Assembly (NCBI GenBank): GCA_903862465.1
Contig: CAIOYH010000198.1
Location: 1 to 39,372 of the forward strand
From: an uncultured bacterium
GTDB lineage: Bacteria > Bacteroidota > Bacteroidia > Bacteroidales > CAIWKO01
DNA: 39,372 nucleotides
Reading direction: 5' to 3'
Below, one piece after another: positions 1-39,372 of this stretch; within the stretch, counting starts at the first letter, position 1, and each line of letters begins with the position of its first letter. Below the pieces are notes generated by a model, which saw only the letters and a list, made by a program, of their open reading frames with translations, had not been told where the DNA came from and searched no databases. The translations under genes and the position numbers were made by a program.

Positions 1-588
1 AGTGTAGGTGGCAGATGTTGCACCATTGATTGCTGTTGTATAACCATCAACCGACGATCTCCAAGAATAGGTAATTGAGTTATCACCGCCACTAGCAAGA
101 GTAGTGCTTCCAATTTCTGTACTTGGACTCGTATTGTAACAGATAGTTTGACCTGAGCTGCTTATCTCTCCGGCAGTGAAATTGTCACGAACCGTAACGG
201 TCCATGTCCCAGTTGATACTTCAGGAGTTGTATTACACGTATTATCTTTTGCATAACGTCTGTAAGAAGTCGTTCCTGTTAAAGGTCCGACAGGAGTGTA
301 GGTGGCAGATGTAGCACTGTTTATTGCTGTTGTGTAACCATCAACCGACGACCTCCATGAATAGGTAATTGAGTTATCACCACCACTAGCAAGAGTAGTG
401 CTTCCAATTTCGCTTGGAGTTCCTGCATAACATAGTGTTTGTCCTGCATCGGCAATTGCACCTGCCGTAAAATCATTACGTACAGTAACTTTTCTACAGG
501 AAGTTGCCCAAGTTGGAGTGCCACATGTTAGTGAACCACCGGGAGTAACAAAACATGCGTATGTTTTTGATGTTGTAATAGCGCTTGG
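1..588 (-). repeat. 98-codon tandem repeat inside the giant secreted protein
   Basis: Bases 1-120 recur at 295-414 with few substitutions, giving a period of exactly 294 bp (98 codons). Each unit encodes TTLASGGDNSITYSWRSS followed by VDGYTTAIN, with conserved flanks AGxI.. and TVTVR.. . A more diverged relative lies further upstream in the gene (about 490-830). More copies may follow beyond base 1. Confidence 0.85.
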
Positions 589-3500
589 AGGTGTATAGGT
601 AGCTGTAGTAGCTCCATCGGGAATTCCAAGTGATGTCCAACCGGAATTATCTGTCCCTGATGGACAATCATTGATTCCGGTTTTGTAATACCATTGATAG
701 CTAAAGGATGTAGAACCATCTGCTCCACTTACACTCATGCTTGATGGTGTACTATTGTAGCAAATTGTTTCGTCTGCACTTGAGACAGTTCCATAAGACA
801 AAGCATTTAGTACATTAAATGTACCCGATACGCCACTTATTTGTGGTGTACCGCAATCGCCACTTACAACACAATAATAATAAAGTGTTCCGGTTGCTTC
901 AGCCGAAGGAGTATAACTATTGGAATTTGTTCCAACAGATGTTCCTCCTGAGGTGGAAGCATTTGTGTTGCTGTACCAATGATAAAACAAATTTGTTCCA
1001 TTTGCTGAAACAGTAATAGAGTTAAATGTTCCATCTAGACATTGTATTTGACCTCCTGTGGATTGACTACTTATGGATGGGTTGGTGCAAAGGCTAACAA
1101 TAATTGCTCCGGATATGCCACTTGTTGCACTGCCGCAATCTCCATGAACAACACAATAATAATATAAGGTACCTACTGTAGTTGCTGGAGGTGTAAAAGT
1201 ATTGGTGGTTGCACCATTATCAGAACCAAGGTTAGTTCCGTTAGAAGCACTTTCAATGGTGTTACTAAACCATTGAAACGTCAAGTTCGTCCCAATGGGA
1301 GTAACGGTTAAAGCATTAAAAGTTCCATTAATTACAGTGGTTTGCGTTGCGGTTGACTGAGACCCAATACTTGTTGCAGGATTCACAATAAATGCTTCCG
1401 AAACATCACTAGTTACATCAGTATGACAATCGCTATGCATTACACAATAATAATACAATGTACCTGCTGTGCTTGTCTGTGGAGTATAAGTATCTGTTTG
1501 TGCGCCATGAGCCGAACCAAGTGATGTTCCATCATTGATACTTGCTGTAGGATTACTATACCACTGATAAGTAAGATTTGCTCCAACTGCTGTTACACTA
1601 ATAGGAGTAAAGATACCACCAACACATTGTGTTTGTCCGGCTGTAGATTGGTTGGTTTCATTTGTCCATGGATTTACAACAAATGCTCCCGATAAAGCAC
1701 AGGTTTGTGGTGAACCACAATCGCCTGTTACTACACAGTAATAATATAATGTTCCTGATTCATTAGCAGAAGGGGTATAACTATTTGAGTTTGTACCAAC
1801 AGGAGTCCCCCCTGAAGTACTCGCAATTGCATTTTTATACCATTGATAAACCAAATTATCTCCTGTTGCCGTAACACTAATTGCAGTAAATGTTCCGCCA
1901 TAACATTGCGTTTGTGTGGCTGTTGATTGGCTAGTGATGGTAGTTGGGTTGCTGCAACTATTTACAAGAAAGGCTCCCGATATTCCACTTCTTGTAGTTC
2001 CGCATTGGTTTGCTACCATACAATAATAATAAAGCGTTCCTGCTGTGCCTGATTGAGGTGTGTAACTAGTGGTTTGTGCTCCATTTGCAGAACCAAGCGA
2101 GGTACCACTAAAAGTATTTGCAACTGTATTACTAAACCATTGATATCCGAAAGAATTAGGGTTGCCCGAAACAGTTATCGTTATTGGAGTAAAACTTCCG
2201 CCAATAATTTGTGTTTGTGCAGCAGTAGATTGACTTATTACAAATGGTAATGGATTCGAGCTTATTGCTCCTGAAACAGCACTAGCTTGTGCTGTTCCAC
2301 AATTGCCGGTTCCTGTAACTACACAATAATAATAAAATGTTCCCGGAGGATATGCTTGAGGTGTATAACTGTTAGTTTGGGCTCCATTTGAAGATTCTAA
2401 TGAAGCTCCACCTGTGTTTGTTGGGTCTGTATTCCTATACCATTGATATGTTAAACTATTTCCTGTGGCTGTTACCGTGATTGGACTAAAAGCTTGCCCC
2501 TGACATTTTGATTGCGAAGGTGTGGATTGACTACTAATATTTGTTCCTGCATTTACAATGAATGCACCTGATTGCGGACTATTTACGGTACCACAGCTAC
2601 CAACTATATTACAATAATAATAAAGCGTGCCTACACTGTTAGATTGTGGGGTATAAGTGTCAGTATTTGCACCATTACTTGTACCAAGACTTGTTCCTCC
2701 GAAATTAGATACAGTGCGGCTATACCATTGATACGTCAAATTTGTTCCAACGGCTGTTACCGAAATTGGTGTAAAACTCACATTCTGACATTGTGTTTGA
2801 CCATTTAGGGATTGAGCAGTGATAGCTGTAGGAGTATCAGATGTGGCAACTACAGTTAAAGTTTGTTGAACACTTGGCGCTACACCGTAAGAACTATTTC
2901 CAACTTGATTAGCCATTAGGATAGTAGTGCCAACACCAACTATATGCACCCAGTTGCCATTGGCAGTGGCTACTAATGGGTCAGAACTTGTACACGTTAC
3001 TTGTAAACCTGAACTTGCTGATACGGGCAACTGAAACCAACCATCGCAGGGTGTTTTGTTTGGAATGGTATTAAATGTGATGGTTTGGGCTAATAATCCA
3101 CGCTCAATGGCTCCCATAGTAACTGCATGATAGTCGGTATCGGTAAATCTTCTTAGTGTTCCAAAATAATCATCAGCGAAGTACTCGTTTTCCGGACAAT
3201 CTAATTTTGTCATTGGTTTATAGTCTGAGGCTAAAGAACCACCCGGATTGGGCATCAAAGGATTTTTGGTTAAACCTGCCCCATCAAAACTAGAAACCGA
3301 ACTAAAATCAGTTCCATTAAGAGATGCTATCATACCTCCGGTTCCTGTTACATAGTAATCGTTAAAATAAAGTGGACCATAAAGATCCCATGAGGTGTGT
3401 GGAGATGGTGAAATTACTGCATAATGAAGACTTGTGCCATTTTCAGTAGAGCGCACATTGTAAAATAAATTTCTATGTACAGAAGAACCCTGAGATACTA

Positions 3501-5397
3501 AATCGTTTAAAGTTCGCATGCATGCCGATTTATTAGTTGCTCCGGATGGCAAATTTCCATAAATATAAATGGTGTTATATTCAGACCACCATTCATTAAA
3601 GCATAAGAAACCATAAATTGTTGTTCTTGTATTTCCCCCAAGCGTAATTATATTATTACGACCACCAACGTAATTATGAAAATTAAAACCGCATATAGTA
3701 CCATTTGTGCTGCTATTTCCTGTAACAGCAAGATTATGGATAAAGTTATAAGCAACATAAGCTCCAATTCCCGCAAATTCAGACGAGTTATCCATACAAA
3801 TACCATTTACAAAACCACTAAATGATGGATAAGTAGCTGACAAATTGTAAATAGTATTGTGATTAATAGTATCTTGAGTCATATTCTGTCCAATAGGGTT
3901 ATAAATAATTATGCCACTTAGTGCTGCCGTATTATCGGTATTTGTGTTATTTACGTTTGTGCTTAAATCATGAATGGTGTTGTAAATTATTCTTGTACAA
4001 TAGAATACGTTGTAAATTCCGGTTGCATATACATTTACATCACTTGAGTTAAGCGTTAAGCCCGAAATAGTATTGCGCTGAATTGTACAGTATCTATTAG
4101 TAAGGTAACTAGTAGGGTTACTAATAGGGTACCAATTAGAAATCCCGGCAACATAGTTAACAGCATTTGTGATTGGCTCCTGACAAAATGTTATGGTTTG
4201 ATCGGAAATGAATAAAGAATCCTGACCGATATATTCAATACCCACAGTGATTGAAGCTGCATCGCCATAGCCTACATTAGTGATTGATGGGCTGCCATTG
4301 CCAAGCTTACCAATAATATTATACTTGTCAACAGCGCCGTTAATAGAATAGCCTTTTGTGGCTTTATCAATAGTGTTGTTATAAAATGAATTGGAATTAT
4401 TGGTACAATTATTAACGTATATGCCTAATGTTTTAATTCCGATAGTTATAGCAGTATTGGTTGTGCCGCTACCCCCTACTTTAATATCACAATTCTTTAT
4501 GGTGTTATTGGAGCAACCATAATTATATCCATAACCCGCTAAAAAAAATCCATTTTCGACAAAATTAGCAGAACTTGTGCCGTTCATCTGAATCTCTAAC
4601 CCATCAAAAGTTACCAAGTGGCTTCCATATAATATTATACACGCATCATCATTTGCAGCAGTACCTGTAAACAAAAGTTTGGGTTTATTGCTGCCATCGC
4701 CCGAACGTTGAAAACTAATATGATGATCGGAAATACCCACGGATATTTGCTGATTTGCCGTTTCGTTGAATGTGGCATCATCTTTAATGGAAAATACCAC
4801 ATCCCCATTGGCGTTTATAGTATTTAAAGTTGTGATAGCGCTCGCTAAAGTAGTAAAGTTTCGCGGTCCACTGCCTGCCGGGTCAATGGTATAGGCACCG
4901 TTCATGGTTCCGGTTGAAGTATAATTTGGATTATTCACTGCAGTTTGACAATTTAAACTCTGATATTGATAGCTGTACTCAAAAACTTGTACGATATATT
5001 CTTTTGCCGTCAAACCTGTTACTGTTACCGAAGAGCCGGTTCCGGCATAAACGCAGTACCAATCAGCATTGTCAGTTTCATTAAGAGTCAATAAGGGATC
5101 TAATTTGAAACCATTCCCAAAAACGGTATTAACGTTATTAGAGTATGAATAACCGGCACACATATTGGGTGGTACCGCTATACCATAAAAAGATTGTTTT
5201 ACAAATACATATCGCCCTACACCATTTCCGTTGGTCCAACTTATGGTCATTTGCGTGTTGCTAACATTCGAAAACTGAATATTACTCGCCTGTATAGTTG
5301 GTGGCGGTTCAATTTGAGGGTTTGGCGCTATTTTACCGTAAACGCTTGTCCATCCTAATAAAAGGATTAGAATTAAAATTGTAAATGTTTTTTTCAT
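1..5397 (-). CDS. Giant secreted repeat protein, 3' end outside window
   Basis: 1799 residues are visible and the frame stays open to base 1, so the C-terminus (where a T9SS sorting domain would lie) is not seen. The start at 5397 is followed by a signal peptide (MKKTFTILILILLLGWTSVYG). Residues about 28-130 look like fibronectin type III. Residues about 150-750 are rich in short Asn/Ile/Tyr-containing turns (NNTIKNCDI, YNTIHDLS, HNTIYNLS), as in a right-handed parallel beta-helix. An Ig-like spacer follows. Residues about 857-1525 hold seven Ig-like units ending LYYYCVV, and residues about 1525-1799 hold a second repeat type (TTLASGGDNSITYSWRSS). It is probably an exported adhesin or matrix protein on the cell surface; the ligand is unknown. 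The regulator at 5715-7583 lies upstream on the same strand. Secreted repeat protein is certain; the role is inferred. Confidence 0.9.
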   Translation of the reverse strand, partial: MKKTFTILILILLLGWTSVYGKIAPNPQIEPPPTIQASNIQFSNVSNTQMTISWTNGNGVGRYVFVKQSFYGIAVPPNMCAGYSYSNNVNTVFGNGFKLDPLLTLNETDNADWYCVYAGTGSSVTVTGLTAKEYIVQVFEYSYQYQSLNCQTAVNNPNYTSTGTMNGAYTIDPAGSGPRNFTTLASAITTLNTINANGDVVFSIKDDATFNETANQQISVGISDHHISFQRSGDGSNKPKLLFTGTAANDDACIILYGSHLVTFDGLEIQMNGTSSANFVENGFFLAGYGYNYGCSNNTIKNCDIKVGGSGTTNTAITIGIKTLGIYVNNCTNNSNSFYNNTIDKATKGYSINGAVDKYNIIGKLGNGSPSITNVGYGDAASITVGIEYIGQDSLFISDQTITFCQEPITNAVNYVAGISNWYPISNPTSYLTNRYCTIQRNTISGLTLNSSDVNVYATGIYNVFYCTRIIYNTIHDLSTNVNNTNTDNTAALSGIIIYNPIGQNMTQDTINHNTIYNLSATYPSFSGFVNGICMDNSSEFAGIGAYVAYNFIHNLAVTGNSSTNGTICGFNFHNYVGGRNNIITLGGNTRTTIYGFLCFNEWWSEYNTIYIYGNLPSGATNKSACMRTLNDLVSQGSSVHRNLFYNVRSTENGTSLHYAVISPSPHTSWDLYGPLYFNDYYVTGTGGMIASLNGTDFSSVSSFDGAGLTKNPLMPNPGGSLASDYKPMTKLDCPENEYFADDYFGTLRRFTDTDYHAVTMGAIERGLLAQTITFNTIPNKTPCDGWFQLPVSASSGLQVTCTSSDPLVATANGNWVHIVGVGTTILMANQVGNSSYGVAPSVQQTLTVVATSDTPTAITAQSLNGQTQCQNVSFTPISVTAVGTNLTYQWYSRTVSNFGGTSLGTSNGANTDTYTPQSNSVGTLYYYCNIVGSCGTVNSPQSGAFIVNAGTNISSQSTPSQSKCQGQAFSPITVTATGNSLTYQWYRNTDPTNTGGASLESSNGAQTNSYTPQAYPPGTFYYYCVVTGTGNCGTAQASAVSGAISSNPLPFVISQSTAAQTQIIGGSFTPITITVSGNPNSFGYQWFSNTVANTFSGTSLGSANGAQTTSYTPQSGTAGTLYYYCMVANQCGTTRSGISGAFLVNSCSNPTTITSQSTATQTQCYGGTFTAISVTATGDNLVYQWYKNAIASTSGGTPVGTNSNSYTPSANESGTLYYYCVVTGDCGSPQTCALSGAFVVNPWTNETNQSTAGQTQCVGGIFTPISVTAVGANLTYQWYSNPTASINDGTSLGSAHGAQTDTYTPQTSTAGTLYYYCVMHSDCHTDVTSDVSEAFIVNPATSIGSQSTATQTTVINGTFNALTVTPIGTNLTFQWFSNTIESASNGTNLGSDNGATTNTFTPPATTVGTLYYYCVVHGDCGSATSGISGAIIVSLCTNPSISSQSTGGQIQCLDGTFNSITVSANGTNLFYHWYSNTNASTSGGTSVGTNSNSYTPSAEATGTLYYYCVVSGDCGTPQISGVSGTFNVLNALSYGTVSSADETICYNSTPSSMSVSGADGSTSFSYQWYYKTGINDCPSGTDNSGWTSLGIPDGATTATYTPPSAITTSKTYACFVTPGGSLTCGTPTWATSCRKVTVRNDFTAGAIADAGQTLCYAGTPSEIGSTTLASGGDNSITYSWRSSVDGYTTAINSATSATYTPVGPLTGTTSYRRYAKDNTCNTTPEVSTGTWTVTVRDNFTAGEISSSGQTICYNTSPSTEIGSTTLASGGDNSITYSWRSSVDGYTTAINGATSATYT
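840..2830 (-). repeat. Seven Ig-like repeats of about 95 residues
   Basis: Seven units each carry QST..QTQC near the start, LTYQWYSN in the middle and GTLYYYCVV..G.CG near the end. The codons for YYYC recur near 870, 1153, 1446, 1737, 2018, 2320 and 2613, so the spacing is 280-300 bp. The paired Cys and Trp are typical of Ig-like beta-sandwiches. These copies are more diverged at the DNA level than the 294-bp repeat next to them. Confidence 0.85.
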
Positions 5398-5714
5398 AAT
5401 GTAAGTTTTTTGGTTTTAAATTTCATTACTAAGACTAAAAGTTTTACAAAATAAAGCAACAATATTCTCTATTTCATCAATTACATATTCCAACTCTTGT
5501 AAAAAGGAGTTGCAAAAACTAAGAATTAAAGTGTATTGAATTGGTAATTGCTTTATTATGAAAAAATTCTCGAATGAAAAATTTTATCTAATGCTGAAAG
5601 CAGGACTTGAAAAAAGCAAAGCTATAGCAAGATCTTTCCCCAAAAATATTGTTCATGTTACTATAAATGCTCCGTCGAGTATTTGCAAAAAGCAATCAAC
5701 GGGAGATTTTCAAC
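5398..5714. other. Intergenic gap between regulator and giant secreted gene
   Basis: This is an AT-rich spacer of 317 bp. It must contain the leader of the minus-strand gene starting at 5397, but no exact TAnnTTTG box was found on that strand; the nearest is TATTTTG near 5450. A short plus-strand frame (5558-5734) is listed separately. No convincing terminator for the regulator gene was seen. Confidence 0.5.
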
Positions 5715-5734
5715 CTACGATTCTTCACTTTTGA
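5558..5734 (+). CDS. Possible small protein, 58 aa
   Basis: The frame starts with ATG at 5558 and ends with TGA at 5732-5734. It reads MKKFSNEKFYLMLKAG.. and ends ..FQPTILHF, and the first 35 residues have the Lys/Glu-rich composition of a genuine short helical protein. It overlaps the 3' end of the minus-strand regulator by 20 bp. No Shine-Dalgarno sequence is seen, which is uninformative in Bacteroidota. It has no recognised family. It could also be a chance frame in AT-rich DNA or the decayed start of a longer gene. Confidence 0.25.
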   Translation: MKKFSNEKFYLMLKAGLEKSKAIARSFPKNIVHVTINAPSSICKKQSTGDFQPTILHF

Positions 5735-7583
5735 AGATTGATTCTCTAAATAAAGAGGGTTTAACGCCAACAAATTGTTCAAAAGCTCTGTAAAAACTTT
5801 GAGCCGACCCGAAGCCTGATTCCCGTGCAATTACTTCGGTCTTGTAATTCATATAATTTTTTGAAGCCATTCGTTTCTTAGCTTCTTCTATCCTAAATTG
5901 ATTAGTGAGCTGAAAAAATCCGGTGTTTTTATAATGACTCAAAACATATCCAATGGTGCGTTGTGTGGTGTTCAATTTTGTTGCAATATCTTCTACTCGA
6001 AACCTAGGATTGATATAAGGAGCTTCATCTTGATAGTATTTTAAAATTTGTTCCACCAACTCCATTTCTGCTTTCATTTTCTCATCCGTATCATCTGCCG
6101 GTTCAGTATCCTTTTTGTTGTCTTTGACATGAAATTCTTCTTTATATTTATTCATCAACACATGATAAGCATTGCCGCGTTGCCTGTATAAACGATTGGT
6201 TATCCAAAGCAAGATGCATAGAATAATTATAGCTAATACCAAACCGAAAATGATAATAGTCCTGTAGAATAGCCGGTCTTTTTGGCGACCTAATTCCAAC
6301 TTTAGGCTTGCGTTTTCAATCACTTTCTTTTCCGATTGATATTGCTGCTCCATTTTATGAATCTCAATTTTCTTATCAGAATCCATTATTGAATCTTTCA
6401 GGGCACTCACTTTATCCGTCATATCTATGGCAGATTTATAATCCTTTGCATTCCGGTATATCTGTGCTAATTGATTCATTAATGCTAGTTTCAAGTTATT
6501 GTTGCCTATCGAATCGCATATTCGCACAGCCAATTGAATATACTTTGCAGCTTCTTTTATATTGCCTGCATCTTCTGCAATAACCGCTTTGTGGCTATAT
6601 ATTCGTGCCACACCATCCGGAATTTTTTTGTTTTTGCATATCTGCAAAATACTATCGTAAATACTTGTTGACCTATTAAATTCTTTTTGCCTATAATAAA
6701 TATTGGCTAAATTATATTTGACAACAATGATATCCTGGACATTTTTTTCTGTATTCGGCAAATAGTATAATGCTTGATTATAATAATTGATAGCACTATC
6801 AGGATTGCTAAACCGGTAGCAAACACCCAAATCATTCAGTGCGTTAAAAATATTTGACGAATCGCTAAGTTTTAAAGCCAAATGAAATGCTTTTTTATAA
6901 TATTGAACAGCATTATCCATACTTTCAATGGTTTTGAAATTGTTGGCAATGTTTATACAAATCGTGCTTAATCCTTTTTCATCGCCTATGCTGTCCTTAT
7001 GTTTAAAAACTTCCATCAAATATTTTTGTGAAAGAGGTATATTTCCTTTCATGGTTAATACATCTGCCAAATGAATTTTTATCTGAGAAACTTCTTGTTC
7101 TTTCTTCAGTTTTTGGTTGATATGCAGCGCTAACGTGAAATACTTTTCAGACATATCTAGGTTTTGATGATTTACATAGACTTCCCCTAACCCGATATAG
7201 GCTTTGGCTATTATCGTTGAATCCTTAAGTCTTTCACCAATGGTGATAATCTTTTGCAATTCTGAAACGGCAGAATCCAATTGTCCGTTATTCGAATAAA
7301 AACCTGATCGAATCTGAAAGATTTCTATGAATGCAGTATCATTGAATTTTGATATAACGGCTATTTTATACGCAGAATCTGCATAATAAAGACTACTATC
7401 AGGTGTATAATTCCCTGCATTGTGGGCTTTTTGAGTGAGCTTTGCGAAAAGCTCTTGCCGTTTAATTTTAGTAGAATCTGATAAATAACCTTCACATGAA
7501 GTAAGCAATAATATGCTTGCAATAATGAGTAACATTGGTAATTGCAATAAATTGCATGATTGATTAATAAAAGGAATCTTCAT
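5715..7583 (-). CDS. TPR-repeat, membrane-anchored AraC-type regulator
   Basis: This 622-aa protein has the layout of Bacteroidota TPR/AraC hybrids. Its N-terminus has a lipoprotein-like signal with lipobox LTSC (Cys30). Residues about 40-400 form TPR helices (for example DNAVQYYKKAFHLA, SAINYYNQALYYL, EAAKYIQLAVRI). A coiled segment and one strong transmembrane helix (YRTIIIFGLVLAIIILCILL, about 436-455) follow. Residues 523-622 are an AraC-type double helix-turn-helix, with RVEDIATKLN in the first HTH and ESGFGSAQSFYRAFEQFVG in the second. The layout implies periplasmic TPRs sensing a partner or ligand and a cytoplasmic DNA-binding domain. If Cys30 is lipidated, one TM still places the C-terminus inside; alternatively the N-terminal helix is a plain anchor. 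The nearest candidate target is the giant secreted protein gene 317 bp downstream, which is an inference from position. Confidence 0.9.
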   Translation of the reverse strand: MKIPFINQSCNLLQLPMLLIIASILLLTSCEGYLSDSTKIKRQELFAKLTQKAHNAGNYTPDSSLYYADSAYKIAVISKFNDTAFIEIFQIRSGFYSNNGQLDSAVSELQKIITIGERLKDSTIIAKAYIGLGEVYVNHQNLDMSEKYFTLALHINQKLKKEQEVSQIKIHLADVLTMKGNIPLSQKYLMEVFKHKDSIGDEKGLSTICINIANNFKTIESMDNAVQYYKKAFHLALKLSDSSNIFNALNDLGVCYRFSNPDSAINYYNQALYYLPNTEKNVQDIIVVKYNLANIYYRQKEFNRSTSIYDSILQICKNKKIPDGVARIYSHKAVIAEDAGNIKEAAKYIQLAVRICDSIGNNNLKLALMNQLAQIYRNAKDYKSAIDMTDKVSALKDSIMDSDKKIEIHKMEQQYQSEKKVIENASLKLELGRQKDRLFYRTIIIFGLVLAIIILCILLWITNRLYRQRGNAYHVLMNKYKEEFHVKDNKKDTEPADDTDEKMKAEMELVEQILKYYQDEAPYINPRFRVEDIATKLNTTQRTIGYVLSHYKNTGFFQLTNQFRIEEAKKRMASKNYMNYKTEVIARESGFGSAQSFYRAFEQFVGVKPSLFRESIFKSEES

Positions 7584-8158
7584 ATGTCTAAAGCTTTTAA
7601 TTATGAATTACAACATTATATAGGTTTCAGCTGTTTTTAGTATTCAAAGGGCTAATATTAGGTATCTTTGCAAAACTTTCCCGATTGCCCATCACAGATG
7701 TACTTACTTTAGAAAGTACAATCTTAGTATGAATAAGACTCCTGCAACAATCTCTTTCTAAATATGCTATTTCAGAAACAAAAGAAAAAGTCTCCATCCA
7801 ATTAAAATAAAACTTATGCTTCATACATTCTTAGTTTACAAAATTTAATACATCATTTTCTAACTGAAAAACTTCGCAAAAATAATCAAAATAATCAATC
7901 ATGCAATCATAAAAGTTTATCTAAAAGGGTAAAGATGTTGTAGAAGTCGTAATATGCACTTTTTTGATATACTTTTTTTTGAAAATAACTTTCTCGAATG
8001 CCTCTTCCCATTCCACAGTGATTCTCAGTTCGACAGCGGTTTTCGCTTCCGTCGCCTCTATCCTTTTACGTTCTGCCTAAATCATATGAATCTGGCAGAT
8101 TTCCCCTCTCAAAAAAAAGAGGCTGAACATACCTTATTATATCCCGCCCTGTTATAGT

Positions 8159-8177
8159 CCCGACATGCAATGTCGGG
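8159..8177. repeat. Short palindrome (REP-like)
   Basis: CCCGACAT and ATGTCGGG form a perfect 8-bp stem around a 3-nt loop (GCA). GC-rich hairpins of this kind in AT-rich intergenic DNA are commonly dispersed repeats; no second copy was found in this window. Confidence 0.5.
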
Positions 8178-8231
8178 GTTGGGGTTAAAAAAAATCAGCG
8201 TCATCCGCGTCATCCTAAAATCAGTCTCATC

Positions 8232-8253
8232 CCTGCCTGACTGAACAGGCAGG
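8232..8253. repeat. Short palindrome (REP-like)
   Basis: CCTGCCTG and CAGGCAGG form an 8-bp stem with a 6-nt loop (ACTGAA). It lies 55 bp after the previous palindrome, with no T-run on either side, so a terminator is unlikely. Confidence 0.5.
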
Positions 8254-8382
8254 CGAGTTCCAATTCCATCCCACCCTCTTAAAGCCTATTTTTTCAAAAG
8301 GTTTGTGATTAATTTATCCCTCATTTAATCACCCACTAAAATAAATAAATAAAATAAAACATGCATATCCATAAATAGATTG

Positions 8383-8390
8383 TATATTTG
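8383..8390 (+). promoter_or_regulatory. Bacteroidota -7 box (TATATTTG)
   Basis: TATATTTG followed by CAGCC matches TAnnTTTG and resembles the boxes before the genes at 22780 and 26464. Initiation about 7 nt downstream would give a leader of roughly 500 nt that includes the whole 21-bp array before the start at 8897. Assignment to that gene is inferred from the absence of another gene between them. Confidence 0.5.
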
Positions 8391-8562
8391 CAGCCTTATA
8401 TAAAAACAACCTCCATAACCTCAGATTACAAATCCATAGTTCAGATTGCAATCCATGAGAACAGCTTAAAAATCACCGAACACAGATTACAGTAAGCGTA
8501 CCAAAATTAATTCAACAGCTTAAAAAACAAAGTCCTAGAACTTGAATAGCATCTGCCAGAGC

Positions 8563-8814
8563 CTAGAAGGTCTCCGACAATGGCTAGAAAGTCTCTGACA
8601 ATGCCTAGAAGGCATTCGACAATGCCTAGAAAGCATTTGACAATGGCTAGAAGGCATTTGACAATGCCTAGAAGGCATTTGACAATGGCTAGAAGGCATT
8701 TGACAATGGCTAGAAGGTCTTCGACAATGGCTAGAAGGTCTTCGACAATACCTAGAAAGACTTTGACAATGCCTAGAAGGTCTTCGACAATGGCTAGAAA
8801 GACTTCGACCAAAC
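8563..8814. repeat. 21-bp tandem array, 12 units
   Basis: Twelve consecutive units of exactly 21 bp each begin CTAGAAGG or CTAGAAAG and end TTTGACAATG or TTCGACAATG plus one base. Variation is concentrated at two or three central positions (GCAT, GTCT, GACT), so units alternate between a few subtypes. Because 21 is a multiple of 3, frames stay open on both strands across the array: the plus frame encodes TMARRHL-like heptads and the minus frame encodes hydrophobic AIVKCLL-like heptads. I read these as by-products. The array lies 82 bp before the start of the 326-aa gene. Confidence 0.95.
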
Positions 8815-8896
8815 TTTGAAATAAAATGACAATTTATATCACAAAAAAAACAATCAGAAAATCACATATTCAATTAAATAATAAAAAAAACTCACC

Positions 8897-9877
8897 ATGA
8901 CAAAAAGAGAAAAAGCACGCGAAAACGCCAAACTAAGAGCAAAAGAAGTTATCTTAGTTCCGGCAAACAACACGCTACTTATGGCAATTCTAATCTATGC
9001 TACCATCAAAGCACGATTCTTAGCAAATTTAATAAAACTCGAAATAGCCAAACAAAAACAAATCATAAACACCCCGGCTATCAGCACCACCAAAGCCGAA
9101 AAAAAAGAAAACATGTCCCATCTCATTTGGCTATATGCACTCCGTGCCTCGGTTCAAGCTGGCGAACTCAGTCTAACCGAACTCCAAATATCCCTTTCCG
9201 AACCGGAAGCATATATAGGTAATGCAGATGACACTTTGGCAATCGAACGAGCCAAAAAACATCTAACCCTTATGCAAAATGCAGCCCTCACTATCCTCAT
9301 ACCCGCCGACCTCCTCGAAATGCAAGCTGCTATAGATTTATTTGAAGGTAAAAAAACAGCTCCTCAACTTGCCATAGACGAAAAAAAATCCTACGGAACA
9401 GCCAAAATTCCGGATATCCTTCACGATCTCGATAACGACACCGACGCCATCGGCAAGCTAATCCATTCATTTTCAATGCCGTTTTCCACTTATTGGGACG
9501 AAGCCAACAAAATCGGCACCCCCGAAGGTATGCGTCATTACTCCGCCATCTTCAAAGTCACCGATTCCATCACCGCAGGACCCATTCCTAAAGTACAAGT
9601 CACCGCTTACAATGGCGAAACAACCATTGTCAAATTCTGTTCCGAAAAAGGTTATGCACGCTTTCCGAGCATGGAATCAGGTAATTGGAACTTCAAAATC
9701 GAAATTAACACCTACCTGCCCAACACGCTAACAAACCTCGGCATTGACGATAACCACATCGAAAACCACAAAATCAAACTCGTCAAAATCCAACCTCTAC
9801 CTCCCACCGATGATGACACTCCTCCTCTTTCAACATCCCCGCCAACCGACCAAAACCCCTCCCAACTCAACACCTAA
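8897..9877 (+). CDS. Uncharacterised 326-aa protein downstream of 21-bp array
   Basis: No family is recognised with certainty. The protein has no clear signal peptide. The N-terminus is very basic (MTKREKARENAKLRAKEV). A hydrophobic stretch LLMAILIYATIKARFLANLI (about 27-46) could be a membrane-associated helix. A largely helical middle part (about 75-190) follows. A beta-rich segment (about 212-302: HYSAIFKVTDSITAGPIPKV, then YARFPSMESGNWNFKIEI) resembles carboxypeptidase-regulatory/transthyretin-like sandwiches in rhythm; this is a weak similarity. The C-terminus is a Pro/Thr/Ser tail. Codons favour C-ending forms more than in the flanking AT-rich DNA. It stands alone, preceded by the tandem array and followed 26 bp later by a strong terminator, so it is probably a single-gene transcript. 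Confidence 0.8.
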   Translation: MTKREKARENAKLRAKEVILVPANNTLLMAILIYATIKARFLANLIKLEIAKQKQIINTPAISTTKAEKKENMSHLIWLYALRASVQAGELSLTELQISLSEPEAYIGNADDTLAIERAKKHLTLMQNAALTILIPADLLEMQAAIDLFEGKKTAPQLAIDEKKSYGTAKIPDILHDLDNDTDAIGKLIHSFSMPFSTYWDEANKIGTPEGMRHYSAIFKVTDSITAGPIPKVQVTAYNGETTIVKFCSEKGYARFPSMESGNWNFKIEINTYLPNTLTNLGIDDNHIENHKIKLVKIQPLPPTDDDTPPLSTSPPTDQNPSQLNT

Positions 9878-9903
9878 ATAAATACATTATAACATATATC
9901 TAC

Positions 9904-9933
9904 AAAAAGGCTTGCCCATAAGTAAGCCTTTTT
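9904..9933 (+). terminator. Rho-independent terminator
   Basis: AAAAAGGCTT and AAGCCTTTTT form a 10-bp stem around a 10-nt loop, followed by further T residues. It lies 26 bp after the stop of the 326-aa gene. The symmetric A/T flanks could also work from the other strand. Confidence 0.85.
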
Positions 9934-10061
9934 TATTATCATCACTACAACTTGAATCGATAAAAAATAAGGTTTAGAAGGTATTGCCTATGCAACTAAG
10001 GTTGAAGAAATCCGCAAGAAGGTTATTAATTCAATATTTCGCACTTAAAGGGGCTATCTCT
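9934..10061. other. Spacer between terminator and AATGACC array
   Basis: About 130 bp of AT-rich DNA between the terminator and the short-period array. No gene or regulatory motif was recognised. Confidence 0.5.
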
Positions 10062-10257
10062 AAATTCAATGACTATCAATGACCAATAATGCCCATAAAT
10101 GACTACCCAATGACCAAATGACCACCAAATGACCCTTAATGACCCTTAATGACCATTAATGACCTCCAAAATGACCATCAATGACCACCTAATGACAATA
10201 AATGACCACCCAATGACCCCAAAATGACCATTAATGACCTCCAAATGACCTAATGAC
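10062..10257. repeat. Irregular AATGACC short-period array
   Basis: About 18 copies of AATGAC(C), separated by 2-14 variable A/C-rich bases, run up to the stop codon of the minus-strand aminotransferase at 10258. Spacing is irregular (mostly 8-12 bp), unlike the strict 21-bp arrays. The region would be the 3' untranslated part of the aminotransferase mRNA, where it reads as repeated GGTCATT. Confidence 0.85.
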
Positions 10258-11763
10258 CTAAACCTGTACCGCACAAGGAGTGTCGGGATGACCTTCCAAC
10301 CGAAACCACCCCCGTATCTTTTCCAAATCTTCCACCGTGCTGATGCGCGATTTGAATTCGTTGGTATGGGGGTTGTAGTCGTAATCCTTTGCCCATTCGG
10401 TGTAATGTTTCACGAGTTGGGCGATAGCGTCTATCACAAAAATCAGTTCGGTGTTGGTCATCGTAGGATGAAGGGAGAGGCGAATCCAACCGGGTTTCTC
10501 TGATAGGTCGCCGTGGGTTATTTTCGAGGTGATGTCTTGCGATTTCTGATAGGTGACGTCCAACAGGAAATGTCCGTAGGTGCCTGCGCAGGCGCAACCG
10601 CCGCGCACTTGTATGCCAAAGCGGTCGTTTAGGAGTTTCACCGCTAGGTTATAATGTATGCCGTCGAGATAAAAGGAAATGACACCAAGCCTATCTTGAA
10701 CGTTATCGGCAAGGATGTGTATGCCGGGAATCTTAGGCATGCGCTCGAAGGCTATTGCCAACAACTCTTCCTCTCGTTTCATCATGTTGGCGGTGCCCAT
10801 CTGATTTTTCAAATCTATACACAAAGCGATGCGGATGGCTTGCAAAAAGCCCGGGGTGCCTCCGTCTTCGCGGGCTTCTATATCGTCCAAGTATTTATAT
10901 TCGCCCCAAGGGTTGGTCCAATCCACCGTGCCGCCACCGGGTTGGTCGGGTGCATGATTGGGATAGAGCGCTGAGTCGAAAATCAACACGCCTGAACTGC
11001 CGGGACCTCCCAAAAACTTGTGTGGCGAAAAGAAAATAGCGTCCAACTTTTCCTGCGGATCTTCGGGATGCATATTGATGTCCATATAGGGCGCCGAAGC
11101 AGCAAAGTCCACAAAACAAACGCCACCGTATTGATGCATTAACTTCGCCATCTGATGATAGGGCGTGGCAACCCCGGTTACGTTGGAGCAGGCGGTGAAC
11201 GAACCTATCTTCACCTTACGGTCTTTGTAGCGCTCCAATTCCTCGTTCAGTTGGTCTAAATCCACCAAGAGATGAGCATCAGGTTTAATCAGCACCACGT
11301 CGGCGGAGGTTTCGTACCACGAAGTGTGATTGGAATGATGTTCCATGTGGGTGATAAACACCACGGGTTTTTCGCATTTCTTGGGGCAGCGACTTTCGAT
11401 GAGCAGTTGACAATTGCGCAAGCCCAAGATGCGCTGCAGTTTGTTGATAACGGATGTCATGCCTGTGCCCGAAGTGATAATCACGTCGTTTTTGTCGGCA
11501 TGCACATGTTCTTTGATGATGCGTTGTGCAAGATGATAGGCGTTGGTCATGCGGGTGCCGGTCTCGCTCGTTTCGGTGTGAGTGTTGCCGATGAAAGGAC
11601 CAAACTCCTCGGTGATTTTTTGTTCGATGGGTCGGTAAAGGCGTCCGCTTGCCACCCAATCGGCATAGATCATGGTGACGCTGCCGTAGGGCGTATCAAA
11701 AACTTGGTCGTTGCCAACGATATGCTCTTTGAAGGGGGCGAAATATTTTTCGAGTTCGGTCAT
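10258..11763 (-). CDS. Class V PLP aminotransferase, cysteine desulfurase-like
   Basis: This 501-aa protein is a fold-type I PLP enzyme of the aminotransferase class V / SufS-CsdA-like group. Visible features are TSGTGMTSVINK (98-109, cofactor phosphate region), HMEHHSN (139-145), CFVDFAASAPY with PLP-contacting Asp219, SPHKFLGGPGSSG with the probable Schiff-base Lys249, and RGGCACAGTYGH with Cys390/Cys392 where desulfurases carry their nucleophile. It is about 100 residues longer than a typical SufS, and the extra length includes a C-terminal extension after the helical end domain. The neighbour on the same strand is a cysteine synthase-like enzyme, suggesting cysteine/sulfur metabolism. No SUF or ISC scaffold genes are present, so housekeeping Fe-S assembly is not supported. 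The exact substrate is uncertain; kynureninase-like or selenocysteine lyase-like activity is possible. Confidence 0.85.
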   Translation of the reverse strand: MTELEKYFAPFKEHIVGNDQVFDTPYGSVTMIYADWVASGRLYRPIEQKITEEFGPFIGNTHTETSETGTRMTNAYHLAQRIIKEHVHADKNDVIITSGTGMTSVINKLQRILGLRNCQLLIESRCPKKCEKPVVFITHMEHHSNHTSWYETSADVVLIKPDAHLLVDLDQLNEELERYKDRKVKIGSFTACSNVTGVATPYHQMAKLMHQYGGVCFVDFAASAPYMDINMHPEDPQEKLDAIFFSPHKFLGGPGSSGVLIFDSALYPNHAPDQPGGGTVDWTNPWGEYKYLDDIEAREDGGTPGFLQAIRIALCIDLKNQMGTANMMKREEELLAIAFERMPKIPGIHILADNVQDRLGVISFYLDGIHYNLAVKLLNDRFGIQVRGGCACAGTYGHFLLDVTYQKSQDITSKITHGDLSEKPGWIRLSLHPTMTNTELIFVIDAIAQLVKHYTEWAKDYDYNPHTNEFKSRISTVEDLEKIRGWFRLEGHPDTPCAVQV

Positions 11764-11782
11764 GTGTGTTGTATTGATGGCG

Positions 11783-11790
11783 CAAAATTA
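11783..11790 (-). promoter_or_regulatory. -7 box of aminotransferase gene
   Basis: The minus strand reads TAATTTTG (TAnnTTTG) 20-27 bp before the ATG at 11763. This would give a short leader and suggests the gene has its own promoter rather than only reading through from the cysteine synthase gene. Confidence 0.5.
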
Positions 11791-11872
11791 AGCATTCGCG
11801 ACATATCTTAAACAAAATAGGAAAGAAATTTATATGTATAAGTCCTTTTCGTAAAGGTTGAATTCAAGATAT

Positions 11873-11975
11873 ACCACAAAGACACAAGGACACAAAGGGT
11901 CACAAAGCATTGTTTCCCTTAGCTAAAACTTGGATAAACTTCGTGTGTCTTTGAGTCTTCGTGTCTTTGTGTTTA
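11873..11975. repeat. Dispersed inverted-repeat element, copy A
   Basis: The left arm is ACCACAAAGACACAAGGACA and the right arm, ending in TCTTCGTGTCTTTGTG, is its near reverse complement; a spacer lies between. Copy B (13289-13392) has the same arms, and half-copies lie at 17993-18031 and 30599-30636. It lies after the stop of the cysteine synthase gene (12058). Confidence 0.8.
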
Positions 11976-12057
11976 CGTTTTGACTCTTCGCGATTGTCGC
12001 AATGTGTCTATTTTTACAGAAAATACTTCGAGCAGTTCGTGTTTAATAGACTTGGAG

Positions 12058-13143
12058 TTACACTATCTTGAAATCTTTTTTGCAGTTAATCAAATCGGCA
12101 CAACTGATGCATGCCCGTTTGATGATGGTGTAGTCGAGCAGTTCGATATCCGTGCTGTAATAGCCTTCTTTGACGGGCTCGTCGCGCATCAAATCGGTGC
12201 TCAAATACTTTTTGTTGTTATCAGAAAACACGGTGGCGACTACCGCATCTTTTCCCAATTTGTTTTGAACGATGACGGCGCCTATCAAATTGGTTCCCGA
12301 CGAGATGCCTACCGCCAAACCTAGTTGCGAAGCCAATTTCTGTGCCATGATAATAGAATCCCCATCCGACACCATGATAACCTCGTCGAGGGTATCCAAT
12401 TTCAATATCTGTGGAATGAATTCATCGGAGATGCCTTGGATACGATGGTTTCCTACTTTGCAGCCCGTGGTGAGGGTGGGCGATTCCAAGGGCTCTATAG
12501 CGTGAAGTTTGATGTTCGGATTGATGGTGCGCAGATAATTCCCCACACCCATGATGGTGCCCCCTGTGCCCACGCCTGCCACAAAAGCATCGGGCATTAC
12601 ATCAGCGGATAGCAACTGATGATATATCTCAGGACCTGTGGTGGCTTCGTGTGCCTTCACATTGTTTTCGTTTTCGAACTGACGGGGAAGAAAAATATTG
12701 GGTTCGCGAGCGGCAATCTCTTCGGTGATGCGGATGCTGCCCAAAAAGCCTCCCTCTGCTTTCGACACGGGAATGATAGTAGCGCCCAAACTACGGATAA
12801 TATCCACCCGCTCTTTGCTCATCCAATCAGGCATCACGATGCTCACCTTATGTCCTAGGGATTTGCCGATAGCCGAAAAGGCAATGCCTGTGTTGCCACT
12901 CGTAGCTTCTACGATGGTGTCGCCTTTCTTTATTTTGCCCGTTTGATACGCATTTTGCAAGATATAAAGTGCCATGCGGTCTTTGATACTGCCCGTGATG
13001 TTAAACTGTTCCACCTTGGCATATACCTGACGCAACTCGCCCTTATAGGTGAAACGGATGACCACCATGGGTGAGTTGCCCACGATGCGCCAAAGCTCTT
13101 TAATCTTTTCCGATAAATCTTTATCCTGAATGTTGTTATACAT
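12058..13143 (-). CDS. Cysteine synthase-family PLP enzyme
   Basis: This 361-aa protein is a fold-type II PLP enzyme of the cysteine synthase / cystathionine beta-synthase family. [12 protein letters not shown] contains the Schiff-base Lys54; [11 protein letters not shown] (81-90) binds substrate and cofactor phosphate; [12 protein letters not shown] is the glycine loop; and [11 protein letters not shown] lies near the C-terminal PLP face. It probably makes cysteine from O-acetylserine or O-phosphoserine and sulfide, or a related beta-replacement. Unusual for CysK (about 310 aa) is a 40-50 residue C-terminal extension ending [10 protein letters not shown] (Cys345, Cys348, Cys354), which could bind a metal or act in redox control. 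It lies upstream of the aminotransferase on the same strand with a 294-bp gap and has its own -7 box. CBS domains are absent. Confidence 0.9.
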
Positions 13144-13189
13144 GGTGCAAACGTATTAGTTGGTTTGATGTTCTTTGCTAATTCGGCTG

Positions 13190-13197
13190 CAAATATA
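13190..13197 (-). promoter_or_regulatory. -7 box of cysteine synthase-like gene
   Basis: The minus strand reads TATATTTG about 47 bp before the ATG at 13143, matching TAnnTTTG. A second weak match (TACGTTTG, 13148-13155) is too close to the start to be used. Confidence 0.5.
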
Positions 13198-13288
13198 ATT
13201 CATTTTATCTTTTCAGAGATACTTTTCAAGAAAACATTTTTCATTCGCAACCATCGAGCCAACATCAAAAACCACAAAGAAAAGAATT

Positions 13289-13392
13289 ACCACGAAGACA
13301 CAAGGACACAAAGCGACACAAAGTACTACTACATCGAATAAGACACTTTTTAAAACTTCGTGTTTCTTAGAGTCTTCGTGTCTTTGTGGTTA
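13289..13392. repeat. Dispersed inverted-repeat element, copy B
   Basis: The arms ACCACGAAGACACAAGGACA and TCTTCGTGTCTTTGTGGT are near-perfect inverted repeats, matching copy A (11873-11975). The element starts 36 bp after the stop of the 1511-aa gene (13429, minus) and precedes the cysteine synthase promoter in the gap 13144-13428. It may act as a 3'-end stem or be a mobile repeat; no T-run typical of a terminator is present. Confidence 0.8.
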
Positions 13393-13428
13393 GATTAGGA
13401 CTTTTCTTAGTGGGATCATCATTCCGCC

Positions 13429-16400
13429 TTATTGGTCGGGTGTTTCGTTGGGGTCTTCACTCTTACCGATTTTCTTCAAGAAGTCTTTCTTTCGCTTTTC
13501 GGTGGCAATGATAAAAGCATACTGCGGTTGCTTGTCTTCCGCTTTCTGTATGTTTTTGTTGTCTTCCATAGCTTTTTTAATCGCATCGTTATAGTCTTTG
13601 CGCGACGAAATTGACTGAAGCTTGTTCATCTGATAGTTGAAATAGTACCAATCATCGCCAATTTTGAAGTACATATTGAGAATATTGCCGCTACGTTTGT
13701 GAGCCACTTCAATGAATCCATCAACATATTTGTTGAGTTGTTTGTCGCCTATCATGGCAATGCCAATCGGTCCGTCGGAAACGAAAGAGCGCGACTTCTC
13801 ATTCCAAACAAACTTCACGTCAGAGAGAACAATCGTGTGTGAAAGCTCATCAGGGATGTTCTTAAACTTACCCGACAGACTCAATTGCTTCATCAACTCA
13901 TCGGCTTTCTTATTGCCCAACATAAAACGCATCGCATTGAAGAATTTATCGCTTCCCGGGTCAGCGGCTTCCAAACCTGCGTTCTCCGAAATGGATTTGG
14001 TCCATATCTCCGTAGCAGTTTTATCGAAGAAGAAATCTATATTGGCTATCAAATCGAAATTCGTTGTCCCCGTAGTCATATTCAACTCGGCGGTTCCATA
14101 AGACTCATACTTCACCCGACCTAACTCCGCACCCATATTGACTTTGCCCTCGCCAAAAATCATACATCTCTTTCTATCTAGATAGATGTAGTTTTCCGCT
14201 TTGATATCCTTGGAGGACGAATCTATCTCCGGTCCGACGTAATAGCGTTCCGCAGCCTTGTCATACGTTAACTTGCCTTGCGCACTGATGACATCGAAAT
14301 CGTCAAAGCGTTTTTTGTGTTGCAAGAAGGCAGGATAGACCAAGGTAGAGTCATCACCCATATACAATCCCAAACCGACGAAATCGCCTATGGTACCCTT
14401 CACGTATTCGCGGGGTTTGTCCGAAACGGGAATGGCAACATTCTTAGGGTCTATGTCAGCCGTGAAGCGCAACCATTTTCTCTTGACGGTGTCGCAGTCG
14501 TGCTTGATGCGCGTTCCCCCATCGAAGTTGAGGAATTCTTTATCCGCATAGAGATACGTCTTTCCCACGAAACCAAAGAAAGGACTCAGGGTGAAGTTTG
14601 CTTGTTCGTTCACGTCGCCTACTCCGTATGTCTGCCCTAGTGAGTCCACCTTAATCATGTTCAGATATATCTTCTGACGGGTATCCATTTCATCAACATA
14701 ATCATAAGTACCCATGCCGGAGTATTTCTTTTTGGAGACGATATCTGCGGTAGCGTCATAAATATAATGGTTTTTCGAGTCGGTGTTGACGATAATCTTG
14801 CAGTTCTTTAGCGGTAACATCTCGGCTTTTTTCAAAACGGTGATACGTCCCGAGTCAGGATAGATGGCGGCATCTGCAACCTTGATGATGGGAACGTCGC
14901 TCGCATAGATGATATTTTCGTTGAGGTTATACATCGCGTCGGGCGCATAGAAATTCAGCGAATCCTGTGCGGCATGTTCGGAAACGAAGCGCGATTTTGT
15001 CAAATCCTCATCAATCAATTCCTTTCTCGATTTGGTTTTCAGATAAACCAACTCTTGTTTCATACTGCTTTGGAACTTCAACAAATCTTTATCCATATAC
15101 CAATCGAAATTATACAGATAGCAAGCATAATTGTTGAAAGGGAAAGTGATTTTCGAGTTCTCGTCATTGGATTTGAACTTGCCCAATTGCTTGTTGAAGT
15201 CTATATTTACATTGAAGTTATCGGTCTGAAGCACCAAATCGCTCAGGTCAGGCGTCTTGAACTTCACCCGTGTGGTATCGGACGTGAAGGTGTGATGTTT
15301 CAGGTTGTATTCATTGGAAAGCATCTCCACTTTTCCGAAAATCATCGTGCCTGCGGCAGATAATCCCGTAGGTTTTAGGCTAAGCGACCCGTGCATAATG
15401 GCTTTGGACGAGAACAAATCGAAAGGCTTCGACTTTTGTTTCACATCCATGATGTCTTTATAGGGGAACCATTTGACGGAAACATCTTCGGTGTAAACGG
15501 CAGGATATTCCACCGCGGTGGCTTTCTCTTGTATGGTATATTTATACGCTTCCGCCCATAAGGAATCGGGGAAGAACACGAAGTCTTTGGAATAGGTCAT
15601 GGAGGTTAGATATTTCAGCGACCCTTGTCCGAGGAAGCCTCTATAGCTTAAGTCAACAATAGAGTCGTATCTGCCTTTGCCGCCATAGGCAGGGAATCCG
15701 CCCGCAGGAGTTTTGATAACAAATCCCAAGGAATAGTCAGGCTGAACGGTGAGCGGCTCCACGATGTCGGGGAAAATGCCTGCCGAAACCAAGTAACCGT
15801 TAAACTGTTTCTTCTCGCTGTTATAAGAGTCGAGGCTATCGATACGGAAGGGCTGCAATCGGAAATAGAAACGGTCGCGGGTGTAAACCTTCTTAAAGAT
15901 AAAAGATTTGTCGTAATAGACATAGGCATCCTTGTTGCTGATAAAGGAAGGGTAGGAGGGGAAAGGCTTTAAACCCGACTTGTTGTTGGGATGGTCGATG
16001 AGCATCTCGCCGTTGAGGTCTTCGATGGCGGTACGCACCTTCACCAAAGGATGATGCCCGTACAAGTCCACGGGTTGCGAGCGGTCTTGTACCTTAAAGC
16101 TCATGGAGTCCACCATCGTCATATCGAACTTAAACTTATCATAGCTGAAGGCAAACTTCTTCCCATAGAAGTCGAACAAACCCGCGTGGATTCTTCCGTC
16201 AACGATGAAGTCGCGATTCTTTTTCAGGATAACTTCTTGCTCATAGGGCTCGACGAACACCGATTGGGAATCGCTCAGATAGACACGCGCCACGCCCCGA
16301 AGCTTCAACTCGAAGTTCAATAGGTTGAGCGTCGCGTTGGGTTGGGAAGAAATCACGGAGTTAAACTGAATCACGTCGTAGTCCGTCTTGCCGTTCTTGG

Positions 16401-17964
16401 CGTTTATATAATTATAGATGCGGTCTTTCAACGTCACCAATCCGCTTTCAATACTATAGATGATGAATCCCTTTTCGGCGAAGTTGAGAAGCATCACCTG
16501 TATCTGCGAACGCGCCACCTTCATCTTGTTGATGATATCATCTTCGGTGATAGTCTTACTGCCTTTCGCATCGGCGATTCTTTTCAGCTCAATGAGGGGA
16601 TGGGTGTCGTCCAATCCGCGAAGCTTTTCCCATCTATATTCACTGTAATAGTTATCAGACTCAAAGTTGGCGGCGCTTTCGCTTGTGATGCCTTTGATGA
16701 AGGTGAAATCGAGTTTGGGTTGGTCGAGTTTCCAATACAAAGCTTCCACATACATATCAATTTTGTGATAGGTATTGAAATAGGGGCTTTTGGAGATGCC
16801 GTTATTCTCACGGATGAGGCTCAGTTCGCGATTCTCGTTGCTGTATTTCATATTCACACCCGCATGAGTGATAGAGTCTTTGTCCACATAGATAACCACC
16901 GCGGTCAAATCGGAACCTATCATATTCTTTCGCATGATGAACTCTTTGGAACTGAGTTTCACGAAACATTTATTGTCTTTTTTGAAGTAGAGAAAGGCTT
17001 TGCGGTCTTTGCCTCCCATACCCATCAGCTTGGGTCCGTATTGCGCGAAGCCGCCTTCGTAATCAATGTCTTTGAAGATGTCTTTCAACTCCAATCTATC
17101 GTCGAAAGACGTGAAGCGAGGATAAGACACACGGTCGGCACCCACATCCGCCAAGGCTTTTTCCTCTAACTTACCGTACAAGGGGCGTTGGAAGAGGTTT
17201 TTATTGTAAAAGGTAACGGTGTCCACGTCATACTCCGACTTGCTTAGCTGAATGGCGTATTTCTTATGGATTTCCGCAAAGACTTCTTCCTGTGGCAAAC
17301 CCGCCCGTGTCCAATTCACCAAGCCGTTTTTCCCTATCCATGTGTTGGTGGTGGGATAGAAGCGTCCTTGTGTGTTATAAATGGTGGTGGAGTCGTTCTT
17401 TTTCACGCAGGTTAGGTCTAAAGAAGGAAATTCAAAGTAGGGGACGGAGTCGTATTTGAAAGTGTAGTCGGCGGAATTGGATTTCCAAACGGTGAGTTGG
17501 GTTTCATAGAGCTCAGTTTTGGTCAACAGGAGGTTGGTGGATTCGAGCAGCGCCATAAATCGGATGTTGTTGGTCATGGCGGCGAGTTTGCGAAGGCAGA
17601 CATGCCAAGAGTCGTAGCTGTTTTCATCTAACTTAGATTTGAAAAAGTTAATCTCGGCGCGCAAATATTGTTCGTAGTTGGGATAAGTCTTCATCTTGCG
17701 TTTCAGCATGACGTTGCACATGGAGTAGATGGAATCCTTGGTGTCTTTGGTGAATTTGTTGGTCATCCATAAGTCGGTGAACTCGGTCATCAGGTCTTTG
17801 CCTAAGTCTTTTTGTTCTTTGGATGAAACGGCTTGGAATAGGTCGGTGAGTTCTTTCAAAAAAGGCTCGCTGTCTTTCGAGAAGACTTTCAATGTTTGGG
17901 AAAAACTCTGCGAAGCAAAAAGAAAAGAAAAGAAGAGAAGTATAAAATATCGTTTTTTCATCAT
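13429..17964 (-). CDS. Very large secreted protein of unknown function, 1511 aa
   Basis: No named domain is recognised. A signal peptide (MMKKRYFILLFFSFLFASQS, cleavage probably after SFSQ near residue 23) directs it to the periplasm or outer membrane; the start is either of two adjacent ATGs. The N-terminal 150 residues are helical. Most of the remaining chain is beta-rich with many Tyr/Phe/Asp residues and recurring patterns such as GSLSLKPTGLSAAGTMIF and RKRCMIFGEGKVNMG, which read like layers of an elongated beta structure. Residues about 470-530 look like a small helical module. The C-terminus is charged (KKIGKSEDPNETPDQ) with no T9SS sorting motif, so it probably stays in the periplasm or at the inner face of the outer membrane. 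It lies 93 bp after prmA on the same strand and may be read from the tpiA promoter. Confidence 0.9.
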   Translation of the reverse strand: MMKKRYFILLFFSFLFASQSFSQTLKVFSKDSEPFLKELTDLFQAVSSKEQKDLGKDLMTEFTDLWMTNKFTKDTKDSIYSMCNVMLKRKMKTYPNYEQYLRAEINFFKSKLDENSYDSWHVCLRKLAAMTNNIRFMALLESTNLLLTKTELYETQLTVWKSNSADYTFKYDSVPYFEFPSLDLTCVKKNDSTTIYNTQGRFYPTTNTWIGKNGLVNWTRAGLPQEEVFAEIHKKYAIQLSKSEYDVDTVTFYNKNLFQRPLYGKLEEKALADVGADRVSYPRFTSFDDRLELKDIFKDIDYEGGFAQYGPKLMGMGGKDRKAFLYFKKDNKCFVKLSSKEFIMRKNMIGSDLTAVVIYVDKDSITHAGVNMKYSNENRELSLIRENNGISKSPYFNTYHKIDMYVEALYWKLDQPKLDFTFIKGITSESAANFESDNYYSEYRWEKLRGLDDTHPLIELKRIADAKGSKTITEDDIINKMKVARSQIQVMLLNFAEKGFIIYSIESGLVTLKDRIYNYINAKNGKTDYDVIQFNSVISSQPNATLNLLNFELKLRGVARVYLSDSQSVFVEPYEQEVILKKNRDFIVDGRIHAGLFDFYGKKFAFSYDKFKFDMTMVDSMSFKVQDRSQPVDLYGHHPLVKVRTAIEDLNGEMLIDHPNNKSGLKPFPSYPSFISNKDAYVYYDKSFIFKKVYTRDRFYFRLQPFRIDSLDSYNSEKKQFNGYLVSAGIFPDIVEPLTVQPDYSLGFVIKTPAGGFPAYGGKGRYDSIVDLSYRGFLGQGSLKYLTSMTYSKDFVFFPDSLWAEAYKYTIQEKATAVEYPAVYTEDVSVKWFPYKDIMDVKQKSKPFDLFSSKAIMHGSLSLKPTGLSAAGTMIFGKVEMLSNEYNLKHHTFTSDTTRVKFKTPDLSDLVLQTDNFNVNIDFNKQLGKFKSNDENSKITFPFNNYACYLYNFDWYMDKDLLKFQSSMKQELVYLKTKSRKELIDEDLTKSRFVSEHAAQDSLNFYAPDAMYNLNENIIYASDVPIIKVADAAIYPDSGRITVLKKAEMLPLKNCKIIVNTDSKNHYIYDATADIVSKKKYSGMGTYDYVDEMDTRQKIYLNMIKVDSLGQTYGVGDVNEQANFTLSPFFGFVGKTYLYADKEFLNFDGGTRIKHDCDTVKRKWLRFTADIDPKNVAIPVSDKPREYVKGTIGDFVGLGLYMGDDSTLVYPAFLQHKKRFDDFDVISAQGKLTYDKAAERYYVGPEIDSSSKDIKAENYIYLDRKRCMIFGEGKVNMGAELGRVKYESYGTAELNMTTGTTNFDLIANIDFFFDKTATEIWTKSISENAGLEAADPGSDKFFNAMRFMLGNKKADELMKQLSLSGKFKNIPDELSHTIVLSDVKFVWNEKSRSFVSDGPIGIAMIGDKQLNKYVDGFIEVAHKRSGNILNMYFKIGDDWYYFNYQMNKLQSISSRKDYNDAIKKAMEDNKNIQKAEDKQPQYAFIIATEKRKKDFLKKIGKSEDPNETPDQ

Positions 17965-17992
17965 TCAGTATTAATCAATCATATTATTTAAC

Positions 17993-18031
17993 CACGGAGA
18001 CACAGAGAACACTAAGAAGCACTAAGCAACA
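17993..18031. repeat. Half-copy of the dispersed ACCAC-GAGACACA element
   Basis: ACCACGGAGACACAGAGAAC followed by ACTAAGAAGCACTAAGC resembles the left arm of copies A and B and the piece at 30599-30636. It lies 27 bp after the prmA stop, again in a 3' flank. No opposing arm is present. Confidence 0.6.
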
Positions 18032-18057
18032 GAAATCAACAAAATCGTATTAGATTT

Positions 18058-18888
18058 TTATTGCTGAACAAATAGCGCAGCGCACCACTCATTCCTCACC
18101 AAATAACGCTCAAAATGAAGTTCAAATTGTGCTGCCTTCTGTTTTATTGCGGGCAAATCGCTTTCGTAAAAGCCGCTCAGCAGGAGCAATCCCTTTGTTT
18201 TTAGTACGGAGGCATAAGCGGGGATGTCGTTTAGGAGGATGTTGCGGTTGATGTTGGCTAGGATGATGTCGAAAGCTTGGTTCGTCAGGAGGGAGGCGTC
18301 GCCTAGGAGGACTTTTATGGCATCGGCGTCGTTTTTTTTGATGTTCTCTAAGGAATTATTGTAAGCCCATTCGTCGTTATCAATGGCGAGGATGGGTTTT
18401 GCGCCCATCTTGTGTGCTAAAATGGCTAAGATGGCGGTGCCACAGCCCATGTCGAGCAGGGATAGGTCGTTGATAGTGTGCTCCAAGAGAAGCTTCGCCA
18501 TCAGATGGGTGGTTTCGTGGTGGCCTGTGCCAAAGGACATCTTGGGTTCGATGATGATTTCGTGCAGAAACCCTTCCTTGGCGGGATGAAACGGAGCGCG
18601 GATATACAAAAGCTTATCAATTTCTACGGCTTCGAAATTGCTTTCCCACAAAGCGTTCCAATTTTGGTCGGGTATGACTTTGATGCTATAATTTATGTGT
18701 ATCTCTGCGTTCTTAAATATATCCAACATAGAAAAAAACGTCTCGTTGAAGTCTTTTTCGGGGATGTATGCCTCAAATCCGTTGGCGCGTTCCACGAAAC
18801 TCTCGAAGCCGAAATCGGACAAGGCAGCCATCACGATTTCTATGTTACGCGGCGGGAATATATCGCAAGTCAGTTCTATATATGTCAT
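18058..18888 (-). CDS. prmA: Ribosomal protein L11 methyltransferase
   Basis: This 276-aa class I SAM-dependent methyltransferase of the PrmA family modifies ribosomal protein L11 in the cytoplasm. The N-terminal half holds the substrate-recognition domain. MSFGTGHHETTHLM is the PrmA hallmark motif before the SAM site; LLDMGCGTAILAILAHKMGA is the SAM glycine loop; ILAIDNDEWA is the acidic residue of motif II; and DIILANINRNILL matches the NI/NPPY-like motif of the family. Length is normal. It starts 6 bp after the tpiA stop, so the two are almost certainly cotranscribed. L11 methylation is usually not essential, so the pairing with tpiA says little about regulation. Confidence 0.95.
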   Translation of the reverse strand: MTYIELTCDIFPPRNIEIVMAALSDFGFESFVERANGFEAYIPEKDFNETFFSMLDIFKNAEIHINYSIKVIPDQNWNALWESNFEAVEIDKLLYIRAPFHPAKEGFLHEIIIEPKMSFGTGHHETTHLMAKLLLEHTINDLSLLDMGCGTAILAILAHKMGAKPILAIDNDEWAYNNSLENIKKNDADAIKVLLGDASLLTNQAFDIILANINRNILLNDIPAYASVLKTKGLLLLSGFYESDLPAIKQKAAQFELHFERYLVRNEWCAALFVQQ

Positions 18889-18894
18889 CTTGGT

Positions 18895-19671
18895 TTAATA
18901 AAGTGATTCGATAATCTTCTGAAAATCGGCTGCGTTGAGCGATGCGCCGCCAATCAGCCCGCCGTCTATGTCATTTTTGGAGAACAATTCGCGAGCATTC
19001 TCGGCATTACAGCTTCCGCCATAGAGGATAGAGGTGTTCTGCGCAGTTTTTTCGCTATAGTTGGCAAAGATTTCGCTGCGGATAAACTGATGCATCCTAT
19101 CCGCCTGAATGGGGCTCGCGGTCTTGCCTGTGCCTATCGCCCACACGGGTTCGTAGGCGATAACCACGTTGGCGAAATCGGTTTCGGGCAGATGGAAAAC
19201 CGAATTTTTGAGCTGATTTTGGATGACATGAAAGTGGCGATCTTCCAAGCGTTCGTCCAACGACTCGCCCACGCAAAAGATAGGGCGAAGGTCATATTCC
19301 AATGCCATATCCACCTTTTTCAACAGGGTATTGTCGTCTTCCTGAAAATAATTCCGACGTTCAGAATGTCCGATGATGACATATTCTGTGCCGATACTCT
19401 GCAACATTTCGGCAGAGATTTCGCCCGTGAAGGCGCCTTTGCGTTCGGTGTAACAATTTTGGGCTGCCAAAGCCAAATGCGGCACATTGCGCGTGATATA
19501 GAGCGCTTCGTAGAGATAAACATAAGGCAACGCCAACACCACCATGATGTTTTCATCCGAAAAACGCAGACGCTTCTCCATGATGTAATCGCTAACTTGC
19601 TCAATCAGTTGCACCGCCTCGGGCAAGGTCTTGTTCATTTTCCAATTGGCGGCTATAATTTTTTGTTTCAT
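18895..19671 (-). CDS. tpiA: Triosephosphate isomerase
   Basis: This 258-aa enzyme interconverts dihydroxyacetone phosphate and glyceraldehyde 3-phosphate in glycolysis and gluconeogenesis. All catalytic residues are visible: Asn9 and Lys11 in AANWKMN, the electrophilic His102 in IIGHSERR, and the base Glu174 in IAYEPVWAIGTG, which also begins the mobile loop 6. ILYGGSCNAENA and DGGLIGGASL form the phosphate-binding loops. Length and motifs are typical. It is the first gene of a minus-strand group with prmA 6 bp downstream and probably the 1511-aa gene after that. A -7 box lies 35-42 bp before the start. Confidence 0.98.
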   Translation of the reverse strand: MKQKIIAANWKMNKTLPEAVQLIEQVSDYIMEKRLRFSDENIMVVLALPYVYLYEALYITRNVPHLALAAQNCYTERKGAFTGEISAEMLQSIGTEYVIIGHSERRNYFQEDDNTLLKKVDMALEYDLRPIFCVGESLDERLEDRHFHVIQNQLKNSVFHLPETDFANVVIAYEPVWAIGTGKTASPIQADRMHQFIRSEIFANYSEKTAQNTSILYGGSCNAENARELFSKNDIDGGLIGGASLNAADFQKIIESLY

Positions 19672-19705
19672 GTTACATTATTCTTGTTAAGAAAGGGGTG
19701 AAACA

Positions 19706-19713
19706 CAAAAATA
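19706..19713 (-). promoter_or_regulatory. -7 box of tpiA-prmA operon
   Basis: The minus strand reads TATTTTTG (TAnnTTTG) 35-42 bp before the tpiA ATG at 19671, in a spacer free of other genes. Confidence 0.55.
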
Positions 19714-19808
19714 CATATTTAGTGATATATGGGCGAAGTTTTTTTTGATTTTGGTGATATTTTTTTTCTCTTTGGAAGAAACGTTCCGATTAATAGTGTG
19801 ATTTTTTT
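19714..19808. other. T-rich spacer upstream of tpiA
   Basis: This stretch carries several long T-runs on the plus strand, near 19740, 19760 and 19804. No gene is seen. It lies between the tpiA promoter and the next tandem array. Confidence 0.4.
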
Positions 19809-19934
19809 AACTTGAATGATGACCGCCGCCAATTGAATGGTGATCGCCGCAACTTGAATGATGACCGCCGCAACTTGAATGATGACCGCCGCAACTTGAA
19901 TGATGACCGCCGCAACTTGAATGGTGACCGCCCA
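19809..19934. repeat. 21-bp tandem array, 6 units
   Basis: Six consecutive 21-bp units have the core AACTTGAATGATGACCGCCG. Units 3-5 are identical; units 1, 2 and 6 differ by a few bases (GGTGATC, GGTGACC). The array lies between the start of tpiA and the end of pbpC. An open plus frame across it (NDDRRNL heptads) runs into the antisense of pbpC and is judged spurious. Confidence 0.95.
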
Positions 19935-20113
19935 AGCTGTTATTTTACCTTATCAAGCTCGAATAATGACTGTGATAACAAGATAAAGATTGCGCCAAGC
20001 ATCACAAGAGACTTCGGTAAATTAGTGGTTTTCGATGAAAGGCGGATGGGGCTACCCCTTTTTTTGTTTATTGGACTTCCATTTTATGATGATGCCAAAT
20101 GGGATTTCGGTAG
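19935..20113. other. Spacer between 21-bp array and palindromes
   Basis: About 180 bp with no supported gene. It links the array to the two GAGACG palindromes downstream of pbpC. No regulatory motif was recognised. Confidence 0.4.
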
Positions 20114-20133
20114 AGACGCGGCACGCCGCGTCT
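20114..20133. repeat. GAGACGCGG palindrome
   Basis: AGACGCGGC and GCCGCGTCT form a 9-bp GC-rich stem separated by two bases. It resembles the GTAGAGACGC-type intergenic palindromes I recall from Bacteroidota and cyanobacteria. It lies about 80 bp past the pbpC stop, without a T-run on the minus strand. Confidence 0.6.
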
Positions 20134-20153
20134 GTCCACGCAACGAATTTGGC

Positions 20154-20177
20154 AGAGACGTAAAATTTTGCGTCTCT
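20154..20177. repeat. AGAGACG palindrome
   Basis: AGAGACG and CGTCTCT flank an AT core (TAAAATTTTG) that also pairs with itself, giving an almost complete palindrome. It lies 20 bp from the previous palindrome and 34 bp past the pbpC stop, so the pair could stabilise the 3' end of the pbpC transcript. Confidence 0.6.
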
Positions 20178-20210
20178 ACGGGCATCAAATGCCTATTCCT
20201 ATCTTTTTTT

Positions 20211-22601
20211 TTATTTTTTCGAATCAATGATTTCGAAATGCACCGTGAGGCTTACGCCTTTTTGGTCCACCAAAGTCATCACGTGGGCTCCGGCAGCGGG
20301 ATTCAGGGCGAGATGATGGAAATCGGTGGTGGCGCCCACGAAAGTGTTATCTAAATACCAATAAATCTTGGTGCCGACCGTGTTATGCGCCGCCTTGAAC
20401 ACCACTTTCTCCCTTGCGCCATTCAAATCCACGGGGAGGTAAATCCTACTGTTATCTTTGGGATAAATCATCTCGATGGAGTTTACGGCATTGTCCGTTG
20501 GGATGCAGTCTTTGCGATAGGGGGGCAGCATTTTGTAGAAAGGATTTTTGGTTTTGTAGAAATATTCCATCACGGGCGGCAACACGAACCACTTTTCGTA
20601 GCGCATGTTCGACACACTCTCGCAGTTGGAATTCACACGCCACAAGCCGCTTGGGTCTAACAACACGATTTGATGGTAAGGGCAGCCCCCGGTTTTGGCA
20701 CCCGACTTGGGCACCCAAACGGTGTCCACATCTTCACAGAGAGCGGTAGCTTTGTAGCCGCTGGCGCGACACACGGGCAACTGAATCATGTCGTCGAAAG
20801 GCGCATCGAACCATCCGTGAGGCTTCAACGACTTGAAGATTTCGAGCATGATAGGCGCGGCATACGTCAAACCCGTCATGCCCGGACGACCTTCCCCGTC
20901 GGAATTGCCTGCCCAAACCGCCACCACATAATTGGGATTGCAGCCTATCGCCCAAGCGTCGCGGCTTCCGTAACTCGTGCCCGTCTTCCACGCTATCTTG
21001 GCTGAGGAAGAGAATTGCTGCCACTCGGCATCCTCATCGGGACGCGACACCTCGTTCATCGCCTCCAAGGCAAACCAAATGGAAGCCGCGCTCAAGTAAG
21101 AAGAGCGGTCGGAACCCGAAGGCTTGCGATGCTTTTCCGTGAAGAGATAATTGGGTGGGTGAAAGTCGTCTTTGTTATAGCGAGAATCCATGCCGCGATA
21201 GTGATTCAAGGTGCGCGCCATGCTTGCGTAAGCTCCCGCCAAGTCCCACAAGTTGGCTTCTGCGCCTCCCAAGATGATGGCTAAGCCGTAGTGGGAAGGG
21301 GGTTTGTTGAGCGTGGTCAATCCTACCTTTTTTAATATATAGTTGAAACGGTTGATGCCATACGCTTGCAGCATCTTGACGGCGGGCACGTTCAACGAGC
21401 GCGCCAAAGCCTTTTTGGCAGGCACCGCACCGTCATATGACAGGCTGTAATTCTCGGGGATGAAGCTGCCCAACTGTATGGGGATGTCTGCCACCAAAGT
21501 GTTGGGCAGGATTTGCCCATCGTTCAGCATGGCTGCGTAAAGAAAAGGTTTCAAAATGCTTCCCGTCGAGCGGGATGCGGTAATCAAATCCACGTCGCAG
21601 CCAAATTCGGGATGATTTTCTTCGGATGTGTTGCCGATATAGGCTATCACATTGCCCGTTTCCACATCCAAAATCAAGGCGGCGGCATTGTTCACCTTGT
21701 TTGCCTTTTGCTTTTCGTGATATCTATCAATGATATCTTTGGAAATGTCTTGCACCGCCACGTCTAAGGTGGTCTTGATGCGCATGCCCTTATAGCCGTC
21801 TTTGATAGCCCTATCCAACAGATGGGTTGACAATTGCGGCAGGGGGAAAGGCTTGCCGGGAAGAGGCTCATTGGTAGCCAACCACAATTGATCGTCGCCG
21901 ATAAGCTTGTATTTGTTGAGCTGAGCGAGCAATCGGTCTCTCTTGGCTTTCAGTTTCTCTTGATTTTTTCCGGGGAAGATAAGCGAGGGACTGTTGGGCA
22001 AAACCGCCAAAGTGGCTGCCTCTGCCCACGACAGCTTCTCCGAACTCTTCCCGAAATAGCGCCAAGAAGCCGCTTCCAAACCCACAACATTCCCCCCGAA
22101 AGGCGCATTGGCAGCATACAAAGCGAGAATTTCCTTTTTGGAATAGGTTAATTCTAAGCGAAATGCCAAATACGTCTCAATCATCTTCTCAAAAACTGTC
22201 CGCGATTGTCCTTTTCGCGCCAAGCGTATCACCTGCATGGTGAGGGTGCTGCCTCCGGCGATGATTTTTCCGGCTTTCACATCACGATAAACAGCTTTCG
22301 CGATAGAAAGTGGATTCACCCCGTTGTGAAAATAAAAATATTTATCTTCGAATAAAATAATTGCCTTTTCAAATTTATATGGGATTATATCATTAGCGGG
22401 AAACCTCCATTGACCATCGTCAGCAATACGAGCACCCATCAAATTGCCGCTACGGTCTTCAATAACAGTGGAACACGGATCGTGAAATAGGGGAGATGGC
22501 AGGGAAATTAAGAACACCAAAACGAACAAAAATGCAGCAAAAAGCCATCCGTTTTTGCGGATAAAAACAGCGATTTGATATTTTGTGAAAAAAAATTTCA
22601 T
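20211..22601 (-). CDS. pbpC: Penicillin-binding protein 1C
   Basis: This 796-aa bifunctional class A-like PBP is anchored by one N-terminal transmembrane helix (about 18-34). The glycosyltransferase family 51 domain contains ILFEDKYFYFHNGVNP with catalytic Glu85 and IAGGSTLTMQVIRLARK (114-130). The transpeptidase domain contains SILK (Ser348-Lys351, the acylated serine), the SLN motif in ARSLNVPAVKML, and KTG in AWKTGTSYGSRDAWA. The last 80 residues form a beta domain as in PbpC proteins (BiPBP_C type). It polymerises and cross-links peptidoglycan at the outer face of the inner membrane; in studied bacteria PbpC is accessory and not essential. Length is normal. No alpha-2-macroglobulin (yfhM) gene, its common neighbour, is present next to it. 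Confidence 0.95.
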   Translation of the reverse strand: MKFFFTKYQIAVFIRKNGWLFAAFLFVLVFLISLPSPLFHDPCSTVIEDRSGNLMGARIADDGQWRFPANDIIPYKFEKAIILFEDKYFYFHNGVNPLSIAKAVYRDVKAGKIIAGGSTLTMQVIRLARKGQSRTVFEKMIETYLAFRLELTYSKKEILALYAANAPFGGNVVGLEAASWRYFGKSSEKLSWAEAATLAVLPNSPSLIFPGKNQEKLKAKRDRLLAQLNKYKLIGDDQLWLATNEPLPGKPFPLPQLSTHLLDRAIKDGYKGMRIKTTLDVAVQDISKDIIDRYHEKQKANKVNNAAALILDVETGNVIAYIGNTSEENHPEFGCDVDLITASRSTGSILKPFLYAAMLNDGQILPNTLVADIPIQLGSFIPENYSLSYDGAVPAKKALARSLNVPAVKMLQAYGINRFNYILKKVGLTTLNKPPSHYGLAIILGGAEANLWDLAGAYASMARTLNHYRGMDSRYNKDDFHPPNYLFTEKHRKPSGSDRSSYLSAASIWFALEAMNEVSRPDEDAEWQQFSSSAKIAWKTGTSYGSRDAWAIGCNPNYVVAVWAGNSDGEGRPGMTGLTYAAPIMLEIFKSLKPHGWFDAPFDDMIQLPVCRASGYKATALCEDVDTVWVPKSGAKTGGCPYHQIVLLDPSGLWRVNSNCESVSNMRYEKWFVLPPVMEYFYKTKNPFYKMLPPYRKDCIPTDNAVNSIEMIYPKDNSRIYLPVDLNGAREKVVFKAAHNTVGTKIYWYLDNTFVGATTDFHHLALNPAAGAHVMTLVDQKGVSLTVHFEIIDSKK

Positions 22602-22641
22602 GGGTGCACCAAGTTATTTGCCGAAAATTACGTTATAATAA

Positions 22642-22649
22642 CAAAGATA
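22642..22649 (-). promoter_or_regulatory. -7 box of pbpC
   Basis: The minus strand reads TATCTTTG (TAnnTTTG) about 41 bp before the pbpC ATG at 22601. It lies in the divergent spacer 22602-22779 shared with the plus-strand gene at 22780. Confidence 0.55.
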
Positions 22650-22731
22650 GAAAAAAATAATTGCAAAGGGTCTAAAATTTTGTGTGGAAAACTTTTTTTG
22701 AGCACAAAATGCGGCATTGAAATTAAATGTG

Positions 22732-22739
22732 TATATTTG
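22732..22739 (+). promoter_or_regulatory. -7 box of T9SS-protein gene
   Basis: TATATTTG followed by C matches TAnnTTTG and lies 41-48 bp before ATG 22780. It rules out the in-frame upstream ATG at 22717, which would lie upstream of the transcription start. Confidence 0.6.
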
Positions 22740-22779
22740 CATTGTTCACAATAATAAATCATCTTTAAAATTAAAAAGT

Positions 22780-25700
22780 ATGAGAACATCTACATTTGTA
22801 AAAGCAGTAAAATCATTGATTGCGGTAGTATTATTTTCCGTTATCACCCTAGAGTCTAAAGCACAACTAACGGTCAGCACCGCGATGACACCGCAGCAAT
22901 TGGTGCAAAATGTGTTGGTAGGTACAGGCGTAACGGTAACTAACATTACATACACGGGTATGGCAGGGTCCATTGGCAGATTTTCCACAGGCGGCACACC
23001 AACCAACTTAGGTCTAGGTACGGGCATCATCATGTCCACAGGCTTGGTGAATGGCACAACGCCGACTAGCATACCGCCTGCGATAGGCTGTCCTGCCACC
23101 AACTTTGAATCGTCAGTCACCAACTCGGCTTCGGATGTCAACCTTCAGGCTTTGGTAACCCAAACCGTTTCGGACGCTTGTGTGTTGCAATTTGATTTTT
23201 TGCCCTTAGCGGACACTATAAAATTCAGATATGTTTTTGCTTCGGAAGAATATCCTGAGTTTGTTTGTTCCACATTTAATGATGTTTTCGGATTCTTTGT
23301 GTCAGGAGCGAATCCTGCCGGAGGAAATTATGTAGCGAAAAATATTGCCTTGATTCCGGGAACAATTTTACCGGTTGCTATCAATTCGGTCAATGGAGGT
23401 CCCGGGTCCGGATATACGGCGAGTGGTTGTATTTCTACAGCTTATGGTGCCTATTATACTGACAATTCGAGTGGCACTAGTATTGTTTTCGATGGCTTCA
23501 CACATGTGCTGACAGCATGGTGCAGGGTAATCCCTTGCACAAACTATCATATAAAATTAGCCATTGGGGATTGCGGCGATGAGTCGTATGATTCCGGTGT
23601 TTTTCTAGAGGCAAACAGTTTCTCGACAAGTGCTGTAACGATTAATACAACCTATACATCACCAAATGTGTCTTTAACCAATGCGGTAGAAGGGTGTAAC
23701 GATGCCATAATTAATTTTAGTTTGAGTAATCCGGCAACCTCGCCTTATACCATTACCTATACCATTGCGGGTACTGCCACCAATGGTGTGGATTATACTA
23801 CCATTCCAACAAGTGTTACGATTCCCGTCGGTCAGACTACGACAAGTTTGACGATTCACCCATTAACGGATGCCCTTCCTGAAGGAACAGAAACGGTTAT
23901 ATTGACTTTCCAAACGAGTATCTGCGGAGGAACAAATACGAGTACAATAAATATTTTGAACAATAATCCTTTGACAGTTTCCTCAAGTGTTGACACTTTG
24001 ATTTGTAATGGTACGGCACATCTTTCCGTGTTTCCTTTGGGAGGGATAACGCCTTACACATATCTTTGGAGCAATGGCGCAGGAACCACTGCTAGTGTGA
24101 ATGTCTCCCCAGTGGCAACCACAAACTATTTTGTGACAGTCACGGATTTATGTGGTTCTACAGCAACACAAAATGTGTTGGTAACGGTTGGCTTCAGCAA
24201 TGCCAATGCCGGTCTTGATGCAACGATTTGCGCGGGGCAATCCACTACTTTGACAGCATCGGGCGGGACAAATTATCTTTGGAATACGGGAGCCACTACT
24301 CCATCCATTACAGTTTCGCCACCAAACACAACAAGCTATTGGGTGACTGCCGTGGACAATTGTCCGACGATGGATACCGTACAAGTTATTGTGAATCCAA
24401 ACCCTGTATTAACCTTTACCCCCGCGAGTGCTTCCATTTGTTTGGGGACTTCAATTTCTTTAGATTGTAGTGGTGCGACTACCTACGTATGGACTCCTAG
24501 TACAACTCTTACACCAGCCACAGGGTCTCCTGTAACCGCTACACCCACGGGAAATACTACTTATACCGTTGTGGGGACAACACTTGGTTGCACAGGGACG
24601 GGCACGGTAAATGTCGCGATTAATCCTGATTTAGTATTATCGGTGACTCCCCCTGCTCCGGCAATTTGCAATGGGTCTTCCGTTAGTTTGACTGCCTCAG
24701 GAGCTGACACCTATGTGTGGGCACCAAGTGGTACCTTATCAGCAGGAACCGGAACTTCTGTTATTGCCTCGCCAAGCATAACGACGACGTATCAAGTGGT
24801 TGGTACGAATGCGGCAGGATGTACAGGCGCTACTGATGTTACCGTTATTGCAACAATGGGTCCTGTCATTTCTATCACTGCAAATCCCAATCCTATATGT
24901 ATTGGTGATACGAGTCAACTTATGTGTAATGGTGCAGCCCAGAATTATGTGTGGACACCTACAACAACGCTGACAAATGCAACAGGGCAGATTACACATG
25001 CCTTTCCAACCGTCAACACTACTTATACGGTTGTGGCAGATAACAGTGGTTGCATTAGTACTGCCGAATATACTTTGAATGTTAGTCCCTTGCCTACGGT
25101 AGATTTTTCGGCAGATATTCGTGAAGGCTGTCAAGGTCTTTTGGTTAATTTTCAAGATTTGACCACACCCGCGGTAAATCAATGGTATTGGACTTTTGGG
25201 GATAATGTGACCTATGGTGGGTTCTCGTATCTTCAAAATCCAGCGCATTATTTTGAGAACGTAGGCACCTATGATGTAACCTTGTCTGTTATTAGTAGCG
25301 CCGGCTGCAAGATGTCACTAACAAAACCCGGATATATTGTTACGCACGCAGTTCCAACTGCAGACTTTTCTGTCACTCCCGATATTGTAAACGAGTTGGA
25401 TGCTTTAGTTTGGTTCACCGACCAATCCTCAGGGGCAAGCGTCTGGAATTGGAACTTTGGAGAACTTAATGTGATAGGCAATACGTCTTCCGTAGAGAAT
25501 CCAACACATTTATATGCCGACACCGGCAACTATTATCCTGTCCTTATAGTGTTCTCTGATTATGGATGTTCAGATACCGTCACGCGTCATGTTTATGTTG
25601 AACCGAACTTTGCTTTCTATGCTCCGAATGCGTTTACACCTAATAATGATGAGAAAAATCAAATCTTTGCTCCTAAGGGAGAAGGCATAAATGCTGAAAC

Positions 25701-25887
25701 TTATGAAATACGTATTTATGATCGATGGGGTAAACAAATTTTTAATTCTCGAGATATGGCTGAAGGTTGGAATGGAAAAGTGGGCAACAAAGAGCCTGTT
25801 GAAGGCGTGTATAATTGGTACATTTCCTTCTATGACATCAACCGAAGGTACCATTCCTATAAAGGCAATGTCGTTCTGGTAAAATAA
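22780..25887 (+). CDS. Secreted choice-of-anchor-L / PKD protein with T9SS type B C-terminus
   Basis: This is a 1035-aa protein from the start chosen at 22780; an earlier in-frame ATG at 22717 precedes the -7 box. A signal peptide ends near SKAQ (residue 29). Residues about 31-284 match the choice-of-anchor L type (TPQQLVQNVLVGTGVTVTNI, VFASEEYPEFVCSTFNDVFG). Residues about 294-397 look Calx-beta-like (GTATNGVDYTTIP, LPEGTETVILTF). A series of Ig/PKD-like repeats rich in Thr/Gly/Val follows (about 398-768). Two PKD domains begin near 770 (FSADIREGCQGLLVNFQD) and 856. The last 90 residues (FYAPNAFTPNNDEKNQIF, YEIRIYDRWGKQIF, ending GNVVLVK) are the gliding-motility-associated C-terminal domain used for type IX secretion sorting. 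It is expected to be exported through the T9SS and held on the surface. The ligand is unknown. Confidence 0.95.
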   Translation: MRTSTFVKAVKSLIAVVLFSVITLESKAQLTVSTAMTPQQLVQNVLVGTGVTVTNITYTGMAGSIGRFSTGGTPTNLGLGTGIIMSTGLVNGTTPTSIPPAIGCPATNFESSVTNSASDVNLQALVTQTVSDACVLQFDFLPLADTIKFRYVFASEEYPEFVCSTFNDVFGFFVSGANPAGGNYVAKNIALIPGTILPVAINSVNGGPGSGYTASGCISTAYGAYYTDNSSGTSIVFDGFTHVLTAWCRVIPCTNYHIKLAIGDCGDESYDSGVFLEANSFSTSAVTINTTYTSPNVSLTNAVEGCNDAIINFSLSNPATSPYTITYTIAGTATNGVDYTTIPTSVTIPVGQTTTSLTIHPLTDALPEGTETVILTFQTSICGGTNTSTINILNNNPLTVSSSVDTLICNGTAHLSVFPLGGITPYTYLWSNGAGTTASVNVSPVATTNYFVTVTDLCGSTATQNVLVTVGFSNANAGLDATICAGQSTTLTASGGTNYLWNTGATTPSITVSPPNTTSYWVTAVDNCPTMDTVQVIVNPNPVLTFTPASASICLGTSISLDCSGATTYVWTPSTTLTPATGSPVTATPTGNTTYTVVGTTLGCTGTGTVNVAINPDLVLSVTPPAPAICNGSSVSLTASGADTYVWAPSGTLSAGTGTSVIASPSITTTYQVVGTNAAGCTGATDVTVIATMGPVISITANPNPICIGDTSQLMCNGAAQNYVWTPTTTLTNATGQITHAFPTVNTTYTVVADNSGCISTAEYTLNVSPLPTVDFSADIREGCQGLLVNFQDLTTPAVNQWYWTFGDNVTYGGFSYLQNPAHYFENVGTYDVTLSVISSAGCKMSLTKPGYIVTHAVPTADFSVTPDIVNELDALVWFTDQSSGASVWNWNFGELNVIGNTSSVENPTHLYADTGNYYPVLIVFSDYGCSDTVTRHVYVEPNFAFYAPNAFTPNNDEKNQIFAPKGEGINAETYEIRIYDRWGKQIFNSRDMAEGWNGKVGNKEPVEGVYNWYISFYDINRRYHSYKGNVVLVK

Positions 25888-25915
25888 CACGAAAGTCATA
25901 CTTAGAAATTATTGG

Positions 25916-25953
25916 AAGGTCTCTTTGCATTGCAAGGAGACTTTTCTTTTTTT
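25916..25953 (+). terminator. Rho-independent terminator of the T9SS-protein gene
   Basis: AAGGTCTCTTTGC (25916-25928) pairs with GCAAGGAGACTTT (25932-25944) with two wobble pairs around a 3-nt loop, followed by a T-rich run to 25953. It lies 29 bp after the stop and separates this gene from the convergent RNase P RNA gene. Confidence 0.8.
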
Positions 25954-25971
25954 GTGAAGAGCAAAAAATAA

Positions 25972-26330
25972 AACAACAGTTCCGTAAGCCGGGTTCTGTT
26001 TTAGTCTATCATTTATCTAGCTGCGTCGTCGCCAACGCAGTCCAACGACCTACCCTCCGGAATTGGGCGGGCAGCCCTCAAACTCCGGTTTATTTGGTCT
26101 TTCAACCCATAAGGTTTGCCCTCCCAACACGTCACCGTATCGGGACGTGAGCTCTTACCTCACATTTTCACCCTTTCCGCGACACCGTGGCATCGTGGTG
26201 GTTATTTTCTGTGGCACTTGCTGGCTTTCGGTTGCCCGAAATCCTTCCCGTTAGGAAGTATGGCGCCCTGTGTTGCCCGGACTTTCCTCTTTTCGGGTTG
26301 CCCCGAACAGCGATAAACCGAACTGTTGTT
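25972..26330 (-). ncRNA. rnpB: RNase P RNA (type A)
   Basis: This is the catalytic RNA of RNase P, which matures tRNA 5' ends. Read on the minus strand it contains the conserved blocks in order: AGAGGAAAGTCCGGGCA near the 5' end, ACAGGGC, CCTAACGGGAAGG, GGTAAGAGCTCAC, GGGTAGGTCGTTG, AGATAAATGATAG and CAGAACCCGGCTTAC at the 3' end. Helix P1 closes the molecule: AACAACAGTTC at the 5' end pairs with GAACTGTTGTT at the 3' end (25972-25982 with 26320-26330), which sets both ends at about 359 nt. A -7 box lies 9 bp upstream of the 5' end. It is convergent with the preceding plus-strand gene. Confidence 0.97.
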
Positions 26331-26338
26331 TTACGCGG

Positions 26339-26346
26339 CAAAGGTA
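26339..26346 (-). promoter_or_regulatory. -7 box of rnpB
   Basis: The minus strand reads TACCTTTG (TAnnTTTG), ending 9 bp before the 5' end of helix P1 at 26330. This matches the usual distance from this box to the transcription start. Confidence 0.75.
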
Positions 26347-26431
26347 GTAAAATTTATGATTGAAGATTTATGATTTTATATTTAGGCTTGGCAATTTGAA
26401 ATATATGATTAGCGATATGGCAAAAAAAGCG

Positions 26432-26439
26432 TATTTTTG
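26432..26439 (+). promoter_or_regulatory. -7 box of the ketosynthase operon
   Basis: TATTTTTG followed by CAGCC matches TAnnTTTG and lies 25 bp before ATG 26464. The frame extends upstream to a possible TTG at 26437, but that lies inside the box, so 26464 is the start. Confidence 0.65.
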
Positions 26440-26463
26440 CAGCCACTTTTTAAATACATTCTG

Positions 26464-27666
26464 ATGAACGAAAAAGTTTTTATTGCGGGTATAGGCATAG
26501 TTTCTGCCATTGGCTTCACGGTTGAAGAAACCCTTCAATCCCTGAGAGCAGGTCGCCATGGCGTTGGTTCTATCACCCATCTTGAAACCACATTGAAAGA
26601 GCAAATCCCTGCTGCCCAAATCAAGAAGACGAACAACGAACTCAAGCACATGTTGGGCTTGGAGAACAATGAACCTATCACCCGAACTAGTCTTTTCGGT
26701 ATGTTGGCAGCGCGCGAAGCTTTGACCAACTCCGGTATTGATATTGGAAAATATCGCTGTGGCATTGTGTCGGCAACTTCGGTGGGAGGTATGGATTTGA
26801 GTGAACATTTTTATGATGATTTCAATGCCGACCGTGCTCAAGGCGATTTGCTATATGTGAAAGGACACGATTGTGCCGAAAGCACCGAACGTATTGCCAA
26901 TTTTTTGGGTATCAAAGATTTTATGGCAACCATCAGCACCGCATGTTCTTCTTCGGCAAACTCCATTATGTTTGGTTCGCGCTTGATAAAAAACAATGTG
27001 GTGGATATGGTGTTGGCAGGGGGCACCGATTCCCTTACCCGTTTCACCATGAACGGATTTAATACCTTGATGATTTTAGATAAAGAACATTGCAAACCTT
27101 TCGATGCAAAACGAGTGGGGTTGAACATGGGCGAAGGTTCAGGCTTTGTGCTGTTGGTCTCTGAAAAAATAGTATCCGAAATACATAAAAACCCTTTAGC
27201 CGAAGTGAAAGGTTATGGCAATGCCAACGATGCCTATCATCAAACTGCCTCTTCGCCCGACGGGCAAGGCGCCTACCTCGCCATGACCACTGCCCTCGCC
27301 ATGAGCGGACTTCATCCCGAAGATATAGATTATATTAATGTTCACGGAACCGGCACCAGCAACAACGATTTGTCGGAAGGCATTGCCATGCAACGTATTT
27401 TTGGTGATAAGGTACCCTTGTTTAGTTCTACGAAACCATTCACGGGGCACACCTTGGGTGCGGCGGGCGGCATCGAAGCGGTGTTGTCTGTTTTGGCGAT
27501 ACAACATAATTTGGTGTATCCAAATCTCAACTTCAGCGAGCAGATTCCAGAACTCAACATTTCACCTGTAACACATCTCATAGAGAATGTGAACGTCCGA
27601 AATGTGTTGTCCAATTCTTTCGGCTTTGGCGGAAACAACTCCACTTTAATTCTATCAGACTGTTAA
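26464..27666 (+). CDS. Beta-ketoacyl-ACP synthase (FabF-like)
   Basis: This 400-aa elongating ketosynthase is the first gene of a five-gene operon. The Cys-His-His triad is complete: Cys161 in STACSSSANS, His294 in VHGTGTSN, His329 in KPFTGHTLGAAGG; the NSFGFGGNN loop is near the C-terminus. It condenses malonyl-ACP with an acyl-ACP. Its partners (a degenerate ketosynthase 3 bp downstream, a NodB deacetylase, a LolA-like carrier and a FabZ-like protein) match the aryl-polyene/flexirubin type better than housekeeping fatty acid synthesis, where FabF usually lies beside acpP. That assignment is inferred from context; the catalytic function is clear. ACP and ketoreductase genes are not in the operon and would have to be supplied elsewhere. 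Confidence 0.93.
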   Translation: MNEKVFIAGIGIVSAIGFTVEETLQSLRAGRHGVGSITHLETTLKEQIPAAQIKKTNNELKHMLGLENNEPITRTSLFGMLAAREALTNSGIDIGKYRCGIVSATSVGGMDLSEHFYDDFNADRAQGDLLYVKGHDCAESTERIANFLGIKDFMATISTACSSSANSIMFGSRLIKNNVVDMVLAGGTDSLTRFTMNGFNTLMILDKEHCKPFDAKRVGLNMGEGSGFVLLVSEKIVSEIHKNPLAEVKGYGNANDAYHQTASSPDGQGAYLAMTTALAMSGLHPEDIDYINVHGTGTSNNDLSEGIAMQRIFGDKVPLFSSTKPFTGHTLGAAGGIEAVLSVLAIQHNLVYPNLNFSEQIPELNISPVTHLIENVNVRNVLSNSFGFGGNNSTLILSDC

Positions 27667-27669
27667 ACT

Positions 27670-28728
27670 ATGAAAGCATATATAAATTCCCTTTGCGCCA
27701 TCAGTCCTGCTAATACCTTCGCGGGCGATTTCTCTTTGGTGGCAGAAAACTATCCGAACGATTATCTCACCTGTGTGGAGCCTGACTATAAGGAAATCAT
27801 CAACCCCAATCTCATCCGACGGATGGGGCGTGTGATTAAGATGGGAGTGGCTGCAAGTCTCAAATGTTTGAAGGATATCGAACTTGCAAATCCCGACGCT
27901 ATCATCACAGGCACAAGCTTGGGCTGCATAGAGGATACCGAGAAATTCCTCAATCAAATTGTGATTAACAAGGAACAGTTTTTGGCGCCCACTTCTTTCA
28001 TTCAATCCACCCACAACACCATTGCCGGACAAATTGCCCTGCTGTTAAAATGCAATTCGTATAATTATGCTTATGTGCATCGCAGCTTCTCGTTCGAAAA
28101 TGCTTTGCTCGACACCCTGATGATGCTCACCGAGCAACCCAATCACAAGATACTTTTGGGCGGAGTGGATGAAATCACGCAGGTTTCCTATACCATCATG
28201 CAACGCTTGGGGATATATAAAAGTGTGAAGGATGCCTCTACCGAACTCTTTCGACACAAAACTGAAGGCAGCATCGCCGGAGAAGGTTCTACATTTTTCG
28301 TCATGTCGAATACGGCTGACAAGGCTTTTGCCTGCGTCCAGGGTGTGAAAACTTTCTATAAACCTACGGATGATATTGAAGCACAAAACAACATTCTCAG
28401 TTTTCTGTCCGAGCATGGTCTTTCGGCGCAAGAGGTGGATGCGGTCATCATGGGCTACAGTGGCGACAGTCGTTATGACAGCGTGTATGATAGCATAACC
28501 GAGGCGGTATTTCCCCACAATAACATTTTGTATTATAAACATCTTTCAGGTGACTATTTCACATCTTCGGCTTTTGCGATGTGGGCGGGGGCACAGCTAA
28601 TCAAAACTCAAACGCTTCCCGAGGCGATGCATTATCGTTTCGTTTCAGCCAAAGCTCTGAAAAATATCTTGATTTATAATCAATATAAAAACTCTGAACA
28701 TTCCCTAATCCTGCTTTCGGCATGTTAA
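27670..28728 (+). CDS. Ketosynthase-like protein without catalytic residues
   Basis: This 352-aa protein has a thiolase-like fold and resembles the beta-ketoacyl synthase N-terminal-like family of aryl-polyene clusters (GTSLGCIEDTEKFLNQ, SFIQSTHNTIAGQIAL, SFSFENALLDTL). The positions of the triad are all changed: where FabF has ACSSS this protein has VHRSFSFE (136-143) with no Cys; HGTGT becomes GYSGDS (262-267); and TGHTLGAAG becomes SGDYFTSSA (293-301), with Asp295 at the histidine. It therefore probably works as a chain-length-factor-like partner forming a heterodimer with the upstream enzyme, as in type II polyketide systems. It starts 3 bp after the ketosynthase stop and overlaps the next gene by 7 bp, consistent with coupled translation. 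Confidence 0.85.
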   Translation: MKAYINSLCAISPANTFAGDFSLVAENYPNDYLTCVEPDYKEIINPNLIRRMGRVIKMGVAASLKCLKDIELANPDAIITGTSLGCIEDTEKFLNQIVINKEQFLAPTSFIQSTHNTIAGQIALLLKCNSYNYAYVHRSFSFENALLDTLMMLTEQPNHKILLGGVDEITQVSYTIMQRLGIYKSVKDASTELFRHKTEGSIAGEGSTFFVMSNTADKAFACVQGVKTFYKPTDDIEAQNNILSFLSEHGLSAQEVDAVIMGYSGDSRYDSVYDSITEAVFPHNNILYYKHLSGDYFTSSAFAMWAGAQLIKTQTLPEAMHYRFVSAKALKNILIYNQYKNSEHSLILLSAC

Positions 28729-29489
28729 ACTTCAAGCGCACAAGTGTCATCTTCTTGATGATGATACTTTCCCTGAATGTTTTTAATGTCATTTTCGGTA
28801 TTTCGGGTTGGTGGTACGTCGTGCCCGGGATATTTTTGTTTGCCATGACAGGCATCGGATCCTTCCGCATCGGCATGTCATTTTATTTTGATGTGATTTG
28901 CAAGGTGCCTACCACCAACCAAATTGTGTTGACTTTCGATGATGGTCCCGACGAGCGGACCACCCTGAAAGTTCTCGAAGTGTTGAAAAAACATGACGCA
29001 AGCGCTACCTTCTTTTGCATCGGAAGCAAAGTTGCCCAATTTCCCGAGGTGGTTGTGCAAACCCATCGCGAAGGGCATATCATCGCTAACCATTCCTATT
29101 GTCATAATGATTTCTATGGCTTTTATTCCAAGAAGAAAATCATCGCCGATTTGATGCAGTGCAACCAAATCATCCGCGAGACGATAGGGGAGAAGCCCCG
29201 TTTTTTTCGTCCCCCCTTTGGTGTCACCAATCCCAACATGAAACGCGCCCTGCGCAAATTTCCTCTGATTCCCATCGGTTGGAGCCTTAGAACTTTAGAC
29301 ACCGTGAACTCCGATAGGGAAATCCTGATGAAGAAATTGCGCCAAACCAAAGCAGGCGATATCATTCTTTTTCACGACCGCGTGGAACATATCGAAGTGG
29401 TGCTCGACGAATTTTTATCTTTTTGCAAACAACAACATTTACAGATAGCACGTTTGGATGAGGTGCTAAATATGCCCGCTTATGAATAA
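28722..29489 (+). CDS. Membrane-anchored NodB-type polysaccharide deacetylase
   Basis: This 255-aa carbohydrate esterase family 4 protein has two hydrophobic segments at the N-terminus (about 9-27 and 31-45) that anchor it. The NodB motifs are complete: TFDDGPD (71-77, catalytic base Asp73 and metal Asp74), HSYCH (His124 and His128, metal), RPPFG (163-167) and ILFHD with catalytic His218. It is a metal-dependent N- or O-deacetylase acting at the membrane or in the periplasm; the substrate is not evident. It overlaps the genes on both sides (7 bp and 8 bp). Deacetylases of this type occur in flexirubin-type clusters, where their role is not settled. Confidence 0.92.
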   Translation: MLNFKRTSVIFLMMILSLNVFNVIFGISGWWYVVPGIFLFAMTGIGSFRIGMSFYFDVICKVPTTNQIVLTFDDGPDERTTLKVLEVLKKHDASATFFCIGSKVAQFPEVVVQTHREGHIIANHSYCHNDFYGFYSKKKIIADLMQCNQIIRETIGEKPRFFRPPFGVTNPNMKRALRKFPLIPIGWSLRTLDTVNSDREILMKKLRQTKAGDIILFHDRVEHIEVVLDEFLSFCKQQHLQIARLDEVLNMPAYE

Positions 29490-30129
29490 ACTATTTTTTG
29501 CTGCCATCGCAGCTTCCCTTTTATGGATAAACACCGCGAAAGCCGCTCCTTCGGACACCACCTATCGCGCTCTGAAAGATACCACCGGACTCAAAGTTTT
29601 GGTGAACAATTATTCCAAAAACTTGGTCACCTTAGAGAGCAACTTCACCCAACTCAAATACCTCTCTGTACTCACTGAACCCAACGTATCGAAAGGCTAT
29701 TTCTGTTTCAAGAGTGGGGCCATCCGCTGGGAATATACAGTGCCTTTTGCCTATCTAATCATCATCAACAATAACCGTTTGTTTGTGGTTGACGACAAGA
29801 AATCCAACTCCTTCGACCTGTCTGCCTCCAAAGCTTTTATGGCGCTCAACGCCAGTTTGGGCAAAATTATGCAAGGCAATGTGCTGAACGATGCCAAAGA
29901 TTTTTCGTGCAAATATTTCGAAAACGAAACCACTTACAAACTCATCCTCAGCCCAAAGGACAAAGACCTGAAATCTTTTTTCAATCAGATTGTTATTTAT
30001 TTTGATAAGATACTCTTCTCCGTTTCCCGCGTGGTGATGATAGAATTGTCGGGCGACCAAACCGACATCGAGTTTCTGAATCGGAAAATAAATGGACCCA
30101 TCCCCGACGAAAAATTCAACGTAAAATAA
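29482..30129 (+). CDS. LolA-like outer-membrane lipoprotein carrier
   Basis: This 215-aa periplasmic protein has a signal peptide (MNKLFFAAIAASLLWINTAK, ending near KAA). The LolA-like half-barrel is suggested by LESNFTQLKYLSVLTEP, GYFCFKSGAIRWEYTVPFAY, NNRLFVVDDK and the later YKLILSPKD and DQTDIEFLNRKING strands. LolA carries lipoproteins to the outer membrane. A copy inside a ketosynthase operon is typical of aryl-polyene/flexirubin loci, where it is thought to move a lipid product rather than general lipoproteins. It overlaps the deacetylase gene by 8 bp, and the next gene starts directly after its stop. Confidence 0.88.
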   Translation: MNKLFFAAIAASLLWINTAKAAPSDTTYRALKDTTGLKVLVNNYSKNLVTLESNFTQLKYLSVLTEPNVSKGYFCFKSGAIRWEYTVPFAYLIIINNNRLFVVDDKKSNSFDLSASKAFMALNASLGKIMQGNVLNDAKDFSCKYFENETTYKLILSPKDKDLKSFFNQIVIYFDKILFSVSRVVMIELSGDQTDIEFLNRKINGPIPDEKFNVK

Positions 30130-30507
30130 ATGCCCATGCTATTACTCAACTCCTTTTTTACCATAGCCGACATCGCGCAGCAAGACGAAAAAACTCGCGT
30201 AACGGTCGAAATAAATCCCCAACATCCCATCTTCGAAGGACATTTTCCGGGCAATCCCGTGGTGCCGGGCGTATGCCTGATTCAGATGATTCGCGAAACC
30301 CTCGAAACTATACATCAAAAGAAATTTCGCCTGACCAAAGCCGACGAAATAAAATTTATGAATATGGTTATCCCTGCGCTAAATCCGAAGTTTACCTTGG
30401 AGATTCAGCCACGACTGAAATCTGAAAATCCTTTCGCTTTTAGCATCATTGTTTCAGATGGAACAATTGTTTTTATTAAAATGAAAGTGGACTTTGAGGA
30501 GGCGTAA
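30130..30507 (+). CDS. FabZ/ApeI-like hot-dog protein
   Basis: This 125-aa single hot-dog domain carries HPIFEGHFPGNPVVPGV (32-48), with the FabZ catalytic His at position 38. The glutamate expected on the central helix (PGVxxxE in FabZ) is Gln52 here (PGVCLIQMIRE), so it may be a weak dehydratase, a thioesterase-like enzyme or a binding protein, as suggested for ApeI-type members of polyene clusters. It is shorter than FabZ (about 145 aa). Its ATG follows the LolA stop with no gap. It is the last gene of the operon; the following 230 bp is low-complexity DNA. Confidence 0.85.
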   Translation: MPMLLLNSFFTIADIAQQDEKTRVTVEINPQHPIFEGHFPGNPVVPGVCLIQMIRETLETIHQKKFRLTKADEIKFMNMVIPALNPKFTLEIQPRLKSENPFAFSIIVSDGTIVFIKMKVDFEEA

Positions 30508-30739
30508 GGCTATCAAGATCCAAGCTCCAAATACCAAATACCAAATACCAAGCCCCAAACCCCAAGATCCAAGCCCCAAGCCCCAAGACTCAAGAAAAAC
30601 CACAGAGACACAAAGGCACAAAGAAACACTAAGAAGTTCCAACTATAAAACAATTCAACAATAGAACAATCCAACAATAAAACAATAGAACAATTTAACC
30701 AATTAACCTAATCAACCAATTAACTAATTCACTCACCCC
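30508..30739. repeat. Low-complexity intergenic repeats
   Basis: Three blocks lie here: CCAAG/CCAAATA direct repeats (about 30518-30597); a half-copy of the dispersed element, ACCACAGAGACACAAAGG (30599-30636); and AACAAT/AACCAATTAA direct repeats (30645-30730). No gene, terminator hairpin or TAnnTTTG box was found, so the next gene may be read from the operon upstream or from an unseen promoter. Confidence 0.8.
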
Positions 30740-31534
30740 TTGACCACTAAGCTCCTCCTTCCAGCCATCCAAGTCTCCCTCGAAGCAGGTGCTCAGATTA
30801 TGCACATCTTCCGCACGAAGATACGCATCAGCATCAAACGCAATCTGACGCCTGTTACGAATGCCGACAAGTTGGCAAATCAGACTATCATCGAAGGTTT
30901 GGCTGAGTTTGCTATCCCCATGATAAGCGAGGAAACTAAGGTAGTGCCTTTCGAGGAGCGCGCGCAATGGGATCGCTTTTGGTTGGTGGATCCGCTGGAC
31001 GGCACCAAGGAATTTATCGCCCATCGGGATGACTTCACGGTCAATATCGCCCTCGTGCATCAGGGTATTCCTGTGATGGGCGTTATTTACGCTCCGGCTT
31101 ATGATATGTTGTATTTTGCTTCCGCAGAAATAGGTTCTTTTCGCTTGCGCGATGCTGCTCAGGTGGTGGTGGCTAATATCTCCCTGCCAGCGCTCATGGC
31201 GGTTTCGGTTCGTTTGCCCGATGCCCAAACCGACATGATGACTTTTGTCGTCAGCCGTTCGCATATCAACCGCGCTACCCAAAAATATCTCGACCTGCAG
31301 CCCCATCCCAAGCAGTTTGTGCCCAAGGGCAGTTCCCTAAAACTCTGCGCCATCGCCGAAGGCACAGCCGACGAATATCCCCGCTTTGGACGCACTATGG
31401 AATGGGATATTGCTGCCGGAGATGCCATACTGCGCCATGCAGGGGGCAAAGTATTTAATGCCGAAACTAGGCAGCCGTTGCTTTATAACAAACGCGACTT
31501 GGCGAACCCGGAGTTTATCGCCTCGCGACGATAG
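30740..31534 (+). CDS. cysQ: CysQ / inositol monophosphatase-family phosphatase
   Basis: This 264-aa Mg-dependent phosphatase has the family motifs MISEET (61-66, metal Glu64/Glu65), WLVDPLDGTKEF (81-92, Asp84 and Asp87) and EWDIAAGDAIL (221-231, Asp223). The KEF after DPLDGT and the overall length fit 3'(2'),5'-bisphosphate nucleotidase (CysQ), which clears PAP from sulfate assimilation, better than plain inositol monophosphatase. The start is a TTG at 30740: an in-frame stop lies at 30725-30727, no upstream ATG is available, and the first internal ATG (residue 21) would remove a conserved helix. It is separated by 232 bp from the upstream operon. The link to the sulfur enzymes at 10258-13143 is thematic only. 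Confidence 0.88.
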   Translation: MTTKLLLPAIQVSLEAGAQIMHIFRTKIRISIKRNLTPVTNADKLANQTIIEGLAEFAIPMISEETKVVPFEERAQWDRFWLVDPLDGTKEFIAHRDDFTVNIALVHQGIPVMGVIYAPAYDMLYFASAEIGSFRLRDAAQVVVANISLPALMAVSVRLPDAQTDMMTFVVSRSHINRATQKYLDLQPHPKQFVPKGSSLKLCAIAEGTADEYPRFGRTMEWDIAAGDAILRHAGGKVFNAETRQPLLYNKRDLANPEFIASRR

Positions 31535-31762
31535 AAATTTTTTAATTTCTAATATCCAAATTCCAAGAGCCAAGAACCAAGACCAAAGTCTTATGCTCAA
31601 AGACATATTTTTTTATACTTTCAGACAAGGTGTTTTTTTGACTGACAAACGTATTTTTGCTTGCGCGTTGCTTGTTTTTGCTTCCGCGTTGGAATAATTC
31701 CGATTTGCGTTGATTTTTTTGGGTTTCGACAAGGTGTTTTTTTGACTGACAAGGAATATTTT
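31535..31762. other. Start of a 1.45-kb non-coding region
   Basis: After the CysQ stop come CCAAGA-type low-complexity DNA and then irregular copies of the two motifs that later form regular arrays: TTTTTGACTGACAA (near 31637 and 31741) and GCTTGCGCGTTG (near 31660 and 31680). Frames that cross it on either strand have repeat-driven composition and are not accepted as genes. Confidence 0.6.
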
Positions 31763-31930
31763 GCTTCCGCGTTGGAATATTGAGCTTCCGCGTTGCAATA
31801 TGGAGCTCGCGCGTTGGTTACTTTAGCTTCCGCGTTGCTATATGGAGCTTGCGCGTTGGTTTCTTTTGCTTGCGCGTTGTTTACTGAAGCTTCCGCGTTC
31901 GTTGTTTTTGCTTACTCGTCGTTATCTTTT
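31763..31930. repeat. 21-bp tandem array, 8 units
   Basis: Eight units begin GCTTCCGCGTTG or GCTTGCGCGTTG at 31763, 31784, 31805, 31826, 31847, 31868, 31889 and 31910, exactly 21 bp apart. The 9-bp remainder of each unit is variable and AT-rich (CAATATGGA, GTTACTTTA, GTTTCTTTT). An isolated further copy lies at 31951. Confidence 0.93.
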
Positions 31931-31972
31931 TTGCCGACAAAGAATTTTTTGCTTGCGCGTTGTTTGTTTTTT

Positions 31973-32172
31973 GACCGAAAAGGCTATTTTTTGACTGACA
32001 AGGAATCTTTTTGACTGACAAACTGTTTTTTTGACGGACAAGTTTACTTTTTGACTGACAAACTGTTTTTTTGACTGACAAGCTTACTTTTTGATTGACA
32101 AACTGTTTTTTTGACTGACAAGCTTACTTTTTGACTGACAAACGATTTTTTTGACTGACAAGGGTGTTTTTT
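31973..32172. repeat. 20-bp tandem array, 10 units
   Basis: Ten units begin GACTGACAA (variants GACCGAAAA, GACGGACAA, GATTGACAA) at 31973, 31993, 32013 and so on to 32153, exactly 20 bp apart. Each ends in a T-run. Alternating units carry ACTG or GCTTAC after the core, giving a 40-bp higher-order period in part of the array. It follows the 21-bp array at once and shares its T-rich half. Confidence 0.93.
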
Positions 32173-32939
32173 TTGATTTACATTTTTTTTTCTTTGATGA
32201 GAGATTTTCAAAAGAAACATTGAGGGAGAAAGTGGTTTATTTTCAAAGTTGCTGTTTTGTTTTTACCTTGTATGGTAAACTATAAAGAACTATTTGAAAA
32301 TACTTAATTATCAATATTTTTATAATTGACCTTCCAACACTCCCGACACTGTAAGGACTAGACAGGCTCAGGTAGGGGACAGGCTTAAACGAAGCTTTAA
32401 AAAGTATCGTTAGGTATGAAAGTCTGGCGGAAAAAACGATTAAACGTTACTTTAAAGTGCCGTAATATTATATAAAAAGACAAAATTTAACCGAATAACA
32501 GTGACAAAAAATGATTAGAAAGGACAAAAAAATGTCCACAAATGACTACCAAAAAAAATAAGCATTTACCAAATTAACCATTCAAGCAATGCCTCAGCCA
32601 CCATTCCCATAAAGTTAAGAATAAATAAAGATTTACCAAAACTTCCGAAGGCTTAAAGTTTCGGAAGTTTTTTTTTGATTTTTTTTTACTTTCAACCAAG
32701 TTTTTTGGTCGTTTTGTACGTTATAGATAAATATATAATACGCGTAAGGATATTGGAATGATATTTTACGGGATTGCCACGTGGACAAGACTTTGGCGAA
32801 TATTGTGTAACTGAATTCTTTTTTTTAGAATTAAAATATTTTGAGATGCAACTGAGCTCCAAAGTTAAAAATCATTAAATTGACAATGATACGTTGATAT
32901 TTTTTCATTATATATGGTATAAGATTGGAAAAATATCCG
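32173..32939. other. AT-rich non-coding region before giant secreted gene
   Basis: About 770 bp with no supported gene. It includes a more GC-rich patch with a GACAGGCT direct repeat (32362-32388), an A-rich segment and one terminator-like hairpin (listed separately). No TAnnTTTG box was found upstream of that hairpin. Confidence 0.5.
32640..32669 (+). terminator. Terminator-like hairpin with no gene before it
   Basis: AACTTCCGAA and TTCGGAAGTT form a perfect 10-bp stem around a 10-nt loop, followed by a long T-run. By form it is a good rho-independent terminator on the plus strand, but the nearest upstream gene ends more than 1.1 kb away, so it may end an unannotated small transcript. Confidence 0.7.
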
Positions 32940-32947
32940 TATTTTTG
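32940..32947 (+). promoter_or_regulatory. -7 box of right-hand giant gene
   Basis: TATTTTTG followed by CC matches TAnnTTTG and lies 45-52 bp before the ATG at 32992. Confidence 0.6.
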
Positions 32948-32991
32948 CCTATTATTATTTTTTATAAAAATCAAACATAGTTTAAACAATT

Positions 32992-35900
32992 ATGACAAAT
33001 AAAATACGATACCCTCAGCTTATGAAAAGAGCATTAAACCTTATCCGAAACAGACAAGTATTTTTAATCAGTTCTGTTTTTTTGCTATTTCTTTTAAGTT
33101 CATCACATGTAGATGCACAACTTACTTTTGCTGATAATCCATGCAACGGCACTAATCCTATTCCTACTAATGCCTTAAGCACTACGTGCGGTTATAATAC
33201 TTATAGTACCGTTGGAATGACCAACACCTTTAACGTCATGCCAAACTTAGGAACTCCAACTTGTGGAAATTTTGTGGGCGGTGATATTTGGTTTGCTGTT
33301 ACAGTGGGAGCATCAGGAAATGTGGCTGTTAATACACAGGCTATCAACGGAACTAATGGTGGTTTGGCACTTTATACCAACTTAAATTGCAATACCGGTA
33401 CTGCAACTCAAGTAGCCTGCAACGCTCCGGGGATATGGGGCGGTAGTCCACAACTTTTTGCTAATGGGTTAACTCCAGGCTCTGTTGTTTATATTCGTTT
33501 TTGGAATGATTATAGTTGGTGGGTGGGAGCCTCCAATCCGGGGACATTCCAATTGTGTGCGTATAGCCCTACTACTCCTACCAATGATAATCCGTGTACG
33601 GCACAACCAATTCCAGTGAATAGTTCATGTATTGTACAGCAATTTACAAATTGGGGATCCACGAATACTACCGTACCCGGACCTCCAACATGTGGTGGTT
33701 ATCAGGGAATGGATGTTTGGTTTTCAGCAATTGTGCCTGCCAATACCGGGACCATTACGTTCGATGTCAATAATATACCCGGTGGCGGGCAGGATGGTGC
33801 TTTGGCTATATATACCGGTCCGAATTGTAATACTTTAACGCAAGTAGCGTGTAATGATGATTACACGGGTTTAGATCCGCTTATCAATTTGAATATTACA
33901 GGTTATACTGTTGGCTCTACGATTTGGATACGCTATTGGAATTGGCAAAATAATACACCGGGGATGTTTAATTTATGTGCTTATTATGTAGCTCCTCCGG
34001 TTCCTCCTACCAATGATAATCCTTGTTCGCCGGCAATACCTGTTATAGTGAATAACTCATGTATTCCTGTGAATTATACGAATACAGGAGCCACGAATAC
34101 TACTACGCCGAGTGGTGCAGGATTATGTGGAAGTTATCAGGGAGGCGATGTGTGGTTTACCGCAGTTGTTCCTGCTAATGGTCATCTTATTTTTGATGTA
34201 AATAATAATGGAGGCGGAAACGATGGTCAATTGGCAATTTATACAGGCCCGAATTGTAGTACCTTGTCTCAAATAGCCTGCAATGATGATTATGGTGGAT
34301 CTTTAGACCCATTTATTGATCAGTATGGACTGACTCCCGGATCAACTGTTTGGATACGGTATTGGAATTATGGTGGTTATTCCAACGGGACATTTAATTT
34401 TTGTGTTTATAGTCCCGGACCTCCTCCTAATGATGATTGCAGCGGGGCGACTCCTGTAGTTCCAGGGAGTGCTTGTGTGTATATTTCTCCTATACCTACC
34501 AATGCATTTGCTACCAACTCACCTGTTCCAAACACTCCACCTTGTGGAAATTATCAGGGTGGTGATGTGTGGTTTACCATTGTAGTGCCGCCATCAGGTC
34601 ACTTAATATTTGATGTGGGTGGTATTTTGCCCAATCAGGGTGGAGGCACCAATGGTGCTATGGCTTTATATTCGGATTGTGGAATTACGATAATAGATTG
34701 TAACAACAATCAAAATGGGGGAAATCTAGATCCATTCTTGGATGAAACAGGGCTTATACCCGGTTCCACAGTTTATTTGCGATATTGGAATTTCGGCTCA
34801 GGAACCGGTGCCAACCTTGGTACCTTCAATTTGTGTGTTTACGACCCTACCATGTTGGCGTGTAATGTTGATGCAGGTCAAAATGTGTCCATTTGTCCCG
34901 GCGGAAGCACACAATTGAGCGGCTCACAATTTGGGTTTGCCACCTATAATTGGACTCCCACTACAGGCTTAGATAATCCCAACATTCTGACGCCTATTGC
35001 CACTCCGGCTGCAACCACCACATATACATTGCAAGTTTCCGGTGGTTCAACTTGTGGAGTAGCCATGACAGATGCTGTTACGGTAACTGTTAATACACCT
35101 CCAACGGTAACGGCTGCAACTCCCTTAACGGTCTGTAGTGGTGCCAACTTAACACTAAGCTGCACGCCTTCAGGTTCCACATCTTATACCTATTCTTGGA
35201 CAGGTCCTAATAGCTACACTGCTCCAATTCAAAATCCTATCCTTGGTAATGCTGTGTATCCAACTTCTACGGGAACTTACACGGTTGTTGTTACTGCTGC
35301 TAACGGATGTACGGCTTCTGCCACCACTTCTGTCACGGTGTATCAAAGTCCAACTATAGTAACCAACGCCGCGCCTGCGTCTATTTGCGTCGGGGGCACA
35401 TCTCAATTAAGCGGAAATATAACGCCATTAATTATAAGCCCGGGAGGTACCTATGTATGGACACCCGCAACAGGTTTAAGCAATGCCAATATTTATAATC
35501 CAGTTGCAACACCTCCCCAAGGAACAACAGTTTATACGGTGACAGGTACTACTACCAACAGTTGTACAGCAAGTAGTACTGTCAGTGTACTAGTAAATGC
35601 GAATATAAACACTACATTTACGAGTTTGGGACCCTATTGTGTTGGGTCAACCCCAGGCATTTTGCCGCCGAATTCAAACAATTCGCCACCCATATCGGGT
35701 ACGTGGAATCCTCTGACAATTTCCACTGCTGTGAACGGCGTTTTTAATTTTACGTTTACGCCTACTGCAGGAGTATGTGCTACTCAAGCATTCATGACTG
35801 TTACGGTTAATGCGGTGCCTGTTGTTACCATAGATAGTGTGCACAATCAGGTTCATTGCGCCAACGGTAGCGAATCATGGATTTATGTAGCAAGTAGTAT

Positions 35901-38900
35901 TTCAAACCCTATTACTATGTATTCTTGGAATCCTGCTTGGAATCCGGCAGTTTTGCCTGCTTATAGTGGTGTTCCACCCCCTCCGCATTGGATCGTATTC
36001 CCAGCTACCACGTCCACCTATACGGTGACGGGAACTTCCGGAGGATGTACCGGTACGGCAAGTACAACCATAACAATTAATCCTGCTCCGGTCATGACTT
36101 CACCTCAAAGCACTTCGGTTTGCGGTGGCAGTGCGTTTAGTTATTCTCCAACGGGTTCTACAGTACCTCCCGGTTCTATTTTTACATGGTCAGCTCCCAC
36201 AGGTACCGGATTTTCGGGCGGAGCAGCGGGAACAGGTACGAGCATCACCGGTACCCTCACCAACACCACCATCAATAATGCAACGGCTGTTTACACGGTA
36301 ACTTCCACAGGTCCAGGACCTACTTTTTGTCCGGGGAATACGTTTACGGTTAATGTATTGATAACTTCATCCCCCATCATTCCGGCACAGGGTCCGTTCC
36401 AATTGTGTAGCGGTACTGCCTATAACGGTACGCCTATAAATAGTAATCCGACTCCCATTGTGCCTTTAGGCACAACGTATGCTTGGTCTGCTCCGGTTAT
36501 AAATCCTCCTGGAACTATAATAGTTACCGGTAGTTCGCCCGCTGTCGCACCGGGTGCTGCAACCGGACAGGGTTTGATTAACCTGACGCTTACCAACACT
36601 TCTACAAGCGTTGCCACCGTCACATATCAAATTACGCCTACTTCAGGAACATGCGTTGGGTTGCCATTCACTTTGATTGCCAATGTGAATCCGATACCGC
36701 TTATTCCATCGCAACTTGCTACCGTGTGTAGCGGAGCAAGCTTTACGGTGGCTCCCGTAACGAACCTTCCGAGCACCTTAGTGATACCGGGCACCACTTA
36801 CAGTTGGGCTGCACCATCGGGCACGGGCTTTACAGGTGGAGCAGCAGGCACGAATGCTGCAAACATCAGCGGAACCTTGACCAATACAACGAATCTTCCC
36901 GTTACAGCGACTTATGTAGTAACGCCAACATCTCCTGCACCATGTTCGGGTGCGATTTTTACGGTAACGGTTACTATTAATCCGAAACCCACCATAACAC
37001 CCATGACTGCAACCGCATGTAGCACATCGCCGTTTACGGTAACTCCTGCAAATGGCACCGATGGCGTGGTCCCTGCTAACACCACTTATAGTTGGTCAGC
37101 TCCAACAGTAACAGGAGCAATGACGGGAGGCGCAGCAGGCAGCAATGCTACAAACATTAGTGGCACACTCACCAATCCAACGAACGTACCTCAAACAGCC
37201 ACCTACACCGTTACCCCAACTTCGCCGATATTAATAGGCGGTTGCGTGGGACTTCCATTTACAGTAACCGTTACTGTAAATCCAAAACCTACCATAAGTG
37301 CTATGACCGCTATCATCTGTAGTGAAGCAACTTTTAACGTAACACCGGTAAACCCTACTAATGGTGTAGTCCCTGCGGGTACCACGTATACATGGGGAGT
37401 TCCCACTGTGACCGGAGGACTAACCGGTGGCGCAGCAAGTGTGGGTCAACAAACGAGCATTTTTGGGACGCTCACCAATCCTATCAGCAGTAGCGTACAA
37501 GCCACCTATACAGTAACCCCGACCTCACCTGCAGGCGGTTGTGTTGGGGCTACCTTTACAGTAATCGTTACCGTAAATCCAAAACCTGCAATAACAAACA
37601 TGGCAATTTCTACTTGTAGTGGAGTTGCGTTTTCGACATTCCCTGTGAATGGAACAAATGGTGTAGTCCCCACTGGTACCAAATATACATGGCTTACACC
37701 AACAGGTACCGGATTTATCGGTGGACTACCGCAGCCGGCGCTTTCTTCGACCATCAACGGAAATTTGACTAACACTACGAATGCCCCCGTAACAGCTACT
37801 TATACTGTTACACCAACCTCCGTTTCTTTAGGCGGTTGTGTTGGAGCTACATTTACACTAACGGTAACTGTAAACCCCAAACCGACAATACCCGCTCAGA
37901 CGGCAACAATTTGTAGTGGAACAGCCTTTACCACAAGTCCTACTAATGGTGTGCCAACTGGTGCTACCATCGTGCCTGTTGGAACCACTTATACTTGGGC
38001 TGCCTCCCCCACTATCAGCCCGGCGGGATCTATCACGGGCGGTAGTGCGCAGGCAGTGGCTCAGCCCAATATCAGTCAAACACTCACCAATACCACCAAT
38101 CTCCCCGCAACAGCAACTTATACTGTGTCTCCGACTTTTGGTGGTTGTTCGGGTAATACCTTTATAGTAACTGTAAACGTAAATCCGACGCCAACCGTAA
38201 CGAATACGCCTTTGACGCAAACTATTTGTTCAGGAGCAAGCACAGCCTTGGTAACGCTTACATCCAACGTTGCAGGCACCACTTTTGCATGGACCGCTTC
38301 AGCTACTCCGGGTGTAACTGGTTTTGCCCTAAGCGGCACAAGTACTTTTCCTGTTCAAACTATTTCAACAACAGGAACCACACAAGGAACTGTAACTTAT
38401 ACTATCACACCAACAGCTGCCACTTGTCCGGGACCGGTAGCTACTTATACTGTATTGGTGAATCCGATACCAACAGTAACCAATACACCATTAACACAAA
38501 CCATTTGTTCAGGGGCAAGCACAGCATTAGTTACTCTTACCTCCAATGTTGTTGGAGCTAACTTTACATGGACAGCTACAGCCACAGCAGGTGTTACAGG
38601 TTTCACCGCAAACGGCACGAATACTATTCCTGTTCAAACTATTTCGACAAGCGGGACCACACAAGGAACCGTTACCTATATTATTACGCCAAGTGCGGCA
38701 GGATGTACTGGACCAAATGCTACCTATACCGTATTGGTGAATCCGATACCCACTGTTACAAACACTCCATTATCACAAACAATATGTTCTGGAGCAAGTA
38801 CCACATTAGTCACCCTTACTTCCAATGTTGTTGGAACTAACTTTACATGGACAGCTACCGCCACAGTAGGTGTAACGGGTTTTACCGCCAGTGGCACCAA

Positions 38901-39372
38901 TACTATACCTGTGCAAATTATTTCCACAAGCGGGACCACACAAGGAAGCGTTACCTATATTATTACACCAAGTGCAGCAGGATGTACAGGATCAACTGCC
39001 ACTTATACTGTATATGTAAATCCGATACCAACAGTAACCAATACGCCATTAACACAAACCATTTGTTCGGGAGCTAGCACCACATTAGTCACCCTTACGT
39101 CTGATGTTGTTGGAGCTAACTTTACATGGACAGCTACTGCGACAGCAGGTGTTACAGGTTTCACAGCGAACGGCACCAATACTATTCCTGTTCAAACTAT
39201 TTCCACAAGTGGCACCACACAAGGAACCGTAACGTATGTTATTACTCCCAATGCCGCCGGATGTACAGGACCAACAACAAGTTATACTGTATTAGTAAAT
39301 CCATCCCCTACTGTTACCAACACACCTTTGACTCAGACCATTTGTTCTGGTGCAAGTACCACATTGGTTACG
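32992..39372 (+). CDS. Giant secreted repeat protein, 3' end outside window
   Basis: 2127 residues are visible and the frame is open to the last base. ATG 32992 and ATG 33022 are both possible; the latter gives a more usual signal peptide (MKRALNLIRNRQVFLISSVF) with cleavage near HVDAQ. Residues about 44-621 hold four units of about 145 residues with CG.YQGGDVWFTAVVP, GQLAIYTGPNC, CNDDYGG and GSTVWIRYWN, resembling pre-peptidase C-terminal (PPC) beta-sandwiches. Ig/PKD-like domains follow, starting with CSG or CVG and TYSW. Then comes a series of about 100-110-residue PKD-like units (GTTYSWAAPSGTGFTGGAAG, TNTTNLPVTATYVVTPTS). The last visible part is a 93-residue repeat. It is probably a T9SS-exported surface protein or adhesin, since the visible domains match that class; the sorting domain would lie beyond the edge. 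Confidence 0.9.
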   Translation, partial: MTNKIRYPQLMKRALNLIRNRQVFLISSVFLLFLLSSSHVDAQLTFADNPCNGTNPIPTNALSTTCGYNTYSTVGMTNTFNVMPNLGTPTCGNFVGGDIWFAVTVGASGNVAVNTQAINGTNGGLALYTNLNCNTGTATQVACNAPGIWGGSPQLFANGLTPGSVVYIRFWNDYSWWVGASNPGTFQLCAYSPTTPTNDNPCTAQPIPVNSSCIVQQFTNWGSTNTTVPGPPTCGGYQGMDVWFSAIVPANTGTITFDVNNIPGGGQDGALAIYTGPNCNTLTQVACNDDYTGLDPLINLNITGYTVGSTIWIRYWNWQNNTPGMFNLCAYYVAPPVPPTNDNPCSPAIPVIVNNSCIPVNYTNTGATNTTTPSGAGLCGSYQGGDVWFTAVVPANGHLIFDVNNNGGGNDGQLAIYTGPNCSTLSQIACNDDYGGSLDPFIDQYGLTPGSTVWIRYWNYGGYSNGTFNFCVYSPGPPPNDDCSGATPVVPGSACVYISPIPTNAFATNSPVPNTPPCGNYQGGDVWFTIVVPPSGHLIFDVGGILPNQGGGTNGAMALYSDCGITIIDCNNNQNGGNLDPFLDETGLIPGSTVYLRYWNFGSGTGANLGTFNLCVYDPTMLACNVDAGQNVSICPGGSTQLSGSQFGFATYNWTPTTGLDNPNILTPIATPAATTTYTLQVSGGSTCGVAMTDAVTVTVNTPPTVTAATPLTVCSGANLTLSCTPSGSTSYTYSWTGPNSYTAPIQNPILGNAVYPTSTGTYTVVVTAANGCTASATTSVTVYQSPTIVTNAAPASICVGGTSQLSGNITPLIISPGGTYVWTPATGLSNANIYNPVATPPQGTTVYTVTGTTTNSCTASSTVSVLVNANINTTFTSLGPYCVGSTPGILPPNSNNSPPISGTWNPLTISTAVNGVFNFTFTPTAGVCATQAFMTVTVNAVPVVTIDSVHNQVHCANGSESWIYVASSISNPITMYSWNPAWNPAVLPAYSGVPPPPHWIVFPATTSTYTVTGTSGGCTGTASTTITINPAPVMTSPQSTSVCGGSAFSYSPTGSTVPPGSIFTWSAPTGTGFSGGAAGTGTSITGTLTNTTINNATAVYTVTSTGPGPTFCPGNTFTVNVLITSSPIIPAQGPFQLCSGTAYNGTPINSNPTPIVPLGTTYAWSAPVINPPGTIIVTGSSPAVAPGAATGQGLINLTLTNTSTSVATVTYQITPTSGTCVGLPFTLIANVNPIPLIPSQLATVCSGASFTVAPVTNLPSTLVIPGTTYSWAAPSGTGFTGGAAGTNAANISGTLTNTTNLPVTATYVVTPTSPAPCSGAIFTVTVTINPKPTITPMTATACSTSPFTVTPANGTDGVVPANTTYSWSAPTVTGAMTGGAAGSNATNISGTLTNPTNVPQTATYTVTPTSPILIGGCVGLPFTVTVTVNPKPTISAMTAIICSEATFNVTPVNPTNGVVPAGTTYTWGVPTVTGGLTGGAASVGQQTSIFGTLTNPISSSVQATYTVTPTSPAGGCVGATFTVIVTVNPKPAITNMAISTCSGVAFSTFPVNGTNGVVPTGTKYTWLTPTGTGFIGGLPQPALSSTINGNLTNTTNAPVTATYTVTPTSVSLGGCVGATFTLTVTVNPKPTIPAQTATICSGTAFTTSPTNGVPTGATIVPVGTTYTWAASPTISPAGSITGGSAQAVAQPNISQTLTNTTNLPATATYTVSPTFGGCSGNTFIVTVNVNPTPTVTNTPLTQTICSGASTALVTLTSNVAGTTFAWTASATPGVTGFALSGTSTFPVQTISTTGTTQGTVTYTITPTAATCPGPVATYTVLVNPIPTVTNTPLTQTICSGASTALVTLTSNVVGANFTWTATATAGVTGFTANGTNTIPVQTISTSGTTQGTVTYIITPSAAGCTGPNATYTVLVNPIPTVTNTPLSQTICSGASTTLVTLTSNVVGTNFTWTATATVGVTGFTASGTNTIPVQIISTSGTTQGSVTYIITPSAAGCTGSTATYTVYVNPIPTVTNTPLTQTICSGASTTLVTLTSDVVGANFTWTATATAGVTGFTANGTNTIPVQTISTSGTTQGTVTYVITPNAAGCTGPTTSYTVLVNPSPTVTNTPLTQTICSGASTTLVT
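38190..39372 (+). repeat. 279-bp tandem repeats in giant secreted gene
   Basis: The TGTTC of the conserved TICSGAS codons recurs at 38227, 38506, 38785, 39064 and 39343, exactly 279 bp (93 codons) apart. Copies 2-4 are very similar at DNA level, for example ACTTTACATGGACAGCTAC in each. Every unit carries NTPLTQTICSGAS, FTWTATAT, TISTSGTTQG and CTGP..TYTV. The fifth copy runs off the edge. Confidence 0.92.

Follow-up and report, generated by a model that had tools for sequence, protein, structure and literature searches.

A five-gene operon of an uncultured Bacteroidales genus as the probable downstream part of a dispersed flexirubin/aryl-polyene-type pathway

Five adjacent genes (26464-30507, all on the forward strand) in a 39,372-nucleotide stretch of DNA from an uncultured Bacteroidales bacterium (contig CAIOYH010000198.1 of assembly GCA_903862465.1; the whole stretch is referred to here as the window, and as C198 among the contigs of its genome) are, with a probability of roughly 0.8, the downstream portion of a pathway of the flexirubin/aryl-polyene type whose genes this genus has dispersed. 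This reading was drawn from gene content, family matches, catalytic residues, conservation within the genus, and the grouping in trees of a second ketosynthase pair located on another contig, C41.

The five coding sequences are co-directional, with junctions of +3, -7, -8, and 0 bp, and were assigned by Pfam to Ketoacyl-synt N and C, Ketoacyl-synt_2 (a remote ketosynthase match), Polysacc_deac_1, LolA, and FabA-like. An earlier note made from the letters alone had described a five-gene operon with gaps of -8 to +3 bp that encodes ketosynthase, ketosynthase-like, NodB, LolA-like, and FabZ-like proteins, and both descriptions were borne out. The borders it had named were also recovered, namely rnpB (RNaseP_bact_a match of 264.8 bits, 25969-26329, minus strand) and, downstream, a low-complexity stretch at about 30508-30739 made of CCAAGCCCCAAACC- and AACAATAAA-type repeats. 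Its view that the locus is complete as it stands holds for the operon but not for the pathway, other genes of which lie on other contigs. A TAnnTTTG-like box, TATTTTTG, was read from the forward strand at 26432-26439, 24 bp 5' of the first ATG; this is a weak match, which we take to be a possible promoter element of the operon. A two-box promoter pattern gave 8 matches across the window, none of them at this box, for which no matching upstream box was found, and a sigma-70 scan of 26300-31600 was at chance level (11 found versus 9.5 expected) and not informative.

The first gene (26464-27666) encodes a beta-ketoacyl-ACP synthase (KS) of 400 aa, an elongating subunit of the ApeO/Flx type (PF00109/PF02801) with an intact Cys-His-His set; KS queries were started at 26467, that is, minus the first Met. 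The second gene (27670-28728) encodes a ketosynthase-like protein of 352 aa in which the catalytic Cys and first His are replaced, as expected of a chain-length factor (CLF). In the CLF alignment, the Cys position was occupied by another residue in 88 of 90 rows and the His position by Gly in 90 of 90. By sequence, the two proteins thus make up an active KS and an inactive CLF partner, as in an aryl polyene type II PKS. Identification of the window KS as the housekeeping FabF was ruled out, and the possibility raised earlier that it is the only FabF of the genome did not hold, as another FabF sits between an ACP and an RNase III gene on contig C10.

The third gene (28722-29489) encodes a NodB-type (CE4) deacetylase (PF01522) with a hydrophobic N-terminus, in which the metal-binding and catalytic motifs TFDDG, HSxxH, RPPFG, and LFHD are intact (compared across 56 rows) and for which the nearest solved structures are peptidoglycan/chitin deacetylases. 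The sugar chemistry known for aryl polyene lipids (phosphatidylglucosamine) would be in keeping with a deacetylase acting on GlcNAc; the word phosphatidylglucosamine was not met in the literature surveyed. The fourth gene (29482-30129) encodes a LolA-like periplasmic lipid carrier (PF03548) with an N-terminus that by eye resembles a signal peptide, and its product scored 174.9 bits on the NCBIfam model for the flexirubin biosynthesis/transport protein LolA2 (LolA2_flexi, NF053544), above that model's cut-off of 125.

The fifth gene (30130-30507) encodes a FabZ/ApeI-like hot-dog protein (PF07977; the ApeI-like family PF22818 was matched below its cut-off) that appears to be one half of a dehydratase. 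Alignment to FabZ structures indicated that the catalytic His is kept and that the Glu is replaced by Gln52. Across relatives, the window type carries His in 68 of 68 rows and Gln in 63 of 68, a count that includes, among the five rows lacking Gln, two that look like unrelated dehydratases (L066_20227 and L078_18848). The dehydratase type found on C41 carries Glu in 49 of 49 rows and has lost the His in 47 of 49. The half-sites are therefore complementary across relatives in sequence, but not strictly so in the present species, since in its own C41 dehydratase, as in that of the sister species, the aligned position is occupied by an extra His. For aryl polyene (APE) clusters, dehydratases that are heterodimers with one active site between them are described in PMC8041823.

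The remaining pathway genes were distributed over other contigs of the assembly, so that five contigs (C198, C41, C189, C224, and C140) carry parts of the pathway. Contig C41 contains a second KS-CLF pair, two ACPs, a ketoreductase, the Glu-bearing dehydratase, a thioesterase, an acyltransferase, and DarH (391.8 bits, cut-off 300), arranged in the runs CLF/KS/ACP/210-aa protein/KS2 and FabG/KS3/ACP/LpxL/radical SAM/DH/DarH/ABC/TE; the same genes form one unbroken run in another genome of the genus (G001, locus L235). Contig C189 carries an MMPL exporter (38%, full length), the only full-length pigment-type exporter found in the genome, with a GT2 glycosyltransferase and PlsC, and C224 carries an FAD oxidoreductase; further pathway genes lie on C224 and C140. 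The flexirubin polyene elongation set (KS/CLF, ACPs, ketoreductase, and dehydratase) is thus present in the window and C41, and the set of LolA, GT2, acyltransferase, MMPL exporter, and deacetylase in the window and C189. Of the two possibilities offered in the earlier note, a split pigment pathway with its other half elsewhere gained support from these contigs, and there was no need to invoke a distinct pathway that draws on the housekeeping ACP and FabG, as the two ACPs and the reductase of C41 (FabG-type by Pfam) resemble those of pigment clusters. Because the C189- and C224-type parts share one contig in G001 and in a further genus member, G002, the separate loci may truly number three or four, and, the assembly being a draft, its contigs may lie closer together than they seem to.

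In all four genomes of the genus the five genes adjoin cysQ, and the expectation that they would always sit beside the full pigment cluster in close relatives was not borne out; no other pathway genes were found near the block in the stretches read (the 39-kb window and 15 kb each of G001-G003, with genes under 75-80 aa left out of our ORF lists). Both KS types are also kept in all four genomes. The two KS-CLF pairs kept in the genus share 51-52% identity between KS proteins (52% for the window KS and its C41 paralogue) and 41% between CLFs, and are unlikely to be redundant. This would suit a separate pathway to an envelope lipid with only carriers and reductase in common with the C41 pathway, its own acyl chain being made by the window KS-CLF and attached by NodB, LolA, and an exporter to a different lipid, as would two loci (L055 and L105) in which the block occurs with no ACP1, KS2, or MMPL match in the stretch, and a third (L076) in which the same was found with less than 2 kb upstream. 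These three were counted from the 6 of 80 loci that passed a filter for NodB and LolA without such matches; L067, L094, and L100 were set aside for contig ends or other pathway genes. Such a separate pathway was nevertheless judged unlikely, given that the window dehydratase lacks the Glu that the C41 type has, that the genome yielded a single full-length pigment-type exporter, and that elsewhere the block forms part of fuller pigment clusters, with KS-CLF-NodB-LolA and then the dehydratase lying inside such clusters in G021, G023, and G024. Among the 80 named CLF loci, NodB was found in 52, LolA in 50, the window-type dehydratase in 62 (at a loose threshold), and ACP1 or KS2 in 70.

A tandem KS-CLF-KS-CLF order within one cluster was found in four loci of metagenome-assembled genomes (MAGs; L065, L074, L093, and L096), and L094 looks like a fifth, interrupted by a contig end. 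This order marks the probable break point of the ancestral cluster, which the genus probably split between the pairs. Trees were computed after 22 locus prefixes, mostly of Mucilaginibacter and Chitinophagaceae, had been left out (KS, 87 to 67 rows; CLF, 90 to 68 rows). The C41-type KS of the genus grouped with the first tandem copies (SH-aLRT 95), and its CLFs formed with the first copies one branch of 18 rows (88). Neither the KS nor the CLF of the window was placed with the second tandem copies. The KS fell in a wider branch of 32 rows (94, unstarred), and the CLF group of the window joined 20 Chitinophaga-type rows (93) away from those copies, so that gene order and the C41 half are the basis of the fission model.

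The genome-wide search proposed in the earlier note recovered ACPs and an MMPL exporter but neither DarA/DarB nor tyrosine ammonia-lyase. Homologues of the FlxA/FlxY-type starter genes, tyrosine ammonia-lyase (TAL) and 4-coumarate-CoA ligase, were not found in the present genome (G000) or in the sister species (G003), both drafts in which gaps are possible; G001 has both a TAL-type lyase and a FlxY-like AMP ligase, and G002 the lyase. This pattern might be taken to mean that a former pigment cluster is decaying and that the block is what is left of it after loss of the starter pathway in the two species. Such decay is very improbable, however, as all five genes are intact, retain their catalytic motifs, and encode proteins 93-96% identical to those of the sister, and as the genes on C41, C189, and C224 are likewise open reading frames. 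No DarB exceeded the 550-bit cut-off in the four genus genomes (best 86.5), and a DarA query, taken from L047, named for its place beside a DarB and itself matching no family, found nothing in them. All eight relatives outside the genus whose LolA2_flexi match exceeds the cut-off also lack DarA, which makes a missing DarA a common finding in this order. The second KS-CLF pair, the half-site dehydratase, and the missing DarA/DarB and FlxA/FlxY-type genes had not been foreseen in the earlier note.

A cassette of a thioesterase, two enoyl-CoA hydratases, a DarB-like KS III, a B12-radical-SAM enzyme, a 3-hydroxyacyl-CoA dehydrogenase, and a further FabF is present in the genome, on C224 and C140. 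In L055, L065, L076, and L105 it lies directly 3' of a window-type KS-CLF-NodB-LolA-x-DH block (with the thioesterase in three of the four). The cassette is not a common trait, as the present genome was the only one of the 295 in the class sample to show it (E <= 1e-70). DarB was found in 29 of the 80 CLF loci and the cassette in 4, with no stretch holding both. DarA was missing from seven of seven genomes with a tandem pair or cassette (L055, L065, L076, L105, L074, L093, and L096) and present in six of six comparison genomes (L083, L087, L047, the source of the query, L073, L118, and L069), a contrast (Fisher 5.8e-4) between non-independent groups chosen after the fact, and DarA absence was not relied on as a mark of the cassette. 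A tentative and rather doubtful extension is that the genus and a few other Bacteroidales- or Bacteroidetes-labelled MAGs make a flexirubin-like conjugate in which a cassette-built partner replaces the DarA/DarB dialkylresorcinol, each KS-CLF pair building one of the two chains and DarH joining them.

In the dispersed pathway favoured here, the window KS and its CLF partner would elongate a polyene attached to the carrier proteins of C41, and the C41 reductase would reduce each keto group. The window dehydratase, with its His half-site, would pair with the Glu half-site of the C41 dehydratase in one composite active site, and the thioesterase and DarH of C41 would release the acid and transfer it. 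On the periplasmic side, NodB and LolA would work with the GT2, PlsC, and MMPL exporter of C189, attaching the product and carrying it to the outer membrane.

Cluster-mining programs seek compact clusters and would list only fragments for this genome. The arrangement suggests a pathway of flexirubin type that functions only when its dispersed operons are taken together, the dehydratase split between two loci being a probable obligate link. It also points to a branch in which the resorcinol half seems to have been replaced, so that a new conjugate can be predicted and looked for in lipid extracts.

Among the nearest known systems is the flexirubin pathway (flx and dar) of Chitinophaga pinensis and Flavobacterium johnsoniae (PMC3992019), which shares the KS set, dehydratases, polysaccharide deacetylase, acyltransferase, LolA, glycosyltransferase, and exporter, the last five being described there for the C. 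pinensis cluster; the DarH-type protein of C41, as in NCBIfam's DarH model, is a further likeness. The present genome differs from that account in its several contigs, its two KS-CLF pairs, and the lack of any DarA/DarB, FlxA-type lyase, or FlxY-type ligase among the genes found. The APE clusters of Escherichia coli, Xenorhabdus, and Acinetobacter (PMC8253772, PMC8358021, and PMC8041823) likewise combine an ApeO-ApeC KS-CLF, a further KS, two ACPs, a ketoreductase, a LolA-like chaperone, and an RND-type exporter, together with a heterodimeric dehydratase to which the window and C41 dehydratases may correspond, but in a single compact cluster with a 4-hydroxybenzoate starter, unlike the dispersed genes here. 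The E. coli APE gene table has no deacetylase, whereas the window has NodB, and the CLF of Acinetobacter has roughly half the length of a KS, compared with 352 aa in the window. The arcuflavin system of Azoarcus sp. BH72, a xanthomonadin-dialkylresorcinol hybrid (PMC3949708), belongs to a proteobacterium and differs in its chorismatase/XanB2 starter gene, its dar genes, and its gene order, but shares a sub-cluster of PS-deacetylase, exporter, LolA, acyltransferase, and dehydratase and, like the pathway proposed here, is encoded by unlinked gene clusters.

The five-gene run claimed in an earlier note was confirmed: all five genes are present, point in the same direction and almost overlap. A ketosynthase (KS; 26464-27666; Pfam ketosynthase) is followed by a KS-like protein of the chain-length-factor type (CLF; 27670-28728; Pfam remote ketosynthase), a NodB-type deacetylase (28722-29489; Pfam polysaccharide deacetylase), a LolA protein (29482-30129) matching Pfam LolA and the NCBIfam 'flexirubin biosynthesis/transport protein LolA2' (174.9 bits, cut-off 125), and a dehydratase with a Pfam FabA-like domain (30130-30507). 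Upstream lies rnpB on the opposite strand, and downstream a CysQ phosphatase gene (30740-31534). The stretch 3' of the operon is one of the degenerate tandem-repeat regions of the window (30520-30731, 31619-32172, and 8563-8833; units of 8-104 bp), which occupy several gaps between larger genes; a further tandem repeat (279-bp unit, 4.3 copies) is located at the window end (38179-39365).

Active sites were assessed by alignment. The window KS retains the catalytic Cys and both His residues. In the KS-like protein, Cys is replaced by Ser and the first His by Gly; across 90 CLF rows, Cys occupied the Cys position in 2 and Gly the His position in all 90. The metal and catalytic motifs of the deacetylase are intact and near-invariant across 56 rows. 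The dehydratase retains its His and carries Gln in place of the FabZ Glu, as did most window-type dehydratases (His 68/68, Gln 63/68).

A KS search of the window's own assembly (G000) returned six places. Contig C41 carries, on one strand, genes for a CLF, a KS (52% to the window KS), an acyl carrier protein (ACP), a 210-aa protein, and KS2. Beyond about 7 kb of other genes is a second set, comprising a thioesterase, ABC permease, ABC ATPase, DarH (NF053550, 391.8 bits, cut-off 300), a 141-aa protein, a dehydratase, a B12-radical SAM protein (TIGR04072, 398.4, cut-off 360), an LpxL-type acyltransferase, an ACP, KS3, and a FabG-type reductase; both sets form a single unbroken run in G001, another genome of the genus (L235). 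C41-type dehydratases retained Glu in 49 of 49 rows and had lost His in 47, the two exceptions being the window's species and its sister G003. Contig C189 encodes GT2, PlsC, a C45/AAT-type protein, and an exporter that aligns along its whole length with its counterpart in a complete cluster at 38% identity. This exporter (L173:7178-11107) is a three-part protein (MMPL domain, PlsC-type acyltransferase, SAM methyltransferase), an architecture that may link export with acylation and methylation. Contig C224 carries an FAD oxidoreductase, a second C45-type protein, two radical-SAM candidates (one clear enzyme, the other under Pfam cut-offs), a thioesterase, a pair of enoyl-CoA hydratases, and a DarB-like KS III, which scores 115 bits against the StlD/DarB model (cut-off 450). 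C224 and C189 may be neighbours in G000 as well, since their counterparts share a contig in both G002 (adjoining; L178) and G001 (about 8 kb apart). Contig C140 carries a 3-hydroxyacyl-CoA dehydrogenase, FabF, and an ACP; the first two form a single 778-aa reading frame (L025:10098-12434) and are separate genes in G002 and G003.

In three relatives outside the genus (G021, G023, and G024), the window genes occur in the same order inside fuller clusters; in G030, ACP-KS-CLF-NodB-LolA occupies one contig and the exporter another. Among the best 80 of at least 582 confirmed CLF stretches, ACP1 or KS2 was found in the stretch examined at 70, NodB at 52, LolA at 50, and, at a loose threshold, a window-type dehydratase at 62. 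Four of these 80 loci (L065 and L093, labelled Bacteroidales; L074, Bacteroidetes; L096, Alphaproteobacteria, a label probably wrong) contain tandem KS-CLF pairs, of which the first follows KS2 and the 210-aa gene and the second precedes NodB-LolA. The point between the pairs is probably the break separating C41 from the window. Sequence phylogenies agree with the C41 half of this reading: the C41-type KS groups with the first copies of the tandem pairs (SH-aLRT 95), and the C41-type CLF shares an 18-row branch with them (support 88). The window half falls in broader branches that do not link it to the second copies. At L055, L076, and L105, the stretch examined contains a window-type block but neither ACP1 nor KS2, and each block is followed by a KS III cassette (thioesterase, two enoyl-CoA hydratases, DarB-like KS III, B12-radical SAM, 3-hydroxyacyl-CoA dehydrogenase, FabF). 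L065 also has the cassette after its block, and three of these four loci include the thioesterase; the KS III at L076:8663-9719 spans two overlapping frames, through a frameshift or sequencing error. L048, L080, and L081 carry a third, divergent KS-CLF type (KS 41-43%, CLF 32-38%), encoded on the opposite strand next to an ABC permease and accompanied at L048 and L081 by an ACP, ABC ATPase, and DarH.

Of the genes that the earlier note proposed to look for elsewhere in the genome, ACPs and the exporter are present (C41, C189); DarA, DarB, and a TAL-type lyase were not found in G000. The DarA query, a putative DarA, was named from its position before a protein passing the NCBI DarB cut-off (599 bits against 550) and has no family match of its own; it matched nothing in the four genus genomes, and its single match across 39 genomes, G000 included, was weak (20 bits). 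No DarB exceeded the cut-off in the four genus genomes (best, 86.5 bits). A TAL-type lyase (PF00221) occurs in G001 and G002, with 55% identity to its counterpart in a complete cluster, and was not found in G000 or G003, where the only lyase is 31-33% identical to that counterpart. Within the genus, the cluster-type AMP-binding ligase, by its position probably of FlxY type, was found in G001 only, G002 giving just weak matches. With the assemblies an estimated 96.5% (G000) and 81% (G003) complete, the lack of lyase and ligase in the two sisters hints at a real absence but does not prove it.

The window operon is best read as part of a dispersed flexirubin/aryl-polyene-type pathway, to which we assign a probability of roughly four in five. 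Two KS-CLF pairs are retained in all four genus members, likely for different chains or stages. More tentatively, the KS III cassette could supply the partner that DarH joins. Parts of the literature on flexirubin, aryl polyene, and related pathways were used (PMC3992019, PMC3949708, PMC8253772, PMC8358021, PMC8041823); a non-exhaustive search, judged by titles and abstract openings, returned no published description of a two-pair, split, or DarA-less flexirubin pathway. The pathway should not be classed as a flexirubin pathway proper, to which DarA and DarB belong, because neither was found in the four genus genomes and the window's species yielded no FlxA/FlxY-type starter genes; it would instead operate as aryl polyene type II PKSs do, with export to the outer membrane.
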